NCBI RefSeq assembly: GCF_001541095.1
Contig: NZ_LMXH01000008.1
Coordinates: 62,001 to 126,000 of the forward strand
Origin: Paenibacillus sp. FJAT-26967
GTDB lineage: Bacteria > Bacillota > Bacilli > Paenibacillales > NBRC-103111
Direction: 5' to 3'
Length of the DNA stretch: 64,000 nt
Below the pieces are notes generated by a model that searched no databases, was not told the DNA's origin, and saw nothing but the letters and a program-made list of their open reading frames with translations. Below, in pieces: positions 1 to 64,000 of this stretch. Position 1 is the stretch's first letter; each line of letters starts with the position of its first letter. A program made the translations under genes and the position numbers.

Positions 1-193
1 GGAAGGAGCTTTTCAAGTAAGAAGGGAAGGCAGAGAATGGCTGCGGGGTTATTCTCAGACATTCGGCCGAACCACCTTACGTGTGCTCATTCTCGATGAT
101 GTGTACACGACGGGGAGCACCCTTAATCAATGTGCGAAGACTCTGACAAGGGAATTTCCTTTAGAGGTATACGGGTTGATGTGGGCCCGATAA
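1..193 (+). CDS. comFC: ComFC-type phosphoribosyltransferase-fold protein, 3' end only
   Basis: This is the C-terminal ~63 codons of a gene that enters from the left edge, read in the frame starting at base 2 and ending with TAA at 191-193. The fragment carries the phosphoribosyltransferase signature LILDDVYTTGST, in which the paired Asp residues and TTGST loop bind the 5-phosphate of PRPP-like ligands. ComFC proteins take part in DNA uptake during competence, probably on the cytoplasmic side of the membrane. In B. subtilis comFC lies directly upstream of yvyF and flgM, exactly as here, and that context decides between ComFC and other PRTases. No terminator is obvious behind it. The N-terminal zinc-finger part lies outside the window. 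Confidence 0.88.
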   Translation, partial: EGAFQVRREGREWLRGYSQTFGRTTLRVLILDDVYTTGSTLNQCAKTLTREFPLEVYGLMWAR

Positions 194-313
194 TTTTTTG
201 CTTAGAGACCAGCGGTAGTTGATTATCGGTTAGAATTTTGGTGTAATTTATTCTTCAGGCAGCTTTTTAGCATAAGGATTCTGGTTGGTTAATTAAATAA
301 GGTGGAACTCCAT

Positions 314-451
314 ATGTTTCTTTTATTTTATGGGTATACCCGTTGTACGCTTTGTCCTATAAAAGGCGAATTCTTCAAAATTTCCACATACTTCCGGGCA
401 GCTCTTCTCAAGGTCAGATGGATACGTTACACTAGGTACATACCCTATTAA
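314..451 (+). CDS. possible 45-residue small ORF (hypothetical)
   Basis: An ATG at 314 is preceded by AAGGTGGAA, a plausible ribosome binding site with 8-base spacing, and opens a 45-codon frame closed by TAA 15 bases before yvyF. The predicted peptide begins MFLLFYGYTRCTLCP and is basic and aromatic-rich. I do not recognise it. It may only be leader sequence of the yvyF-flg operon; nothing except the ribosome binding site and the position argues for translation. The rest of the comFC-yvyF gap (194-465) shows no convincing promoter or terminator. Confidence 0.18.
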   Translation: MFLLFYGYTRCTLCPIKGEFFKISTYFRAALLKVRWIRYTRYIPY

Positions 452-465
452 CAAAGGTGATTACA

Positions 466-882
466 ATGAGTATGAACGTACAGAACTGTCCGAGATGCGG
501 CAAGTTATTTGTAAAGAGCTTCGCAGAGTCCTGCCCGGCGTGTGTAAAAGAAACAGAGGCGCAATACACGGCGTGTGTAGAATTTCTCCGCAACAATCGC
601 AAATCCGACCTTCAGGAACTCCATGAGGGAACCGAAGTCCCAATGCGGCAGATTATCCGGTTTATCCGGGAAGGCAGAATTTCCATTGCGGATTCCCCTA
701 ATGTCACATATCCATGTGAAGTTTGCGGTTCGCCGATTCGGGAACACACGATGTGTGACTCCTGCCGCCAGAGATTAGTTAAGGATGTTAACCAGGTTTT
801 GGAAGAAGGCAAAAGCAGCGCAGCTGCTGAGAAGGAGTCTCTTCATTACCGGATTACAGACCGTTTGAAAGAGCGTCATTAA
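466..882 (+). CDS. yvyF: YvyF-family flagellar operon protein with two zinc-ribbon-like Cys pairs
   Basis: The 138-residue protein has CPRC (residues 8-11) and CPAC (23-26) near the N-terminus and a second CEVC/CDSC pair after residue 80, giving two CxxC...CxxC zinc-ribbon-like modules. It ends in a charged helical tail. This pattern and its place between comFC and flgM identify the YvyF family, whose biochemical role is not established. A regulatory or assembly function in late flagellar expression is only inferred. The start is ATG at 466, because AAAGGTGAT at 453-461 is its ribosome binding site; a GTG at 457 lies inside that site and is rejected. A sharp terminator follows at 923-955, so yvyF probably ends the comF-side transcript. 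Confidence 0.8.
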   Translation: MSMNVQNCPRCGKLFVKSFAESCPACVKETEAQYTACVEFLRNNRKSDLQELHEGTEVPMRQIIRFIREGRISIADSPNVTYPCEVCGSPIREHTMCDSCRQRLVKDVNQVLEEGKSSAAAEKESLHYRITDRLKERH

Positions 883-901
883 CAGAAACCCGTTTTTTAA
901 C

Positions 902-929
902 TAAAAAGATTATACTCTCCTGCCGATAA
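902..929 (+). promoter_or_regulatory. sigma-D promoter candidate for flgM operon
   Basis: TAAA at 902-905 (or AAAA one base later) and GCCGATAA at 922-929 match the flagellar sigma-D consensus TAAA-N15-GCCGATAT with a 15-16 base spacer. It lies about 95 bases upstream of flgM, the gene for the sigma-D antagonist, where B. subtilis also has a sigma-D promoter. The -10 element is also the left arm of the terminator at 923-955. Confidence 0.65.
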
Positions 930-955
930 TAGTAATAACGATTATCGGTTTTTTT
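923..955 (+). terminator. rho-independent terminator after yvyF
   Basis: CCGATAAT (923-930) pairs perfectly with ATTATCGG (941-948) across a 10-base loop and is followed by seven T residues. It should stop transcripts coming from comFC-yvyF, leaving flgM to its own promoter. Confidence 0.8.
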
Positions 956-1022
956 GTAAAAACCGGCCGGTTTCCGGTCGTTGCTACATAGAATCCTCCA
1001 AATGATATGAAGAGGTGATGAG

Positions 1023-1286
1023 ATGAAAATCAACGAGAGCCACCGGATTGGGAACGTAAATCCGTATGCCAAACATAAAGATCAAATGCAGGTATCAGCA
1101 GCAGATAAAAGAAACCGCCCGAAGGACGAGGTTCAAATTTCAACGGAAGCCAAGGAACTTCTCGGAGCCGCTGGAGATGACATCCGGACCCGTAAAGTAG
1201 AGGAACTGAAGCAGCAGGTGAAATCAGGTACGTATCATGTTGAAGCCGGCAAAATCGCAGAGAAGCTCCTCCCTTATCTTAAATAA
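1023..1286 (+). CDS. flgM: anti-sigma-D factor FlgM
   Basis: FlgM binds the flagellar sigma factor (SigD) in the cytoplasm and holds it inactive until the hook-basal body is complete. The 87-residue protein shows the family layout: a polar, disordered N-terminal half with NPYAKH, then the conserved SigD-binding C-terminal half with VQISTEAKELL and RTRKVEELKQQVKSGTY, ending in AEKLLPYLK. The length is normal. The ATG at 1023 follows GAAGAGGTGAT. It heads the flgM-flgN-flgK-flgL series and has a candidate sigma-D promoter just upstream, giving the usual negative feedback loop. Confidence 0.95.
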   Translation: MKINESHRIGNVNPYAKHKDQMQVSAADKRNRPKDEVQISTEAKELLGAAGDDIRTRKVEELKQQVKSGTYHVEAGKIAEKLLPYLK

Positions 1287-1310
1287 GACTGACAGAAATA
1301 GGTGACTACC

Positions 1311-1811
1311 ATGCCTGTAACGGAAATTGCGTCTGTACTGGACCGGATGATCGAATGCCACCAGCAGCTTCAAGTAATCGGTGTTCGCAAGAGAGAAGCG
1401 ATTCTGCAGAATTCTATTCAAGAGCTCTCGGCTCTTGTTCACAAGGAATCGAAGTGTGTTCGTGAAATACAGGAACTCGACCAGCAGCGGATTCTCAAGA
1501 TTAACGAATACCTCGTTTCAAGATGTTATAAAATGAATCCCAATATTACCGTGAGTGAGCTCGTTAAGCTTGTTTTTAAGGCAGAGGAGAAGCAGCTTCT
1601 AATGGATCGTCAAGAGAAGCTGCTTCGTGAGCTGCTGCAGCTCAAAGAGCTTAACGAGACGAACCGTCAACTGGTTGAACAGTCTCTTGGATATATAGAT
1701 CTTTCCCTTGATCTATTGACGGCTACGCCTGAGCAAGACGCGGTGTATGCACATCCGGCTCAGCAAGGACAATCCAAGCGGAAGAACGCTTATTTTGACA
1801 CAAGAGCTTAA
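1311..1811 (+). CDS. flgN: flagellar export chaperone FlgN
   Basis: The 166-residue, strongly helical protein is rich in Glu, Gln, Lys and Leu with no signal peptide or membrane segment, as expected of FlgN. FlgN is the cytoplasmic chaperone that delivers the hook-filament junction proteins FlgK and FlgL to the export gate. Sequence identity in this family is low, so the call leans on helical character, size and its place immediately before flgK. The start is ATG at 1311, with the ribosome binding site ATAGGTGAC before it. An in-frame GTG at 1302 is inside that site. The gap from flgM is 24 bases, so the two are co-transcribed. The Gln/Lys-rich tail (QQGQSKRKN) is probably unstructured. Confidence 0.85.
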   Translation: MPVTEIASVLDRMIECHQQLQVIGVRKREAILQNSIQELSALVHKESKCVREIQELDQQRILKINEYLVSRCYKMNPNITVSELVKLVFKAEEKQLLMDRQEKLLRELLQLKELNETNRQLVEQSLGYIDLSLDLLTATPEQDAVYAHPAQQGQSKRKNAYFDTRA

Positions 1812-1864
1812 CTCTATAAACATACTTGCCGTTAGCAGCGGCGAACAGCAAAGGAAGTGAGTAC

Positions 1865-3430
1865 ATGCGTTCAACATTCCACGGTCTGGAGCTTGGCAAG
1901 CGCGGCGTTATTGCCCAGCAAGTTGCCCTCAATACTACCGGACATAACATATCGAATGTAAATACACCAGGTTATTCCCGTCAGGTAGCGCACATGGTTG
2001 CATCGCGTCCCTTGGAATATCCTTCTGTCACTAATACAACTGCAGCGGGCCAATTAGGGATGGGTGTAGAGGTGAATGCGATACAACGTATTCGCGACAT
2101 TTATTTTGATATCGAGTTCCGGAACCAGAACTCGGCTATGAACGAATCTAAAGTGATTAATGAATCTTTGAGCAATATTGAGGGAATCGTCAATGAGCCT
2201 TCTGACAATGGACTAGCCAAGAATGTAACCGAGTTCTGGAAAGCTTGGCAGGTGCTGAGCAAGAATCCTAGCAGCGAGGATCTCGCTGCCCGTTCAGCAG
2301 TCGTTCAGCAGGCTCTGGCCATGACGGATTCTTTTAACCATATGGCATCACAGCTCGACACGATGAGCAGTAATATTACAGCGAGAATCGATGTCAAGGT
2401 GTCGGAAGCGAACAGTTACGTGACCGAGATATCTGAATTGACCAAGCAGATCAAGCATATTGAATCCGGCGGGGATGACGCGAATGACCTTCGTGATAAG
2501 CGGGATTATCTGGTTGATCAATTATCACAGCTCGGTAATGTCAAGGTTACAGAGACCTCCCAAACTTATCAGATTACGTTTGGGACTACACTAGTTATCG
2601 ACAACATGACTTCGAATCCGGTTACCCAAGCTGCGGTAGCTGGCGTGACAAGCGGACAGATTTTTGGCTACGTGCAGTCCCGCGATACTTTTGTTGCTGA
2701 ATATACCAAACAACTGGATCTTATGGCCAATACACTTGCGACCGGTAAAATCGAAGTTACTTTGCCGGCAGGTACCATCCTGCCTAAAGGAATGACGGTT
2801 CCTGCGGGAGCGCAGATAGATCCTACAAACCCTCGTAAACTGGCGGCTGAAGCTAAAGTAACCGTTGATGGATTAAACGGCTTGCATAAGCTGGGTTATA
2901 CATTGGAGGAACCGGCAGCGAATGGAAGAGACTTCTTTGTTACTTCAGACGGTAGCAGTCCTTTCACGGCGGCTAATATCCGTGTGAACCCGGCTATCGC
3001 CCAAGATTTGAAGCTGTTAGCAGCTTCTCTAAGAGTACAGACTGTGAATAATCCTCCTGCACCATCCATGGACAAGGTTATTCAGAGTAATGGCGATATG
3101 GCTCTTATTATCGGTGGATTGTCTGAGAAAGCATTCAATTTTGGTGCAGATGCCTTGACTGCTTCGGCGAGTTATGGCGGGTACTATGAAGCGGTTATGA
3201 GCCAGCTTGGGATTCAAACCGATCATTCCAAGAAAATGACAGAGAATGGTGAACTGCTTACCAATCACGCAGATAGCCTGCGTCAATCTATAAGTGGTGT
3301 CTCGCCGGATGAAGAAACGGCTAATTTAATTAAATTCCAGCATGCTTATACGGCCTCAGCCCGTGTAATCACAGTTATGGATGAACTATTAGAAAAACTC
3401 ATTAACGGCACCGGCGTAGTCGGTAGATAG
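1865..3430 (+). CDS. flgK: flagellar hook-associated protein 1 (FlgK)
   Basis: FlgK forms the first junction ring between hook and filament outside the cell. The 521-residue protein has the N-terminal D0 helix signature (STFHGLELGKRGVIAQQVAL then NISNVNTPGYSRQ) and the C-terminal D0 helix ending FQHAYTASARVITVMDELLE. The variable middle supplies the outer domains. It has no signal peptide because it is exported through the flagellar type III apparatus. The start is ATG at 1865 behind AAAGGAAGTGAGT; the same frame stays open 39 bases upstream but without a ribosome binding site. Its chaperone flgN lies upstream and flgL follows after 14 bases. Confidence 0.96.
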   Translation: MRSTFHGLELGKRGVIAQQVALNTTGHNISNVNTPGYSRQVAHMVASRPLEYPSVTNTTAAGQLGMGVEVNAIQRIRDIYFDIEFRNQNSAMNESKVINESLSNIEGIVNEPSDNGLAKNVTEFWKAWQVLSKNPSSEDLAARSAVVQQALAMTDSFNHMASQLDTMSSNITARIDVKVSEANSYVTEISELTKQIKHIESGGDDANDLRDKRDYLVDQLSQLGNVKVTETSQTYQITFGTTLVIDNMTSNPVTQAAVAGVTSGQIFGYVQSRDTFVAEYTKQLDLMANTLATGKIEVTLPAGTILPKGMTVPAGAQIDPTNPRKLAAEAKVTVDGLNGLHKLGYTLEEPAANGRDFFVTSDGSSPFTAANIRVNPAIAQDLKLLAASLRVQTVNNPPAPSMDKVIQSNGDMALIIGGLSEKAFNFGADALTASASYGGYYEAVMSQLGIQTDHSKKMTENGELLTNHADSLRQSISGVSPDEETANLIKFQHAYTASARVITVMDELLEKLINGTGVVGR

Positions 3431-3444
3431 GGGGTAAATAAAAG

Positions 3445-4356
3445 ATGAGGATCACCCAGAGCATGATGAGCTCTTCGATGATGAGAGGCCTCCAGGCGAA
3501 CTATAGCCGGATGAATAAATATCAGGAACAGGCTCTTACAGAGCGGAGGATCAATAGACCTTCTGACGATGCCGTTGGTATTGCAAGCGCACTGCGTTAT
3601 CGGGGTGAGCTAGGTATGACGGAACAGTTTGAGCAGAATGTCGAAGATGCTGACTCTTGGATGAAGTTTAATGATACGATGATGAGTGAAGCAGTAAAAA
3701 TTCTCCATACGGTCTCTGAGAAAGCGGTACAAGGTACAACTGAGTCTATAAATCCGGAAGCTAGGAAGATTTTGAGTAAGGAAATCGACGAGTTGTACAA
3801 ACAATTGGTAGCCATCGGAAACTCTCAGTTTAAAGGGAAATACATTTTTAATGGACAAATGACCGATCAGAAACCTTTTTCTGACGATCCTGCCAATACG
3901 GCTTTCACGCTAGATGATGGTAAGATGCGTTATCAAATTGGAGCGGGTATTTATGCCGAAGTAAATTCACTTGGTAAAGATGTTTTTGGTGCATATCAGG
4001 ACCCTGCCGATCCGACAAAGACCACCAATGTTTTCAAAGCACTGGATAATCTCAAAAAAGCACTAAATAATGATTCCACTGCAGATATTGAAAAGGGTAT
4101 CACCGAAATACAAACGAGTATGGATCGCATAATCTATGCGCAAGCAGATGTGGGAGCGCGGCAGAATCGATTGGCGTTTACAGCCAGTCGTTTAGAGGAT
4201 CTAAATCTCAATTATGTTGATTTACAGTCCAAGGTTGAGGATATTAATGTTCCAACAACCATCACAGAACTCAAAACAGCTGAAGGTATCTACCAGCTTT
4301 CTCTGGATACAATGGCAAGAATCATTCGTCCAAGCCTCATGGATTTTCTAAGATAG
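3445..4356 (+). CDS. flgL: flagellar hook-associated protein 3 (FlgL)
   Basis: FlgL forms the second junction ring, on which the flagellin filament grows. The 303-residue protein starts MRITQSMMSSSMMRGLQAN and contains the flagellin-family N-terminal helix with the INRPSDDAVGIASALRYR motif. Its C-terminal helix is the usual LSLDTMARIIRPSLMDFLR-type end. It is exported without a cleaved signal. The ribosome binding site is the AGGGGG just after the flgK stop. The next gene begins 8 bases after the stop, so flgM to yviE reads as one transcript. Confidence 0.95.
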   Translation: MRITQSMMSSSMMRGLQANYSRMNKYQEQALTERRINRPSDDAVGIASALRYRGELGMTEQFEQNVEDADSWMKFNDTMMSEAVKILHTVSEKAVQGTTESINPEARKILSKEIDELYKQLVAIGNSQFKGKYIFNGQMTDQKPFSDDPANTAFTLDDGKMRYQIGAGIYAEVNSLGKDVFGAYQDPADPTKTTNVFKALDNLKKALNNDSTADIEKGITEIQTSMDRIIYAQADVGARQNRLAFTASRLEDLNLNYVDLQSKVEDINVPTTITELKTAEGIYQLSLDTMARIIRPSLMDFLR

Positions 4357-4364
4357 GGGGCGCT

Positions 4365-4937
4365 ATGGAGCTTCCTCGTATTCAAATTAACCAGCAATAT
4401 ACGAAGGTTGGATTATCTAAGGGTCGTAGCGAATTATCTATAGAGCAGCCCAAGGTAGAGTTAAACCTTCATCAGGAAAATCCTCAAGTAAATATAAGTA
4501 CGGGAAAATCTAGCCTTGAGATTGACTCCACTAAGGCTTGGTCTGCTTTGGGCAGCTCTAAGTTGATTGAAATGAGAGACCGTATAGCTCAGAGCTCGGT
4601 TGACGTATCCATGAACTATATCGCAGAGATTGCCCAAAATGGCGATCGCATGATGGACATTACCAATAAGTCCAGTGCATTTGTTGATATTGCCCGTCAG
4701 AACGCTTTTAAAGACCGACACATAGAGCTTACGGGAGAACCCTCTTATGACAATGTAGATGTGCTGTACACACCTGGTACTATTAGCACGGAGGTTAGTA
4801 AAGGATCAGTAACATTTGATCCGGAATACCATAAGCCTGTTATACAATATGATGCAGGTAAATTAGAAGCTTATATTATTCAAAAGAACGCCATTACTTT
4901 CTCTGTAGTTGGCGGGAAATTTAATGCATCCATTTAG
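4365..4937 (+). CDS. yviE: DUF6470 / YviE-family protein of the flagellar operon
   Basis: The 190-residue protein begins with an RIQINQQYTKVGL segment and repeated short beta-rich stretches (ELSIEQPKVELNL, PQVNISTGKSSLEID), then a helical middle around IAQNGDRMMDI. It is the family found between flgL and fliW in Bacillales (YviE, DUF6470). Its function is not known. There is no signal peptide or membrane segment. It begins 8 bases after flgL and shares that transcript; a strong hairpin with a T run follows it at 4950-4980. The identification rests mainly on position and the N-terminal motif. Confidence 0.75.
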   Translation: MELPRIQINQQYTKVGLSKGRSELSIEQPKVELNLHQENPQVNISTGKSSLEIDSTKAWSALGSSKLIEMRDRIAQSSVDVSMNYIAEIAQNGDRMMDITNKSSAFVDIARQNAFKDRHIELTGEPSYDNVDVLYTPGTISTEVSKGSVTFDPEYHKPVIQYDAGKLEAYIIQKNAITFSVVGGKFNASI

Positions 4938-4949
4938 TCCTTATGAGAC

Positions 4950-4980
4950 AATAGCTATAATTTATAGCTATTCTTTTTTT
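4950..4980 (+). terminator. terminator or attenuator between yviE and fliW
   Basis: AATAGCTATA (4950-4959) and TATAGCTATT (4963-4972) form a perfect 10-bp stem with a 3-base loop, followed by C and seven T. It ends one base before the fliW ribosome binding region. No separate fliW promoter is visible in the short gap, so it may set the level of fliW-csrA by partial read-through. Confidence 0.7.
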
Positions 4981-4995
4981 ATTGGAGGTTAATAT

Positions 4996-5427
4996 ATGAT
5001 TATACGGTCAACAAGATTTGGCGATATTACTTCGTCGGAAGATCAACTTATCACGTTTGAGCCGGGCATATTCGGTTTTGAAAATCACCATAAGTATGTA
5101 CTGCTGCAACTTGATGAGAAAGATTCTACTTTTCAGGCACTTCAATCCGTTGATGACGAAGATTTGGCTTTTGTAATCACAGAACCCTTTTTGTTTAAGC
5201 GGGATTATGAATTTGAACTGCCCGTGGCTGTAAGAAATCAGCTTGGTATTGAACGTGAAGAAGACACCCAGGTATTTTCTATCATAACTATACGATCGCA
5301 AAATGATATTACGATTAACTTAAAAGCTCCTATTATTTATAATAAAGCTCTGAACAAAGCAGCACAAATTGTTCTGGAAAGTGTGGTCTATTCTATCCGT
5401 CATCCTCTTACAAAAGGAGGCTCTTAG
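4996..5427 (+). CDS. fliW: flagellar assembly factor FliW
   Basis: FliW binds either unexported flagellin or the translational repressor CsrA. When flagellin leaves through the export gate, FliW is freed and sequesters CsrA, so flagellin translation rises. The 143-residue protein carries the family features: [19 protein letters not shown] near the N-terminus, [12 protein letters not shown] in the middle and [11 protein letters not shown] near the C-terminus. The ATG at 4996 has ATTGGAGGT upstream. The stop lies one base before csrA, coupling the two partners of the switch. Confidence 0.95.
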
Positions 5428-5428
5428 C

Positions 5429-5680
5429 ATGCTGATTCTGTCCCGACTTAAAGGTGAAAAGATTATGATTGGGCAAGATATAGTGCTGACTATATTGGAT
5501 GTAGCAGGCGATCAAGTGAGAATTGGTATAGATGCACCCAAAGATATCTCGATCTACCGTGAGGAAATATATAAAGCCATTCAAACTGAAAACAAAGCAG
5601 CTGTTCGTTTGGATGGAGATGCTAAGTCATTGTTACAAAAGATTTTATCTAGCCAAGACGATCTAGGACCAAACATCTAA
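5429..5680 (+). CDS. csrA: translational regulator CsrA
   Basis: CsrA is a small dimeric RNA-binding protein that blocks ribosome access at GGA motifs, chiefly on the flagellin leader in Bacillus. The 83-residue protein starts [15 protein letters not shown] and contains the RNA-binding segment around [19 protein letters not shown]; the Arg of YREE is the family's key RNA contact. The C-terminal tail is acidic and disordered, and a little longer than usual. The ATG at 5429 has AAAGGAGG upstream, inside fliW; a longer in-frame reading from 5369 has no ribosome binding site. The next gene downstream is its expected target, hag. Confidence 0.95.
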
Positions 5681-5709
5681 AATTTTTTTCGAAACTATTC
5701 AAAAACCTC

Positions 5710-5736
5710 TAAACTAATCTCAAGATAATCCGATAT
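5710..5736 (+). promoter_or_regulatory. sigma-D promoter of flagellin gene
   Basis: TAAA at 5710-5713 and TCCGATAT at 5729-5736 are separated by exactly 15 bases, matching the sigma-D consensus at all positions except the first base of the -10 element. It gives a flagellin leader of about 100 bases, long enough to hold regulatory RNA sites. Confidence 0.85.
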
Positions 5737-5803
5737 ATATATCATGGGAGAAAAGAGGGCATCTGGCGGCCGACAGAGCTTTCTCGATCCACTAATAGGT
5801 GAA

Positions 5804-5837
5804 CGCAAGGATGCGATCACGACCTAATTCAGGGAGG
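5804..5837 (+). promoter_or_regulatory. CsrA-binding sites in the flagellin leader
   Basis: CGCAAGGATGCG (5804-5815) folds as a 4-bp stem CGCA/TGCG with AGGA in the loop, the classic CsrA presentation of GGA. The second GGA lies in the Shine-Dalgarno sequence AGGGAGGAA (5831-5839), 8 bases before the flagellin ATG. Two sites at this distance allow one CsrA dimer to bridge both and cover the ribosome binding site, as known for B. subtilis hag. Binding itself is inferred. Confidence 0.65.
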
Positions 5838-5845
5838 AATTTATT

Positions 5846-6685
5846 ATGCGTATTAATCACAATATCTCTTCTTACAATGCACAACGTCAACTGTCGACTA
5901 ACAACAATGCACAAAGCAAATCTCTGGAGAAACTATCTTCCGGCTATCGCATCAACCGTGCTGCTGATGATGCTGCAGGTCTTGCAATCTCTGAGAAAAT
6001 GCGTAATCAAATCCGTGGTCTGGAGCAAGCGTCGAAGAACTCTCTTGATGGTATTTCCTTGATCCAAACAGCAGAGGGTGCTTTGAACGAAACTCATGCT
6101 ATGCTGCAACGTATGGGCGAACTGTTCACACAAGCTGCGAACGAAGTATTAACTACATCCGACACTGCAAAGATTAAAACAGAAGTAACTGCTCTTAGCG
6201 ATCAAATTGATGCTATTGCAAACCAAACACAATTCAACACTAAAAAATTGCTTAATGGAGATACTACATCTCTGAAGTTCCAAGTCGGAGCTAACGAGAA
6301 CGAAACTATCAGTCTGAGCTTGGTAAGCATGAAGGCTGCTGCCCTCGGCGTAGACGCTGGTACTTTGGTTGACCTTGGTGCCTCTACTGCTGCTACTATG
6401 AATAAAGATGCATCTGACAATATGAAATTAGTACAGACAGCTATTGACACTGTATCCACAACTCGTTCGAACCTGGGTGCTGTTCAAAACCGTCTGGAAC
6501 ACACAATCAACAACCTGGGCACAACTGCTGAAAACCTGCAAGCTGCTGAGTCCCGTATCCGTGATGTAGACATGGCGAAAGAAATGAGCGAATTCACGAA
6601 GAATGGAATTCTGCAACAAGCTGCAACTGCAATGCTTGCTCAAGCTAACCAACAGCCACAAGGTGTTCTTCAATTGCTTCGTTAA
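5846..6685 (+). CDS. hag: flagellin (filament subunit)
   Basis: This gene encodes the filament protein, exported through the flagellar apparatus. The 279-residue protein keeps the conserved D0/D1 helices: N-terminal MRINHNISSYNAQRQLS with LSSGYRINRAADDAAGLAIS, and C-terminal SRIRDVDMAKEMSEFTK with LAQANQQPQGVLQLLR. The central variable part is very short, so the filament should have almost no outer D2/D3 domains. It has its own sigma-D promoter, a CsrA-controlled leader and a strong terminator. Codon use looks biased, as for a highly expressed gene. A glycosyltransferase and a FliB methylase downstream are likely modifiers of its exposed Ser/Thr and Lys residues (inference). Confidence 0.97.
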   Translation: MRINHNISSYNAQRQLSTNNNAQSKSLEKLSSGYRINRAADDAAGLAISEKMRNQIRGLEQASKNSLDGISLIQTAEGALNETHAMLQRMGELFTQAANEVLTTSDTAKIKTEVTALSDQIDAIANQTQFNTKKLLNGDTTSLKFQVGANENETISLSLVSMKAAALGVDAGTLVDLGASTAATMNKDASDNMKLVQTAIDTVSTTRSNLGAVQNRLEHTINNLGTTAENLQAAESRIRDVDMAKEMSEFTKNGILQQAATAMLAQANQQPQGVLQLLR

Positions 6686-6698
6686 GATTAGCATAGAG

Positions 6699-6726
6699 CC
6701 GGCCGGGATTCCGGCCGGTTTTTTTT
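6699..6726 (+). terminator. rho-independent terminator after flagellin
   Basis: CCGGCCGG (6699-6706), loop GATT and CCGGCCGG (6711-6718) form a GC-only stem followed by eight T. The flaG start is only 26 bases further on and no promoter is visible between, so flaG-fliD-fliS may depend on read-through of this site. Confidence 0.9.
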
Positions 6727-6751
6727 AATACTTAGGTTAGGAGAGTATTAA

Positions 6752-7093
6752 ATGAAAGTAAATCAAGGACCTACGCCTACTTCCCTGACACCGCTGTTAA
6801 ACATTATTTCTTCTTCATCTATCCCGGACACAATAGAAACCGATTTATCTACAATTACCAGTATAGAAGAGTCTTATACTCTACCTCAGCTTGTTGAAAA
6901 GTTGAATACAGCCCTTTCTGAATCGGACACACATATTCAAGTGAAGATTCATGATAAAACAAACACGATTATGGTAGTCGTTGTTAATGATGATACCGAA
7001 GAAGTTATTCGGGAAATTCCTTCAGAGAAAATCTTGGATTTAATGTACAACATGTGTGTAAATGTGGGTGTTTTCTTAGATAGAAAAATCTAA
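6752..7093 (+). CDS. flaG: FlaG-family flagellar protein
   Basis: The 113-residue protein has the FlaG pattern: a variable N-terminal half, then VKIHDKTNTIMVVVVNDDT and EEVIREIPSEKILDLMYNM. FlaG proteins sit between flagellin and fliD in many bacteria and affect filament length, but their molecular action is not settled. The ATG at 6752 follows TTAGGAGAG, with no promoter of its own between the flagellin terminator and the start. fliD follows after 13 bases with GGAGG, so the two are translated from one message. Confidence 0.88.
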   Translation: MKVNQGPTPTSLTPLLNIISSSSIPDTIETDLSTITSIEESYTLPQLVEKLNTALSESDTHIQVKIHDKTNTIMVVVVNDDTEEVIREIPSEKILDLMYNMCVNVGVFLDRKI

Positions 7094-7106
7094 AAGGAGG
7101 GATACA

Positions 7107-8612
7107 ATGGCAGGCATAAGTGGGCCAACGAGGTTAACGGGATTTAGTGGACAGTTGGATACGGATAGTTTAGTCAAGAAGTTAATGGATACCGAAAGGG
7201 TCCCATTAAATACCTTGCAAAAGAAGAAACAACTAACATTATGGCAGAGGGAAGATTATCGTTCAATGAACACATCTCTACTGACTCTACGTAAAGCAAT
7301 GAATGAGCTCAGATTTGAGAATAAGTTTGAAACTGTTAAATCGACATCATCAAATACAGCTGTACTGGACGTTGTATCCAGCGGCGTAAATCCTGGTGTA
7401 AGTAGTGTAAAAATAACCCAATTAGCTAACTCTGCTTCTGTAATAAGCGAGAAAGTAAATAAGTTACCAACAGAAAAATTAAACATCAATGGATCATTTA
7501 CTATTGAAGGTGCTGATCCGGCTAAGTCTGTGGAAATAACAATTACTGCAGATTCCACTATTGATTCTGTTCTTAAGGATATTAATGGTGCATCAGCCAA
7601 AACGGGAGTAAAGGCTAATTTCGACAGGGCTAGTGGTGTTTTATATCTAAATTCCATAACAACGGGCGCTGGATCAAAAGTTAAAGTTACAGATGCAAAT
7701 GGTACATTTGCAAATATATTTGGGGCAAATACGACACTGACTTCAGAAGGTAAAGATGCAGCATACAGTGTCAACGGCACGAATATTACTGCAACCTCAA
7801 ACAGTGTAAATATTAATGGGGTTCAAGTAACACTTCGTAGTCTAGGAGAAGCTTCAATCGGGGCTGTAGTGGATCGTTCAGCTGCAGTTGACAAGATCAA
7901 AGATTTTGTAAAGCAATACAACGAATTGGTTGATAAATTTTCCGAAGCAACTACTACTAAAAAAAATCGGGGATATCAGCCGTTGACTACCGAGGAAAAA
8001 GAAGCCATGACAGAATCCCAGATAACGTTGTGGGAGAAGAAGGCTCGCCAAGGTGATCTTTATAACGATAATTTACTTAAAGATACCTTATCTTCTATGC
8101 GGTCTGCTCTAAACATGCCATTAGAGGGAATAACCAACCCCCCGGATCCAAAAAGCCAATTAAGAATGCTTTCGCAAATTGGGGTTAATGTAATGAATGA
8201 TTTCCGTGAGAATGGTAAGCTTGAGATTGATGAAAAGAAGCTCGAAGAGGCTATTAATACTAGATTCGATGAAGTCAAATTGTTATTCACTAAGTCCTCA
8301 GATACACCTAATGATACTCCTGAAAATATGAAAAAACGAAAAAGTGAATTGGGCTTTGCAGATCGTTTGTATGAAACGATTAGCGCACAGTTGACTAAAT
8401 TCACTAAAAAGATTGGCTCAGGATCAATAGAAGCTTTAGATGAAAGTGTGCTTGGGAAGCAACTGAAGGATTATAATACAAGAGAAACAGATCTGGAGCG
8501 TAAACTAGTAGACATCGAAAATCGTTATTATAAGAAATTCACAGCCATGGAGAAAGCACTTCAGAAATTAAACAGTCAGGGATCTTGGATTTCATCGCAG
8601 CTAGGCGGTTAA
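7107..8612 (+). CDS. fliD: flagellar filament cap protein FliD
   Basis: FliD caps the growing filament tip and folds incoming flagellin. The 501-residue protein has the conserved N-terminal region (GFSGQLDTDSLVKKLMDTER with LWQREDYRSMN) and the C-terminal FliD domain, with AAVDKIKDFVKQYNELVDKF leading into it and a terminal coiled coil ending MEKALQKLNSQGSWISSQL. The length is typical. The ribosome binding site AAAAGGAGGG lies 5-8 bases upstream. From here to about 15.8 kb the sequence is visibly more AT-rich than the second half of the window. Confidence 0.95.
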   Translation: MAGISGPTRLTGFSGQLDTDSLVKKLMDTERVPLNTLQKKKQLTLWQREDYRSMNTSLLTLRKAMNELRFENKFETVKSTSSNTAVLDVVSSGVNPGVSSVKITQLANSASVISEKVNKLPTEKLNINGSFTIEGADPAKSVEITITADSTIDSVLKDINGASAKTGVKANFDRASGVLYLNSITTGAGSKVKVTDANGTFANIFGANTTLTSEGKDAAYSVNGTNITATSNSVNINGVQVTLRSLGEASIGAVVDRSAAVDKIKDFVKQYNELVDKFSEATTTKKNRGYQPLTTEEKEAMTESQITLWEKKARQGDLYNDNLLKDTLSSMRSALNMPLEGITNPPDPKSQLRMLSQIGVNVMNDFRENGKLEIDEKKLEEAINTRFDEVKLLFTKSSDTPNDTPENMKKRKSELGFADRLYETISAQLTKFTKKIGSGSIEALDESVLGKQLKDYNTRETDLERKLVDIENRYYKKFTAMEKALQKLNSQGSWISSQLGG

Positions 8613-8655
8613 TAATTGTTTATACAAACTACAACTGATGAGAGAGGTTTAACAA

Positions 8656-9048
8656 ATGCAAAACGCTAAACAGCAGCAATATTTGAAGGTTCGTGTAGAG
8701 ACGGCAAGCCCTGGAGAATTGACATTGCTGTTATATCAGGAAATGGTCAAATTATTGCTTCAAGCGAAGCAGTTGTATTCTCAGAGTCAGTATGAAGACA
8801 TGAATCAGCCGCTTTACAAGGTAAAAAGCATACTTGGTGAATTGATTGTAACACTTGACATGAAATACGATATATCTCAAGATTTAAGTAATTTGTACAT
8901 GTTTTACAACAATTATATTGCTGAATTTATCATCCGAAAAGATGAAAGCATGCTTAATGAGGTTCTTGATTTCGCTAGAGGAATGGTTGACACATGGAAG
9001 CAGGCTATGCTTTCACTGAAAACCAACGGGAGCCAAATTAATGCTTAG
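8656..9048 (+). CDS. fliS: flagellin export chaperone FliS
   Basis: FliS wraps the disordered C-terminus of flagellin in the cytoplasm and prevents early polymerisation. The 130-residue all-helical protein has the family N-terminus QQYLKVRVETASPGELTLLL and the helix pair around LGELIVTLDMKYDIS and MFYNNYIAEF. The ATG follows GAGAGG. Its last codons overlap the start of the next gene by 8 bases, so the two are translationally coupled. Confidence 0.95.
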   Translation: MQNAKQQQYLKVRVETASPGELTLLLYQEMVKLLLQAKQLYSQSQYEDMNQPLYKVKSILGELIVTLDMKYDISQDLSNLYMFYNNYIAEFIIRKDESMLNEVLDFARGMVDTWKQAMLSLKTNGSQINA

Positions 9049-9370
9049 TAATCGACAGATACTTAATGAAATTTCAATAAACTATACATGCATACTCAAG
9101 TCCCCGTGTTTTGAAGTTTATGAAGAATACTCTGAAGTAATTAATAAATTGTATTCTTTACTTGAACAAAGAAGTATCACGGACGAAGATAAGTTGAAGT
9201 TGAAAGAAATTAAAAATATGCATGATGAAATTATGCAGGCCTTAGAATCAGAAAAGAAAACTCTCGAGAAACAAATTGTAGCGATAGAAAAAAAGAAAAA
9301 CGCTTCAAACGTCTATAACAAACAAGCATCTTACATCAATGATGCTTTTTTTGTGGATATTAAAAACTAA
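9041..9370 (+). CDS. fliT: FliT-like chaperone/hypothetical flagellar protein
   Basis: The 109-residue protein is helical, with a long charged coiled-coil segment (residues ~45-90, rich in Glu and Lys), and has no signal peptide. It overlaps the end of fliS and occupies the exact position of fliT in B. subtilis. FliT is the FliD chaperone and is poorly conserved in sequence, so the call is mostly positional. A start inside fliS (ATG at 9041) is supported by the coupled overlap rather than by a separate ribosome binding site. The next gene starts 18 bases after its stop. Confidence 0.6.
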   Translation: MLSNRQILNEISINYTCILKSPCFEVYEEYSEVINKLYSLLEQRSITDEDKLKLKEIKNMHDEIMQALESEKKTLEKQIVAIEKKKNASNVYNKQASYINDAFFVDIKN

Positions 9371-9388
9371 ATCCGAGGGGGTTGCCCT

Positions 9389-12300
9389 ATGAAAAAAAGG
9401 ATGGTAAGAACCATCAATTTGTTTTTGTCTTTACTTTTAGTGTTTACAATTTTGCCTAGTTATAGTTCAATGGCAAGTGCTGATGAGATTGTTAGAGTAA
9501 CGAAAACTCTCAACCCGACTCAAATTTTGGAGGGGGGAGAATCGAATGTTACCCTTAATATACAAGGATCAGATAGTGTTAACGTTGTTAAGCCTAATGA
9601 TATCATATTGATTATTGATAGATCCGGTAGTATGGATCCTAAGAATAATAATGGCGAAGATAAAATGACAAACGCCAAAAATTCTGCTACTGGATTTATA
9701 GACTTACTTGATTTTACTAAGCATCGCGTGGGTGTTGTAGACTTTGCGAGTAATGTGGGATTTAGAGATCTATCCTCTAATCCGGCAGATGTTAAAAACT
9801 ATATTAATGGAATAAAGGCATCTGGCGGTACGAATACAAAACTGGCAATTGAAATGGCTCGTGAGTTATTAAGAGGTCATAGACCCGAGGCACAACCGGT
9901 TATTTTATTACTTACAGACGGAGAAGCTACTGAACCAGCCCCAGTTGATAATGCACGGAGAGCAGCTCTAGAACAAGCAAATGGGGCCAAAAGTGAAGGA
10001 ATTGTTTTTTATACAATTGCTTTGTTAAAACAGAACGAGAATCCCAATACCAGTGCACCGAATTTGTTAATGAAAGATATGGCGACTACGGCTCAACATC
10101 ATCACTTCGTACTCGGCTCAGTAGGATTAGCTGAGATTTACCGGGCTATTGTGGAAGAAATAGGGATGGCGAGCGCCTACGATGTTACCGTTAAGGATAC
10201 AGTTGCCCCAGAATTTGAAATTGTTCCCGGATCCTATAAAGATAATATTCCACAGCCAACTGTGGTTGGAAATACATTAACATGGACTTTTAATGAATTA
10301 AAAAAGGAAACGCTTACTTTTAATTACAAGATCAGACATAAGACCGGAGAGAGAGTGGGACATCTATCGGTAGGTAACGAAGATATTGATGTCAATTTTA
10401 AGGATTATTTAGGTGCTCCACATCAATTGAAAGTGCCTAATCCATTTTTAGATGTAGCATATCCAACACCACAGATCACATCTCTTGTGGAGGATAAAGG
10501 CCTGGTTCAAGGTGGAGAAACAATAACCATACATGGAACAAATTTTAGGGCGAACCCAAAGGTGAGTTTCGGGAATACCGAAGTAAGTCCGGTACAATTT
10601 ATTGATTCTAGTAAGTTGGTTGTGGTTGCTCCCCCAGGTACCCAAGGAACAGTAGATGTTAAAGTGACCAATGAGGATGGACAATATGCAACTGCTCCTT
10701 ATCGTTATTTTGCTAATCCGGAGTTTCTATCTGTTACCCCAAGTCAAGGTGGCTTAACAGGGGGAAATGAGGTTGTAATTGCAGGGAAGTACTTCTTGCC
10801 TAATCCTCAAGTTAAATTTGGGCAAAATGAAGCAACCATCAAAAGCTCTACAAATACACAGATAGTTGTGACAGTACCTCCCGGCGATACAGCAGGATTT
10901 ATAGATATTGAGATTATAAACACTGATAACACTAATGTTAAAGCTAATAATATATATGAATATGTAGAAGGTCCGCATCTAGAAACAGTAACACCAAACC
11001 AAGGATCGACCAAAGGCGGTGAACTTGTTTCTATTAAAGGGACTCATTTCAAAGAGGGTGCGGTTGTTAAATTTAATAATACCGTCGTAGCAACCCAATT
11101 TATAAATGAAATGGAGCTTAATGTAACAACACCACCTTGGTTCAAAGCAGAAACCGTTAAAGTTACCGTTGTTAACCCAGACAAGCAAGAGGGTTCATTA
11201 GAGAACGCATATAGTTATTTGAACCCTGCCCCTACGATAGAATCTATTACCCCGAATACAGGCTTAGTATCTGGAGGAGATCTGGTATCGATTGTGGGTA
11301 ATGATTTTATGCCAGGCGCAAAGGTTTTATTTAAGGATAAAGAAATGATAAGCAGTTTTATTGATTCTAAGCATTTAAGAGTTAGGTCCCCACAGTGGAA
11401 TCAAGAAGAAATAGTGGACATTGTAGTTAAGAATGAGGATGGTCAATCTGCTGTAGCTACAAATGCCTTCTCCTATAAGCTACCGCAAGGGGCTGTATTA
11501 ATCTCTCTTTCTCCCAATAGTGGCCCTCTAGAAGGTGGTAATCAAGTAAGTGTTAAAGGAGCTAACATAAGCAGCAACTCATCTTTATACGTAGCGGGCG
11601 TGAAAGTACCTTTTGTTTATGTCTCAAGCGAGCTCGTTACATTTAAAGCACCAGTAACGACTAATGCAGGAAAAGTTGATGTCAAATTAGTCGACACATA
11701 TAACCGGGAAAGTATTCTGCCAGAAAGTTACGAGTATATAGCGCCACTGCCACTCCCTGTTCCAGTGATATCGAATATAACACCTTCTGAGACTCTCAGA
11801 ATTGGTGGAGAGTTTATTTATGTAAATGGAGATAGTTTTCAGGAAGGGGCAACTGTTTGGCTAAATGATATTAAAATAACAGCGGTATCATTTATAAATT
11901 CTAAACAATTACGCTTTAGAGCTCCTGTATGGGACAAAGAGCAATTGGTTGCTGTTAAAGTAATAAATCCAGACAATCAATATATTGTTCTATTAGATGG
12001 TTTAAGATTTAAGGACCCAGCTCCTGATCCAGCTCCAGAAATTATCTCTTTAACACCGGATTCAGGTGAAATAACAGGTGATTATTTTGTTACGATAAAT
12101 GGAAAATTCTTTAAAAGTGGAGCAAAAGTATATTTTGGATCAAAGGAATTGTCGGCTTCCTATCTAAACGATACTCAACTACGTGTACGAGCTCCACAAT
12201 GGAATTTAGCTGGCCCGGTAGAAGTGAAAGTAAAAAATCCAGATGGGCTTGTAGCAAGCAGCAATTTTACCTACACTCCTCCTGTTCTTGGACCCGCCCC

Positions 12301-13357
12301 TACAATTTCTAGTTTTAGTCCTGCTCAAGCATCAGTAGCGGGAGGGATTCTAGTCCTAATAAATGGAGAGAACTTCACTGCACAATCTAGTGTGAAATTT
12401 GGTGACAAGGTACTTATCGCTTCATTTTTATCCGATAAGCAACTACGTGTAAGAGTACCGGCATGGCCAAAAGCTGAAAAAATTAATGTTACTGTGTTGA
12501 ATGCGGATGGACAAGCGGCAGTATCCAGTGCTGGCTTCGAATACATTCCAGCTCCAGCAGCCGTTATAACGAATTTAACCCCAAATCATATGCAGTTGGA
12601 CCTTGGCGAACTTGTGATTATTAATGGAGAGAACTTTGAGACAGGTACCAAGATATATTTTGGGGATAAAGCGGCTACCGTTTCGTTTCTTACTGATAAA
12701 CAACTCAGGGTCAGGGCACCTATCTGGAGTACGGCTGAAGTAGTTTCTATTAAAGCTGTAAATCCAGACGGACAAGTCACTACTTTGGCAAACGGGTTTA
12801 CATTCGATCCGATACCTATGAAACCAGCGCCAGTCATCACTACAATCTCTCCTAATCATGCGCTTCAGTCAGGTGGAGATCTGATTTATATTAATGGTTT
12901 TAATTTTATTGATGGAGCCAAAGTATCGATTGATGGGGGGACTCCTATTGCTGCCTCATTTTTTGGCACCTCACAACTACGGTTCAGATTGCCGGCCTCT
13001 TCAAAGCTAGGCCCAGTTGAAGTCAGAGTTATTAACCCTGACGGGCAATTTGCAATAGTGGCAAATGGGTTTATATTTGACCCGATACCTATGAAGCCCG
13101 CACCAACTATTTCTACCATTTCTCCAAATAATGCAGTAAATACAGGTGGAGATTTGATTTATATAAATGGTTCTAATTTTGTCGAAGGGGCAAAGGTTTC
13201 AATAGATGGCGGTGGGCTAATTACGGCTTCATTTATAAGTAGTTCACAACTACGGTTCAGATTGCCTGTATCTTCAAAAACTGGACCTGTTGATATTAAA
13301 GTTATCAATCCAGATGGACAAACGGTTACACTTGTTGGTGGGTTCACTTACCGGTAA
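9389..13357 (+). CDS. secreted von Willebrand A domain protein with eleven IPT/TIG repeats
   Basis: The 1322-residue protein starts with a signal peptide (basic MKKRMVR, hydrophobic core, cleavage probably after SMASA). A vWA domain at about 65-255 has the MIDAS motif DRSGSMD and LLTDGEATEP, which bind a divalent metal in adhesion proteins. A beta-rich linker follows, then from about residue 360 to the end eleven IPT/TIG immunoglobulin-like repeats, each ~85-91 residues and starting like ITxxxPxxGxxxGGxxVxIxGxNF. The last two are nearly identical. No LPXTG motif, S-layer homology domain or C-terminal membrane anchor is visible, so how it is held at the surface is unknown. It begins 18 bases after fliT behind CGAGGGGG and is followed by a terminator, so it reads as part of the flagellar transcript. 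An adhesin or filament-associated role is inferred. Confidence 0.85.
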   Translation: MKKRMVRTINLFLSLLLVFTILPSYSSMASADEIVRVTKTLNPTQILEGGESNVTLNIQGSDSVNVVKPNDIILIIDRSGSMDPKNNNGEDKMTNAKNSATGFIDLLDFTKHRVGVVDFASNVGFRDLSSNPADVKNYINGIKASGGTNTKLAIEMARELLRGHRPEAQPVILLLTDGEATEPAPVDNARRAALEQANGAKSEGIVFYTIALLKQNENPNTSAPNLLMKDMATTAQHHHFVLGSVGLAEIYRAIVEEIGMASAYDVTVKDTVAPEFEIVPGSYKDNIPQPTVVGNTLTWTFNELKKETLTFNYKIRHKTGERVGHLSVGNEDIDVNFKDYLGAPHQLKVPNPFLDVAYPTPQITSLVEDKGLVQGGETITIHGTNFRANPKVSFGNTEVSPVQFIDSSKLVVVAPPGTQGTVDVKVTNEDGQYATAPYRYFANPEFLSVTPSQGGLTGGNEVVIAGKYFLPNPQVKFGQNEATIKSSTNTQIVVTVPPGDTAGFIDIEIINTDNTNVKANNIYEYVEGPHLETVTPNQGSTKGGELVSIKGTHFKEGAVVKFNNTVVATQFINEMELNVTTPPWFKAETVKVTVVNPDKQEGSLENAYSYLNPAPTIESITPNTGLVSGGDLVSIVGNDFMPGAKVLFKDKEMISSFIDSKHLRVRSPQWNQEEIVDIVVKNEDGQSAVATNAFSYKLPQGAVLISLSPNSGPLEGGNQVSVKGANISSNSSLYVAGVKVPFVYVSSELVTFKAPVTTNAGKVDVKLVDTYNRESILPESYEYIAPLPLPVPVISNITPSETLRIGGEFIYVNGDSFQEGATVWLNDIKITAVSFINSKQLRFRAPVWDKEQLVAVKVINPDNQYIVLLDGLRFKDPAPDPAPEIISLTPDSGEITGDYFVTINGKFFKSGAKVYFGSKELSASYLNDTQLRVRAPQWNLAGPVEVKVKNPDGLVASSNFTYTPPVLGPAPTISSFSPAQASVAGGILVLINGENFTAQSSVKFGDKVLIASFLSDKQLRVRVPAWPKAEKINVTVLNADGQAAVSSAGFEYIPAPAAVITNLTPNHMQLDLGELVIINGENFETGTKIYFGDKAATVSFLTDKQLRVRAPIWSTAEVVSIKAVNPDGQVTTLANGFTFDPIPMKPAPVITTISPNHALQSGGDLIYINGFNFIDGAKVSIDGGTPIAASFFGTSQLRFRLPASSKLGPVEVRVINPDGQFAIVANGFIFDPIPMKPAPTISTISPNNAVNTGGDLIYINGSNFVEGAKVSIDGGGLITASFISSSQLRFRLPVSSKTGPVDIKVINPDGQTVTLVGGFTYR
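12794..13339 (+). repeat. tandem 273-bp repeat encoding the last two TIG units
   Basis: Two in-frame units of exactly 273 bases (12794-13066 and 13067-13339) encode 91-residue copies that share FDPIPMKPAP, GGDLIYING and SQLRFRLP and include identical DNA such as CAACTACGGTTCAGATTGCC. The other nine repeats are much more diverged, so this pair looks like a recent duplication. Confidence 0.8.
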
Positions 13358-13368
13358 GTATTAAAACG

Positions 13369-13393
13369 GGTGCCTGTTACAGGCACCTTTTTT
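13369..13393 (+). terminator. terminator after the vWA-TIG gene
   Basis: GGTGCCTG (13369-13376) pairs with CAGGCACC (13380-13387) across a 3-base loop and is followed by six T. It separates the TIG gene from the glycosyltransferase gene. Confidence 0.85.
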
Positions 13394-13420
13394 CATAATT
13401 TTTCGACAAGGAGTAATTTA

Positions 13421-14521
13421 ATGAAACAACCTGTATCTGCTTGTATTATGACTAGAAATGAACAGGATAATATCGGGATATGCATTGATTCTATAAAGCC
13501 GTATGTGAAAGAAATTGTGGTTCTCGACACGGGTTCAGATGATAATACTGTCGATATTGCTCTAGCTAAAGGGGCAGTTGTTAACAAAACGGTTTGGCGC
13601 AATGATTTTTCAATGATCAGAAATGAATTAGTAAAATTAGCTACACAGCCGATTATTATAATGATTGATGCAGATGAGGTACTTATTCCAAACCAAGATA
13701 GGGCTTTCGAAAACACCTGCAAACGATTACTTGAGGATAATGGTTTAGTTGGAAAAATAGGCATTCTAAATGAAACCGATGATAATGGGGTTATAAGCGC
13801 GAATATTTCCAGGATTTTTAGTAAAAATAGTGGGATATTTTATAAAGGTATAATCCATGAGCAAATAGATTGTTCCCATAAGAAATTAAATTTCTTCCAG
13901 ACAGATCTTGTCATGAGGCATAGTGGCTATTTGAAAAATAAAATAATGGCTAACAAAAAGTATGATCGAAATTTGACTTTGTTGTTTAAAGAATTGGACA
14001 AAAACAATAAAGATTCTTATATACATTTTCAAATAGGCAGAACTTATTCAGTAGCGGGGGTGAATGATAAGGCACTGTTTCATTTAAGTAAAGCATATAC
14101 ATTTTCGAATAGGGAACAGGCATTTCACAGTACACTTGTTCAAACATATGGCTGGGTTCTTTTAAAAAACAAGAAATTTACGGAATTATTTGAAGTTTTA
14201 CAGGTAGGAATCGAACAATACCCTGATTATACAGATCTATATTTCCTTTATGGCTGCACTCTTGTGGAACTAGGGTCAGCAAAATTCGCTCATTTGATTC
14301 CTGATATATTCCTTACTTGCATTGAGCTTGGGGAACCGGATCCTCGAAAGTACGAGTCTGTGCTAGGCGTAGGTAGCTACAAAGCAAGATATAATTTGGG
14401 ATTGTACTATGAATTAACGGGTCAGGTCGATAAAGCATTGATTGAGTATAGAATTAGCTCGGAAGCCAGTTTCACCCCAGCTATTGAGCGGCTAAATAAA
14501 ATATCTGTTGATAGGAAATGA
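13421..14521 (+). CDS. family 2 glycosyltransferase, probable flagellin glycosyltransferase
   Basis: The 366-residue protein opens with a GT-A fold: SACIMTRNEQDNI, then VVLDTGSDDNTVDIA and the metal-binding IDADEVL (DxD-type) near residue 85. The C-terminal half (about 180-366) has helical pairs that look like TPR repeats (HFQIGRTYSVAGVNDKALFHL, RYNLGLYYELTGQVDKALIEY in shorter pieces), an arrangement seen in SunS-like and flagellar glycosyltransferases. It would transfer a nucleotide-sugar-derived glycan to a protein in the cytoplasm. The start is ATG at 13421 behind ACAAGGAG; an upstream in-frame start would lie inside the terminator. Its stop overlaps the next frame (ATGA). Flagellin as target is inferred from location. 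Confidence 0.75.
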   Translation: MKQPVSACIMTRNEQDNIGICIDSIKPYVKEIVVLDTGSDDNTVDIALAKGAVVNKTVWRNDFSMIRNELVKLATQPIIIMIDADEVLIPNQDRAFENTCKRLLEDNGLVGKIGILNETDDNGVISANISRIFSKNSGIFYKGIIHEQIDCSHKKLNFFQTDLVMRHSGYLKNKIMANKKYDRNLTLLFKELDKNNKDSYIHFQIGRTYSVAGVNDKALFHLSKAYTFSNREQAFHSTLVQTYGWVLLKNKKFTELFEVLQVGIEQYPDYTDLYFLYGCTLVELGSAKFAHLIPDIFLTCIELGEPDPRKYESVLGVGSYKARYNLGLYYELTGQVDKALIEYRISSEASFTPAIERLNKISVDRK

Positions 14522-14532
14522 GGGACCCCAAA

Positions 14533-15771
14533 ATGAAGCAGAATACTTTAATGCCGGAGTATATGAAAAACTTCAAGTGTATAGGAGGAGAGTGCGAAGA
14601 TACCTGTTGTGCTGGTTGGACTGTATCTATCGATAGAAAAACATATAAGAATTATCAGAAGGTAAAAGATCCGGTATTGCGTGATAAGCTAAGCAGCGGA
14701 CTTAGAAGGAATAAAAATAACGCTAACCGTAGTGATCGCTATTATGCAAGTTTTATTTTAACCGAAAAGAACTGTTGTTCCATGCTTACAGAAGATAAAT
14801 GGTGTGCTATTCAGATGAAATTAGGGGAGAAGGCACTGTCTAATACATGCAATACGTATCCAAGAAATCTGAATAAATATGACCAAAATTACGAATTGTC
14901 GGGCAAGGTATCTTGTCCAGAGATTGCCCGTTTAGTATTGCTCCAACCGCAAGGGATTGAATTTGAAGAAGCGGAGTGTGAACTTGAATCCAATTGGCCC
15001 GTAGTAAAAACCGGTGGGATTCAAGTGCAAAACAATTACACGCAATATTTTTGGCCAATAAGAATGCTAGCCATTGAAATCATTCAGAGGCGTACCATGT
15101 TGCTAGGAGATCGAATGGTATTGCTCGGTTTATTTATTGATGCCTTACAGAATGACATAGAACGAAATTATGGATTATCCATTTCTGATATTATCGATTC
15201 TTTTCGATCTAAATTGCATAGTCCTGAGTATACTGATTCGATTGCCGAATTAAGAGTAAACCTCGATTTGAAGCTACAGGCGCTATTTGAACTTATAAAA
15301 TCAAGATTAGATTATGGAATATCTATGGATAGGTACCAGGTTACTTATAAGGAAATGATGGAAGGTTTGAATCAAGACAGTGAGGTATTTGATCTAGATA
15401 AGTTCAGACTTAATTATGAGGAAAACTTTAAAGTTTATTATTCATCTTATATGGATGAAAAAGAGTACATTTTAGAAAACTACTTAGTTAACAATTTATT
15501 TGGTTCATTATTTCCCAACTTGTCAGAAAAAGAAATTTCATTGTTCGATGAATATGCGCTCTTATCAGTTATTTATGGGATGCTTAAGATACATCTTGTT
15601 GGAGTATCAGGTAAACATAAGGGGTTAAGTGATGAAATTGTTATTAGAACAATTCAAGCGTATGCCAAAACAATTGAACATAACAATTCGTATATTAACT
15701 CCATTCTAGTAGAATTAAAACGAAATAATTATGATACTCTTGCTCATATTTCATTACTAGTTAAAGATTAA
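14533..15771 (+). CDS. fliB: FliB-type flagellin lysine-N-methylase
   Basis: The 412-residue protein has the Cys cluster CIGGECEDTCCAGWTVSID near its N-terminus, followed by CCSMLTEDKWCAI and LSNTCNTYPR, the multi-cysteine pattern of FliB proteins. FliB methylates lysine side chains of flagellin in Salmonella; the cysteines are thought to hold a metal cluster. The C-terminal two thirds is helical and variable. I take ATG at 14533 with GAGGGA 7 bases upstream; an ATG at 14518 overlaps the glycosyltransferase stop but has poorer spacing. The pairing with a glycosyltransferase suggests that the filament carries both glycan and methyl-lysine (inference). No terminator is evident directly behind it. 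Confidence 0.8.
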   Translation: MKQNTLMPEYMKNFKCIGGECEDTCCAGWTVSIDRKTYKNYQKVKDPVLRDKLSSGLRRNKNNANRSDRYYASFILTEKNCCSMLTEDKWCAIQMKLGEKALSNTCNTYPRNLNKYDQNYELSGKVSCPEIARLVLLQPQGIEFEEAECELESNWPVVKTGGIQVQNNYTQYFWPIRMLAIEIIQRRTMLLGDRMVLLGLFIDALQNDIERNYGLSISDIIDSFRSKLHSPEYTDSIAELRVNLDLKLQALFELIKSRLDYGISMDRYQVTYKEMMEGLNQDSEVFDLDKFRLNYEENFKVYYSSYMDEKEYILENYLVNNLFGSLFPNLSEKEISLFDEYALLSVIYGMLKIHLVGVSGKHKGLSDEIVIRTIQAYAKTIEHNNSYINSILVELKRNNYDTLAHISLLVKD

Positions 15772-15808
15772 GGTGATATTCAGTGGATTGGATTTAGGGT
15801 GAGTTTGA

Positions 15809-15898
15809 ATGACGCAAAGATCTTATATAGGTTATTCGGGAGCAGACCTATCTCTACTTGACAAAGAGGGTGACGTGATAGAAACGACCTTGAAATAG
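15809..15898 (+). CDS. possible 29-residue ORF or gene remnant
   Basis: ATG at 15809 preceded by AGGGTGAG opens a 29-codon frame (MTQRSYIGYSGADLSLLDK...) closed by TAG. I do not recognise the product. It could be a true small protein or the 5' remnant of a lost gene; only the ribosome binding site supports it. Confidence 0.2.
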   Translation: MTQRSYIGYSGADLSLLDKEGDVIETTLK

Positions 15899-15945
15899 CT
15901 ATCGGATTTCGAATTTTATCCATTTGTACTTCTAGAATTCTAATA

Positions 15946-16072
15946 ATATACACATATCTAACCTGTGGATAATGTGCATAACTCTGTTGATAACTCTGTG
16001 AATAAGTAGAAAAACCTCGCTTTGGACAAGGGTTTTAGGACTTAATGCCTATGCTGTCAAATCTGTGAATAC
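15946..16072 (+). promoter_or_regulatory. cluster of DnaA-box-like sites
   Basis: Three perfect matches to TGTGNATAA (the complement of the DnaA box TTATNCACA) lie at 15964-15972, 15973-15981 and 15997-16005, and a one-mismatch copy TGTTGATAA lies at 15985-15993. Two further one-mismatch sites are ATATACACA at 15946-15954 on the other strand and TGTGAATAC at 16064-16072. Four sites in 42 bases, with start-to-start spacings of 9, 12 and 12, in an AT-rich gap resemble the DnaA-box clusters found away from oriC in Bacillus. No dnaA or dnaN lies nearby, so it is not the main origin. Confidence 0.6.
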
Positions 16073-16111
16073 CTAAATTTTCAAAATATTTGGGATTATT
16101 CCGTCATGAGA

Positions 16112-16141
16112 TTGACACATTTATTTGGCGGGTGATATATT
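16112..16141 (+). promoter_or_regulatory. sigma-A promoter of the cold-shock gene
   Basis: TTGACA (16112-16117) and TATATT (16136-16141) are spaced by 18 bases, with a TG-containing extension before the -10 element. The transcript would have a leader of about 45 bases before the cold-shock gene. Confidence 0.7.
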
Positions 16142-16194
16142 CAAAAGGTAAGTAAAGGCTTACATTTATTTGAAGATAGAAGGGAATGTGTTCG

Positions 16195-16392
16195 ATGCAA
16201 GGTAAAGTGAAATGGTTTAATGCAGAAAAAGGATATGGTTTCATTGAGCGTGAAGACGGCGGAGACGTATTCGTACATTTCTCTGCGATTCAGACAGATG
16301 GATTCAAGACATTAGATGAAGGTCAAGAGGTCGAGTTTGACATTGTAGAAGGCGCTCGCGGACCACAGGCTGCTAACGTGAACAAGCTCTAA
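16195..16392 (+). CDS. cspB: cold-shock protein, CspB/CspA family
   Basis: The 65-residue protein is a single cold-shock domain with both nucleic-acid-binding motifs, KGYGFI (RNP1-like) and VFVHFSAI (RNP2). It closely resembles B. subtilis CspB in length and in the ending GPQAANV. It is expected to bind single-stranded RNA and DNA in the cytoplasm and keep mRNA unstructured. I choose ATG at 16195 (MQGKVKWFN) with AGAAGGGA upstream; the ATG at 16186 sits too close to that site. It is monocistronic, with its own promoter and terminator. Confidence 0.94.
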
Positions 16393-16462
16393 TCACGCAA
16401 GGAACTTTTGCAATCATTCGGCCGTTGGCCGGTTCATAGTACAAGGCAATGACGTGTGAACC

Positions 16463-16493
16463 AACACCCTGGAGAACTCCAGGGTGTTTTTTT
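16463..16493 (+). terminator. terminator after cspB
   Basis: AACACCCTGGAG (16463-16474) and CTCCAGGGTGTT (16477-16488) are perfect complements followed by a T run to 16493. Confidence 0.9.
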
Positions 16494-16535
16494 GCATGAT
16501 GATTCAGAGTTCACAAATATGCTTAAGTATCGTCA

Positions 16536-16585
16536 AGGATTTGTAAACAACATATTTTGAATATTCAAATTAATTGAGGTATAAT
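16536..16585 (+). promoter_or_regulatory. promoter region of hpf
   Basis: TATAAT at 16580-16585 is a good sigma-A -10 element, but its -35 (TTTTGA at 16555-16560, 19-base spacer) is weak. Upstream, AGGATTT (16536-16542) and GAATAT (16559-16564) resemble the two halves of a sigma-H promoter, with a spacer one base longer than usual. B. subtilis hpf (yvyD) is known to use sigma-H and sigma-B. The stress-sigma reading is tentative. Confidence 0.4.
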
Positions 16586-16610
16586 AGAGACATGAAGGGA
16601 GGAGTTTTAT

Positions 16611-17162
16611 ATGAAATTCACCGTTCGAGGAGATCATCTCGAGATAACAGCTGCCCTCAGAGAGTATGTGGAGAAGAAGCTGAGCAGGCTGGAGAAGTAC
16701 TTTGAAGCCCCCCTCAACTCGGAAGGTGCCGTAACATTAAGTGTTACTAAAGGCATCCATACAGTAGAAGTGACGATCCCGCTCCAAGGCGTCCTGCTGC
16801 GTGCCGAGAATAAAGATGAAGATATGTATGCAGCCATTGATTTGGTGGTCGACAAGTTGGAACGCCAAATCCGCAAACACAAAACGAAAATGAACCGTAA
16901 AATCCGCCTGGAAGGCAACAAGCGAGACCTGTCTAAGCAACTCGAAAGCCAAGTAATGACGTTGGACGAGGAAGAGGAGGATTACGAACTGGTCCGGACG
17001 AAGCGTTTTACGCTGAAGCCGATGGACATTGAAGAGGCAATCCTGCAGATGAACATGGTCGGTCATAATTTCTTTGTTTTTTCCAATATGGATACCGAGA
17101 AAGTGAATGTAGTGTATAAAAGGGATGATGGAAAATACGGTTTAATCGAACCGGCTATCTGA
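16611..17162 (+). CDS. hpf: ribosome hibernation promoting factor, long form
   Basis: Long-form HPF binds the 30S decoding region in stationary phase and pairs two 70S ribosomes into inactive 100S dimers. The 183-residue protein has the N-terminal ribosome-binding domain (MKFTVRGDHLEITAALREYVEKK ending near residue 100 at NRKIRLEG, quoted here in part) and a C-terminal dimerisation domain with RTKRFTLKPMDIEEAILQM and HNFFVFSNMDT. The start is ATG at 16611 behind GGGAGGAG. In B. subtilis hpf also sits just upstream of secA. Confidence 0.95.
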   Translation: MKFTVRGDHLEITAALREYVEKKLSRLEKYFEAPLNSEGAVTLSVTKGIHTVEVTIPLQGVLLRAENKDEDMYAAIDLVVDKLERQIRKHKTKMNRKIRLEGNKRDLSKQLESQVMTLDEEEEDYELVRTKRFTLKPMDIEEAILQMNMVGHNFFVFSNMDTEKVNVVYKRDDGKYGLIEPAI

Positions 17163-17560
17163 TGGAGCTCAATGAGCGCTCATGTAGAGTAACCCATTAA
17201 TTCCAGCATCACTATATAGGGCAATGATAATTTTATACTTACGTAGAAAAAAGCGAGCTTGATCCCCAGGGATCAAGCTCTTTCATGTTCTAGGGGGACA
17301 AGCCGACACAAGTCGACACATACAAGCCCGGGAGGGTTCTTGGTACGGTTAACACACCTATAATGATCGTCCGGGAGTCCAAATAAAATTTTTCTGCCCC
17401 CTTTCGGTAAAATTTCACCAGCTTTGGAAATGAAACTCTTCCTTGCCGTTCGGTTCAAGTGCAACATCCCAGCGAGTTTTGCGTATGTAGAAGAGTGGGT
17501 TTGCTCCAGATATGCCTATCTGATACACTGAAATGTTCCCGTTAAGAATGCCCAGTTTTG
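17163..17560. other. hpf-secA intergenic region
   Basis: Apart from the hairpin at 17255-17283, this ~400-base stretch holds no supported gene. Minus-strand frames of up to 64 codons exist but lack ribosome binding sites and recognisable motifs. The secA promoter lies at its right edge. Confidence 0.5.
17255..17283. terminator. bidirectional terminator-like hairpin after hpf
   Basis: GAGCTTGATCCC (17255-17266) pairs perfectly with GGGATCAAGCTC (17269-17280). A short T run follows on the plus strand, and an A run precedes it (a T run on the other strand). Confidence 0.75.
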
Positions 17561-17589
17561 TTGCGGCATGACGTGCAAACTGATACAAT
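17561..17589 (+). promoter_or_regulatory. sigma-A promoter candidate for secA
   Basis: TTGCGG (17561-17566) and TACAAT (17584-17589) have a 17-base spacer and lie 35 bases upstream of the secA start. Confidence 0.6.
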
Positions 17590-17624
17590 TTAAGGATACT
17601 GAGTGTAGGGAAAGGGGTTCACCG

Positions 17625-20129
17625 ATGCTAGGACTGGTCAAAAAAATGTTTGGTGATTCCAATGAACGTGAAATTAAGCGATATCAGAAAACAGTTCAGG
17701 TGATAAATGGACTCGAGCCGGAGATTTCGGCGCTGTCGGATGAACAATTGAAAGGCAAGACCGTCGAATTCCGGGAGCGGTTGGATAAGGGCGAGGATCT
17801 TGACGATCTTCTGCCGGAAGCTTTTGCCGTTGTGCGTGAAGCGTCCAAGCGTGTTCTAGGCAAACGTCATTACGATGTTCAGCTGATCGGGGGCATGGTG
17901 CTTCACGAAGGCAAGATTGCCGAGATGAGAACAGGGGAAGGTAAGACGCTCGTCGGCACGCTGCCTGTATATTTGAACGCACTGGCGGGTAAAGGCGTTC
18001 ATGTCGTTACCGTCAATGATTATCTGGCACAGCGCGATAGCGCGGAGATGGGTCAGATCTATTCTTTCATGGGCATGACGGTCGGTGTTAACCTGAATGA
18101 CCTGTCCCACGAAGAAAAGCAGCAGGCATACGCATGCGACGTTACGTACGGAACTAATAATGAGTATGGCTTCGACTATCTGCGTGACAATATGGTGTTG
18201 TACAAAGAGCAGATGGTACAGCGTCCGCTTTCTTTTGCTGTCATTGATGAAGTAGACTCCATTCTTGTCGATGAGGCGAGAACGCCGCTTATTATTTCGG
18301 GACAAGCCGCTAAATCGACGGACATGTATTATGCCGCTGACCGTTTTGTGAGCAAGCTTAAAGAGGAAGAAGACTACTCGATCGACATCAAGGTGCGTTC
18401 TGTTGCACTGACGGAGCAAGGTGTAGAGAAGGCGGAGAAAGCATTCGGTGTCGAGAACCTGTTCGATCACCAGAATGTAACGCTCAATCACCATGTGACG
18501 CAAGCACTCAAGGCCAAAGCTATCATGCGCCGCGATGTGGATTATGTAGTGCAGGATGATGAAGTCGTCATCGTCGATGAATTTACGGGCCGTCTGATGA
18601 CAGGCCGCCGCTATAGCGATGGTCTTCATCAGGCTATCGAAGCGAAAGAGCAGCTTCAGGTTCAGAATGAAAGCATGACGCTTGCGACCATTACCTTCCA
18701 GAACTACTTCCGGATGTACCGTAAGCTGTCCGGTATGACAGGTACGGCTAAGACGGAGGAAGAAGAGTTTAAGAAAATCTACGGCCTCGATGTAGTCGTC
18801 GTGCCGACTAACCGTCCGATGATCCGTCAAGATATGGCAGATGTTGTCTACAAGACGGAGATGGGCAAATTCAAGGCCGTCGTGGAAGAGATTGTGCAAC
18901 GTTATAAAAACAAGCAGCCGGTTCTGGTCGGTACGATTTCGATTGAGAATTCGGAGCTGCTGTCGGATATGCTGAAGAAAAAAGGCGTCCAGCACAAAGT
19001 GCTTAACGCGAAATATCATGCCGAAGAAGCGGAAATCGTATCCCGTGCCGGACAAGCCGGAGCGGTTACGATCGCGACTAACATGGCCGGCCGTGGTACG
19101 GATATCGTGCTGGGCGGCGAAGTTCACGACCTCGGAGGCTTGCATATCATCGGTACGGAGCGTCACGAGAGCCGCCGGATCGATAACCAGCTGCGTGGTC
19201 GTGCAGGACGTCAAGGCGACCCGGGCTCCTCGCAATTCTACTTGTCGCTTGGCGACGAACTGATGAAGCGCTTCGGAGCAGAGAACATCATGTCGATGAT
19301 GGACCGGCTGGGCATGGAAGAAGACCAGCCGATCGAGAGCAAACTCATTACGCGTGCAATCGAATCCGCTCAGAAGCGGGTTGAGGGCAACAACTTCGAT
19401 ATGCGTAAAGTCGTCCTTCAATATGATGACGTTATGAATCAGCAGCGCGAGATTATCTACAAGCAGCGCCGCGAGGTCCTGGAATCGGAGAACATTCGTG
19501 AGATTGTAGAGACGATGCTCCGCTCCAGCATTGAACGTATTGTAAATGCACATTGCTCCGAGGCTCAAATTCCGGAGGAGTGGGATCTTCAGGCGGTTGC
19601 CGATTATGTGAATAACAACTTCCTGCAAGAAGACGCTATTACCGATAAAGACCTGTGGGGCAAGGAAATAGACGAAATCATTGAATTTATCGATGCTAAA
19701 GTAAAAGAAAAGTATGATCAGCGTGAAGAAGAAATCGGATCTGAATTTATTCGGGAATTCGAGAAGGTTGTAGTTCTGCGCGCGGTTGATTCCAAATGGA
19801 TGGATCACATCGATGCGATGGATCAGCTTCGCCAAGGTATCCACCTTCGTGCGTACGGCGGTACCGATCCGCTTCGTGAGTATCAGTTCGAGGGCTTCGA
19901 AATGTTCCACGAGATGGTAGACAGCATCCAGGAAGAAGTGGCGACCTACATCATGAAGGCTCATGTAGAGAGCAACCTGGAGCGTCAAGCCGTAGCGGAA
20001 GGCCAGGCAGTCGATCCTAAAGTGGAAGCAGCCGGGAAGAAGCCGATCGTGAAAGAAGATCAGATCGGCCGTAACGATCCTTGCCCATGCGGCAGCGGCA
20101 AGAAGTTTAAGCAGTGCCACGGCTCGTAG
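17625..20129 (+). CDS. secA: preprotein translocase ATPase SecA
   Basis: SecA drives secretory proteins through SecYEG at the membrane using ATP. The 834-residue protein has Walker A MRTGEGKT (residues 101-108), DEVD Walker B (208-211), the helicase motif region [12 protein letters not shown] and [10 protein letters not shown], the helical scaffold, and the C-terminal zinc motif [18 protein letters not shown] that binds SecB or membrane lipids in the family. The start is ATG at 17625 with AAAGGGG upstream; an earlier in-frame ATG at 17568 lies inside the predicted promoter. The gene order hpf-secA-prfB is conserved in Bacillales. Confidence 0.98.
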
Positions 20130-20231
20130 TATCTTCTCGCTGCACTTACCGCAAGAATAAGGTTCATTCATAAATACAGACCTGATGGTTGAGGTAAACA
20201 GATAATCCTGCTTGGCAGTGAAAGTGAATAG

Positions 20232-20261
20232 TTATGCATAGTTATTCATTTGTATGCATAA
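20232..20261. repeat. AT-rich inverted repeat upstream of prfB
   Basis: TTATGCATA (20232-20240) and TATGCATAA (20253-20261) are inverted copies separated by 12 bases, within a run of TGAATA/TATTCA half-sites. It is the only notable structure in the 307-base secA-prfB gap (20130-20436). It could be an operator; no regulator can be named. Confidence 0.35.
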
Positions 20262-20436
20262 TTTATTCAATCTTGCCATGCAGGGTTATTTTACCACTCA
20301 GGGTTCGAGAGGGATTCGAAACGGGGTTAGATGGAATACTTCTTATATAGAAGAGTTCACCGTTTCACTTGAGCCGCGTTTCATGGGAGCGGTTGAGTAC
20401 AAGGCTTTTACATTACAATATCCGAGGTGTATCGAT

Positions 20437-21550
20437 ATGCTGGAACCTGAAGTTAAGCAAGACATGCGGGAAATAGCTAAGAGATTAACGGAATTAAGGG
20501 GGTCTCTTTGACTTAGATCATAAGCTCGAAGAGATCGCAGATTATGAAGTCAAGATGGCTGCGCCGGACTTCTGGGATGATAACGAAAAAGCTCAGAAGG
20601 TCATCGGGGAGATGAACGCGATTAAAAGTGTGGCGGACCAATTTCATGCTCTGGCCAGTGAGTACGAAGATATGGAAGTCATGGCGCAGTTGGCCGACGA
20701 AGAAGACGACCAGGAGATGGCCGCAGAGCTCGCAGACGGCCTTAAAGGGATTCTCCGTCAGCTGGAGAACTTCCAGCTGCAGCTTCTGCTCAGTCAGCCG
20801 TACGATAAGCTGAACGCGATTTTGGAGCTGCATCCGGGAGCGGGCGGCACCGAGTCCCAGGACTGGGCCGAGATGCTGCTTCGCATGTACCGGAGATGGG
20901 CAGAGAAGCGAGACTTCAAAGTCGAGGTGCTCGACTACTTGCCCGGCGACGAAGCCGGCGTGAAGAGCGTTACGCTGCTCATCAAGGGCCACAACGCGTA
21001 CGGCTACCTCAAAGCGGAAAAAGGCGTGCACCGTCTCGTCCGCATATCGCCTTTTGACGCGTCTGGACGCAGGCACACCTCTTTCGTCTCCTGCGATGTA
21101 GTGCCGGAGATCGAGGACGACGTGGAAGTGGATATCCGCACGGAGGACCTCAAGATCGACACGTACCGCGCCAGCGGAGCGGGCGGTCAGCACATCAACA
21201 CGACTGATTCGGCGGTGCGGATTACGCACTTGCCGACCGGAGTCGTGGTGACGTGCCAGACCGAGCGATCGCAGATTAAGAACCGCGAACGAGCGATGAA
21301 GCATCTGAGATCGAAGCTCTACGAGAAGAAGATCGAAGAGCAGGAGAAGCATCTGGCGGAAATCCGCGGCGAACAATCGGATATTGCCTGGGGAAGCCAG
21401 ATCCGTTCTTACGTGTTCCATCCGTACAGCATGGTCAAGGACCATCGTACAACCGAAGAAACGGGGAACGTGGGCGCTGTAATGGATGGCGAACTGGATC
21501 CGTTTATTGATGCGTATCTGCGTCTGCAGATTCAGAAGAAAGAAGAATAA
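20437..21550 (+). CDS. prfB: peptide chain release factor 2, made by programmed +1 frameshift
   Basis: RF2 recognises UGA and UAA in the ribosomal A site and triggers peptide release. The coding sequence joins 20437-20508 to 20510-21550. The first 24 codons ([17 protein letters not shown]...) end at an in-frame TGA, and a +1 shift continues into the 346-codon main frame, giving 370 residues. The main part carries the RF2 codon-recognition motif SPF ([11 protein letters not shown]) and the catalytic GGQ ([17 protein letters not shown]). The start is ATG at 20437 with GAGGTG upstream. Low RF2 slows termination at its own UGA and favours the shift, so the gene is autoregulated. A terminator follows. 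Confidence 0.96.
20497..20512 (+). other. prfB programmed frameshift site
   Basis: AGGGGG, an internal Shine-Dalgarno-like sequence, is followed after 3 bases by CTT TGA C: the slippery Leu codon, the UGA stop (20509-20511) and the C that weakens it. This is the classical RF2 frameshift cassette. Confidence 0.95.
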
Positions 21551-21554
21551 AGAC

Positions 21555-21600
21555 GTGCGGAGAAACGGTTTAGTCGAAACCGGGACTCCGCACGGTTTTT
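21555..21600 (+). terminator. terminator after prfB
   Basis: GTGCGGAG (21555-21562) pairs with CTCCGCAC (21586-21593) around an inner CGGTTT/AAACCG arm. GG and a T run follow. Confidence 0.85.
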
Positions 21601-21691
21601 TTGATTAGGCAGAAGTGAAGTGGGGTACATTCCCGGGCTTACCAATAGAGATCAATTAGACCGACGAAGTCGGATGGATGGAGGCACACCT

Positions 21692-22570
21692 ATGGCCAGA
21701 GGGAAACGGAGAAAACAGAGGCTTGTACTGAACAGTCCGCAGCAGAAAATATACGAATACGGAATGCTTATTCTGGGGTCTTTTATTATTTCGAGCAGTT
21801 TTAATATGTTCTTGAACCCCAATCAGGTAGCATCGGGTGGAGTGTCCGGATTGTCGACCATTATTCAGCAGACGCTAGGATGGCAGCCCGCTCTAACCCA
21901 GTGGGGCTTGAACATTCCTTTATTCCTGCTTGGGCTGCGGCTTCTCGAAAGATCGTACAGCATGAAAGCTGTTGTCGGTTCCATTGTCCTGCCCCTCTTC
22001 GTGATGCTGACAAGCGGATTTCCGGTTCTGACCACTAACATCTTGCTCGCAACGATTTACGGGGGAATGGGCCTGGGGCTCGGGATCGGGATTGTTTTCC
22101 GCGGACGCGGGTCCACAGGGGGCTTCAGCATTGCCTCACAAATTCTACATAAGTATTCAGGTCTGAGCCTGGGGGTATCGGTAGCCGTATTCGACGGTAT
22201 GGTCATCCTACTGGCAGGGCTGGTATTCGGCGCAGAGAAGGCCCTGTATGCATTAATCGGACTCTATGTGACCACCAAAACGATCGACATTGTACAGGTA
22301 GGTCTGAATACATCTAAAGTAGCGTATATCATATCCAACGATTCAGAGAAACTGCGTGAGGCGATTCTGAATGACCTGGACCGCGGTCTCACCCAATTAA
22401 CAGGGGCAGGCGGATATACGGGCGACCCCCGCTTGGTGCTTATGGTTGTAGTCAGTCAAGGAGAGGTTAGCAAGCTGAAGGCGCTCGTGCAGTCGATCGA
22501 CCCGCAGGCCTTTATCATTTTCAGCAATGCGAACGAAGTTCTGGGAGAAGGATTTAAGAGGCCGATGTGA
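21692..22570 (+). CDS. YitT-family membrane protein (YvjA-like)
   Basis: The 292-residue protein has a basic N-terminus, five or six hydrophobic segments in the first ~200 residues (for example MLILGSFIISSSFNMFL and the GMGLGLGIGIVFRGRG region) and a soluble C-terminal DUF2179-type domain containing TGAGGYTGDPRLVLMVVVS. The family is widespread in Firmicutes and its substrate is not known; the C-terminal domain suggests ligand sensing. B. subtilis has the paralogue yvjA directly after prfB, which matches this position. The start is ATG at 21692 with TGGAGG 7 bases upstream, not the GTG at 21620. It is followed by a terminator. Confidence 0.85.
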   Translation: MARGKRRKQRLVLNSPQQKIYEYGMLILGSFIISSSFNMFLNPNQVASGGVSGLSTIIQQTLGWQPALTQWGLNIPLFLLGLRLLERSYSMKAVVGSIVLPLFVMLTSGFPVLTTNILLATIYGGMGLGLGIGIVFRGRGSTGGFSIASQILHKYSGLSLGVSVAVFDGMVILLAGLVFGAEKALYALIGLYVTTKTIDIVQVGLNTSKVAYIISNDSEKLREAILNDLDRGLTQLTGAGGYTGDPRLVLMVVVSQGEVSKLKALVQSIDPQAFIIFSNANEVLGEGFKRPM

Positions 22571-22645
22571 GAATGAAGCTGGGAACGGATGAGTAAGGGT
22601 ACTTTCTTTTTATGCACAAATATCTTTAACAACATGGTGGTATGC

Positions 22646-22669
22646 GGCAGCTGCGCAGGCTGCCTTTTT
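22646..22669 (+). terminator. terminator after the YitT gene
   Basis: GGCAGC (22646-22651) and GGCTGCC (22658-22664) form a short GC stem, followed by five T. The rest of the 327-base gap to argC holds only the argC promoter. Confidence 0.7.
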
Positions 22670-22830
22670 GTCTATCCAAATAACACATTCGCATTATGAG
22701 AATGAACCGATTAATCCCAGTCTTCCTCAGACAGAGTCCAATATAGTTTAAATTCGCAGGGTTTGGCAGGATTTCGGCTATTGCGGGGATCTCAGGGCTC
22801 AGAACACTGGAAAACAGGCTAAAAAACTCG

Positions 22831-22866
22831 TTGAATTAATATACCCCTGAATGTATAATAATACAT
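22831..22866 (+). promoter_or_regulatory. argC operon promoter with overlapping palindrome (candidate arginine operator)
   Basis: TTGAAT (22831-22836) and TATAAT (22854-22859) are spaced by exactly 17 bases. The -10 lies inside the perfect palindrome ATGTAT-AATA-ATACAT (22851-22866). Its position and AT-rich dyad resemble the ARG boxes bound by ArgR/AhrC, which represses arginine synthesis when arginine is present. The match to the TGAAT/ATTCA consensus is only partial, so the regulator is inferred. Confidence 0.6.
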
Positions 22867-22897
22867 ATCTTTTTGGAACGTTTGGAGGGAAAAGCTT

Positions 22898-23947
22898 ATG
22901 ACTACACAGGTTCGTGCGGCGATTGTAGGTTCAACGGGATATGGGGGAGTCGAGTTAATCCGGCTTCTGTTAAATCATCCCCAGGTCATGATTACATCGG
23001 TTATCTCCTCTTCGAGTGCAGGGGCGCCGATTTCGGAGGGATTTCCTCATCTGAATGCCATAATGCAGGAGTCGCTTGATGCGGTAGACATCCCGTTGAT
23101 CGCCTCCAAGGCTGACGTTGTTTTCCTGGCCACCCCGGCAGGTGTAGCGGCAAAGCTGGCTCCGGATATGCTGGAAGCGGGTTTGAAGGTCATCGACTTG
23201 TCCGGTGATTTCCGCTTGAAAACTCCGGAGCTATACACCCAGTGGTACAAGCGCGATGGAGCTCCGCAGGAGGATCTGGACAAGGCGGTTTTCGGCTTAT
23301 GCGAAGTGTATGGAGATCAGGTGCAAGGTGTAAATTTCGTCTCGAATCCGGGATGCTATCCGACGGCTACTCTTCTGGGGCTGGTGCCTGCTGTTAAGGC
23401 AGGATGGATCGACCCCTCGACGATAATCGTCGATGCCAAATCAGGTGTGTCCGGTGGAGGCCGGGGCCTAAGTCTGGGAGCGCACTATGCGGAAGCTAAC
23501 GAGAATTTCTCTGCTTATAAACTGAACCGTCATCAGCATATTCCGGAAATTGAGCAGGTGCTTAGTGATGCAGCCGGCCAACCCGTTACAATGACGTTCT
23601 CGACTCATCTGGTGCCGATGACACGCGGTATAATGGCAACCTGTTATGCGCAGCTCAGAGGGGAACATGATGCGCAGGCTTTTATTGACTTGTACCGCCA
23701 GTACTATGAGGGACGCAAATTCGTACGGATCCGTGAACAGGGCAAACTTCCGGCTACCAAAGAAGTCTGGGGTTCGAACTACTGCGATATCGGATTTGCC
23801 GTGGATGAGCGTACGAACCGGGTGACGGTAATTTCCGTTATCGACAACGTGGTTAAAGGGGCGGCAGGCCAGGCGATCCAGAATCTGAATTTAATGATGG
23901 GCTGGGATGAGACTGCGGGACTGAATTTCACGCCTGTATATCCATAG
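22898..23947 (+). CDS. argC: N-acetyl-gamma-glutamyl-phosphate reductase
   Basis: ArgC reduces N-acetyl-gamma-glutamyl phosphate to the semialdehyde with NADPH, the third step of arginine synthesis. The 349-residue protein has the nucleotide-binding start AAIVGSTGYGGVELIRLL, the catalytic cysteine in SNPGCYPTA, and the conserved TFSTHLVPMTRGI and HRHQHIPEIEQ-type segments. The length is normal. The ATG at 22898 follows TTTGGAGGG. It is first in the arg block, directly behind the promoter with the palindrome. Confidence 0.97.
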   Translation: MTTQVRAAIVGSTGYGGVELIRLLLNHPQVMITSVISSSSAGAPISEGFPHLNAIMQESLDAVDIPLIASKADVVFLATPAGVAAKLAPDMLEAGLKVIDLSGDFRLKTPELYTQWYKRDGAPQEDLDKAVFGLCEVYGDQVQGVNFVSNPGCYPTATLLGLVPAVKAGWIDPSTIIVDAKSGVSGGGRGLSLGAHYAEANENFSAYKLNRHQHIPEIEQVLSDAAGQPVTMTFSTHLVPMTRGIMATCYAQLRGEHDAQAFIDLYRQYYEGRKFVRIREQGKLPATKEVWGSNYCDIGFAVDERTNRVTVISVIDNVVKGAAGQAIQNLNLMMGWDETAGLNFTPVYP

Positions 23948-24112
23948 GAGCTATTCATAACATACATCCTGCTCTCAATTGAAAGGGCTGGTTTAACAAG
24001 GACCGGCCTAGAACGAAGACGAAATCATATAGGCAGGATCAAGGATTTTTAAGAGTAAGAACGGATTATTCATATTATCGATTCCTCATGGAAAAAGGAC
24101 AGGTGAGCATCA

Positions 24113-25339
24113 ATGACGCTGCTAGGCCGTTTTACCGTCGTGCCCGATGGCACGGTGACCACGCCCAAAGGATTCCGCGCAGGCGGGCTTCACTGCGGAT
24201 TGAAAAAAACCGAGCGCTACGATCTCGGAGCGATCGTATGCGACGTTCCCGCAGCGGTTGCGGCTGTATACACGCTGAATGCGTTCCAGGCCGCACCGCT
24301 CCTGGTAACTCAGGAGAGCGTCGCTGCCGGAGGCAAGCTTCAGGCGATGCTCGTTAACAGCGGCAACGCCAACGCATGCACTGGCGAGCAGGGACTCGCG
24401 GATGCGCGTGAGATGCGTGCAGCATTGGCGCGTCAGCTGGGCCTCGCCGAGAACCTCGTGGGCGTCACTTCGACGGGCGTCATCGGCGAACTGCTGCCGA
24501 TGCCGAAGGTTCTCTCCGGCATCGAAGCGCTGCCGGAGAAGGTGCACGCCGAGGGCGGCGACGATTTCTGCCAGGCGATCCTGACGACCGACCTGGTGAA
24601 GAAAGTCGCCTGCGTGCGCGTGAATGTCGGCGGCCGTGAAGTTCACGTCGCCGGAGCGGCCAAAGGTTCGGGAATGATTCACCCGAACATGGCAACGATG
24701 CTCGGTTTCGTCACAACCGATGCTAACATCAGCAGCGAGCATCTGCAGCAGCTGCTGAGTGCGGCAACCGATTCCACCTTCAATATGATTACGGTGGATG
24801 GCGACACCAGCACGAACGATATGGTCGTCGTGATGGCGAGCGGTCTTGCCGGAGAAGAGGCGCTGACTCCGGATCACCCGGACTGGGAAGCCTTCGCGGT
24901 TGCGTTCGCCTATGTATCGGAGCATTTGGCGAAGATGATCGCCCGTGACGGTGAAGGGGCGACGAAGCTGATTGAGGTGAACGTGCTCGGCGCAGCTTCG
25001 CGTGATGCCGCCCGGGCGATCGCAAAGACCGTCATCGGGTCCTCACTCGTGAAAACGGCCTGCTTCGGAGCCGATGCGAACTGGGGCCGCATTATCGCGG
25101 CTGTCGGGCGCGCCGGCCAGCCGGTTCAGACAGACACGGTAGATGTTCAGCTCGGCGACATTATGGTGCTCAGCCAGTCGAGGCCTGTGAAGTTTGACGA
25201 GGATCGGGCAGAGGAGTACTTGAAGGGCGATTTTGTACAAATTAATGTGAACCTGCATATGGGAAATTCCAGCGCGACCGCTTGGGGTTGTGACTTGACA
25301 TACGATTATGTCCGCATCAACGCAGCTTACCGTACGTAA
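24113..25339 (+). CDS. argJ: bifunctional ornithine acetyltransferase / N-acetylglutamate synthase
   Basis: ArgJ moves the acetyl group from N-acetylornithine to glutamate and in the bifunctional form also acetylates glutamate from acetyl-CoA, so it both starts and recycles the pathway. The 408-residue precursor contains HPNMATMLGF; autocleavage before the Thr of ATML makes the alpha and beta chains and frees the nucleophile. Other conserved parts are VLVNSGNANACTG and TVDGDTSTND. No argA is seen, consistent with a bifunctional enzyme. The ATG at 24113 follows ACAGGTGAG. The coding region is clearly more GC-rich than the flagellar genes. Confidence 0.96.
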   Translation: MTLLGRFTVVPDGTVTTPKGFRAGGLHCGLKKTERYDLGAIVCDVPAAVAAVYTLNAFQAAPLLVTQESVAAGGKLQAMLVNSGNANACTGEQGLADAREMRAALARQLGLAENLVGVTSTGVIGELLPMPKVLSGIEALPEKVHAEGGDDFCQAILTTDLVKKVACVRVNVGGREVHVAGAAKGSGMIHPNMATMLGFVTTDANISSEHLQQLLSAATDSTFNMITVDGDTSTNDMVVVMASGLAGEEALTPDHPDWEAFAVAFAYVSEHLAKMIARDGEGATKLIEVNVLGAASRDAARAIAKTVIGSSLVKTACFGADANWGRIIAAVGRAGQPVQTDTVDVQLGDIMVLSQSRPVKFDEDRAEEYLKGDFVQINVNLHMGNSSATAWGCDLTYDYVRINAAYRT

Positions 25340-25382
25340 TGGGAGCGGGCATGCCAGTGATGGAATCGGGGGCGGAAGTTAG

Positions 25383-26171
25383 ATGAACAGTTTTGTAATG
25401 AAGTGCGGAGGCAGTACGCTTGCCGCATTACCGGACTCTTTCTTTGAAGATTTGAAGAAGCTGCAGGATCAGGGCATTGTACCTGTTATCGTACACGGCG
25501 GTGGTCCGGCTATTTCTGAGACGCTAAGCCAGCTTCAGATTGAGACCGAGTTCGTGGGCGGGCTTCGCAAAACGAGCGAGCAGGTACTTGATGTGGTCGA
25601 AATGGTTTTAGCCGGACGCATTAACAAGGAAATTGTGCGGCGAATACAGCTTTCAGGTGCCAAAGCACTCGGTTTATCCGGTGTGGATGGCCGTCTCATC
25701 ACGGCGGAGCCCGTGGCTAACGCTGCCGAAGTAGGGCTTGTAGGCGACGTGAGCGATGTGAATGCGGAGCTTGTGCATGGAATCGTCGGCATGGGCTTCA
25801 TGCCTGTCATTGCTCCGATCGGTCTCGGCAGCAACGGAGGCCAGCGCTACAACATCAATGCGGATACGGCAGCAGGTGCTGTGGCCTCGCGGATCGGGAC
25901 GGAACGACTGATTGTCGTGACGGATGTGCCCGGTATTATGAAGATCGAGAACGGAGAGAAGCGGGTGCTTCCTACTGTGACGGTCGAGGAGATCGAAGCC
26001 ATGATCGCAAGCGGTGATATCTACGGAGGCATGATCCCGAAGGTACGGGCCGCCATCCAGTGTATCCAGGGCGCTGTACGCGAAGTGGTGATCGTGGACG
26101 GATCCGTTCCGGGTATTCTTAGCCAGGTACTGGCTGGCGGCAATGTAGGAACGCGAATCATAAATTTGTAG
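25383..26171 (+). CDS. argB: acetylglutamate kinase
   Basis: ArgB phosphorylates N-acetylglutamate with ATP, the second step of the pathway and often the arginine-inhibited one. The 262-residue amino-acid-kinase-fold protein has VMKCGGSTLA at the N-terminus, the VIVHGGGPAI nucleotide/substrate loop, and INADTAAGAVASRIG with the GGMIPKV segment near the C-terminus. It is short, without the N-terminal helix typical of arginine-inhibited hexameric kinases, which suggests it may be arginine-insensitive (inference). The ATG at 25383 follows GGGGGCGGAAG. It lies 43 bases after argJ. Confidence 0.96.
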   Translation: MNSFVMKCGGSTLAALPDSFFEDLKKLQDQGIVPVIVHGGGPAISETLSQLQIETEFVGGLRKTSEQVLDVVEMVLAGRINKEIVRRIQLSGAKALGLSGVDGRLITAEPVANAAEVGLVGDVSDVNAELVHGIVGMGFMPVIAPIGLGSNGGQRYNINADTAAGAVASRIGTERLIVVTDVPGIMKIENGEKRVLPTVTVEEIEAMIASGDIYGGMIPKVRAAIQCIQGAVREVVIVDGSVPGILSQVLAGGNVGTRIINL

Positions 26172-26278
26172 CATCCGTTCTGCAGCAGGCAGATTGCAGC
26201 AGAGATTCACATAACAGCAGAATTTAGAGCAAGTTTGGAAGCACTAGAAGAGACAATCTAAAGATGGGAGTGAAGAAC

Positions 26279-27469
26279 ATGGTTCAGCAGGCAAGCCGTT
26301 TATTTCCGACCTATGCCCGTTTTCCGATTACTTTGGTTAGAGGGGAAGGTAGCCGATTGTGGGATGACCAAGGCAAGGAATACATCGATCTGATGTCCGG
26401 CCTCGCAGTTGCCAATTTGGGGCACGTACCCGCACCTGTAAAAGAGAAACTGGTTGCGCAGCTCGACCAGCTTTGGCACGTATCGAATTTGTTCCACATT
26501 CCGAATCAGGAGAAGCTTGCGAAGCTTTTGACTGACAACAGCTGTGCCGATGCCGTGTTCTTTTGCTCCACCGGAGCGGAAGCCAACGAAGCGGCAATCA
26601 AGCTGGCGCGCCGTTATGCACAGAAAGTGCTGGGCGAAGACCGCCATGAAATCATTACGTTCCACCAGTCCTTCCACGGCCGTACACTGGCGACATTAAC
26701 GGCGACTGGACAGGAGAAGGTACAGGAAGGGTTCCATCCGCTGCCGGCAGGCTTCTCGTATGCGAACTTCAATGACATTGAGTCTGTTAAGAGTCTGATC
26801 AATGACCGGACTTGTGCAGTCATGATCGAAATGGTGCAGGCCGAGGGCGGCGTTATTACAGCCGATCCGGCTTTCATCAAACAACTGGCGGAGCTGTGCA
26901 AAGAGAAGAATCTGCTGCTGATTGTCGATGAGATTCAAACGGGCATGGGCCGTACGGGCAAGCTATTCGCCTACGAGCATTACGGGATTGAGCCGGATAT
27001 CTTCACCATGGCCAAAGGTCTGGGCAGCGGATTTCCGATCGGCGCTATGCTGGGCAAGGCGAAGCTTGCCCCGGCCTTCTCGGCAGGCTCCCACGGCAGC
27101 ACATTCGGCGGTACTCCGATTGCGATGGCGGCGGCTATCGCGACAGTCGAGTATATGCTGAGCGACAAGATCGCGGACCGTGCCGCTGAACTCGGCGAGT
27201 GGACTTTGAGCACATTGAATGAGAAGCTGGGGAATAATCCGCTGGTTGAGCAGATTCGCTCCAAAGGCCTGCTGATCGGAATCGTATGCAAGCAGCCGGT
27301 GGCTGAAATCATTTCGGAAATTCACGCTGCCGGTGTTCTGGTTGTCTCGGCGGGTCCGCAAGTTATCCGTCTGCTTCCGAGTCTGACCATCTCCAAAGAA
27401 GACTTGCAGCAAGGCCTTGATGTAGTATGCGATATACTGGCTGGCAAGGCTGCTGTTTTAGTACAATAA
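26279..27469 (+). CDS. argD: acetylornithine aminotransferase
   Basis: ArgD converts N-acetylglutamate semialdehyde to N-acetylornithine using pyridoxal phosphate and glutamate. The 396-residue class III aminotransferase has FCSTGAEANEAAIKLAR (phosphate binding), LLIVDEIQTGMGRTG and the PLP lysine in FTMAKGLGSGFPIGA. I place the start at ATG 26279 (MVQQASRLF), since GGGAG 8 bases upstream is a good ribosome binding site; an ATG at 26264 contains that site. It lies 107 bases after argB without an obvious terminator, so it is in the same operon. Confidence 0.95.
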   Translation: MVQQASRLFPTYARFPITLVRGEGSRLWDDQGKEYIDLMSGLAVANLGHVPAPVKEKLVAQLDQLWHVSNLFHIPNQEKLAKLLTDNSCADAVFFCSTGAEANEAAIKLARRYAQKVLGEDRHEIITFHQSFHGRTLATLTATGQEKVQEGFHPLPAGFSYANFNDIESVKSLINDRTCAVMIEMVQAEGGVITADPAFIKQLAELCKEKNLLLIVDEIQTGMGRTGKLFAYEHYGIEPDIFTMAKGLGSGFPIGAMLGKAKLAPAFSAGSHGSTFGGTPIAMAAAIATVEYMLSDKIADRAAELGEWTLSTLNEKLGNNPLVEQIRSKGLLIGIVCKQPVAEIISEIHAAGVLVVSAGPQVIRLLPSLTISKEDLQQGLDVVCDILAGKAAVLVQ

Positions 27470-27554
27470 GAGAGGCTTCCATATAGAGACTCCGGTTCTG
27501 AACGGAGCGCCCATTTTTTCGAGAAGTAAACCAATCGGTCTATCCGTACATGAC

Positions 27555-27585
27555 GGCTCTTCCTATTTTTCACAGCGGAAGAGCC
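27555..27585 (+). other. intercistronic hairpin between argD and argF
   Basis: GGCTCTTCC (27555-27563) pairs with GGAAGAGCC (27577-27585) with a T-rich loop but no following T run. It may be a processing or stability element rather than a terminator. Confidence 0.45.
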
Positions 27586-27665
27586 TCACTAATCGGTGTA
27601 GGGCAGATAAGGGGCGTCCGCATGCGGATTCTCCGACATTATGAGAGAAGAAAGGACTGACTCCT

Positions 27666-28622
27666 ATGTCCGGCACATTACAAGAAGACATGCAGACGCA
27701 GCTTAAAGGAAGAGACTTCCTGGGGCTTGTCGATTACACACCAGCAGAGTTGAACTATTTGATCAGCCTTGCCCGGGATTTGAAGGCAAAACAAAAGGCT
27801 GGAGAAGCCCATCAGCTTCTCAAAGGCAAAACGCTTGGCATGATTTTTGAGAAATCCTCCACTCGGACGCGGGTATCTTTTGAAGTAGGCATGTTTCAGC
27901 TTGGCGGACATGCGCTTTTCTTAAGTAAGAACGACATTCAGCTTGGCCGGGGGGAAACGGTTTCGGATACGGCACAGACGATGTCCCGTTACTTGGACGG
28001 TATTATGATCCGCACGTTCGCTCACCGCAATGTGGTTGACCTGGCCCGTGCCGCTACGATTCCCGTCATCAACGGGCTGACGGATTTCTCGCATCCTTGT
28101 CAGGCTTTGACAGATTACATGACCATTCAGGAGCACAAAGGAAGCCTGGAAGGCCTCAAAATCGCCTATATCGGCGATGGCAACAATATGGTTCACTCTC
28201 TGATGGTAGGGGCCGCCAAATTCGGCATGCATATTGCAGTCGCATCACCGGAAGGCTATACGCCGCAGGAAGAGCTCGTCCGTACGAGCAAGGAATTTGC
28301 GTCTCAAACAGGCGGCTCCGTTCTTGTAACGAACGATCCGAAGGAAGCGGCGGCAGATGCAGACGTGATCTACACGGATGTATGGGCAAGCATGGGCTTT
28401 GAAGCCGAGCAGCAGGAGCGGGAACGCGCATTTAGCGGTTACCAGGTCAACGAAGAGCTGATGAGCTATGCGAAGAAGGATTACCTCTTCCTGCACTGCC
28501 TGCCTGCACACCGCGGGGAAGAAGTCAGCGAAGGCGTCATCGACGGGCCGAATTCGTTCGTATTCGATCAGGCGGAGAATCGCCTGCATGCACAGAAAGC
28601 TATTATGGCTTCAATTATGTAG
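27666..28622 (+). CDS. argF: ornithine carbamoyltransferase
   Basis: ArgF joins carbamoyl phosphate to ornithine to make citrulline. The 318-residue protein has the carbamoyl-phosphate motif EKSSTRTRVSFEVGM, the HPCQALTDYMT segment and the ornithine-binding HCLPAHRGEEV near the C-terminus. The length is typical of the catabolic/anabolic OTC family; the surrounding arg genes show that it is anabolic. The ATG at 27666 follows AAAGGA with a 9-base spacing. No carAB is present in this window, so carbamoyl phosphate must come from elsewhere. Confidence 0.97.
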   Translation: MSGTLQEDMQTQLKGRDFLGLVDYTPAELNYLISLARDLKAKQKAGEAHQLLKGKTLGMIFEKSSTRTRVSFEVGMFQLGGHALFLSKNDIQLGRGETVSDTAQTMSRYLDGIMIRTFAHRNVVDLARAATIPVINGLTDFSHPCQALTDYMTIQEHKGSLEGLKIAYIGDGNNMVHSLMVGAAKFGMHIAVASPEGYTPQEELVRTSKEFASQTGGSVLVTNDPKEAAADADVIYTDVWASMGFEAEQQERERAFSGYQVNEELMSYAKKDYLFLHCLPAHRGEEVSEGVIDGPNSFVFDQAENRLHAQKAIMASIM

Positions 28623-28719
28623 AAACCGTGGGTCGCGTGGTTGGATAAATATATTTTTTCGTCTATACTCGATTATATAAAAGTTTATTTAAATTATTGC
28701 AGCAAAGGTGATGGGAAAC

Positions 28720-29955
28720 ATGGCAAAGGAAAAAATCGTGCTGGCCTATTCGGGTGGTCTGGATACATCCGTTATTCTCGCATGGCTCAAAGAAACTTAC
28801 GACGCTGAAATCATCGCGTTTACAGCCGATATCGGCCAGAAAGACGAGCTGGACGGTCTGGAAGAAAAAGCGCTCGCTACTGGCGCAAGCAAAGTCTATA
28901 TTGACGATCTCCGCGAAGAGTTTGCAAAGGACTTCATCTACCCGATGTTCCAGTCCGGTGCACTGTACGAAGGCCAATACCTGCTCGGTACGAGCATTGC
29001 GCGTCCGCTGATCGCTAAGCGCATGGTTGAGATTGCACGCGCTGAAGGCGCAACAGCAATCGCACATGGCGCAACCGGCAAGGGCAACGACCAGATCCGT
29101 TTCGAGTTGACGGCTGCTGCGTTGGCACCGGAGCTGGGCGTTATTGCTCCTTGGCGTCTGGAATCTTTCCGGGAGCAGTTCCCGGGACGCGCGGAAATGA
29201 TCGCTTATGCGGAGAAGCAGGGAATTTCTGTACAGGCTTCCGCGGCTAAGCCGTATTCAACGGACCGCAACCTGCTACATATCTCATTTGAAAGCGGCAT
29301 GCTCGAAGATCCTTGGTTCGACGCAAGTGCGGAATCCAACCGCGATATGTACGTGCTGAGCGTATCCCCGGAAGATGCGCCGGATCAGCCGGAATATATC
29401 GAGCTTGAATTTGAGAAGGGCGACTGCGTGGCGCTCAACGGCGAGAAGCTGAACCCTCTGCAAATGATGGAGAAGCTCAACGAGCTGGGCGGCAAGCATG
29501 GGATCGGACGTATCGATATGGTCGAGAATCGTTTTGTCGGCATGAAAAGCCGCGGTGTATACGAGACGCCGGGCGGTACGATCCTGTTCGCAGCTCACCG
29601 CCGGATGGAGTCGTTGACGATGGACCGCGAAGTTATGCATCTTCGGGACTCGCTGATTGCGAAATACAGCGAGCTTGTATACAACGGATTCTGGTTTGCT
29701 CCGGAACGTCTTGCGCTTCAAGCACTCGTTACGGAGAGCCAAAAGAACGTATCGGGTACAGTTCGTGCGAAGCTCTACAAAGGCAACGTCATTGCTGCCG
29801 GCGTGAAGAGTCCGGTTAGCTTGTACAACCCGGATATCGCAACGATGGAAGCAGATCCGACCCAAGCTTACGATCAAGGCGATGCAGCCGGATTTATCCG
29901 CCTGAATGCACTGCGCCTCAAAGTTAGCTCTGGGGTGGAACAGTCCGGGAAATAA
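28720..29955 (+). CDS. argG: argininosuccinate synthase
   Basis: ArgG condenses citrulline and aspartate with ATP to argininosuccinate. The 411-residue protein begins [18 protein letters not shown], where SGGLDTS is the PP-loop that binds ATP, and carries [13 protein letters not shown] and [19 protein letters not shown] choose ATG 28720, since AAGGTGAT at 28705-28712 gives correct spacing; the GTG 28708 and ATG 28711 fall in the site. The gene is 98 bases after argF with an AT-rich gap that could hold a secondary promoter. Confidence 0.97.
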
Positions 29956-30089
29956 TTTTCTGATCCCGATGTGCCGTTGAAGTGCAGGAATGCGGCATTT
30001 CGTTGTTACGGGAAGGGTTATTCCATATCAGCAGAATACTTCGTTAGAATGTAAAGAAGTACAACATACATGATCGATTAAAAAGTAAC

Positions 30090-30118
30090 GGAACGGGCCG
30101 GAAGCGGCCCGTTGTTCC
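30090..30118 (+). other. GC-rich hairpin between argG and argH
   Basis: AACGGGCCG (30092-30100), loop GAAG and CGGCCCGTT (30105-30113) form a stable stem, extended by GGAAC/GTTCC flanks with one bulge. No T run follows, so it is more likely an RNA stability or pausing element than a full terminator. Confidence 0.45.
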
Positions 30119-30143
30119 GTTCCAATCCAAGGAGGCAGAAGTC

Positions 30144-31559
30144 GTGTCCAAACTGTGGGGCGGCCGGTTCACCAAACAAACCGACCAATTAGTAGAGGAA
30201 TACACCGCTTCCATCACGTTCGATAAAGAACTGGCGGAAGAAGATATTCAGGGAAGTCTCGCTCATGTTACCATGCTGGGCAAATGCGGAATTCTTCCGC
30301 AGGAAGATGTTGAGACTATCAAGGACGGACTGAATCGCGTTCTTGGCATGATCCGCCGCGGTGAGCTGGAGTATACAGTTGCGAACGAAGACATTCATAT
30401 GAATATCGAGAAGACGCTGATCGATGAAGTGGGGCCTGTTGGAGGCAAGCTGCATACGGGCCGCAGTCGTAACGACCAAGTGGCAACGGACATGCACTTG
30501 TACCTGCGCAGCCGTGTAGTTGAATTTGTCGGCCTGCTGCAGAAGCTGCAGGAGGCACTGCTGACGCAGGCCAAAGCCAACCTCGACACCATTGTGCCGG
30601 GTTACACGCATCTGCAGCGGGCGCAGCCGATCCTGTTCGCCCATCATCTGATGGCGTACGTGTCTATGTTCCAGCGCGATATCGAGCGGCTGCAGGACAG
30701 CTACAAGCGGATCAATGTGCTTCCGCTCGGAGCGGGTGCGCTTGCGGGAACGACGTTCCCGATCGACCGTCACTTCGTAGCCGAGCAGCTTGGATTTGAT
30801 GCGGTCTACGAGAACAGTCTGGATGCGGTCAGCGACCGTGATTTCATCTTGGAGTTCTTGGCGAATGCGTCCTTCATTATGATGCACTTGTCCCGTTTTT
30901 GTGAAGAGCTTGTCCTGTGGTCGAGTACCGAGTTCGCCTTCGTCGAACTGGACGATGCCTTCTGTACGGGCAGCTCCATTATGCCACAGAAGAAGAATCC
31001 GGACGTAGCCGAGCTGGTGCGCGGCAAAACAGGCCGTGTGTACGGCAACCTCTTCGGTCTGATGACCGTCCTCAAGGCGCTTCCGCTGGCCTATAACAAA
31101 GACATGCAGGAAGACAAGGAAGGAATGCTGGATACCGTCCGTACGCTTCAAGGAGCACTGCAACTGTTCGCTCCCATGGTCGCGACGATGAAAGTCAACA
31201 AAGACCGGATGCGTCAAGCCGTTAACCAGGATTTCTCCAATGCAACTGACATTGCGGATTATCTGGTTAACAAAGGGCTGCCATTCCGTCAGGCGCATGA
31301 AGTCATCGGCAAAACGGTCCTTTACTGCATCCAGCAGGGAAAATTCTTACTCGATCTGTCGATGGAGGAATTCACACAATTCTCAACTTTATTCGGCGAA
31401 GATATTTACCAGGTTCTCCAGCCGGAGCAGGTCGTTAATGCGCGTAATGTCTACGGCGGCACTGCGGGTCCGCAAGTGGAGGGGGCAATCTCTCGGGCAG
31501 AGTCCCGTATGGGAGAAACTGTTAGTTGGGTTGACAGCATGGTTTCAAAAAGTAAATAA
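30144..31559 (+). CDS. argH: argininosuccinate lyase
   Basis: ArgH cleaves argininosuccinate to arginine and fumarate, the last step. The 471-residue fumarase/aspartase superfamily protein has the family signature [19 protein letters not shown], the N-terminal [11 protein letters not shown] and the [13 protein letters not shown] segment. The start is GTG at 30144 behind CAAGGAGG. It completes the set argC-J-B-D-F-G-H, so glutamate to arginine can run from this block given carbamoyl phosphate. It converges with vanW. Confidence 0.97.
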
Positions 31560-31573
31560 TGAATAAATAACTG

Positions 31574-31630
31574 AAAGGCTCATGAAATTCTTGCGGCTGG
31601 CGCAGCCCCCGCTTGATGCTCAGAGCCTTT
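31574..31630. terminator. bidirectional terminator candidate between argH and vanW
   Basis: AAAGGCTC (31574-31581) and GAGCCTTT (31623-31630) enclose an inner GGCTGGCGCAGCC hairpin. It lies between convergent genes. The T run is poor on both sides, so efficiency is uncertain. Confidence 0.4.
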
Positions 31631-31658
31631 CCTGTTTCATTCTTATCGTTGTATCCGG

Positions 31659-33107
31659 TCACGGAGATGTCTGCGACCAAGATCCGGTTACTCCGTCCTC
31701 GATGACGTTGTTTTGCGGCGGGGGTTGCTTTGCGGGTACCTTAAGCTTGCCGGTATTGGCTGCCACAACTTTGTTCTGCGGGGAGTAGCGGTCTCTGGAA
31801 ATTCTTTCCCGGGAAACGACATTCCCGTTCTGTTTTTTGATCCGGAAGGTGTCTACGATAAATCCTTGTTTACCGGGGCTTAAGACGATCTGCTGTCCTG
31901 TTTGGAGAGCCGGATTATGAACGTATTTAACAGGTGGTGAGAGGGTCTCGACTGTCGTCGACTCAATCTCATACGTCGTATCCCGTGGAATGCTTCCGAA
32001 CAGTTTAACTGTTAAGGCTGTTTCCGTCATTTCAGTGCGAATGAGGAGATGGGCATTTGTGTCGTTCCGGAAGCGAAAATTGATGTATCCTGTCGAAAAA
32101 GTTGCATCCTGCCCCATAGGTGCATAACTAATCGGCAGAGAGTGGTTTTTCCGTTCGACAATTTCCAGACCGGCCCTTAAGACGGCATTGTACAGAGTCG
32201 TGGAAACTTGGCAGATTCCGCCGCCAACTCCGGGGGTCAGCTTTCCGTTCAGAATAACGGGAGCCTCCCGGAAGCCGAACTTTTTGCCGGTCTGTTCAAT
32301 AATAGGTGCGTAATCGAAGATTTCGCCTGGCTTCAGAATGACATCATGGAGCGTCGAAGCCGTAGAACGGACGTTATGTTTGCGGCCAGCCGAGGAGCTG
32401 GTTATAGCCGTAGTGAACTGAGTAAGGAGCCGATCGATACGCTGATCGCGTAACAAGCGCAGGGTCACATCCGGTGCCTTTTGATAAAAAGGAAGCTCGA
32501 TCCCGGCAGGCTCCGCTTGCGCCAGAACATCGGGCTGTTGCAGGATCTGTTCGATGGATGCCTTCAAACGGCTTTCATTGATCGACAAGACGGTTTGTTC
32601 AGGCTCGTAGCGAATCTCATCCCAAGGGGTGATTATACGCTTGGCCGGAACAGGTTGATCGGCATAAAGAGTATGCCAAACAGCCCGGACCTTTGCTTCC
32701 AGCAGGCGAAGATCGACAGATAGATGAACGGCGGTCTTATGGCTGCGAAGCCGCCAGCGGTTGCGGGCGCGAGTCAGCGTGCTGCCTTCGGTCAGATCGT
32801 TGAAGTTCTGGCGAACCGCACTGTCATCTATACGTAGACCCAGCTGCTCCAGCGTGAGTGATTGGGAAGGGATCTCTGGTTTATTAGAGATAAGTTCGAT
32901 CTTCCTTTGTTTGAGCCGATCAAGCTGCTTGTTCCAATTAGTTTCAAATTCAGCGTAACCAGTACCGCCGGCAGTCCAGCCCGATATGGAGAAGGCTTCC
33001 GGGAAGGCGGGGCGAGTGCCGTAATAAAACATAGAGCCGAGCCATAATGCAGCCGCAAGAGGCACAGCGATCAAGGTTACTACCATCATGCGTTTGACTG
33101 GCCTCAT
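31659..33107 (-). CDS. VanW-family surface protein
   Basis: The 482-residue protein has an N-terminal membrane anchor or uncleaved signal (MRPVKRMMVVTLIAVPLAAA), a peptidoglycan-binding-like N-terminal region, and the VanW domain with GKLTPGVGGGICQVSTTLYN and HSLPISYAP in the middle to C-terminal part, then a G5-like beta segment. VanW proteins occur in vancomycin-resistance clusters and widely in Firmicutes envelopes, but no enzymatic role is established, and no van genes lie nearby. The start is ATG at 33107 with AAGGAGCTT upstream; the frame stays open 79 codons further but without a ribosome binding site. It is transcribed toward argH and diverges from ftsE. Confidence 0.85.
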   Translation of the reverse strand: MRPVKRMMVVTLIAVPLAAALWLGSMFYYGTRPAFPEAFSISGWTAGGTGYAEFETNWNKQLDRLKQRKIELISNKPEIPSQSLTLEQLGLRIDDSAVRQNFNDLTEGSTLTRARNRWRLRSHKTAVHLSVDLRLLEAKVRAVWHTLYADQPVPAKRIITPWDEIRYEPEQTVLSINESRLKASIEQILQQPDVLAQAEPAGIELPFYQKAPDVTLRLLRDQRIDRLLTQFTTAITSSSAGRKHNVRSTASTLHDVILKPGEIFDYAPIIEQTGKKFGFREAPVILNGKLTPGVGGGICQVSTTLYNAVLRAGLEIVERKNHSLPISYAPMGQDATFSTGYINFRFRNDTNAHLLIRTEMTETALTVKLFGSIPRDTTYEIESTTVETLSPPVKYVHNPALQTGQQIVLSPGKQGFIVDTFRIKKQNGNVVSRERISRDRYSPQNKVVAANTGKLKVPAKQPPPQNNVIEDGVTGSWSQTSP

Positions 33108-33370
33108 AAGAAGCTCCTTTGGTTTTCTTTGTAGAGTGTTGACTATCGGATTTAAAGAAACAGCTAATTCAGGGCGGATGTCTGTTCTATATGTGTATCG
33201 AGATAATCGGACAAATATGCCTTTGGGCGAAAACAGGCGAAAACGCAACATTTTCCGCGGTAAGTGTGAAAACATGTTGAATATTCCCCTTTTTTTAAAG
33301 GATTTTTGAGATGGTTGTCGAACTTCATAGGGAGCTAGGATCAATCCGCCATTAACAGGAAGTGATGATT

Positions 33371-34057
33371 TTGATCGAGATGCAGGATGTTTGGAAGACC
33401 TATCCGAACGGGACTCACGCGCTGCGTGGAATCGACGTTAAAGTCGACCGCAACGAATTTGTTTATATTGTCGGTCCCTCGGGAGCTGGTAAATCGACCT
33501 TTATGAAGCTGATTTATCGGGAAGAAAGGCCTACAAAAGGACAAATTTTTGTTAATGGGTTTAATATCGAGAAGGTGAAGCAGCGCAAAATTCCGTATGT
33601 CCGCCGTAATATCGGCGTTATTTTCCAAGACTATCGTTTGCTGCCGAAACTGACCGTTTTTGAGAATATTGCTTTCGCGATGGAGGTCATTGAGGCTCCG
33701 AAGAAGCTCATCAAGAAGCGGACGATGGAAGTCCTCGATCTGGTGCACCTCAAGGACAAAGCAAATAACCTGCCAGGACAGCTGTCCGGTGGTGAACAAC
33801 AACGTATAGCTATTGCTCGGGCAATAGTAAATAACCCTGCGGTTATCGTCGCAGACGAACCGACAGGGAATCTAGACCCGGATACTTCGTGGGGGATAAT
33901 GAAGCTCTTGGAAGAAATTAATTTCCGGGGTACAACGATCATGATGGCCACACACAACAAAGAAATTGTAAACACAATGCGCAAACGCGTAATTGCTATC
34001 GAGAACGGTCTCATTGCCCGTGACGAGCTGCGAGGTGAGTACGGCTATGAAGAGTAG
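33371..34057 (+). CDS. ftsE: cell division ATP-binding protein FtsE
   Basis: FtsE is the ATPase of the FtsEX complex, which activates wall hydrolases at the membrane. The 228-residue ABC protein has Walker A GPSGAGKST, signature LSGGEQQR and Walker B VIVADEPTGNLD. I choose TTG at 33371, giving the usual start (M)IEMQDVWKTYPNG; GGAAGTGAT at 33358-33366 is its ribosome binding site, and the upstream GTG and ATG overlap that site. With this start the length matches that typical of Bacillales FtsE. It overlaps ftsX by 11 bases. Confidence 0.95.
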   Translation: MIEMQDVWKTYPNGTHALRGIDVKVDRNEFVYIVGPSGAGKSTFMKLIYREERPTKGQIFVNGFNIEKVKQRKIPYVRRNIGVIFQDYRLLPKLTVFENIAFAMEVIEAPKKLIKKRTMEVLDLVHLKDKANNLPGQLSGGEQQRIAIARAIVNNPAVIVADEPTGNLDPDTSWGIMKLLEEINFRGTTIMMATHNKEIVNTMRKRVIAIENGLIARDELRGEYGYEE

Positions 34058-34964
34058 GACACTGACCCGTCACTTGCGGGAAGGCTTTCGCAATATTATC
34101 CGTAACGGGTGGATGACGTTCGCGTCGATCTCCTCGATTACCATATCGCTCTTTATCCTTGGCGTGTTCCTGCTGCTGTCACTGAATGTGAATTACGTAG
34201 CAGATCAAATAGAAAAGCAAGTCGAAATACGCGTTTACATGGATATAAATATCCCAGATGATCAGACCAACCGGCTTAAGCAAGAGCTTATGGCTATGTC
34301 TGAGGTAAAGAATGTCACCTTCGTTTCGAAGGAGCAGGGCCTGATTGATTTGCGTGAAAGGCTTGGCGAGGAAGGCAAAGGATTCCTGGACGGATTCGAT
34401 GGAGACGAGAACCCTCTGCCGCCGGCTTTTAAAGTAGAGGTTAAAGATCCCCGTCAGGTGGCAACAGTTGCGGGCAAGATCAACCAGATGAACGAAGGTA
34501 AAGAAACCAAGCTGATCGATAGTGTCAAGTACGGCCAGGGAACCGTAGAGAACATGTTCAAAATCACGGAAATTGTCCGGAATGTCGGACTCGTGCTGGT
34601 TGCTCTGCTTGCCTTCACCTCGATATTCTTGATTGCTAACACGATTAAGCTGACTATTGTTGCCCGTCGCAGAGAGATTTCCATCATGAAGCTGGTCGGT
34701 GCTACCAATTCATTTATCCGCTGGCCTTTCTTTATCGAAGGTGCCTTGCTTGGTATAGGTGGATCTGCTGTTCCGGTAATAGTCCTGTTGTATGGATATT
34801 CCAAATTGGTAGATGTAAGCAAGAGTGATTTAAGTATGGTATTTATTCAATTGAAGCCTTTTGGTGAAATCAGTTTTGTCATTGCCGGTTTGCTGCTTAG
34901 TCTCGGTTTTCTGATTGGAATCTGGGGCAGTATCATTTCCGTGCGTAAGTTTCTCAAAGTGTAA
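34047..34964 (+). CDS. ftsX: cell division protein FtsX
   Basis: FtsX is the membrane subunit that passes FtsE's ATP cycle to an extracellular wall hydrolase. The 305-residue protein has one N-terminal membrane segment (WMTFASISSITISLFILGVF), an extracellular domain of about 120 residues, and three C-terminal segments including VGLVLVALLAFTSIFLIANT. The conserved RRREISIMKLVGATN cytoplasmic loop is present. The ATG at 34047 lies inside ftsE behind GAGGTGAG. The next gene is the likely hydrolase partner. Confidence 0.95.
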   Translation: MKSRTLTRHLREGFRNIIRNGWMTFASISSITISLFILGVFLLLSLNVNYVADQIEKQVEIRVYMDINIPDDQTNRLKQELMAMSEVKNVTFVSKEQGLIDLRERLGEEGKGFLDGFDGDENPLPPAFKVEVKDPRQVATVAGKINQMNEGKETKLIDSVKYGQGTVENMFKITEIVRNVGLVLVALLAFTSIFLIANTIKLTIVARRREISIMKLVGATNSFIRWPFFIEGALLGIGGSAVPVIVLLYGYSKLVDVSKSDLSMVFIQLKPFGEISFVIAGLLLSLGFLIGIWGSIISVRKFLKV

Positions 34965-35014
34965 ACGTGAGCAGGATCAAACGCGTGCACAATGTGTAAG
35001 AGGAGGATCAACAC

Positions 35015-36298
35015 TTGAAGAAAAGAATTATGCCTTTAGTGATTGCACTCGGAATCTCGACAACATTGCTCCCGTATTCGGTAGCCATCGGGGCTTCCAA
35101 CACGGCCAAGATCGATCAAGAAATTTCGAATATGAAGAAAATGAAATCCGCCGCCGAACAGAAAGCGAAGGATGTACAAAATCAGCTTACACAGGTAGAG
35201 AAAGAAAAGCAGGAAACTGCTAAAGATATTAAGACATTAATGGATCAATTGGATGCTACAACCGCTAAACTGGCCGGGTTGAACGAACAAATCGAGAACA
35301 CAACCACTGATTTGGAAGAAAATGCGGTCCAGCTGGATGCGGCTGAGCAGCGTGTGGAAAAAAGGGACAAGCAGCTGAAATCCCGCGTACGTACCATGTA
35401 TGAGAACGGCTCGGTCTCCTACTTAGAGGTTCTACTTAATTCGACTAATTTCTCTGATTTCATTGACCGGATGTCTGCTCTGAAATCGATTGTAGATCAG
35501 GACAAGGAAATTCTGGAGGAGAATAAAAAAGACCAGGCTCTAGTTATAGAGAAGAAACAGCAAATTGAGAAACAGCTTGCTTATGTCAAAACATTGTTTG
35601 CGCAGACGGAGGATATTAAGCAGGATCTGCTCATTAAGGAAAAAGCCAAAGAGGTGAAGGTTGCTTCTCTGAGCGAAGAGCAGAAGAATCTCGAAGAAAT
35701 TAACAGCGAGCAGGAACAAGCAATCATCGCTTATGCCCAGAAGGAGTCTCAGCTTCAGGCAAGGAAGAAATCAGAAGCGGCAGCAGCCGCAGCTGCGGCT
35801 GCCGCTGCAGCGGCCAAGAAGGCAGCAAGCCAGTCTTCTAATTCTGCTATAACTTCTGGCGGCGGCGGTGGCAGTGGCAGTAAAGGACCGGCTTCAAGCG
35901 CCGGCAAAATGGGGTATCCACTGCCGTTCAAAGTGAATATATCTTCCGGCTATGGCGGACGTAATGACCCGATTAACGGATCTAGCGCCAATCACAGCGG
36001 CATTGATTTCCCGGCTCCGCTGGGTACCGATATTTATGCGGCTGAGTCAGGAACCGTGCTGGTTGCTTCGGAATGGAGCGGTTATGGCAACTGTGTAATT
36101 GTCGATCACGGCGGCGGCGTATGGACGCTCTACGGACATATCCGCAACGGCGGGATTAAAGTACAAAAGGGCCAATCGGTGCAAAAAGGCCAGAAGATTG
36201 CTGAAGTAGGATCGACCGGTCGCTCAACAGGCAACCATCTGCACTTTGAAGTCCGTATTAATTCCAAACCGGTTAATCCGTCCGGATATCTTTTCTAG
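35015..36298 (+). CDS. M23 (LytM) peptidoglycan hydrolase or activator with coiled coil, FtsEX partner
   Basis: The 427-residue protein has a signal peptide (MKKRIMPLVIALGIS... cut after ~28), a long coiled coil (about 30-245) like EnvC or PcsB, a run of 13 alanines followed by a Gly/Ser linker, and a C-terminal M23 domain. The M23 zinc and catalytic residues appear intact: NHSGIDF, GHIRNG and GNHLHFEVR. Unlike E. coli EnvC, which is degenerate, it may therefore cut peptidoglycan itself. Its place right after ftsEX suggests that the coiled coil is gated by FtsX. The start is TTG at 35015 behind AGAGGAGGA. Coiled coil and linker boundaries are by eye. Confidence 0.88.
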   Translation: MKKRIMPLVIALGISTTLLPYSVAIGASNTAKIDQEISNMKKMKSAAEQKAKDVQNQLTQVEKEKQETAKDIKTLMDQLDATTAKLAGLNEQIENTTTDLEENAVQLDAAEQRVEKRDKQLKSRVRTMYENGSVSYLEVLLNSTNFSDFIDRMSALKSIVDQDKEILEENKKDQALVIEKKQQIEKQLAYVKTLFAQTEDIKQDLLIKEKAKEVKVASLSEEQKNLEEINSEQEQAIIAYAQKESQLQARKKSEAAAAAAAAAAAAAKKAASQSSNSAITSGGGGGSGSKGPASSAGKMGYPLPFKVNISSGYGGRNDPINGSSANHSGIDFPAPLGTDIYAAESGTVLVASEWSGYGNCVIVDHGGGVWTLYGHIRNGGIKVQKGQSVQKGQKIAEVGSTGRSTGNHLHFEVRINSKPVNPSGYLF

Positions 36299-36402
36299 AA
36301 GCTTCAACGTTTTAGGGACTGGCACTCATAAATTGGTAGAGCTTGTCATATACTAGTAAGAGCAGCTCACAAGGGTGCAAGTACAAGGGTGGTGAAACGG
36401 CA

Positions 36403-37857
36403 GTGCGATTTAAAGGACGTTCAGTTATAGCATTCGTCTTGCTAGGTATGTTCGTAAGCAGCATTTTGACACTGACGGCAGTCAGATCGAATCTGTTTCC
36501 AGGAGTGAGCAAATCCTTAGGAGTTGCCGCTCCTGCCGCTTCGTCCAGCCTCAGCAGTCAGGATGTCAATAAAATTGCGAAGACTTATGAGCTTATCGAG
36601 AACAAGTATTTGAGTGATGTGGATCACGATAAAATCATGAATGGCGCTATCAACGGGATGCTTGAAGCGCTGGAAGATCCTTATACAGTCTATATGGACA
36701 AGGAAGAAGCCAAACAATTTACCGAGAACATTAACTCGTCGTTCCAGGGAATCGGAGCCGAGGTGACGGCAGAGGACGGCAGAATCAAGGTTGTATCGCC
36801 CATCAAAGGATCTCCGGCTGAGAAAGCAGGCATTATGGCTAATGATATTGTCGTGTCTGTGAACGGAGAAAAGCTGGACGGGCTGACAGTTAACCAGGCT
36901 GTGCTCAAAATCCGCGGTGAAAAAGGAACGCAGGCGAAGCTGGAAATTTTGCGGCCGGGCTCTTCAGACCCGACTCAAGTTACCATCGTCCGTGCGGAAA
37001 TCGACATTGAAACCGTATTTGCCGAAATGCTGGAAGACGGAATAGGCAAAATCGAAGTCCGCCAGTTCTCCGCCAATACGGGAGATCATTTCAAGAAAGA
37101 ACTGGAGAAGCTTGAATCCCAGGGCATGAAAGGTCTCATTATTGATGTCCGCAATGATCCCGGCGGTCTGCTAAATGTCGTGATTGATATGGTGGAGCCG
37201 TTCGTGCCTAAAGGCAAACCGATTGTGCAGATCGAGAACCGCGACGGCAAGAAGGAAGCGACCACCTCCAAGGGCGGTACGAAGAACTATCCGGTTGTCG
37301 TCTTGACGAATAAAGGAAGCGCAAGTGCTTCCGAGATTTTGGCGGGTGCTTTTAAAGAAGCGGTCGGCAGCAAAACGATCGGAGAGACCACCTTCGGTAA
37401 AGGTACCGTCCAGGAAACGTATGTCAAAGAAATGGGAGACGGCAGCAACATCAAAATGACCGTCTACAAGTGGCTCACACCGGATGGCAACTGGATTCAC
37501 AAAAAAGGAATCGAGCCGGATATTAAGGTAGAGCAGCCCGCATTCTTCAAAGCTTCCATTCTATCTAAGAAGGACACTTTGAAGCCGGACAGCAACAATG
37601 AAGATGTCAAGAACCTTCAGCTGATGCTGACCGGGATTGGGCATGCGCCTGATCGGACGGACGGCTACTACAGCGCCAAAACCGCTCAGGCGGTTAAAGC
37701 CTTTCAGACGAGCAAGGGCCTTCCGGCAACAGGGGAAGTGGACATTGCGACAGCCAAGAAGCTGGAGACTGCGGTACTTGAAGCCATCAAGCTGCCTAAG
37801 AATGATAACCAGTTGAAAGCGGCTGTGAAAGAGCTGCAGACCCAGCTTTCCAAGTAA
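36403..37857 (+). CDS. ctpB: S41 C-terminal processing peptidase (CtpB-like)
   Basis: The 484-residue protein has an N-terminal membrane anchor (SVIAFVLLGMFVSSILTL), a PDZ domain (about 110-190, with FQGIGAEVTAEDGRIKV), the S41 protease domain with the catalytic Ser in NKGSASASEILAGA and the Lys in TTFGKGTVQE, and a C-terminal peptidoglycan-binding domain (LQLMLTGIGHAPDRTDGYYS). It should cut target proteins outside the membrane; B. subtilis CtpB acts in sporulation signalling. The start is GTG at 36403 with GGTGGTGA upstream; the longer frame from 36343 lacks a site. The order ftsE-ftsX-...-ctpB-minJ matches B. subtilis. Confidence 0.9.
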   Translation: MRFKGRSVIAFVLLGMFVSSILTLTAVRSNLFPGVSKSLGVAAPAASSSLSSQDVNKIAKTYELIENKYLSDVDHDKIMNGAINGMLEALEDPYTVYMDKEEAKQFTENINSSFQGIGAEVTAEDGRIKVVSPIKGSPAEKAGIMANDIVVSVNGEKLDGLTVNQAVLKIRGEKGTQAKLEILRPGSSDPTQVTIVRAEIDIETVFAEMLEDGIGKIEVRQFSANTGDHFKKELEKLESQGMKGLIIDVRNDPGGLLNVVIDMVEPFVPKGKPIVQIENRDGKKEATTSKGGTKNYPVVVLTNKGSASASEILAGAFKEAVGSKTIGETTFGKGTVQETYVKEMGDGSNIKMTVYKWLTPDGNWIHKKGIEPDIKVEQPAFFKASILSKKDTLKPDSNNEDVKNLQLMLTGIGHAPDRTDGYYSAKTAQAVKAFQTSKGLPATGEVDIATAKKLETAVLEAIKLPKNDNQLKAAVKELQTQLSK

Positions 37858-37862
37858 ACAAA

Positions 37863-37919
37863 AAGACGGTAAGGGGAATCGCGCACGGATAAGCGCAGCC
37901 CTTACCGTCTTCTTCTTTT
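37863..37919 (+). terminator. terminator after ctpB
   Basis: AAGACGGTAAGGG (37863-37875) pairs with CCCTTACCGTCTT (37899-37911) and is followed by a pyrimidine-rich CTTCTTTTT tract. Confidence 0.85.
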
Positions 37920-38037
37920 TGACAAATGCAGAGGTGCGGAAGGAAAAAGAACAGGCGGGTCGAATAGTATAGGGAGTGTCAGAATGAGTTTTTATCCCAT
38001 ATAGACATGTAAGATTCGAGCCTGCAAGGAGAGTGTT

Positions 38038-39321
38038 ATGGACATTATTGCGGATATTGCTGGTCGATTCTTGATGGCGTTCGGCCGCCTATGGCTGAAC
38101 CCTTTTACTTATATCGGACTTCTGCTTGTTATTCTTCAATACCGGAAACAAATTCAGTTTGAACGCAAATTGTTCGCCACGAGTCTTCATTCACTGGTAG
38201 GGGAAACGTGGCGGACGTATTTGTGGGGCTGGGCGGCCGGACTGGCAGTCTCGGTCGCGATGCTGTTTATCGGCGTGAGCATTCAGCTTGAAACAGTGCT
38301 GCTGCTGTGGGTCCTGTCGATCCTGATGATCCTTATCCGGATCCGGTTCCTCTGTCTGGCTTACTCGGTTGGCCTGCTCGGTATTCTGCAGCCCTTGCTG
38401 AGCCTGGTGCCGCAGCAAGGAGAGGGAGGCTTCTGGAACGGCGTGCTGGCCGCGGTACGCGGCGCCGATGTTCCGTCGCTGCTTGCACTGGTAGCCATTC
38501 TGCATGCCGCTGAAGCGGTCCTGATCCGGGCGCAGGGATCACGGATGGCCAGCCCGATGTTCTACGAGGGCAAGCGCGGCAAGATTGTGGGCGGTTACCA
38601 GCTGCAGGGCTTCTGGCTCGCGCCGCTGTTCCTCGCGGTGCCGGTACAAGCGGGGGCGGCAGCCCTGCCCTGGACGCCGCTGTTTGCCGGAGACAGCCTC
38701 ATGGCCGGCTGGACGTTCCTCGCCTTTCCGGCGATGATCGGCTTCAGCGAGCTGACGATGACGCGGCTGCCCCGCGAGAAGGTGAACCGCAGCTCCGGGC
38801 TGCTGCTCATCTACGCGCTCGTGCTCTTCCTGGCGGCGCTCCTCGCGCAGCTGTGGAGCCCGTTCACGATCGTAGCGGCCGTGCTGGGCATCGCGCTGCA
38901 CGAAGCGGTCATGTGGTACGGACGCTGGGAAGAAGCCCAGCGCAGCCCGTACTACATTAACCAGCCCCGCGGGCTGAAGATTCTGGCCGTTGTGCCGGGC
39001 AGCCCGGCAGAGGAGCTGGGCTTGAAGCCCGGCGAGCTGGTCCACAAGGTGAACGGCCTGCGCGTTCACAGCAAGTCCGAGCTTCATCAAGCGATACAGC
39101 TTAGCTCTGCTTACTGCAAGCTGGAGATTGCCGATCACGCAGGGGAGCTGCGGTTTCACAAGCGTGCCGTGTTCGCCGGAGACCACTACCAGCTGGGCAT
39201 CATTATATGTCCGGATCAGGAGGCGGTCTTCTACGTAGAAACGCGGCAGTTGCCTTTATTGACGTATTTGACACGCAAGCTTACCGGGCTGCTCAAAAAG
39301 GATTCAGAGGAAACCTTCTAA
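38038..39321 (+). CDS. minJ: PDZ-domain membrane protein, MinJ-like division topology factor
   Basis: The 427-residue protein has about eight hydrophobic segments in its first ~300 residues and a C-terminal cytoplasmic or surface PDZ domain (about 300-385, with VVPGSPAEELGLKPGELVHKVNG). MinJ bridges DivIVA and MinD at cell poles in B. subtilis. The call is supported by this architecture and by position between ctpB and uvrB, where B. subtilis has minJ. The ATG at 38038 follows CAAGGAGAG. The 38.5-39.2 kb part is distinctly GC-rich compared with its neighbours. Other PDZ membrane proteins could look alike. Confidence 0.75.
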   Translation: MDIIADIAGRFLMAFGRLWLNPFTYIGLLLVILQYRKQIQFERKLFATSLHSLVGETWRTYLWGWAAGLAVSVAMLFIGVSIQLETVLLLWVLSILMILIRIRFLCLAYSVGLLGILQPLLSLVPQQGEGGFWNGVLAAVRGADVPSLLALVAILHAAEAVLIRAQGSRMASPMFYEGKRGKIVGGYQLQGFWLAPLFLAVPVQAGAAALPWTPLFAGDSLMAGWTFLAFPAMIGFSELTMTRLPREKVNRSSGLLLIYALVLFLAALLAQLWSPFTIVAAVLGIALHEAVMWYGRWEEAQRSPYYINQPRGLKILAVVPGSPAEELGLKPGELVHKVNGLRVHSKSELHQAIQLSSAYCKLEIADHAGELRFHKRAVFAGDHYQLGIIICPDQEAVFYVETRQLPLLTYLTRKLTGLLKKDSEETF

Positions 39322-39346
39322 CCGGTTCCTCACCCTATACAGACGA

Positions 39347-39387
39347 AAACCTCGGCTTCACCGACTGGTGAGGACCGAGGTTTCTTT
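39347..39387. terminator. bidirectional terminator between minJ and motB
   Basis: AAACCTCGG (39347-39355) and CCGAGGTTT (39375-39383) pair, with an inner TTCACC/GGTGAG arm. It lies between convergent genes and is flanked by A-rich and T-rich sequence on the two sides. Confidence 0.7.
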
Positions 39388-39464
39388 GTGCTTCCGCAGA
39401 GAGGAGTCATATGAAATGCCGGATAAATCCCGTTTGCTGAAAACCGTCTGTTGAGCTGTTGAAT

Positions 39465-40298
39465 TTACTGGGCTGCTTGCACCGGCTGTGTTTGTTCGGT
39501 TGGTTGAGTCTTCGGGGTTGTGGCCGGATCGGTTTGCAGCTCACGTAGAACAACAATTTCAACGCGCCGGTTCTTGGCCCGGTTTTCTTCGCTTGTATTG
39601 GGCAGTCTCGGCATCGTATCCGCATAAGCGGTAGCCATTAAATTGCTGTCGCCTAGCTTAGCTGTATTGGTGAAGTACCGAAGGACGGAAAGAGATCTCG
39701 CGGTAGATAATCCCCAGTTGTCTTTGTAGAAAGAACCTGCGGACATCGGAAGGTTATCCGTGTGACCCTCGATGCTGACTTTATTGTTTATGGTCGGAAC
39801 GAGTGAGGCCAGCTTCTCCAGAACAGGATAGGCAGCCGGCTTAAGCTCGGCTTTACCCAGATCGAACAGGAACAAGTCGTTAAGCGTGATAGCGATACCT
39901 CTAGGTGTATCTGCCGCAGAAACTTTGGCTTCAAGGTTGTTCTCGACGATGTACGCTTGAATGGCTTTGAGCATATCCTTGAGCTGCTGTTCTTTCTTCT
40001 CGGCCTCTTCAGCAGCTGCGTTCTTCTTAGGCTTGGTTCCATCGGTGCCTGTCGGCATATTCGTACCCGATATACCGCTGCCGTGAGGCAGGATCGATTC
40101 GGACTTCATAAACTCTGAATTAAGGGCTCTTGCCATCGCATCATACTTGCTTGTATCAACTTTGCTCATAGCGTACATGATGATAAAAAAAGCAAGCAGC
40201 AGTGTAATGAGGTCGGAATAAGTAATCAGCCAACGTTCACCAGCTCCATGCCCTTCCTCATGACCGCCTCTTCTACCCCTCTTCCGCAAGAACAGCAC
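39465..40298 (-). CDS. motB: flagellar motor stator protein MotB
   Basis: MotB anchors the stator to peptidoglycan and holds the ion-carrying aspartate. The 277-residue protein has a short basic N-terminus, one membrane segment with the key Asp in ITYSDLITLLLAFFIIMYA, a plug/linker, and an OmpA-like peptidoglycan-binding domain (about 130-255) with VSIEGHTDNLP and RRVEIVVLREL. A Pro/Gln/Thr-rich tail follows. The start is GTG at 40298, overlapping the motA end by 26 bases; no ATG is available before the membrane segment. The ribosome binding site GGAGAGG lies close to it, so the exact start is moderately sure. Confidence 0.94.
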   Translation of the reverse strand: MLFLRKRGRRGGHEEGHGAGERWLITYSDLITLLLAFFIIMYAMSKVDTSKYDAMARALNSEFMKSESILPHGSGISGTNMPTGTDGTKPKKNAAAEEAEKKEQQLKDMLKAIQAYIVENNLEAKVSAADTPRGIAITLNDLFLFDLGKAELKPAAYPVLEKLASLVPTINNKVSIEGHTDNLPMSAGSFYKDNWGLSTARSLSVLRYFTNTAKLGDSNLMATAYADTMPRLPNTSEENRAKNRRVEIVVLRELQTDPATTPKTQPTEQTQPVQAAQ

Positions 40299-41073
40299 CC
40301 ACCTCTCCGCTGTTTTTACTGTCGGCTTTCTTCTCGTGAATGAAAGAAGCGAGCTTTTTACGGATCAATTGAGGATTTTCACCCGCCTGCAGAGCAAGAA
40401 TGCCTTCCAGCATGAGCTCCATTTCGGAAATTTGTTCTTTGCCGCGCAGTTTAATTTTATTGGCGATCGGAAGGTAAACAACGTTGGCAAGCATAACCCC
40501 GTACAGCGTTGCGGCAAAAGCTACTGCAATGGCCGGTGCCAGAGCTTCCGGATCGGTCAGGTTGCCGAGTACGTGAATCAGTCCGAGAACGGTACCGATA
40601 ATCCCCATGGTGGGGGAATAGCCGCCCGCGGATTCGAACATTTTGGACATGCTGTCGTTCTTGTGCTCGATGGAATCCATCTCTAACTCAAGAATTTGCC
40701 GGGTCAGCTCCGGATCCGTTCCGTCGACAACCATCATCAGGCCGTCTCTCAGAAAAGGATTAGGATGCTCGAGTGCTCTCTGCTCAAGTGCCAGAACACC
40801 TTCACGACGTGCGATAGAAGCCATGTCGACAATCTCGTCGATAGTTGCAGAGGAGTCACGCTCTGTTTGTTTAAAAGCGACAGCAAGTGCTTTCGGGGCT
40901 TTCTTCAGTGTACTGGTAGGGAAACTGACGACTACTGCGCCGATTGTCCCGCCGACAACGATTAGTATGGCACTAGGTATGAATAGGGCTAGTAAGTGCC
41001 CGCCGTCCCACATGTACCCACCGATAAGTGAACCCAAGCCGATAATGAGTCCTAACAGTGTTGCTAAATCCAC
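40273..41073 (-). CDS. motA: flagellar motor stator protein MotA
   Basis: MotA is the membrane subunit of the stator that turns the rotor. The 266-residue protein has four hydrophobic segments (LATLLGLIIGLGSLIGGYM, AILIVVGGTIGAVVV and two after residue 150) and a large cytoplasmic loop with the charged region around RREGVLALEQRALEH. The C-terminal tail is charged. The start is GTG at 41073 with TAGAGGTGG upstream. motA-motB lie on the opposite strand to the neighbouring genes, inside what is minJ-uvrB in B. subtilis. No sigma-D promoter could be found in front. Confidence 0.95.
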   Translation of the reverse strand: MDLATLLGLIIGLGSLIGGYMWDGGHLLALFIPSAILIVVGGTIGAVVVSFPTSTLKKAPKALAVAFKQTERDSSATIDEIVDMASIARREGVLALEQRALEHPNPFLRDGLMMVVDGTDPELTRQILELEMDSIEHKNDSMSKMFESAGGYSPTMGIIGTVLGLIHVLGNLTDPEALAPAIAVAFAATLYGVMLANVVYLPIANKIKLRGKEQISEMELMLEGILALQAGENPQLIRKKLASFIHEKKADSKNSGEVGAVLAEEG

Positions 41074-41150
41074 GATTGACCACCTCTAAATTTAAATAAG
41101 TTCATGATGCTGCCCGATGCGTCCGGAAGACTGCCGAAACGTCTAAATAT

Positions 41151-41199
41151 TTGCAACCGGGATCTAAAAAGAGTATACTGGAAAGGGAACACATATTCT
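41151..41199 (+). promoter_or_regulatory. uvrB promoter with candidate LexA (SOS) box
   Basis: TTGCAA (41151-41156) and TATACT (41174-41179) are spaced by exactly 17 bases. Just downstream, at 41186-41199, GGAAC-ACAT-ATTCT matches 11 of 14 positions of the Gram-positive LexA/DinR box CGAACNNNNGTTCG. Its position at the transcription start would allow repression. uvrB is a known SOS gene in Bacillus; binding here is inferred. Confidence 0.55.
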
Positions 41200-41343
41200 T
41201 ATTTCCGGTTGCTTGCGTTTATCCGATGTGGCGTTTTGTATAAGTTCTATATCGGATTTACCGGGATAAAAGTTTATAGTGATTAAATTGGACGGATTTG
41301 CATAGATCGATCAATAAGACTACCTGACGGTGGGTGATGAATT

Positions 41344-43341
41344 TTGGATCAAATAGTCAAAAGTCAAAATAAATTCGAACTTGTCTCGGATTTTTCTCCG
41401 CAAGGAGATCAGCCTCGTGCGATACAGGAACTTGTGAAAGGGATACAGGCAGGGAGCAGGCACCAGACTCTGCTGGGAGCAACCGGTACGGGTAAAACCT
41501 TTACGGCTGCCCAGGTTATTGCGCAATTGAACCGCCCCACGCTTATCATCGCGCATAACAAAACACTTGCTGCACAGCTCTGCAGTGAGTTCCAGGAATT
41601 TTTCCCGAACAATGCGGTGTCTTACTTCGTCAGTTACTATGATTACTATCAGCCAGAGGCGTATATTGCGTCTTCGGACACCTATATAGAGAAAGACTCC
41701 AGCATTAATGAAGAGATTGATAAACTGCGGCATTCCGCGACCAGCTCGCTGTTTGAACGCAGAGATGTCATCATCGTAGCGAGTGTCTCCTGTATTTATG
41801 GCTTGGGATCGCCGTCCGAATACGGCTCTTTGCTGCTCTCGCTGAGGACAGGGATGGAGAGGTCGCGGAGCGAAATCCTCCACCGCCTCGTCGACATTCA
41901 GTATCAGCGGAACGATATGAATTTCGTCCGGGGCACGTTCCGGGTCCGCGGCGACGTGATCGAGATCTTCCCTGCTTCACGCAGTGAACAGGCAGTCCGC
42001 GTCGAGCTTTTTGGGGACGAGATCGAGCGGATCACAGAGATCGACGTTTTGACGGGCGAGATCCTCGGCGAACGCGACCATATCGCGATTTTCCCGGCGT
42101 CTCACTTCGTTACCCATGAAGATACGATGAAGCGTGCGCTGGTAAACATTGAGCGAGAACTTGAAGAACGCCTTGAAGTGCTCAAGGGTCAAGGGAAGCT
42201 GCTGGAAGCGCAGCGCCTGGAGCAGAGAACCCGCTACGACATCGAGATGATGGCGGAGATGGGTTTCTGTTCGGGCATTGAGAACTATTCAGGCCCGCTG
42301 ACCTTCCGTGAGCCGGGAGCAACGCCGTACACGCTGATGGATTACTTCCCGGACGACATGCTGGTCATGGTGGATGAGTCTCACGTGACGCTGCCGCAGA
42401 TCCGCGCCATGTATAACGGAGACCGCGCACGGAAGGAAGTTCTGGTGGATCACGGTTTCCGCCTTCCGTCCGCACTTGATAACCGTCCGCTTAAATTCGA
42501 AGAATTCGAGCAGAAGGTTAATCAGATTGTCTATATTTCGGCGACGCCGGGGCCTTATGAGCTTGAGCATTGTCCGGAGATGGTCCAGCAGATCATCCGT
42601 CCTACAGGTTTGCTTGATCCTTTGATTGAGGTTAGACCGACCAAAGGTCAAATTGATGATCTTATCGGAGAAATCCAGGAGCGTATAGCTCGGGATGAAC
42701 GGGTGCTCGTTACGACATTGACGAAGAAGATGTCAGAGGACTTAACCGACTATTTCAAAGAAATCGGGATCAAGGTCCGTTATTTGCATTCCGATATTAA
42801 GACACTGGAGCGGATGCAGATTCTTAGAGATCTCCGCCTGGGGACGTTCCATGTATTAGTCGGAATCAATCTCCTCCGGGAAGGATTGGATTTACCGGAA
42901 GTGTCGCTGGTAGCTATTCTGGATGCAGATAAAGAAGGGTTCCTTAGATCCGAACGTTCTCTGATCCAGACTATGGGCCGTGCCGCCCGGAACTCGGAAG
43001 GCCGTGTTATCATGTACGGTGATAAAGTAACGGATTCGATGGCCAAAGCGATCCAGGAGACAGAGCGTCGCCGTTCCATTCAAGAGGCTTATAATGCGAA
43101 GCACGGCATTACTCCGCAGACCATTGCGAAGAAGATTCGCGAAGTTATCGAGGCCACTAAAGTGGCGGAAGAGAAGACGGAGTACCTGGCGGGCGTTAAG
43201 ACCGGCAAAATGTCCAAGAAAGACCGCACTTCCCTGATCCAGCGTCTTGAAGCCGAGATGAAGGACGCCGCGAAGAATCTGCAGTTTGAAAGAGCGGCCG
43301 AGCTACGTGATGCACTTCTGGAACTGAAGGCGGAAGGCTGA
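41344..43341 (+). CDS. uvrB: excinuclease ABC subunit B
   Basis: UvrB verifies DNA damage handed over by UvrA and recruits UvrC for nucleotide excision repair. The 665-residue protein has Walker A GATGTGKT (45-52), the damage-clamping beta-hairpin [11 protein letters not shown], helicase motifs including [10 protein letters not shown] and GRAARN, and the C-terminal UVR domain with [17 protein letters not shown]. The start is TTG at 41344, which gives the usual N-terminus; GGTGGGTGAT is its ribosome binding site. It lies 170 bases behind the promoter with the LexA-like box. A hairpin terminator separates it from uvrA. Confidence 0.97.
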
Positions 43342-43362
43342 AGACAGGTGATTAGACTGAGG

Positions 43363-43404
43363 AAAGCAAACGATAGGCAGTTTGAGACTGGGTTTGCTTT
43401 TTTC
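43363..43404 (+). terminator. terminator after uvrB
   Basis: AAAGCAAAC (43363-43371) pairs with GTTTGCTTT (43392-43400) and is followed by further T residues. Confidence 0.7.
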
Positions 43405-43799
43405 GGTCTATCCTCGGTTAGAGCGGCGGCAGACGGAGGACACGGAATATGGTTTTCCTGCCTGTCTGTATGCTTAGAATGACTCGAGTAAGGACATAAC
43501 TGGTAGAAGCAGGGTTTGAAAGATTGACTGTAATTTGATAGACTTAGTAGTTGCAGTGAGTATATACTTTCGTATATATTTAATTGTGCTATCCGAGTAT
43601 GGATGTCTGGTGACTTTAATAGAAATATAGGCTGCTCTATGGGCTTCATATAGAATATAAGCATGAAAATATAAACAATAGATTCAAGACATATAAGCTA
43701 GGATAAGGGCAAGGACAATGATCGGCATGTAAAGGATAGTATCGGATTCGATGTCTTTGGGGACAAGCCGGTCAATGATAGAGAGGGTGGTACATTACT
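43405..43799. other. uvrB-uvrA intergenic region
   Basis: This ~395-base AT-rich stretch has no supported gene. A minus-strand frame covering part of it runs antisense into uvrB and has no family features. No clear LexA box or promoter was found in front of uvrA, although one must exist if the uvrB terminator works. Confidence 0.5.
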
Positions 43800-46691
43800 G
43801 TGGCCAAAGAAAATATCATCATTAAAGGGGCACGTGCCCACAATCTGAAAAATATTGATGTGACTATCCCGCGGGATAAATTCGTCGTTCTAACGGGATT
43901 AAGCGGATCAGGCAAGTCATCTTTGGCCTTTGATACGATTTATGCTGAGGGGCAGCGGCGCTATGTCGAGTCACTTTCCGCGTATGCCCGGCAATTTCTA
44001 GGGCAGATGGATAAACCCGATCTGGATTCGATTGAAGGATTATCTCCGGCAATCTCTATCGATCAGAAGACCACAAGCCGCAATCCGCGCTCAACAGTCG
44101 GGACAGTCACGGAGATTTACGATTATTTGAGGCTTTTATTTGCGCGTATCGGCAAGCCGCACTGCCCGGTTCACGGCATTGAGATTACCTCGCAGACCGT
44201 AGAGCAAATGGTAGACCGTGTAATGGAATACCCCGAGCGCACGAAGCTGCAAATCCTCGCCCCTCTGGTTTCAGGGAGAAAAGGGGAGCACACCAAGCTT
44301 CTCGCAGATATTCAGAAGCAGGGTTTCGTTCGGGTGCGTGTAAACGGCGAAACGATGGACCTCTCCGATAAGATTACACTGGAGAAGAATAAAAAGCACA
44401 GCATTGAGGTCGTCGTAGACCGCATTGTAATTAAAGAAGACGTTCAAACTCGCCTGGCCGATTCACTTGAGACTGCACTTAAGCTGTCTGAGGGACGCAT
44501 CATCGTGGATATTATCGGACAGGAAGAACTGCTGTTCAGCCAGAACCTGGCTTGTCCGGAATGCGGCTTCAGCATCGATGAATTGTCTCCGCGTATGTTC
44601 TCATTCAACAGCCCCTTCGGGGCCTGCAGCGAATGCGACGGGCTGGGGAGCCAGATGATTGTCGATCCGGACCTTCTTGTGAGCAACCCGGACAAAACGA
44701 TCGAGCAAGGGGCGTTTGAAGCTTGGGCGGGAAGCACTTCCACTTACTACCCGCAGTTTCTGGCGGCTGTATGCACACACTTTAAAATCCCGAGGGATGT
44801 TCCCGTTTCTGAGCTTAGTGCAGAGCAAATGAAGATTATTCTATACGGCACAGAGAATCAGCGTGTACGTTTCCACTACAAGAATGAGTTTGGAACCGTT
44901 AAGGATGCGTACGTCCCATTTGAAGGAATTGTACGCAATCTGGAGCGCCGCTACCGCGATACTTTCTCGGACGGAATTCGTGAGCATATCGAGGGATATA
45001 TGAGCTCTAAGCCGTGCCCGAAATGTAAAGGACACCGCCTAAAACCCGAGACACTGGCTGTCACTGTCGGTGGCAATAACATCGCCTATGCTACGGAGCT
45101 GTCGATCGGCGACGCTCAGAGCTGGTTTGAAGAACTGGAGCCGGGACTCAGCGAAAAGGAACGGACGATTGCTCATTTGATTCTCAAAGAGATCAAAGCG
45201 CGCCTCGGTTTCCTGGTTAACGTGGGCTTGGACTATCTCACGTTGCACCGTGCAGCCGGAACGCTCTCGGGCGGCGAGGCTCAGCGGATCCGTTTGGCAA
45301 CTCAGATCGGTTCTTCCCTTATGGGCGTTCTATATATCTTGGATGAGCCTAGTATCGGTCTGCACCAGCGCGACAATACACGCCTTATCCAGACTCTGGA
45401 GCATATGCGGAATCTGGGAAATACACTGATTGTAGTGGAGCATGACGAAGATACTATGATGGCTTCCGACTATATCATTGATATAGGTCCGGGTGCCGGT
45501 ATTCACGGCGGTCAAATTATCGCTCAGGGAACGCCTGAAGAAGTTATGAAGAACGAGAAGTCGCTGACAGGCCAGTACCTGAGCGGTAAGAAATTTATCC
45601 CGGTACCCGCCGAACGCCGCAAGCCCAACGGCAAATGGCTCGAAATTAAAGGAGCCAAAGAAAATAATCTCCGCAATGTTAACGTGAAGGTGCCGCTCGG
45701 CGTATTTACCTGCGTAACCGGAGTATCCGGCTCGGGTAAAAGCACGTTAATTAACGAAATTTTATATAAAACGCTGGCTCGTGACCTTAACAAGGCGAAA
45801 GTCCGACCGGGTAATTTTCGGGAAATAAAGGGCTTGGAGCATGTAGATAAAGTTATCGATATTGACCAGTCTCCAATCGGGCGTACGCCGCGTTCCAACC
45901 CGGCTACTTATACGGGTGTTTTCGATGATATCCGGGACTTGTTTGCATCTACGAACGAAGCCAAGGTTCGGGGATATAAGAAGGGTCGATTCAGCTTCAA
46001 TGTGAAAGGCGGCCGCTGTGAAGCTTGCAGAGGGGACGGCATTATCAAAATCGAGATGCATTTCCTTCCGGATGTCTATGTGCCTTGTGAGATATGCAAA
46101 GGCAAACGTTACAACCGTGAAACGCTCGAGGTTCGTTATAAGAACAAAACGATATCGGATATTTTGGATATGACAATTGAAGATTCTTGTGAGTTTTTTG
46201 AGAATATCCCGCGTATTCATCGGAAGCTCTATACCTTACTTGATGTCGGTTTAGGCTACATGAAGCTTGGACAATCCGGTACTACTTTGTCAGGCGGTGA
46301 AGCCCAGCGCGTTAAGCTGGCGGCTGAACTGTACCGCCGGAGTACGGGCAAGACCATCTATATTCTGGATGAGCCTACTACGGGGCTGCACATCCATGAT
46401 ATAGACCGTCTGCTGAAGGTACTTCACCGTCTTGTAGAAAACGGAGATTCTGTTCTGGTAATCGAGCATAATCTGGATGTAATCAAGACGGCCGATCACC
46501 TGATAGATTTAGGTCCTGAGGGTGGAAGCAGGGGCGGCGAGATTGTGGCAAGCGGTACGCCAGAGGCGGTCGTTAAGGTTGAAGGTTCGTACACGGGACA
46601 GTACTTGAAGCCTGTTCTCGAACGCGACCGCAAACGTTCAGATAATCATTCTGAGCGTGCCAAAGAAAGACTGCAGGATGCCGCGGGCTAA
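43800..46691 (+). CDS. uvrA: excinuclease ABC subunit A
   Basis: UvrA is the damage-sensing ABC ATPase of nucleotide excision repair. The 963-residue protein has two ATPase modules: Walker [14 protein letters not shown] near residue 31 and [15 protein letters not shown] near 640, each with its own LSGGEAQR signature and [16 protein letters not shown] Walker B. Zinc-finger cysteines occur in CPECGF...[14 protein letters not shown] and CEACRGDG...CEICKGKR. The start is GTG at 43800 with GAGGGTGG upstream. The charged C-terminal tail is typical. A strong terminator follows. Confidence 0.98.
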
Positions 46692-46706
46692 CGGCGGAGC
46701 AATAAA

Positions 46707-46745
46707 AAAGGGCATGTGCGTCGTTGACGCGCATGCCCTTTTCTT
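46707..46745. terminator. terminator after uvrA
   Basis: AAAAGGGCATGTGCGTC (46706-46722) pairs with GACGCGCATGCCCTTTT (46726-46742) with a single mismatch; T/C-rich sequence follows. It can act in both directions. Confidence 0.85.
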
Positions 46746-46932
46746 CTATACAGCGTGATCATGGAATTATGATTCCTGATTGTCGGAATATCAGTACCGA
46801 GAGTGTTAAGCAATCCTGCTTTTCGAGACCACAAAGATTGCTCCTAGCCTTACGTACCTGCTGATCTAAGGGCCCCGTAACGAACAATAGCAGGCAGAAG
46901 AATGAATCTCCAACCTGCTATTAGTGATTTTA

Positions 46933-48549
46933 TTAAGAAGCTACCGTAAGAAGCTGAGTGAGTTTTTCCTGGAAAGGGGCCGTCCCTACCCGTAAATAAA
47001 ATTGATGGAAGCTCTCACCGTCATTGCGGGTATCCTTATAGAAACGGATCAGCTCGGCAAGAACGTGGCCTACGTCATCGCTCTTCACGCGGCCTTTAAG
47101 CGCTTGGTTGAACTGTGCGCCGGGTCCGAGAATACCGCCGACTGCGATATCATACGCGCTGGTCATCCCTTCAGGCGTTCTGACAAGGGTACCCTGCAGA
47201 CCGATATCGGCAATTTGCTTCTGTCCGCAAGCATTAGGGCATCCAATGAAGTGAATGCGTACTTCCTCATCCAGTTCAACATGCTCATCCAAATACTCGG
47301 CTACACGGCGTGCAAATTCCTTGGTTTCAACCAGAGCCAGGTTGCAGAACTCATTGCCTGTGCAAGAGACAGTACGGCTCATGAAACGTTTGGGGAACGG
47401 CGTCAGACGCTGCAGGACGGACTCTTGTAGAACGTTCTCTACTTGATCATTAGGAATATCCGACAGAATGATATTCTGGGACATCGTGGTACGGATGGTA
47501 CCCTTGCCGTATTGATCTGCAATCCGGGCAAGTTCACGCAGCTCCTCCGAGTTAAGACGACCAACCGGAACGTTCAGGCCGACGTAGCTATAGCCGTCCT
47601 GTTTCTGAGGATGTACGCCGTCGAAGTAAGCGGCAGTCCATCCTACTACCTTGTCTTCACCACCGGTAGGCATAGGTCCGATCAGCTCGATAAGTTTGTC
47701 GAGGAACTTCTCCGGACCCCAGTCCGCTACAAGGAATTTCAGACGTGCATGTGTACGTTTCTGGCGGTATCCGTAATCACGGAAAATTACAGTAACTCCT
47801 GTAGCGACTTTTAATACTTCCTCGGGGCGGACGAATAGATCCAACTGCTGAGCAAGGTGAGGCTTAGCCGATAGGCCGCCGCCTACCCAAGCATGGAAGC
47901 CGAGCACTTCTTTGCCGTCGATGATTTTAGTAGCTGGTGTGAATCCCAGGCAGTTAATTTCCGCGTGTGCGGAATTATATATATTGGTTGAAATCGACAT
48001 TTTGTATTTACGAGGGAGATTGGAGAAGTCTCTGTTCATCAGGAAGAAATCATTGACTTGATTGACCAGTTCAGTCGTGTCAAATAGTTCATCTGGGTCG
48101 ATACCGGCCAGCGGATTGCCTACAATTGTACGAGGGCAGTCGCCGCAAGCTTCATAGGAATAGAGTCCGACTTGTTCTAAGCGCTGGAAGATGTCAGGCA
48201 AATTCTCAACACGAAGCCAGTGGAACTGGATAGCCTGACGAGTCGTAACATCGACTAGGTTCTTCCCGTAGTCTTCCGCAATACCGGCCATAGCCCGTGC
48301 CTGGTCACTTGTCAGAACGCCGGAATTGATACGGACCCGCATCATAAAATGCCCGTCTTTAGGTTTCTGCTGATAGACGCCCGCCCATTTGAATAAATTC
48401 ATATCATCTTCAGGAATGGAATCATAGCCTTCTAGAGCATACTTTTCTATAATGGTCCGAATGACATCAAGTCCGTCTTTTTGAAGCTTAACCAGCTCCA
48501 TTTTGTTCAACTTCGATGTATCTTGTGCCCAAATAGGTGAAGAAGCCAT
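46933..48549 (-). CDS. ferredoxin-type nitrite/sulfite reductase (siroheme, 4Fe-4S)
   Basis: The 538-residue single-chain enzyme should reduce nitrite to ammonia or sulfite to sulfide by six electrons in the cytoplasm. The two siroheme/4Fe-4S motifs are present: CTGNEFC (C-x5-C) near residue 395 and GCPNACGQ (C-x3-C) near 440, plus the tandem ferredoxin-like halves with VRINSGVLTSDQARAMA and VNVPVGRLNSEELRELA-like repeats. Sequence alone does not settle nitrite versus sulfite; no nitrate or sulfate genes are adjacent. The start is ATG at 48549 behind AAGGGGGTT. Confidence 0.88.
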   Translation of the reverse strand: MASSPIWAQDTSKLNKMELVKLQKDGLDVIRTIIEKYALEGYDSIPEDDMNLFKWAGVYQQKPKDGHFMMRVRINSGVLTSDQARAMAGIAEDYGKNLVDVTTRQAIQFHWLRVENLPDIFQRLEQVGLYSYEACGDCPRTIVGNPLAGIDPDELFDTTELVNQVNDFFLMNRDFSNLPRKYKMSISTNIYNSAHAEINCLGFTPATKIIDGKEVLGFHAWVGGGLSAKPHLAQQLDLFVRPEEVLKVATGVTVIFRDYGYRQKRTHARLKFLVADWGPEKFLDKLIELIGPMPTGGEDKVVGWTAAYFDGVHPQKQDGYSYVGLNVPVGRLNSEELRELARIADQYGKGTIRTTMSQNIILSDIPNDQVENVLQESVLQRLTPFPKRFMSRTVSCTGNEFCNLALVETKEFARRVAEYLDEHVELDEEVRIHFIGCPNACGQKQIADIGLQGTLVRTPEGMTSAYDIAVGGILGPGAQFNQALKGRVKSDDVGHVLAELIRFYKDTRNDGESFHQFYLRVGTAPFQEKLTQLLTVAS

Positions 48550-48851
48550 GCGTGAACCCCCTTATATTATAATTCCGAGTTGATTAGTGTGAATATCATA
48601 GTCTGATCCTACCATATTTCGTAAAGGGCGTAAATCGAAAGGTGGCAAAAGCGTATATAAACAATTATTATAGAAAGGACATAGATTGCTTATAAACTAA
48701 AAAGAAAGGCGTTATTTGGCTAAAAAGGTGACAAACTTGTTAACATGATAGCTAAGGCCTTGCATCTTGCGGTTGATACGGATAACATAGAAAGTAAAAG
48801 GCTAAATCGTTTGGTTTAATTTGGTTGGAGATAAATGAAGGAGGTCTCTCA
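48550..48851. other. divergent promoter region between the reductase and the DUF2759-like gene
   Basis: The 302-base AT-rich gap should hold promoters for both divergent genes. A TATAAT-like element for the minus strand occurs in ATTATTATAG near 48667-48673, with a poor -35. No operator or terminator is clear. Confidence 0.35.
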
Positions 48852-49055
48852 ATGTTGTATATTGCAGAAGAGGCAGAACAGGCATCTACATTTTCCGGTT
48901 TTGATCCGTTTGTGATCATCTTTACCATTCTGATTGCAATCGGTCTGTTCCGCTTGTTTAAAGCACCCCAGAAGAATGTATTCGCGATCGGCTTTGCCAT
49001 TGTAAGCCTAGCCGTATTCTTGTTCATAGATGTCATTATGATCAAGGGCTGGTAA
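48852..49055 (+). CDS. small membrane protein, DUF2759-like
   Basis: The 67-residue protein has an acidic N-terminus (MLYIAEEAEQ) and two hydrophobic helices, DPFVIIFTILIAIGLFRLF and NVFAIGFAIVSLAVFLF, separated by a short basic turn (KAPQKN). It fits the small two-helix family DUF2759 found in Bacillales, whose function is unknown. I choose ATG 48852 because AAGGAGGTC lies 6-7 bases upstream; an earlier in-frame start is unsupported. It is a single gene closed by a strong terminator. Confidence 0.7.
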   Translation: MLYIAEEAEQASTFSGFDPFVIIFTILIAIGLFRLFKAPQKNVFAIGFAIVSLAVFLFIDVIMIKGW

Positions 49056-49089
49056 GCAAGCAGCCGACTACAAATATGCGTAATCAAAG

Positions 49090-49127
49090 AAGCCCCTTGT
49101 CCTTAGTAAATGGACAAGGGGCTTTTG
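49090..49127. terminator. terminator between the small membrane protein and the isomerase-like gene
   Basis: AAGCCCCTTGTCC (49090-49102) pairs perfectly with GGACAAGGGGCTT (49112-49124), followed by TT. It stands between convergent genes and can serve both. Confidence 0.9.
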
Positions 49128-49233
49128 GGTTTTTGTGAAACGGCATATGGCAATGGGAGCGGTGGACTACAGCAAGACGATAGAGCAATTCGCATCGGCT
49201 CTATTCATCAGCACCTCCGGACAGTATGACGAC

Positions 49234-50202
49234 CTAGACCCACCACATATCGCCGAGAGGTTCTTTTATAAGAATCTGCTGGAGATTCTGAACAGCTTTG
49301 GTAAAGCCCTCGTCAATGGACATGAGGCCGTCCTCGTGCTCAATGCTGACGACATAGTCGTAACCGACCAGACGCAGCGCGCTGATAATGTCCGCCCATG
49401 TCTTCATGTCGTGACCGTAGCCGACTGTACGGAACTGCCAAGCGCGGTCCAGCATAAGGGCGTAGGACTGCATGTCGGTGACGCCGTGTTTGTTCACATT
49501 GATCGGATCAATCGATGTATCTTTGGCATGGAAGTGATGGATTGCATTAGCACGGCCAAGGATTTGAACCGCCTGCACCGGATCGATGCCCTGCCACCAC
49601 ATGTGGCTGGGATCCAGGTTAGCGCCAATGACATCGCCAGCCGCTTCGCGCAGACGCAGCAAGGTAGCCGGTGTGTGGACGGAGAATCCGCCATGCAGCT
49701 CCAGCGCGAGCTTGATGCCGCGGTCCGATGCGAATTTACCGGTTTCCGTCCAATACGGAATCACTTTCTCAGACCACTGCCAGTCTAGAATCTCTTGAAA
49801 ATCGTTCGGCCATGGTGCTACCGGCCAATTCGGATATTTGGCATCTTCATGGTCTCCCGGGCAGCCGGAGAATCCGACAACGACAGGAACCTCAAGCTTC
49901 TCAGCCAATTCCACCGTCCGGTAGAATTCATCGTGATATTGCTTGGCGATAGCTTTTTGAGGGTGAAGCGGATTGCCGTGGCAGCTCAGCGCCGAGATGG
50001 TAAGTCCGCGGGAATCAAATGCTTGTTTGAATGCTTTCAGCTTGCTTTCGTCAGCGAGTAGTTCTTCAGGCTTGCAGTGGGCATTACCTGGATAACCGCC
50101 GGTACCGATTTCAACGGCTTCAACGCCTTTTTCTGCGATATAATCGAGTGTTTCTTCTAGAGGCTTTTGTCCGAACAGGACAGCAAATACGCCTAACTTC
50201 AT
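49234..50202 (-). CDS. sugar phosphate isomerase/epimerase-like TIM-barrel protein
   Basis: The 322-residue protein belongs to the xylose-isomerase-like / AP endonuclease family 2 TIM barrels. It begins MKLGVFAVLFGQKPLEETLD and shows metal-ligand positions at strand ends: the Glu in KLALELHGG, the DPSH of GANLDPSHMWW, HHFHAKD and the final SIEHEDG. The strict arrangement fits a metal-dependent sugar isomerase or epimerase rather than a DNA repair enzyme. The substrate cannot be told; no sugar transporter is next to it. The start is ATG at 50202 with GTGGAGGTG upstream. Confidence 0.85.
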   Translation of the reverse strand: MKLGVFAVLFGQKPLEETLDYIAEKGVEAVEIGTGGYPGNAHCKPEELLADESKLKAFKQAFDSRGLTISALSCHGNPLHPQKAIAKQYHDEFYRTVELAEKLEVPVVVGFSGCPGDHEDAKYPNWPVAPWPNDFQEILDWQWSEKVIPYWTETGKFASDRGIKLALELHGGFSVHTPATLLRLREAAGDVIGANLDPSHMWWQGIDPVQAVQILGRANAIHHFHAKDTSIDPINVNKHGVTDMQSYALMLDRAWQFRTVGYGHDMKTWADIISALRLVGYDYVVSIEHEDGLMSIDEGFTKAVQNLQQILIKEPLGDMWWV

Positions 50203-50513
50203 ATGGTTACACCTCCACGAATTTTAAAAAGAACGCGCGTACACTTGTTATTATAGCACCGCTTTCCAAGGAAATGAAGCGTCAGTTCCTGTTGAATATC
50301 AGATGTGGCTAAGAGATACAAACATTAATTAAACAATGGTCAATAAAAAATGACAGATAGACCAAGTATTTCACAGCAGCGGACAAATCATTCCTAAGGA
50401 ACTAGTCATCTTCAGACCAGATTGGAATGAAATATCGTCTAGCGCTTGCAAGTAACGGCAGGTAAGGACTTTAAAGGCGGCCCCTAATAAAAAAGCTTTC
50501 CACTCGACCGTTC
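50203..50513. other. intergenic region with isomerase promoter element
   Basis: A minus-strand TATAAT (50250-50255) lies about 50 bases upstream of the isomerase start, with no good -35. At 50512-50526 a small CCGTTCT/AGAACGG palindrome spans the stop of the MBOAT gene, and a T run of the minus strand follows further along, possibly a weak terminator. No gene is supported. Confidence 0.4.
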
Positions 50514-51665
50514 TTAGAACGGCAAATGGAAAAGCCCTTTGTAAATACGCATCACTCTATCGTAATCGTTCATGTTGATAATAATCGCGGCTACAACGAG
50601 CACCTGGGTAAGCAGGCAGCGGAAGTAGAAATAAGGTTTGGATACCTTCCGGCGGATCACCGTCGTTTTGCCAAGCAGGTTCTCAATCGCAATAATCACA
50701 CCATGATACACCCCGTAGATCAGGAAGAGCCACGAGAATCCATGCCACAGTCCCATCAGCGTCATAATCAGGATCGAAAGTCCGGCGGTCATCAGCTTGG
50801 ATGGTGTTTTGCGTGAAAAGAAGATGAAAATGTGGTCCCGGAACCAGTCTCCGAGGGTTGCATGCCAATTACGCCAGAACTGTGTGAGTGTAGGGGACGT
50901 GAACGGCTTCTTGAAATTCTCCGGAATCGTAAAGCCCATGAGCCGTCCGAAGCCGACCGCAATGTCCGAGTAACCTGAGAAATCCACGTAAATGAGCAGG
51001 TAGAACCAAATCATTAAGAATATACTCTGGTGGGTATGTAGCTCCTGCTTCATCACGATGTTGAAAATATCGGTCATCCAGACGACAACCACGACTTTCT
51101 TAAACAAACCCAGAATGATCCGTTTGACTCCAAATTGAAATTCAGCGGAATCGACGCGGTAAGGTTTTTTCAGATCAGCCATAAAGTCGCGGAATTTCAG
51201 GATCGGACCCGAAGTGAATGTCGGTACGAATAAGATGTAATTCACATAATCGAGCAGTTTGACCTGCCCTTCTTTACCGAAAAAATAAGCGAAATACAGC
51301 GCATCGATAATTTTCAGCACATTAAAGAGCAGTCCGAGCGTCATCAAGCCGTCCGCCAGGAAGGATCCTTCGGTGTTTTTGCCAAGCATGTGAAACAAGA
51401 CGACCGCGCCAATATTAGCAAGAATGAATAAGGCGAACGAGAACTTCCGCCAGACGGGTGTCCGGCATAAGTAGACGAACATTACATAATTGACAGCGGA
51501 GTAGATGAGATAAAAGGTGAACAGCTTGCCGCTCCACAGAAACAGGAAGCCGACATTGAACAGCAGCATCAGAATGCGCTTGTTCTGGGGCCATTTTCTT
51601 GTTGCCATCAGCACGAACACCATGCCGCACATGGCTAGCAGCGCATTCATGTTCAAATAAAACAT
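50514..51665 (-). CDS. MBOAT-family O-acyltransferase, DltB-like
   Basis: The 383-residue polytopic membrane protein has about ten hydrophobic segments and the MBOAT hallmarks: FWRNWHATLGDWFRDHIF and the catalytic His in MGLWHGFSW (about residue 308). DltB proteins take an aminoacyl group from a carrier protein on the inside and pass it across the membrane for polymer esterification. Here it is the last gene of a minus-strand operon with a carrier protein, a ligase, a DltD-like and a DltX-like protein. The start is ATG at 51665 with AAGGAGTCC upstream. Relatedness to alginate-type MBOATs (AlgI) is possible from sequence alone; the DltX neighbour favours DltB. Confidence 0.85.
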   Translation of the reverse strand: MFYLNMNALLAMCGMVFVLMATRKWPQNKRILMLLFNVGFLFLWSGKLFTFYLIYSAVNYVMFVYLCRTPVWRKFSFALFILANIGAVVLFHMLGKNTEGSFLADGLMTLGLLFNVLKIIDALYFAYFFGKEGQVKLLDYVNYILFVPTFTSGPILKFRDFMADLKKPYRVDSAEFQFGVKRIILGLFKKVVVVVWMTDIFNIVMKQELHTHQSIFLMIWFYLLIYVDFSGYSDIAVGFGRLMGFTIPENFKKPFTSPTLTQFWRNWHATLGDWFRDHIFIFFSRKTPSKLMTAGLSILIMTLMGLWHGFSWLFLIYGVYHGVIIAIENLLGKTTVIRRKVSKPYFYFRCLLTQVLVVAAIIINMNDYDRVMRIYKGLFHLPF

Positions 51666-51802
51666 AGCAGGACTCCTTAATAAACGGAGAATCGGTAGGG
51701 TCTACAGACAGGCAGGCAAGCAGACAAACAAGTCAGCGTATAAGCAGACACGGAACTTGGCCGGCAGCGTCCTAACTTGATTGAGGTCTTGTCACAGCCT
51801 TC

Positions 51803-51913
51803 TTAGAACCCTTCATAAATAAACAATCCCTGTCCGGTGAAATAAACCAGTACCAGGTAGAGCATGAGGAGATAGATTAAGATTTCTGCGGTTTTCTTAA
51901 AGAAAGCAGCCAT
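51803..51913 (-). CDS. DltX-like small membrane peptide
   Basis: This 36-residue frame starts at ATG 51913, inside the 3' end of the DltD-like gene (37-base overlap), with a strong GAAGGAGGT ribosome binding site. The peptide is one hydrophobic helix (EILIYLLMLYLVLVYF) with a basic N-terminus (FFKK) and ends LFIYEGF. DltX peptides have one helix and a conserved C-terminus close to FIYNEF, so the ending fits well. DltX is thought to work in the DltB acyl relay through its C-terminus. Its place between the dltD-like and dltB-like genes supports translation. It is missed by ordinary length cut-offs. Confidence 0.75.
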   Translation of the reverse strand: MAAFFKKTAEILIYLLMLYLVLVYFTGQGLFIYEGF

Positions 51914-52782
51914 GCGTCAACCTCCTTCGTAAACACCGGAGCGCCTTCTTCACGGTTAAGGTGGACCAGGTCATGGAACAGTCCGGGTTCGTACCGGTCC
52001 ATAAGGTCGAGTACAGGCACATCGGATGCTTGCAGACGGCTGTTCACTTCCTGTTTCATAGCTTCGGTATAAGGGGGCTTCTCATGTCCTTGAATGAAAG
52101 GCATCCAGACCACGCGCAGGGGCAGGTTCCGCTGTTTGCTGTAGGTAATGACCCACTGGAGGGCCTCCACATTGTCTTTCATATCTGCGAGCGTCATCCA
52201 GTTATACTTCTCGTTATAGCGAGCCCAGTCCTTCACAAGCTGCTCGGAGCTTTCCCGGCCGTAGTAAAGCTCTTTGTCGATCCAGCGCGGCTGATAATCG
52301 AGGCTCCCCTTCAAAGCAAGATTACGTACGAATTCCGTGCCTGTATCTAAAAAATCTGCCCGGTACGCATATACATAAGGCTTGTACCAGGGCTTGTGCC
52401 ACGGAAACCGGTAGTCGGTATCCATCTTGTCCAGCATCGTATGCACATCGATCCCTATGACAAGCTCGCCCTGCACATTATAAAGTTCCCGCTGAAGAAT
52501 TTCCTTCAGATCGGTTAATTTCCCGAGGGACATTCCCATTTCGACGAGCTTAACAGAAGATTTGTCTTCCATGTAAGCACCCGTTACAGCGGAGTTTCCA
52601 TAGAAAACAGCCCCTGTACGCGACCAGTTGTGGTGGTACAGCGTTTTGGTAAAATCGTCTTTGGCAAAACGGCGGCTCGTCTCCATCGGATTCCAGAACA
52701 TCAGTCCGATCTCGGCGAGTACAAAAATAAGAAGCAGCCCCAGGACGAAGCTGTTCTTCTTAAGAAAAGCGGGTATGTTCAC
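51877..52782 (-). CDS. DltD-like membrane-anchored SGNH-fold protein
   Basis: The 301-residue protein has one N-terminal membrane helix (FVLGLLLIFVLAEIGLMF) and then an extracytoplasmic domain. A Ser in VFYGNSAVTGAY (Ser64) and the late DLVH motif (Asp271, His274) form a plausible SGNH catalytic triad. DltD finishes D-alanyl transfer to teichoic acids; this protein is shorter than typical DltD and only distantly similar, so the acceptor may differ. AlgX/AlgJ-like acetylation proteins are the alternative. The start is GTG at 52782 with AGAGTGAT upstream, 13 bases after the ligase gene stop. Confidence 0.7.
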   Translation of the reverse strand: MNIPAFLKKNSFVLGLLLIFVLAEIGLMFWNPMETSRRFAKDDFTKTLYHHNWSRTGAVFYGNSAVTGAYMEDKSSVKLVEMGMSLGKLTDLKEILQRELYNVQGELVIGIDVHTMLDKMDTDYRFPWHKPWYKPYVYAYRADFLDTGTEFVRNLALKGSLDYQPRWIDKELYYGRESSEQLVKDWARYNEKYNWMTLADMKDNVEALQWVITYSKQRNLPLRVVWMPFIQGHEKPPYTEAMKQEVNSRLQASDVPVLDLMDRYEPGLFHDLVHLNREEGAPVFTKEVDAWLLSLRKPQKS

Positions 52783-52795
52783 GCGCTATCACTCT

Positions 52796-53995
52796 TTATA
52801 TGGATTTTTCTTGCCAAGCTGTATACTGCTCACGGAACGATGCCGGCCAGTTAGCCTGATCCATTCCGTACTGGGCGAGGAACGCAAAGGCCCACCGTTC
52901 AATGCCGAAGCCCACACACCCTGTAACGGCCGCACGCTTGCCGACTTTAATGTCGAAGGCGTTGCCGAATGTGTTGCTGTGGAAGTTAACGGAGCTGCAC
53001 GCAATGGACTTATCCAGGTAAGGAATCGTCAGGCGCAGTTCGTACTTCATCTCCTGGTTGCGCTGGAACGAAGCTTTAACTTGGAAGTCATTCGTGAAGA
53101 ACGGATCGTTAGCGATCTCAAGCAAGCTGTCGACTTCCCATTCAACGGCGAGTTCTTTTAGATATTCAATCGATTTCAGACGGTTTTCTTTAACGAAATC
53201 CGGCTTGCCTACGAAAATAATTTCCCGCATGGAGAAATCGAGCAGACGGCCAAAGTCACTGTGGTTCTTCGATTCAAAACGGTGGCATTTGGCAATGGCC
53301 GTTACTACGATGCCGTCACTATCCAGCGTCTCCCCTTGAAGGCCTTCATAACAGTGATAGCAGGTCGATGGGTTCATCGTGAATTTCGGTTTTGGCATAG
53401 TGGCATTGAGATCGAGCGGAAGCTCGTCCTTCCAGCCGCCGGTTTCGCGGATCGAGTCAGAGAATGACTCAATAACGTCCAGATCTTCACGCAGATGCGT
53501 CAGGAAATGGATGTGTTCCGGGAATGAAGTGAAATGGTTCGTCTTGTTGAGTGTTTCGGAATGAATAACGGCGGGATAATGCTCTTCCGTAACATCGAAC
53601 CGGTTAGCGATCTTGGTCACGAATGAATAGTCGAGGAAACGCATCAGCGAAGAGAAGGGCTCCCGGAAAATAAAGAGGCCGGGCTCAAGTACTTTCATAC
53701 TTTTGCTTTCGACCAGCTCGCGGATAATGTCATCGTGATGAGGAACGGCGACTTCATTGCGGAAAAGGATGTTTTCCTTAAAACCGAAATCTCCTTTGGA
53801 GAAACGCTCGATAAGACGTTCCACGCGTTCCATAATCGCTTCGCTTCCTGCGGGGGATGTATGAACAATGCGAAGCTGTCCGTCATGCAGCGTAATTTCT
53901 TGAATATGTTCATCCACGAAGGCGGATGCGTATTTGACCTGGCCGTGTTGACTCTCGTGTAGCCGCTCCAGAGATATAGTGCATTCCGTGGTCAT
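52796..53995 (-). CDS. class II aminoacyl-tRNA-synthetase-like amino acid:[carrier protein] ligase
   Basis: The 399-residue protein has the catalytic core of a class II synthetase but no tRNA-binding domain. Visible elements are the motif 2-like CHRFESKNHSDFGRLLDFSM (237-256) with MREIIFVG, motif 3 GFGIERW (362-368), and cysteines C212 and C333 placed like the zinc ligands of the carrier-protein ligases; SSVNFHSNTFGNAFDI is another family-like segment. Amino acid:[carrier protein] ligases, known from Bradyrhizobium, are SerRS relatives that adenylate Gly or Ala and load it on a carrier protein's phosphopantetheine. The gene starts 5 bases after the carrier protein gene behind GGGAGGTAA. It stands where dltA would be expected. 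The amino acid used is unknown. Confidence 0.82.
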   Translation of the reverse strand: MTTECTISLERLHESQHGQVKYASAFVDEHIQEITLHDGQLRIVHTSPAGSEAIMERVERLIERFSKGDFGFKENILFRNEVAVPHHDDIIRELVESKSMKVLEPGLFIFREPFSSLMRFLDYSFVTKIANRFDVTEEHYPAVIHSETLNKTNHFTSFPEHIHFLTHLREDLDVIESFSDSIRETGGWKDELPLDLNATMPKPKFTMNPSTCYHCYEGLQGETLDSDGIVVTAIAKCHRFESKNHSDFGRLLDFSMREIIFVGKPDFVKENRLKSIEYLKELAVEWEVDSLLEIANDPFFTNDFQVKASFQRNQEMKYELRLTIPYLDKSIACSSVNFHSNTFGNAFDIKVGKRAAVTGCVGFGIERWAFAFLAQYGMDQANWPASFREQYTAWQEKSI

Positions 53996-53999
53996 GGTG

Positions 54000-54251
54000 T
54001 TACCTCCCGGTTTTCGTGGAAATGAAATGTGCGATTTCTTGGATGGTGTTCATGGGATACAGCATCAGATCCTGATTGGTCACCTGAATGCCATAAGTTT
54101 GCTCGATATGGGCTATCAGTGCGGTTGCTCCCATGGAGTCAATGAACCCGTAATCAAACAGATGTACGTCTGTGCCGAAATCCTCATCGTCTGCTTCAAT
54201 CTCATAGCGGCTGCGGATATGCTCTTCGAGCTGCTGGATGATATCTTCCAT
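54000..54251 (-). CDS. acyl/aminoacyl carrier protein, DltC-like
   Basis: The 83-residue acidic, helical protein has the phosphopantetheine attachment site in FDYGFIDSMGATALI (Ser39), the DSL-type motif of carrier proteins, followed by the usual helix 2 and a TIQEIAHFI end. It should be converted to the holo form by a phosphopantetheinyl transferase and receive the amino acid from the adjacent ligase. I choose ATG 54251 with TAGGAGG 10 bases upstream; an ATG at 54275 contains that site. It is the first gene of the dlt-like operon; the stop lies 4 bases before the ligase start. Confidence 0.88.
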   Translation of the reverse strand: MEDIIQQLEEHIRSRYEIEADDEDFGTDVHLFDYGFIDSMGATALIAHIEQTYGIQVTNQDLMLYPMNTIQEIAHFISTKTGR

Positions 54252-54300
54252 GTAAATGTAGCCTCCTAAAGTCATGCGGAATTTATAAAAGAAAGTTGTC

Positions 54301-54329
54301 AGGCATCAGAGCTTCCGCTTCTGATGCCT
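54301..54329. terminator. hairpin between the FG-GAP gene and the dlt-like operon
   Basis: AGGCATCAGA (54301-54310) pairs with TCTGATGCCT (54320-54329). On the minus strand it lies after the large gene, with T-rich sequence a few bases further, so it may end that transcript or lower read-through into the carrier protein gene. Confidence 0.55.
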
Positions 54330-54357
54330 GCAACGGCAACATGTAGAGCTAACTTCA

Positions 54358-57300
54358 TTATTGGGGGTTTCCCAAAGAAATGGAAAGGGAAGTTTTGTCC
54401 CCGTAGCGGGTTATTGTGTACGTGCTTGTCTTCTCGTCATGCCTAATCTCAACATCCTTAGGGTTTCCGGGAATCGATAGACCCTGTGGACTGTAGATCT
54501 TGATCTGCTGCATGCCTGCAGCCTGAAGATCGAGTTTCCAAATGCCGGTCTGTCCTGCGTCCAGCGCGAACGGCACATTAGATCGGACAATATGTGCCTG
54601 CTCGGCTCCTTTGCCGATATGAAGCTCTGCGTCCTCCCCAAGGCCAAGATAGAGCTTGCCCTTCTGCTCCGTGTACACGACCGCATCAGCAGCCAGGGAG
54701 TAAGGCGCGTATTTCTCGCCTTTCTCGATCACAACGCCAGGCGTATTCGTATATTCAGCTGCCTGTTTCGGAACACCGGAGGTGTCCGCTTGCAGCCGGA
54801 GAGACAGATGAAGGCCTTTGTCGAACAGGCGGTCTTTGACGTTGTCGATTATATAATCGGCCCAGCTACGGCTGACCGTGATCCGGGTTGTTAAAGTCGC
54901 CAGGAACGAACGCGCCATCTGGGGCTCCGTCATGAAGTTGTAATCATGCTGAGTACGGATTTCATCCAGATAAGAAGCGAAGGTTTCCAGGTCTCCTACA
55001 CGATCCGGGAAATGATATTCGATATGCTCGAAGTAATCAATCGGCATATCTCTCTTCACATAGGAATCGTAAATGTCCGTTGTGGAGTTCGCGCCTTCTT
55101 TGCGAAGCACGGGAGCCGGCGTGTAGATGAGCATGGGCTCCCCGGAGCTGCCTCCGTCAGCGTCCTCCAGAAGAAACGGCAGCCCCCATATATAATCGGT
55201 GCCGAGCCGCGGCTCGGTAGGCGTATGGGACGGTGTAAAGCCGAAATTGAACCATATATCCTGATCCCGCTCATTGTTAAGCGTCTGCAGCCGGTCCGGG
55301 AAATTAATCCGCCAGGTATGCTGGTTCGTTCCCGGCATTACCCACGGAATCCCGAGCTTACCGAACGCCTGCTTATGCAAGGCGAGTTCTTTCTTTTCCT
55401 GGTCATCGCTGAAAAAATTATGGACGAATACGTGCGGATACAATTCCAGATGATTGTCCTTGGTATATTGCAGAAACTCCTGCAGCTGTTCTTTGTAAGG
55501 GAAATCCGGCGAATCCAGCGGAACCGGAGAACCGAATTCCAGCTGTCCGACGATGAGGTCGATGACGCCGTCGCCGTTCACGTCGTGCCACACCGGCACG
55601 GAGTTGTGTCCTCCGACCAGGGCATTGGTCCCCATCTGATTCAGTGTGGTGCCGTTTACCGTCCCCTGGTCGGTCCAAGTTCCGCCGCCTTCTTGGCGGA
55701 ACACGCGAAGATCTCCCTCGTTGCTGCCGACAACGAGGTCTGCTCTGCCGTCGCCATCCATATCACGGACGGACGGCGCGGCGTACTTCGCGCCGACGCT
55801 TACAAGTTCGGCGGCGGCGGAGAGCCGCAGCGCGCCTGCCTGCGGCGCGCGGTACAGCCAGACCTTGCCGTCCGCGTCACCGACGGCAAGGTCTGCGGTA
55901 CCATCGCCGTCGACATCGCCGACGGCGGCCACAGCCGGTCCGGGCACACGGATGGGCCCGGCGGGGTCCTGCAGGGCGGTTAGCGGAGCGAACCGCCCGC
56001 TGCCTTGGCCGAGCGCGATCCGCACGGCCCCGGTAGAGTCGCTGACGATGAGGTCAATCTGACCGTCAGCGTTCCAGTCCGCCGCATGCACGGAAGCATG
56101 CGGGCCTGTCTGCAGCGGCTGTCCGCCGTCCAGCAGCAGCTTCTCGGGCTTGCCGTACGCGTCCGGCAGCTTCAGGCCAGCCGGCGCGGAGTCGCGCTCG
56201 TACATCTCGGGCTTCTGGCCGAGATTCGGATACATATAGATGTATCCGTCGCTGCTGCCGGCAAGGAGGTCGTCCCGTCCGTCTCCGTTCAAATCGGCGA
56301 ACGCCGGTACGAGCCGGTGCGGCTTATCCAAAGCATCCGCAAGCGAGCGGTAGTCCGGATATTCCGCGAGCCGGACAGGCCCGCCTTCAGCCTGCAGATG
56401 CATGCCGCTGCTGTAATAGGATGCCGGCTTCTCGCCGCTGAACGCCGGCTTCTCGTTGGTCCCCTCGTTGAGCTGCACCGTGGCGCTTTCTTTCCACTGT
56501 CCCCAGTAGAATGCGGAGCGGACAAGGGAGTACGAGGGAATCTGATTGTATTTCTTGGTCAGCTCGGCCCATTGAATGCCTTCTTTATTCTTGAACGCTG
56601 GCATCGCTTCAAAATGATTCTGGTAAGCCATTGCGGGCCGTCCGTAAGGACCGAGTATTTTGGTGGCGCTGTAGCCGTAAATTTCCTTGGATACATATGA
56701 CACGAATTCGGTACGCAGCTGAGCGCCCGCTGACGAGAAGGCAAAGTGGAAATAGGGCTCCAGTTTCAAGTCTTTCTTGTCAAAATAAGTCGTGCCGGGA
56801 TCTAGCTGCCGGCTCTTGTTGTATTGAGTGACGAGGCTGCCGAACCCCTGCTTAGGGTCCATACCGCTGGTCAAATCATAACCCGTTATGAAATACCGGT
56901 TAGGGAGGAACGTACTGGTTAAGAGCACCGTACCTTTACCATACTTGTTGCGGGCCACAATGGCTTGTCCGTCGAGCATAACCAGAGGCTCTGCTGTCGA
57001 AGGGTCCAGACCGTAGCCCCAATAGAACCCGGGCATGCTGTCCATTGATTCCCTTTTGAAGAAATTATCACTGAACAGCTTCATGACTTCCTGCAAGCCT
57101 TGAACGTTGGTCCCGACTGCGGGGTATTCAAATTTGGGCTTGGTCTGGGGAGCTATAAGCTTGGTTTGATAGGCACCCAGGAAGTCCGCAGGAAACATGC
57201 TGGCGAAACTATTGTCGAGTAGCAGATGGCCGCCATTTTCCACATAATCTTGCAGTTTCCTAAGGTAGCCTTTATCCGGGATATTGGCAAGTCCGGTATC

Positions 57301-57555
57301 CGGGACAACGGCGTCGTAAGCACCGAGCTGACGGTCCGACAATGTGCCGATCGGCTTCCGCTCTACCTTCAAGTTTGCTGCTAAAGATTGCTGGAACTGT
57401 CCGAATGCCGCTGTATCGAATTGATCTCCATTCGTAGCATACAAAAGGCGCACTTCTTCCTTTTTGGAAGTCAGGACAGCGGCTGCGCCGATCAGTACAA
57501 GCAGAGCGATTATACCAAACACTGCTGCAGTGTAACGTTTTTTCGACAAATTCAT
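54358..57555 (-). CDS. large membrane-anchored FG-GAP/VCBS repeat protein with GATase-like N-terminus
   Basis: The 1065-residue protein starts with a membrane anchor or signal (RYTAAVFGIIALLVLIGAAA), then a Rossmann/GATase-like region (about 30-260). From about 415 to 690 are five calcium-loop FG-GAP/VCBS units (LNGDGRDDL, WNADGQIDL, VDGDGTADL, MDGDGRADL, VNGDGVIDL). The C-terminal ~370 residues include a possible deacetylase- or glycosidase-like barrel (HVFVHNFF, MPIDYFEHIEYHF) and a beta-rich end. I do not recognise a characterised homologue; a surface polysaccharide enzyme is a guess. The ATG 57555 touches its GAGGG; TTG 57549 would have better spacing. The repeat region is very GC-rich. 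It lies just upstream of the dlt-like operon in the same direction. Confidence 0.7.
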   Translation of the reverse strand: MNLSKKRYTAAVFGIIALLVLIGAAAVLTSKKEEVRLLYATNGDQFDTAAFGQFQQSLAANLKVERKPIGTLSDRQLGAYDAVVPDTGLANIPDKGYLRKLQDYVENGGHLLLDNSFASMFPADFLGAYQTKLIAPQTKPKFEYPAVGTNVQGLQEVMKLFSDNFFKRESMDSMPGFYWGYGLDPSTAEPLVMLDGQAIVARNKYGKGTVLLTSTFLPNRYFITGYDLTSGMDPKQGFGSLVTQYNKSRQLDPGTTYFDKKDLKLEPYFHFAFSSAGAQLRTEFVSYVSKEIYGYSATKILGPYGRPAMAYQNHFEAMPAFKNKEGIQWAELTKKYNQIPSYSLVRSAFYWGQWKESATVQLNEGTNEKPAFSGEKPASYYSSGMHLQAEGGPVRLAEYPDYRSLADALDKPHRLVPAFADLNGDGRDDLLAGSSDGYIYMYPNLGQKPEMYERDSAPAGLKLPDAYGKPEKLLLDGGQPLQTGPHASVHAADWNADGQIDLIVSDSTGAVRIALGQGSGRFAPLTALQDPAGPIRVPGPAVAAVGDVDGDGTADLAVGDADGKVWLYRAPQAGALRLSAAAELVSVGAKYAAPSVRDMDGDGRADLVVGSNEGDLRVFRQEGGGTWTDQGTVNGTTLNQMGTNALVGGHNSVPVWHDVNGDGVIDLIVGQLEFGSPVPLDSPDFPYKEQLQEFLQYTKDNHLELYPHVFVHNFFSDDQEKKELALHKQAFGKLGIPWVMPGTNQHTWRINFPDRLQTLNNERDQDIWFNFGFTPSHTPTEPRLGTDYIWGLPFLLEDADGGSSGEPMLIYTPAPVLRKEGANSTTDIYDSYVKRDMPIDYFEHIEYHFPDRVGDLETFASYLDEIRTQHDYNFMTEPQMARSFLATLTTRITVSRSWADYIIDNVKDRLFDKGLHLSLRLQADTSGVPKQAAEYTNTPGVVIEKGEKYAPYSLAADAVVYTEQKGKLYLGLGEDAELHIGKGAEQAHIVRSNVPFALDAGQTGIWKLDLQAAGMQQIKIYSPQGLSIPGNPKDVEIRHDEKTSTYTITRYGDKTSLSISLGNPQ

Positions 57556-57694
57556 CCCTCAATTATGTGTATGATCCATGCCATTATAGCACTTCTGCCG
57601 GGGTTTGTTAACTTAAGAGACGGAGGGGATCGGTCTGCATCAGAGTGGTGCAGGGGGAGTGCAAATAGAAAGATAATACCGAAAAACATGTTCA

Positions 57695-57719
57695 TAAATG
57701 GAGTCGCACTCGCCGATAT
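57695..57719 (+). promoter_or_regulatory. sigma-D-like promoter of the chemoreceptor gene
   Basis: GCCGATAT (57712-57719) is a perfect sigma-D -10. TAAA lies at 57695-57698, but the 13-base spacer is shorter than the usual 14-16. The start codon is 44 bases downstream. Chemoreceptor genes are normal sigma-D targets. Confidence 0.6.
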
Positions 57720-57762
57720 ATAAAGAAGATGATTATTTACAAACTGCAGATGGGGAGTTGCT

Positions 57763-59922
57763 ATGGAAAAAAAGTGGAAGGAAAAGCTGACCAAGGGAAT
57801 GCAAGGTGCTTCTCAGAGCCTCCAAACAAGAATTAGAGACATGAAGCCGGCACAGCCCGAATCGCTTTCATCAGGCGGGGGAGACAATAGAGTCCCTCTA
57901 ATGAAAGCAGTTGGAACGAAACTGTTCATAATCTTTTTCTTAAGTATACTGATCGCGGTAGGGATTGTGGGAACCCTGTCGTACCAGACTTCCAAGAGTG
58001 TCGTAGAAGAGGAAGTATCGAAGGCAGCTTATCAGACAGTGGTTCAGACTAGTAAAAAAATCGATTACATCTTCAAGACTTATGAGAAAATGTCGCTCGA
58101 CATTATGATCGACCAAGCGATTACAAGCAATACCGAGAAGCTCCTCGGTAATCTGAGTGATGCGGAAGCTATTTCCACCCGTATGAGCATCAACACGGCT
58201 TTGGAGAAGTACTCCCGGACAGATGAGAAAATCGCCGGCATTTTTGTAGTTCCGGCCGATGTAAACGGCAAGGTTGCCGGTTTTATGCAGGAGTCTCTGG
58301 TCAAGGAGAATGAGGCGGTTATTCAAAAAGCCGTGAAGGAAGACGGAAGACCCGTCTGGATGGATTCCAAAATAAACGGGTATTTCTCTCAATTGAACTT
58401 TCCTACGTTTTCCGTTGCCCGACTTATTAAAGATTCAGCGGGCAAGGGGAATTATGTCGTTTTCATAGAGATTAAGACGCAATATTTAAACGAGCAGCTT
58501 GAAGAGATTAAAATCGGCGAAACAGGCAGAATCGAGATCGTAAATCAGCAGAATCAGTGGATGGTTCTCGGTGATCTGGGGAAAATCGGCCAGGAAGCCG
58601 ACATTAAACTGCCGGTCAATGAAGCCGATAAGAAGATCCAGAAGGAAGGCCAGGCAACGCTGGGTAAAGCGGGAGAGAATGATCTCGTTGTATTTAATAC
58701 AAGCAGTCATACCGATTGGGTCGTATACGGTTATGCACCGATTGACGAAATTACAAAAAGCGCCAATGCTATCTTCAACTTGACCTTGTGGGTTGCCATT
58801 ATCGCCGGTCTGCTTGCGATCGTCCTGGGCTGGTTGATGAGCCGGATGATCGGCAAGCCGCTCGTTGAGCTGGGCCAATTGATGAATGAGGGCGAGAAGG
58901 GCAACCTGGCTGTACGTACTTTGTTCACGCAGCGGGCCGATGAGATCGGGCAGGTAGGCAAAAGCTTTAACGGGATGATGAGTAAAATTACAGATCTCGT
59001 GAACCAGACCAACCGTTCTGCCGATAAGGTGATGGAGACCGCCCGCGATCTGACGGATGCTTCCAAGAAGACGGCTCTGTCCGCAAGGGAAATTGCGACG
59101 GCGACGGAAGATATTGCGGGCGGGGCGACGAGCCTTGCCGTTGCGGCCGAGAACGGGAATGATCTTAGTACGCAAATCTCGGAGCAAATGAAGTATGTCA
59201 TCGAGAAGAACATCCGGATGGCGATAGCAACCTCCGAGGTACAGCAGATGAGTGAGCGGGGCATAGAGCAGATGGATGACCTCACTCAGAAGACCAAGCA
59301 GAGCGAGCAGCTCACGCAATCACTGGTAGAACGTGTAGACCGTCTCAAAACGACAACTGGATCTATCCGTAAAATTCTTGATGTATTGACGAAGATAACG
59401 GCGCAGACGAACATTTTATCCCTGAATGCGGGAATTGAAGCTGCCCGTGCCGGAGCGGCAGGTAAAGGATTCATGGTGGTAGCCAGCGAAATCCGTAATC
59501 TCGCCGATCAGTCGAGAGGCTCGATTGTCAGCGTGGCGGAGATTACGGAAGAGATTCAGCGTGAAATGGATGCCACCGTGAGAGCATTGTCCGATGCGTA
59601 TCCATTATTCCGTCAGCAGACGGAATCGGTTGAAGAAGCGAACCAGATGTTCTCGGATGTGAAGACTCAGATGGACAACCTGCTTATCCAGTTGGATGAA
59701 GTATCCGGCTCCATCACAGATTTGAATGCCTCCCAGCTTACGCTTGCGGATGCGATGACCAATGTCAGCGCCGTTGCGGAAGAATCGTCCGCGACCAGCG
59801 AGGAAGTTGCTTCGCTCAGCAGCGAGCAGCAGAGTGTCAGCGAAGGTCTTGTCCGTCTGTCCGGGCAACTGGAAGAGGTGTCGAACCAGCTCGGCGAATC
59901 CTTGTCCAAGTTTAAAGTATAG
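57763..59922 (+). CDS. methyl-accepting chemotaxis protein
   Basis: This chemoreceptor spans the membrane and signals to CheA/CheW. The 719-residue protein has a cytoplasmic N-terminal stretch (~60), a first membrane helix (KLFIIFFLSILIAVGIVGTL), an extracellular ligand domain of about 250 residues (dCache-like size), a second helix (TLWVAIIAGLLAIVLGWLM), a HAMP domain (ADEIGQVGKSFNGMM) and the long signalling coiled coil with the tip ILSLNAGIEAARAGAAGKGF. The unusually long, basic, Gln-rich N-terminus is worth noting. The ligand is unknown. The ATG at 57763 follows GGGGAGTTG and a sigma-D-like promoter. Confidence 0.95.
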   Translation: MEKKWKEKLTKGMQGASQSLQTRIRDMKPAQPESLSSGGGDNRVPLMKAVGTKLFIIFFLSILIAVGIVGTLSYQTSKSVVEEEVSKAAYQTVVQTSKKIDYIFKTYEKMSLDIMIDQAITSNTEKLLGNLSDAEAISTRMSINTALEKYSRTDEKIAGIFVVPADVNGKVAGFMQESLVKENEAVIQKAVKEDGRPVWMDSKINGYFSQLNFPTFSVARLIKDSAGKGNYVVFIEIKTQYLNEQLEEIKIGETGRIEIVNQQNQWMVLGDLGKIGQEADIKLPVNEADKKIQKEGQATLGKAGENDLVVFNTSSHTDWVVYGYAPIDEITKSANAIFNLTLWVAIIAGLLAIVLGWLMSRMIGKPLVELGQLMNEGEKGNLAVRTLFTQRADEIGQVGKSFNGMMSKITDLVNQTNRSADKVMETARDLTDASKKTALSAREIATATEDIAGGATSLAVAAENGNDLSTQISEQMKYVIEKNIRMAIATSEVQQMSERGIEQMDDLTQKTKQSEQLTQSLVERVDRLKTTTGSIRKILDVLTKITAQTNILSLNAGIEAARAGAAGKGFMVVASEIRNLADQSRGSIVSVAEITEEIQREMDATVRALSDAYPLFRQQTESVEEANQMFSDVKTQMDNLLIQLDEVSGSITDLNASQLTLADAMTNVSAVAEESSATSEEVASLSSEQQSVSEGLVRLSGQLEEVSNQLGESLSKFKV

Positions 59923-60027
59923 ATTTCAAGGCCAGTTAATGGGTAGAGACAACTTGTAGCTTGTCTGCTCCCGGCTATAAGAACTTGTCCGCAAGGCGGT
60001 TCCTTCCTTAACTGCTTGTTAAATCAG

Positions 60028-60077
60028 CCGTCAGACCTCGCACCGTTACGGTGTGTCAGGATCTGCGGCTTTTTTAA
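60028..60077 (+). terminator. terminator after the chemoreceptor gene
   Basis: An inner CACCG/CGGTG stem with a TTA loop is enclosed by GCCG/CGGC arms and followed by six T. Edges are accurate to a few bases. Confidence 0.75.
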
Positions 60078-60115
60078 TAAGAGGCTTGTGAAATATTACT
60101 GCCCGTAATTAAACA

Positions 60116-60160
60116 AACAGCCCTCCAAACTCTATGGAATAGAGGATTTGGAGGGCTGTT
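60116..60160. terminator. terminator of glyQS (works leftward)
   Basis: AACAGCCCTCCAAA (60116-60129) pairs perfectly with TTTGGAGGGCTGTT (60147-60160). On the minus strand the stem is followed by TTGTTTAATT. It also faces the chemoreceptor transcript. Confidence 0.85.
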
Positions 60161-60187
60161 CCTGTTTATAGGCAGCTGCAGGATCAA

Positions 60188-61573
60188 TTAGAATTGAAGT
60201 TTGGATTCAATGAACGCCTTCAATTCGCTGATCGGCATACGGGTCTGTTCCATCGTGTCGCGGTCACGGACCGTCACTTGTCCGTCCTGCTCGGAATCGA
60301 AATCGTATGTGATGCAGAAAGGTGTACCGATTTCGTCATGGCGGCGGTACCGTTTGCCGATCGAACCGGTATCGTCATATTCGACCATGAAGCTCTTCGC
60401 CAGGTCCGAGAAGATCGCTTGCGCGCCTTCGGACAGCTTCTTCGACAGCGGGAATACAGCTGCCTTGAAAGGTGCCAGTGCCGGGTGCAAATGCAGCACG
60501 GTACGGCTGTCGTCGCCTTCGAGCTTCTGCTCTTCGAATGCATCGATCAGGAACGCCAGAGTTACGCGATCCGCGCCAAGTGAAGGCTCGATACAGTAAG
60601 GAACGTATTTCTCATTGCCGGCTTCTTGGTCAACATAGTTGAAATCTTCGCCGGAATGCTCCATGTGCTGTTTGAGGTCGTAGTCCGTACGGTCCGCAAT
60701 GCCCCAGAGCTCGCCCCAGCCGAACGGGAAGCGGTACTCGATGTCCGTTGTTGCATTGCTATAGTGGGACAGCTCGTCGTCGGAATGGTCACGCAGACGG
60801 ATGCTGTCTTCTTTGACACCCAAATTCAGGAGCCAATCACGGCAGTAAGCGCGCCAGTACTCGAACCATTTCATATCTTCCCCGGGTTTGCAGAAGAATT
60901 CAAGTTCCATTTGTTCAAATTCACGCGTACGGAACGTAAAGTTGCCCGGCGTGATTTCGTTACGGAAGCTCTTACCAATCTGGCCGATGCCGAACGGGAG
61001 TTTTTTGCGCATCGTACGCTGTACGTTCTTGAAGTTAACGAAGATGCCTTGTGCGGTTTCCGGCCGCATGTACACGACGTTGGAGCTGGATTCCGTTACG
61101 CCTTGGAAGGTCTTGAACATCAGGTTAAACTGGCGGATATCTGTAAAGTCACGGCTTCCGCAGTCGGGACATGCGATTTCATGCTCATCCATCAATGCTT
61201 TCATCTGATCGAAAGACAGGCCGTCTACGACAAGCTCGATGCCTTTGGCATCTAAGGCGTTCTCGATGATTTTATCGGCGCGGTGGCGTGCTTTACACTG
61301 CTTGCAGTCGATCATCGGATCATTGAAGTTGCCCACGTGGCCGGATGCAACCCATGCTTGCGGGTTCATCAGGATAGCGGCATCCAGTCCCACGTTGTAA
61401 GGAGACTCCTGGATGAATTTTTTCCACCATGCACGTTTGACGTTATTCTTAAGTTCTACGCCCAGCGGGCCGTAATCCCAAGTATTGGCGAGACCGCCGT
61501 AAATTTCGGAACCCGGGAAAATAAAGCCTCTGTGCTTGGCGAGTGCTACGATCTGCTCCATGTTTACGCTCAT
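60188..61573 (-). CDS. glyQS: glycyl-tRNA synthetase, alpha2 type
   Basis: The enzyme charges tRNA-Gly. The 461-residue protein is the single-chain alpha2 class II type found in eukaryotes, archaea and some Firmicutes, not the GlyQ/GlyS heterotetramer. It shows [14 protein letters not shown] at the N-terminus, motif 2 in [21 protein letters not shown] (quoted in parts: [12 protein letters not shown]), a zinc-like CKQC...CPDC insertion and [10 protein letters not shown] motif 3. The start is ATG at 61573 with AAAGGAGCG upstream. A T-box leader controls it. The C-terminal anticodon-binding domain ends [11 protein letters not shown]. Confidence 0.97.
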
Positions 61574-61751
61574 TAGTATTCGCTCCTTTGATTGGATAAT
61601 CGGTTGTGTGTCCTTCGGCGCTAGCGGCCGTTATGCCTGCCGGGAAGGGGGGATAATTCCAGACTGAACTGCAGCGAGCCGGGCAGGCCGAGTTTCTCTC
61701 AAAACTCCAGGCTGCCGTAATCCGTATCAGACCGCCGTCCGCGGACAATCG

Positions 61752-62022
61752 AAAAAGCCCCCAGTCCCACAGGCATCCTACATGCCTAGGGACGAGAGCT
61801 TGAGCACCCGCGGTTCCACCCTAGTTGATCCGCCGCCTCTGCCAAGTGAGCAGGGTGTGACATCTCGCGAATCTTCGTCTTATGCAGGACATGTGTTCCC
61901 GGCTGACAGAAGATCCGCCCGAGAATGTCAGGCTGACGCATCCACTTTTCCGCACGCGGCTCCGGACTGCCTTTTCTCTGATTCCTTGCCTGGGCTTGCA
62001 CCATCCCCAGATCGCTGAACAT
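61752..62022 (-). promoter_or_regulatory. T-box riboswitch upstream of glyQS
   Basis: Read leftward, the leader contains a stem I distal loop GGTGCAAGCC, the T-box AGGGTGGAACCGCGGG (61807-61822) and a terminator stem built on GTCCC/GGGAC and GGCAT/ATGCC arms with a T run at 61752-61756. Uncharged tRNA-Gly pairing to the T-box would open the terminator and allow glyQS transcription. A GGC triplet at 61969-61971 could be the glycine specifier; this was not folded. The 178 bases between the terminator and the glyQS start hold nothing else recognised. Confidence 0.9.
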
Positions 62023-62300
62023 CGAAGGAAAATCAGGTACTATTGGTCCTTCACGGCCGCACTGTATGCAGTTGGCCTTAGTTTACCTAAACTCGGAAAA
62101 AAAATCAATGCCGGGGCAGGGGATGGAAACTGGAGAAAAATGTTTTTATGGAAATAGAAGGGAATTACTGGAAGGAGTCGAATTGATTATACTAAAGACG
62201 CCGCCACCGCACTCGGACATTTGTTGTTTGCAGTTGCAGTGGCTGCAGATTGTGGTGCCTGAAAGTTAAAGCGCTTTACTTTCACGGGGGCACCGGCAAA

Positions 62301-62310
62301 GGGGGGGGGG
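62301..62310 (+). repeat. G10 homopolymer tract
   Basis: Ten consecutive G lie 125 bases upstream of the chitinase ATG. The surrounding stretch 62023-62434 has no supported gene. Such tracts are prone to length change, so this could alter expression if it lies in or near the promoter. Confidence 0.9.
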
Positions 62311-62434
62311 CATAACAAGTCATTGGCATCGGTTAAACAAGGCTGACTGCTGATCGGGAGGGTGTAAGCGGATTCTGAGGCCCGAATTCAGGCCTTATGA
62401 TGGAAGTACAATTTTGAAGGGAGAGAATTAACGA

Positions 62435-64000
62435 ATGGCTCAACAAACCAAAAGAGGACTCGCATTTTGCCTGGTCGTACTACTGCTTCTTATGGCTTTA
62501 CCGCTGACTGCTTTAGGTGCTAACCCATGGGCACCCAATACCGCTTATAAGACGGGGGATGTTGTCACATACAGCGGCAGCAATTATGAATGCATACAGG
62601 GGCATACTTCACTAACGGGCTGGGAACCTTCGAATGTGCCTGCTTTATGGAAGAAGCAAACCGGTACGCCGACTCCTGACACCCAAGCCCCAACCGCCCC
62701 TACAGTCCTTAAAGCAGGGGCAGTAACAGGAGCTTCAGTCGCTCTGAGTTGGACGGCTTCTACTGATAATGTAGGTGTAAGCGGTTACAACATCTACAAC
62801 GGAACTACGCTGGCAGGTTCATCGGCCTCCACCAGTTTCACGGTGACAGGGCTGACGGCCAACACATCTTATACCTTTACGGTAAAAGCTAAAGATGCGG
62901 CTGGCAATCTTTCCGCGAGCAGCAATGCGGTCACCGTTACGACGACTGCTCCGGACACGCAGGCTCCAACAGCGCCAACGAAGCTTACCGTAGGTACTGT
63001 CACAGCTAACTCGGTCGCTCTGAGCTGGACGGCTTCGACGGATAATGTCGGGGTTACCAGCTACGAGGTATACAAGGGCACAGCCTTGGTAGCTGCCGTG
63101 ACCGGTACTAGCTACACCGTAACGGGTCTGACAGCAAGTACGCTCTACACGTTTACCGTCAAAGCTAAAGATGCAGCGGGCAACGCATCGCCTGCGAGTG
63201 CGGCGGTAACTGCCACGACAACGGCCCAGCCTGCGGGAAATAATGAGATCATTGCTTACTTCCCAAGCTGGACTTCTTATAATACACCTGAATTTACGGT
63301 GGCTAACATCGATCCGACCAAAATGACGGTCATCAACTATGCTTTCCTGGACGTCTGCTGGAACGGCAGACACGGTAACCCGTCTACCGATCCGGAGAAT
63401 CCGAATAAGAATACGTGGCCTTGCCAAGATGGGAATGGCGTGGCCAATAACGCACCGAACGGTGCAATCGTTCTTGGCGATCCGTATGTGGACGATAACG
63501 GTGGAGGCGGCGGCTACGAGAGCTTGAAGAAGCTCGCACAGCTCAAAACTCAAAATCCGAAATTGAAGCTTTTTGCATCCGTAGGCGGCTGGACATGGTC
63601 GAATCAATTCTCTAATCTGGCAGCAGATCCGGCAACCCGCCAGAACTTTGCAACATCTGCAGTATCCTTCTTGCGTCAGTACAATTTTGATGGCATCGAT
63701 ATTGACTGGGAATATCCGAACTCCATCGGCGTTCCTTGCGCGACAGGCCAAACCTGCCAGCGTACTGCGGACAAAGCCAACTACACGCTCCTGCTGCAAA
63801 CGCTGCGTCAGCAGCTCGATACGGCTGGACAGCAGGACGGCAAGCGTTACTACATTACGATCGCTTCGTCTGCTAACCAGTCATTCCTCAACGATGCAGG
63901 CGGAACGTCGAACTGGCTCTCCCAGGCAGCGACGTACCTGGATTGGATTAATATCATGACCTATGATTATCATGGTCCTTGGGAGAATGTGAGCAACATC
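62435..64000 (+). CDS. secreted modular chitinase (GH18), 3' end outside the window
   Basis: The reading frame is open from ATG 62435 (behind GAAGGGAGAG) to the window end, 522 codons. It has a signal peptide (basic MAQQTKRG, hydrophobic core, cleavage probably after ALGA), a chitin-binding CBM5/12 module (PWAPNTAYKTGDVVTYSG with YECIQGH), two fibronectin III domains of about 90 residues joined by PDTQAPTAPT linkers, and a GH18 catalytic domain. The GH18 motif FDGIDIDWEYP has the DxxDxDxE residues, with Glu as acid catalyst, and SVGGW precedes it. It should cut chitin outside the cell. Family and orientation are clear; the C-terminal end and any further modules are not visible. Confidence 0.95.
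   Translation, partial: MAQQTKRGLAFCLVVLLLLMALPLTALGANPWAPNTAYKTGDVVTYSGSNYECIQGHTSLTGWEPSNVPALWKKQTGTPTPDTQAPTAPTVLKAGAVTGASVALSWTASTDNVGVSGYNIYNGTTLAGSSASTSFTVTGLTANTSYTFTVKAKDAAGNLSASSNAVTVTTTAPDTQAPTAPTKLTVGTVTANSVALSWTASTDNVGVTSYEVYKGTALVAAVTGTSYTVTGLTASTLYTFTVKAKDAAGNASPASAAVTATTTAQPAGNNEIIAYFPSWTSYNTPEFTVANIDPTKMTVINYAFLDVCWNGRHGNPSTDPENPNKNTWPCQDGNGVANNAPNGAIVLGDPYVDDNGGGGGYESLKKLAQLKTQNPKLKLFASVGGWTWSNQFSNLAADPATRQNFATSAVSFLRQYNFDGIDIDWEYPNSIGVPCATGQTCQRTADKANYTLLLQTLRQQLDTAGQQDGKRYYITIASSANQSFLNDAGGTSNWLSQAATYLDWINIMTYDYHGPWENVSNI

Follow-up and report, generated by a model that had tools for sequence, protein, structure and literature searches.

A Six-Gene Set of Paenibacillus Probably Encodes a Dlt-Type Envelope Aminoacylation Pathway with a Synthetase-Type Ligase

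Introduction

Could the DltA step of envelope aminoacylation be carried out by a relative of an aminoacyl-tRNA synthetase? The question is raised by a 64,000-nucleotide stretch of the genome of Paenibacillus sp. FJAT-26967 (contig NZ_LMXH01000008.1; hereafter the window), in which a ligase gene of this kind stands beside genes for a carrier protein and for DltD-like, DltX-like and DltB-type proteins. From the sequence data, we propose that the set very probably encodes a Dlt-type pathway of transmembrane aminoacylation, in which the amino acid is activated by a descendant of a class II (SerRS-type) aminoacyl-tRNA synthetase. If true, the DltA step would have been solved twice, once by an NRPS-type and once by a synthetase-type enzyme, and many Paenibacillus species would be predicted to carry a new amino acid ester on their surface.

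The available part of a 2022 review describes the role of such aminoacyl-carriers as unknown (PMC9437257). Here, such a ligase is tied, over 96 family genomes and in another order, to a complete carrier-to-surface acyl-transfer machine, and this open role therefore becomes directly assayable. The gene set would give such synthetase-derived enzymes a testable biological role.

Results

Gene content of the locus

The first-pass annotation had placed five minus-strand genes at 50514–54251, and all five are present there and on that strand. The count, however, fell short, as a sixth gene, encoding an FG-GAP protein, lies upstream and had been overlooked. The features are as follows:

54358..57555, minus strand: gene 1, FG-GAP envelope protein, 1065 aa
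54000..54251, minus strand: gene 2, carrier protein, 83 aa, phosphopantetheine site Ser39 (DSM)
52796..53995, minus strand: gene 3, amino acid:[carrier protein] ligase-like protein, 399 aa
51877..52782, minus strand: gene 4, predicted SGNH/DltD-like extracytoplasmic acyltransferase, 301 aa, GTG start
51803..51913, minus strand: gene 5, predicted DltX-like acyl-shuttle peptide, 36 aa, C-terminal FIYEGF (Tyr33)
50514..51665, minus strand: gene 6, DltB-type MBOAT, 383 aa
57583..57611, minus strand: promoter-like site upstream of gene 1, TTAACA-17-TATAAT (11/12, TG before the -10), a consensus match only
54295..54334, minus strand: strong hairpin with a T-rich tract after it, in the gap that separates gene 1 from the carrier gene, read by eye

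The gaps from carrier to ligase, DltD-like gene, DltX-like gene and MBOAT are 4, 13, -37 and 137 nt, the negative value being the 37-nt overlap of the DltX-like with the DltD-like gene. The promoter consensus scan returned 13 sites against 8.5 in shuffles, and a match in it is no evidence of function. The hairpin was absent from the terminator scan output; the fold of 54250–54362 has an energy of -35.4 kcal/mol (z -3.55), and the structure is possibly an attenuator or terminator in the window's genome. It parts the FG-GAP gene from the other five in this genome, which we counted against our preferred explanation.

A sugar-phosphate-isomerase-like gene (49234–50202) is often the immediate downstream neighbour of the set. 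It was not matched at loci L055 and L056, and none was seen in G500; we therefore regard it as synteny and rejected it as a member.

Conservation and co-occurrence

The ligase was found in 96 of the 104 genomes of the window's family. The system's DltB-like MBOAT accompanies it in 94 of these 96 and the FG-GAP protein in 95, while neither occurs in any of the eight ligase-negative genomes. The gene order is kept in all 20 fetched loci (window included). Of the 80 named loci, 74 keep it; three of the others reach the end of their contig before the MBOAT, and three have split reading frames. Such a gene set is therefore not due to chance. Furthermore, the same six genes lie together in another order of the class, where the FG-GAP gene has moved and the context has changed. 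The neighbourhood survey thus bears out the conservation of the set in related genomes.

The FG-GAP protein matched FG-GAP_3 (E 2e-30), with the beta-propeller at about 415–670, and is predicted to be membrane-anchored by one candidate N-terminal TM helix (10–28, hydropathy). Its N-terminal part, which reads as glutamine-amidotransferase-like, shows weak similarity to DUF4159/DUF2194 (20 of 37 relatives match DUF4159, also weakly), and its C-terminal part is conserved (GTNQHTWR). Paralogues also occur without the ligase, as second copies in at least four genomes and once in a genome of another family, which we counted against the preferred explanation; the genes around five such solo paralogues did not point to an acceptor.

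Predicted acyl-transfer components

The MBOAT matched PF03062 (E 4.7e-25) and, under the equivalog cut-off of 375 bits, the DltB model TIGR04091 (E 5e-48, 164 bits). Its profile matches the solved DltB chains 8jem and 6bug (E about 1e-34) and aligns with DltB of the relatives' dlt loci at 99.9% in hhalign, so that its designation as DltB-like holds. The catalytic-type His308, in GLWHG, is invariant (13 rows), and the protein lacks an FxYxxF tail of its own.

Family models for PP-binding, ligase and MBOAT/DltB matched, whereas no DltD or DltX model matched the window's own DltD-like protein and DltX-like peptide. The DltD-like protein has one candidate TM helix (hydropathy), a weak SGNH/GDSL match (E 0.0069), and GNS (Ser64) and D271-x-x-H274 motifs that are invariant in 14 and in 39 sequences (S64/D271/H274 in the 14 rows). 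Its relatives matched PF04914 (DltD) weakly in 11 of 39 cases (best E 7.5e-4) and GDSL in 7 of 39; hhalign against DltD gave 52.7%, and 20.3% once the alignment was deepened. Its DltD membership is weak by sequence, which we also counted against our preferred explanation.

The motif of the DltX-like peptide is present in 15 of 15 aligned sequences, with Y33 invariant, and the FIYE.F ending is kept in all 80 named loci. In all 80 the gene, called from its first start codon, overlaps the DltD-like gene. PF12459 matched relatives of the peptide weakly in 2 of 15 cases. The peptide and the carrier score under curated cut-offs, and among curated models the carrier fits AmcB better than DltC; both are further points counted against the preferred explanation. 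PDB searches with the DltD-like, DltX-like and carrier profiles returned nothing useful.

Relation to the dlt operon

Is the set an ordinary dlt operon with its dltA exchanged? As the first-pass annotation had held, the operon contains no dltA, with no NRPS-type DltA gene found within 49234–57555. The suggested check for a second, canonical dlt operon in the window's genome gave a best DltA match (13 of 69 candidates scored) of 327 bits, where the cut-off is 560; the match falls in a frame of 1254 aa that reads as NRPS-like. Canonical dltB was not found in this genome, with one DltB-like match only. Of the 104 genomes in the family, 100 have no DltA match above 336 bits, under the same cut-off. 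On the other hand, four members (G002, G066, G068, G083) hold a dlt operon with DltA besides the six-gene set, which is therefore a separate pathway and not a swapped dltA; we rejected replacement inside an ordinary dlt operon on this ground. Consequently, the statement that the ligase "replaces DltA" is right in that the ligase stands in an operon without dltA but too narrow because four genomes hold both, and the proposal of a separate envelope aminoacylation pathway is supported.

The two systems have in common a carrier protein, a DltB-type MBOAT, a separate FxYxxF peptide and a TM-anchored SGNH protein. They differ in that dltXABCD uses NRPS-type DltA, whereas the six-gene set uses a class II synthetase relative and adds the FG-GAP protein. 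Furthermore, the DltD-like protein has 301 aa compared with 393–412 aa in the relatives' dlt loci and is barely alignable.

The set might still D-alanylate lipoteichoic acid, with a ligase changed to D-Ala and the same product as the dlt operon. The Dlt-type MBOAT and DltX-like parts would fit this reading, as would a genome without a second DltB match and with an LtaS-like protein (306 bits, under the cut-off of 970). However, the dlt operons kept by four relatives would then be redundant, and we know of no counterpart of the FG-GAP partner in dlt operons. We consider D-alanylation unlikely for these reasons, and also because those amino acid:[carrier protein] ligases that have been characterised use Gly or Ala, the stereochemistry not being stated in the available part of the source (PMC5370406).

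The ligase and its carrier

The ligase matched the amino acid--[acyl-carrier-protein] ligase model NF005479 (E 8.5e-45, 153 bits) below its equivalog cut-off of 357 bits and is, on this score, a relative outside the curated subfamily. It also matched Bll0957 (3mey; E 2.2e-26), with about 30% identity (73/241 aligned). In the residue mapping, C212/E258/C360, which we take to be zinc ligands, align with C151/E196/C299 of chain 3mey, and R239/E241 and R367 fall in what we take to be class II motifs 2 and 3; the Cys-Glu-Cys set and the motif residues are invariant in 16 sequences. A carrier gene lies within 50 nt of the ligase in 79 of 80 loci (4 nt in the window). The proposed relationship to amino acid:[carrier protein] ligases is supported by both matches and by the adjoining carrier gene.

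The carrier with a DSM site was likewise correctly recognised (PP-binding PF00550, E 3.6e-11), and D38 and S39 are invariant in 12 sequences. The curated models that score best with it are AmcB, a cispentacin carrier, at 32 bits (cut-off 80), and DltC at 30 bits (cut-off 68); a further DltC model reaches 24 bits, and both DltC models stay under their cut-offs, with AmcB slightly above them in score.

Could the carrier and ligase instead serve to make a soluble product or a small molecule, the MBOAT/SGNH pair being an ordinary acetyl-CoA-type O-acetyltransferase and a mere neighbour? AmcB, the curated model that fits the carrier best, is a carrier for a small molecule, other ligases of the superfamily occur in the same taxonomic order at loci without an MBOAT, some adjoining carrier genes, and non-Dlt MBOAT/SGNH pairs use acyl-CoA according to the available part of PMC12148441. 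However, the MBOAT here is DltB-type, short, without its own FxYxxF tail and paired with a separate DltX-like peptide, which the same part of that source ties to a carrier-protein donor (PMC12148441). The near-complete co-occurrence, with a linkage that outlasts rearrangement in another order, also makes this reading highly improbable.

The ligases of the six-gene system form one clade (support 100/99), and none of 25 loci with other ligases matched the MBOAT, DltD-like or DltX-like profiles at 1e-3. A second ligase in the window's genome is 28–31% identical to the operon ligase, in two stretches. We rejected it as part of the system because it adjoins a carrier gene, two genes that read as dioxygenase-like and an oxidoreductase gene, with the MBOAT not matched within 20 kb.

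Residue 45 of the ligase profile meets residue 157 of the SerRS chain 2cim, and therefore the SerRS N-terminal part, presumably the tRNA-binding one, has no counterpart, as the claim of a ligase without a tRNA-binding domain had predicted. The reading of the ligase as a tRNA synthetase paralogue that provides aminoacyl-tRNA is scarcely credible and was rejected: although type-2 SerRS resembles the ligase core (86 bits, 3w3s, over a longer span) almost as closely as Bll0957 does (103 bits, 3mey), the SerRS N-terminal part is missing, two ordinary SerRS genes, both above cut-off, lie elsewhere in the window's genome, and a carrier gene adjoins the ligase.

Three findings had been named beforehand as speaking against the proposal, namely a tRNA-binding domain in the ligase, a dltA gene in the operon and missing conservation; none of them was made.

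Discussion

Gene content, motif conservation, co-occurrence and an identity separate from dlt are what we establish here. For the Dlt-type pathway that we prefer, the chain would run from amino acid to AMP, carrier, MBOAT, DltX Tyr, SGNH Ser and an envelope polymer. Judging by its homology to Bll0957, the ligase would form aminoacyl-AMP and load the amino acid onto the phosphopantetheine of the carrier encoded next to it. At the inner face of the membrane, the DltB-type MBOAT would take the aminoacyl group over from this carrier and hand it to the terminal Tyr of the DltX-like peptide. From there, as homology to Dlt and PatAB suggests, the group would pass to Ser of the SGNH/DltD-like protein, which would esterify an extracytoplasmic polymer with it. 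The FG-GAP protein may act outside, on the acceptor or in presenting it, as its linkage suggests.

Glycine is the favoured amino acid, followed by L-Ala. LtaS-made polyglycerolphosphate and another wall glycan are about equally plausible acceptors. Wall teichoic acid made by TagB/TagF was rejected, as PF04464 had no match at 1e-3 in the window's genome and the B. subtilis control was positive. A bolder version, which we advance tentatively and judge a little more apt to fail than to hold, is that a core pathway of one Bacilli lineage uses glycine or an L-amino acid, from a tRNA-synthetase descendant, to esterify a non-teichoic, FG-GAP-handled envelope glycan. This would be a second, independently assembled envelope aminoacylation and the first role of aminoacyl-carriers made by such ligases beyond small-molecule pathways.

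As the first-pass annotation had supposed, no described system with this gene combination was found in open-access PMC text, a search that could miss subscription papers. Bll0957 and its kin share with our ligase the class II core, the Cys-Glu-Cys set, the missing SerRS N-terminal part and the adjoining carrier gene; unlike them, it is linked to a transmembrane acyl-transfer machine and falls below the NF005479 cut-off. The MBOAT, the SGNH protein and the FxYxxF acyl shuttle are shared with PatA/PatB and other bacterial MBOAT–SGNH acyltransferases, whose features (MBOAT His, SGNH Ser/Asp/His, FxYxxF shuttle) are all present in the set. According to the available part of PMC12148441, the FxYxxF motif carries acyl-Tyr in Dlt and PatA, and PatA/PatB-type systems use an acyl-CoA donor and bear the motif on the MBOAT itself, whereas the six-gene set has a carrier protein and a separate peptide.

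The AlmEFG lipid A glycylation of Vibrio cholerae resembles the proposed pathway in that an amino acid is activated and passed by way of a carrier to an envelope molecule. However, lipid A receives the group from AlmG directly. In the available part of PMC12930378, AlmE is grouped with DltA as an adenylate-forming carrier-protein ligase, and a set of MBOAT, DltX and SGNH proteins is not named for AlmEFG.

Gene Set and Layout

Six minus-strand genes occupy 50514–57555 of the window. In reading order they are as follows:

54358–57555, minus: gene 1, FG-GAP protein (1065 aa; FG-GAP propeller, with a single candidate membrane helix at the N-terminus)
54000–54251, minus: gene 2, carrier protein (83 aa, DSM site)
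52796–53995, minus: gene 3, ligase (399 aa, class II synthetase-like)
51877–52782, minus: gene 4, SGNH protein (301 aa, one candidate membrane helix)
51803–51913, minus: gene 5, peptide (36 aa, C-terminus FIYEGF)
50514–51665, minus: gene 6, MBOAT (383 aa)

The five genes from carrier to MBOAT all lie exactly where the first-pass annotation had placed them; that observation stands, and the unit is larger by a sixth gene (FG-GAP) and far more conserved than the sequence alone could show. From carrier to MBOAT, the intergenic gaps are 4, 13, −37 and 137 nt, and the top-scoring promoter-like site of the promoter scan lies directly upstream of the FG-GAP gene. A strong hairpin with a T-rich tract (54295–54334), missing from the terminator-scan list, separates the FG-GAP and carrier genes; it is not general, because the same gap is only ~30 nt in several relatives (e.g., loci L046 and L050).

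The sugar-phosphate-isomerase-like gene at 49234–50202, 78–99% identical among relatives, is usually next downstream of the MBOAT gene; its homologues lie within 25–55 nt of MBOAT in some relatives, and one was seen by eye in L156, a locus of family f7. Two genes upstream of the operon, 60188–61573 encodes a glycyl-tRNA synthetase-like protein (named by reading the translation), which was matched near the operon within the genus (L043, L044) and in none of the other stretches compared.

Conservation of the Six Genes

The gene set is well conserved in related genomes, as the first-pass reading required. The ligase is present in 96 of the 104 family genomes, mostly at 72–83% identity outside the genus, and 94 of these 96 also carry the system MBOAT (≥450 bits), the two without it (G007 and G026) being assemblies that are 68% and 78% complete. 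Similarly, the FG-GAP protein was found at 1e-60 in 95 of the 96, the exception (G005) being 70% complete, and in none of the eight ligase-negative genomes (G001, G003, G013, G014, G020, G021, G080 and G087). The system MBOAT was found in none of these eight either (hits of at most about 152 bits, or none at 1e-25).

All 20 fetched loci, the window counted, keep the order of the six genes. The exact order recurs in 74 of 80 named loci; three others stop at a contig end before MBOAT, and three have split frames. These loci (80 of 87 confirmed stretches, the other 7 not included) are filed under Paenibacillus, Gordonibacillus or Paenibacillaceae, and the 80-locus and 104-genome counts are not independent because the samples overlap. 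In one of the 20 fetched loci, ~5 kb with other genes (L058:11800–17170; by reading, an HD-type hydrolase, a regulator and a peptidase) lies between the DltX-like and MBOAT genes.

Among 392 genomes of the order, the only two non-family genomes with a ligase match above 550 bits are G109 and G116 (family f7), and each has all six genes; the G109 peptide ends in FLYEGF. The sole ligase orthologue outside the order among 398 genomes of the class (637 bits) belongs to G500, from another order, where the genes run carrier, ligase, SGNH, peptide (FIYEGF), MBOAT and then FG-GAP. The set is thus intact with FG-GAP moved, and therefore the six genes, FG-GAP included, stay linked despite rearrangement. 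The G500 neighbourhood is different, and an adjoining gene looks like groEL. Across 398 genomes of the phylum, no ligase match passed 1e-45 except that of the window's own genome.

Other ligases score at most 232 bits and branch apart from the clade of system ligases (100/99 support; 12 rows from the system against 26 from elsewhere; long branches flagged). None of 25 of their loci (16–20 kb each) had an MBOAT, SGNH or peptide profile match at 1e-3. The own genome has a second, distant ligase of this type (L062:10342–11685) with carrier, dioxygenase-like and oxidoreductase-like neighbours, apparently an unrelated biosynthetic cluster.

Ligase and Its Amino Acid

The ligase matches the NCBI amino acid--[acyl-carrier-protein] ligase model at E 8.5e-45, under the curated cut-off, and also the C-terminal part of SerRS models. 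Against the PDB, Bll0957, an amino acid:[carrier protein] (aa:CP) ligase, ranks above type-2 SerRS. Residues C212, E258 and C360 correspond in the alignment to C151, E196 and C299 of its chain 3mey; these, which we take to be zinc ligands, do not vary among 16 family members, and neither do the class II motif residues. The alignment with SerRS chain 2cim starts at profile residue 45 and SerRS residue 157. Therefore, the N-terminal part of SerRS, presumably the tRNA-binding part, is missing from the ligase, in line with the earlier description of a class II synthetase-like protein without a tRNA-binding domain. The own genome has two ordinary SerRS genes elsewhere, the main one at 579 bits and the second at 415 bits (G000:C11:842034–843284; L191).

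By these matches, the window's ligase is an aa:CP ligase relative outside NCBI's curated subfamily. A review states that aa:CP ligases have lost the tRNA-binding domain, require zinc and have an unknown role (PMC9437257), and according to another source they load Gly or Ala, not onto tRNA (PMC5370406). By analogy with the ligases of this kind described so far, for which Gly or Ala is the substrate, glycine would be the preferred amino acid of the system.

MBOAT, Peptide, SGNH Protein and Carrier

Among solved structures, the MBOAT profile retrieves two DltB chains, 8jem and 6bug, at an E-value of about 1e-34; we take these to be from S. aureus and S. thermophilus, respectively. The MBOAT aligns along its length with DltB from relatives' dlt loci (hhalign 99.9%). 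The MBOAT is DltB-like in its shortness and is without the FxYxxF tail, which is found on the separate peptide (FIYE.F in 15 of 15 aligned and in all 80 named loci). The peptide gene, called from the first start codon, overlaps the SGNH gene in all 80 loci. In Dlt, as published, the MBOAT takes the amino acid off the carrier and hands it to the peptide Tyr, from which it reaches the Ser of the SGNH protein, whereas other MBOAT–SGNH systems have an acyl-CoA donor and the motif on the MBOAT, without carrier or peptide (JBC 2025, PMC12148441). By this contrast, the window's gene set, with its separate FxYxxF peptide and its short, tail-less MBOAT, is of the carrier-protein type.

For the carrier, the PP-binding domain is unambiguous; of the curated models AmcB scores highest, at 32 bits, followed by DltC at 30 bits, each below its own cut-off. 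Of the system's genes, the one encoding the SGNH protein is the least securely assigned. DltD (PF04914) is the family most touched by its relatives (11 of 39, best E 7.5e-4; GDSL, 7 of 39). The window's own protein matched neither of these in Pfam, its sole model match being NCBIfam SGNH/GDSL (E 0.0069). Alignment to DltD by hhalign gave 52.7%, and 20.3% once more sequences were added; the GNS and DxxH motifs show no variation across the 39.

Relation to dlt

Could the system simply be the canonical teichoic acid D-alanylation operon (dlt)? DltA exceeds its curated cut-off (560 bits) in 3 of the 104 family genomes, with a fourth at 545. Those four loci also have DltB, a gene in the DltD position and a DltX peptide (tails FVYNEF, FIYTEF, FVYNEF and FIYNGF), and all four genomes carry the system as well, the G002 copy being on broken contigs. 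When the own genome was checked for a second, canonical dlt operon, only one DltB-like gene was found, and the best DltA match (13 of 69 candidates scored) lay in a 1254-aa frame. The single DltB-like gene, the rarity of DltA and the coexistence in four genomes uphold the main proposal of the first-pass annotation: this is a pathway separate from dlt, usually without it and sometimes beside it. The system is predicted to work like Dlt, yet it does not itself belong to the Dlt system, because the defining DltA is absent and the DltC and DltD assignments are uncertain.

FG-GAP Protein and Acceptor

The constant presence of the FG-GAP partner speaks for a possible glycan-handling step on the outer side of the membrane. 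FG-GAP paralogues without a ligase occur as second copies in G018 (L187), G034 (L185), G056 (L186) and G090 (L188), and a longer relative, also without a ligase, occurs in G128 (L189); scoring covered the top two candidates of each genome, so these are minimum numbers.

No TagB/TagF-type match was found in the own genome. It encodes an LtaS-like protein of 626 aa (306 bits; cut-off 970) and a weaker one of 711 aa (57 bits), which makes polyglycerolphosphate a possible acceptor.

Elsewhere in the window, downstream of a fliD gene, 9389–13357 encodes a protein of 1322 aa in which a VWA domain and eleven stretches of TIG domain were matched.
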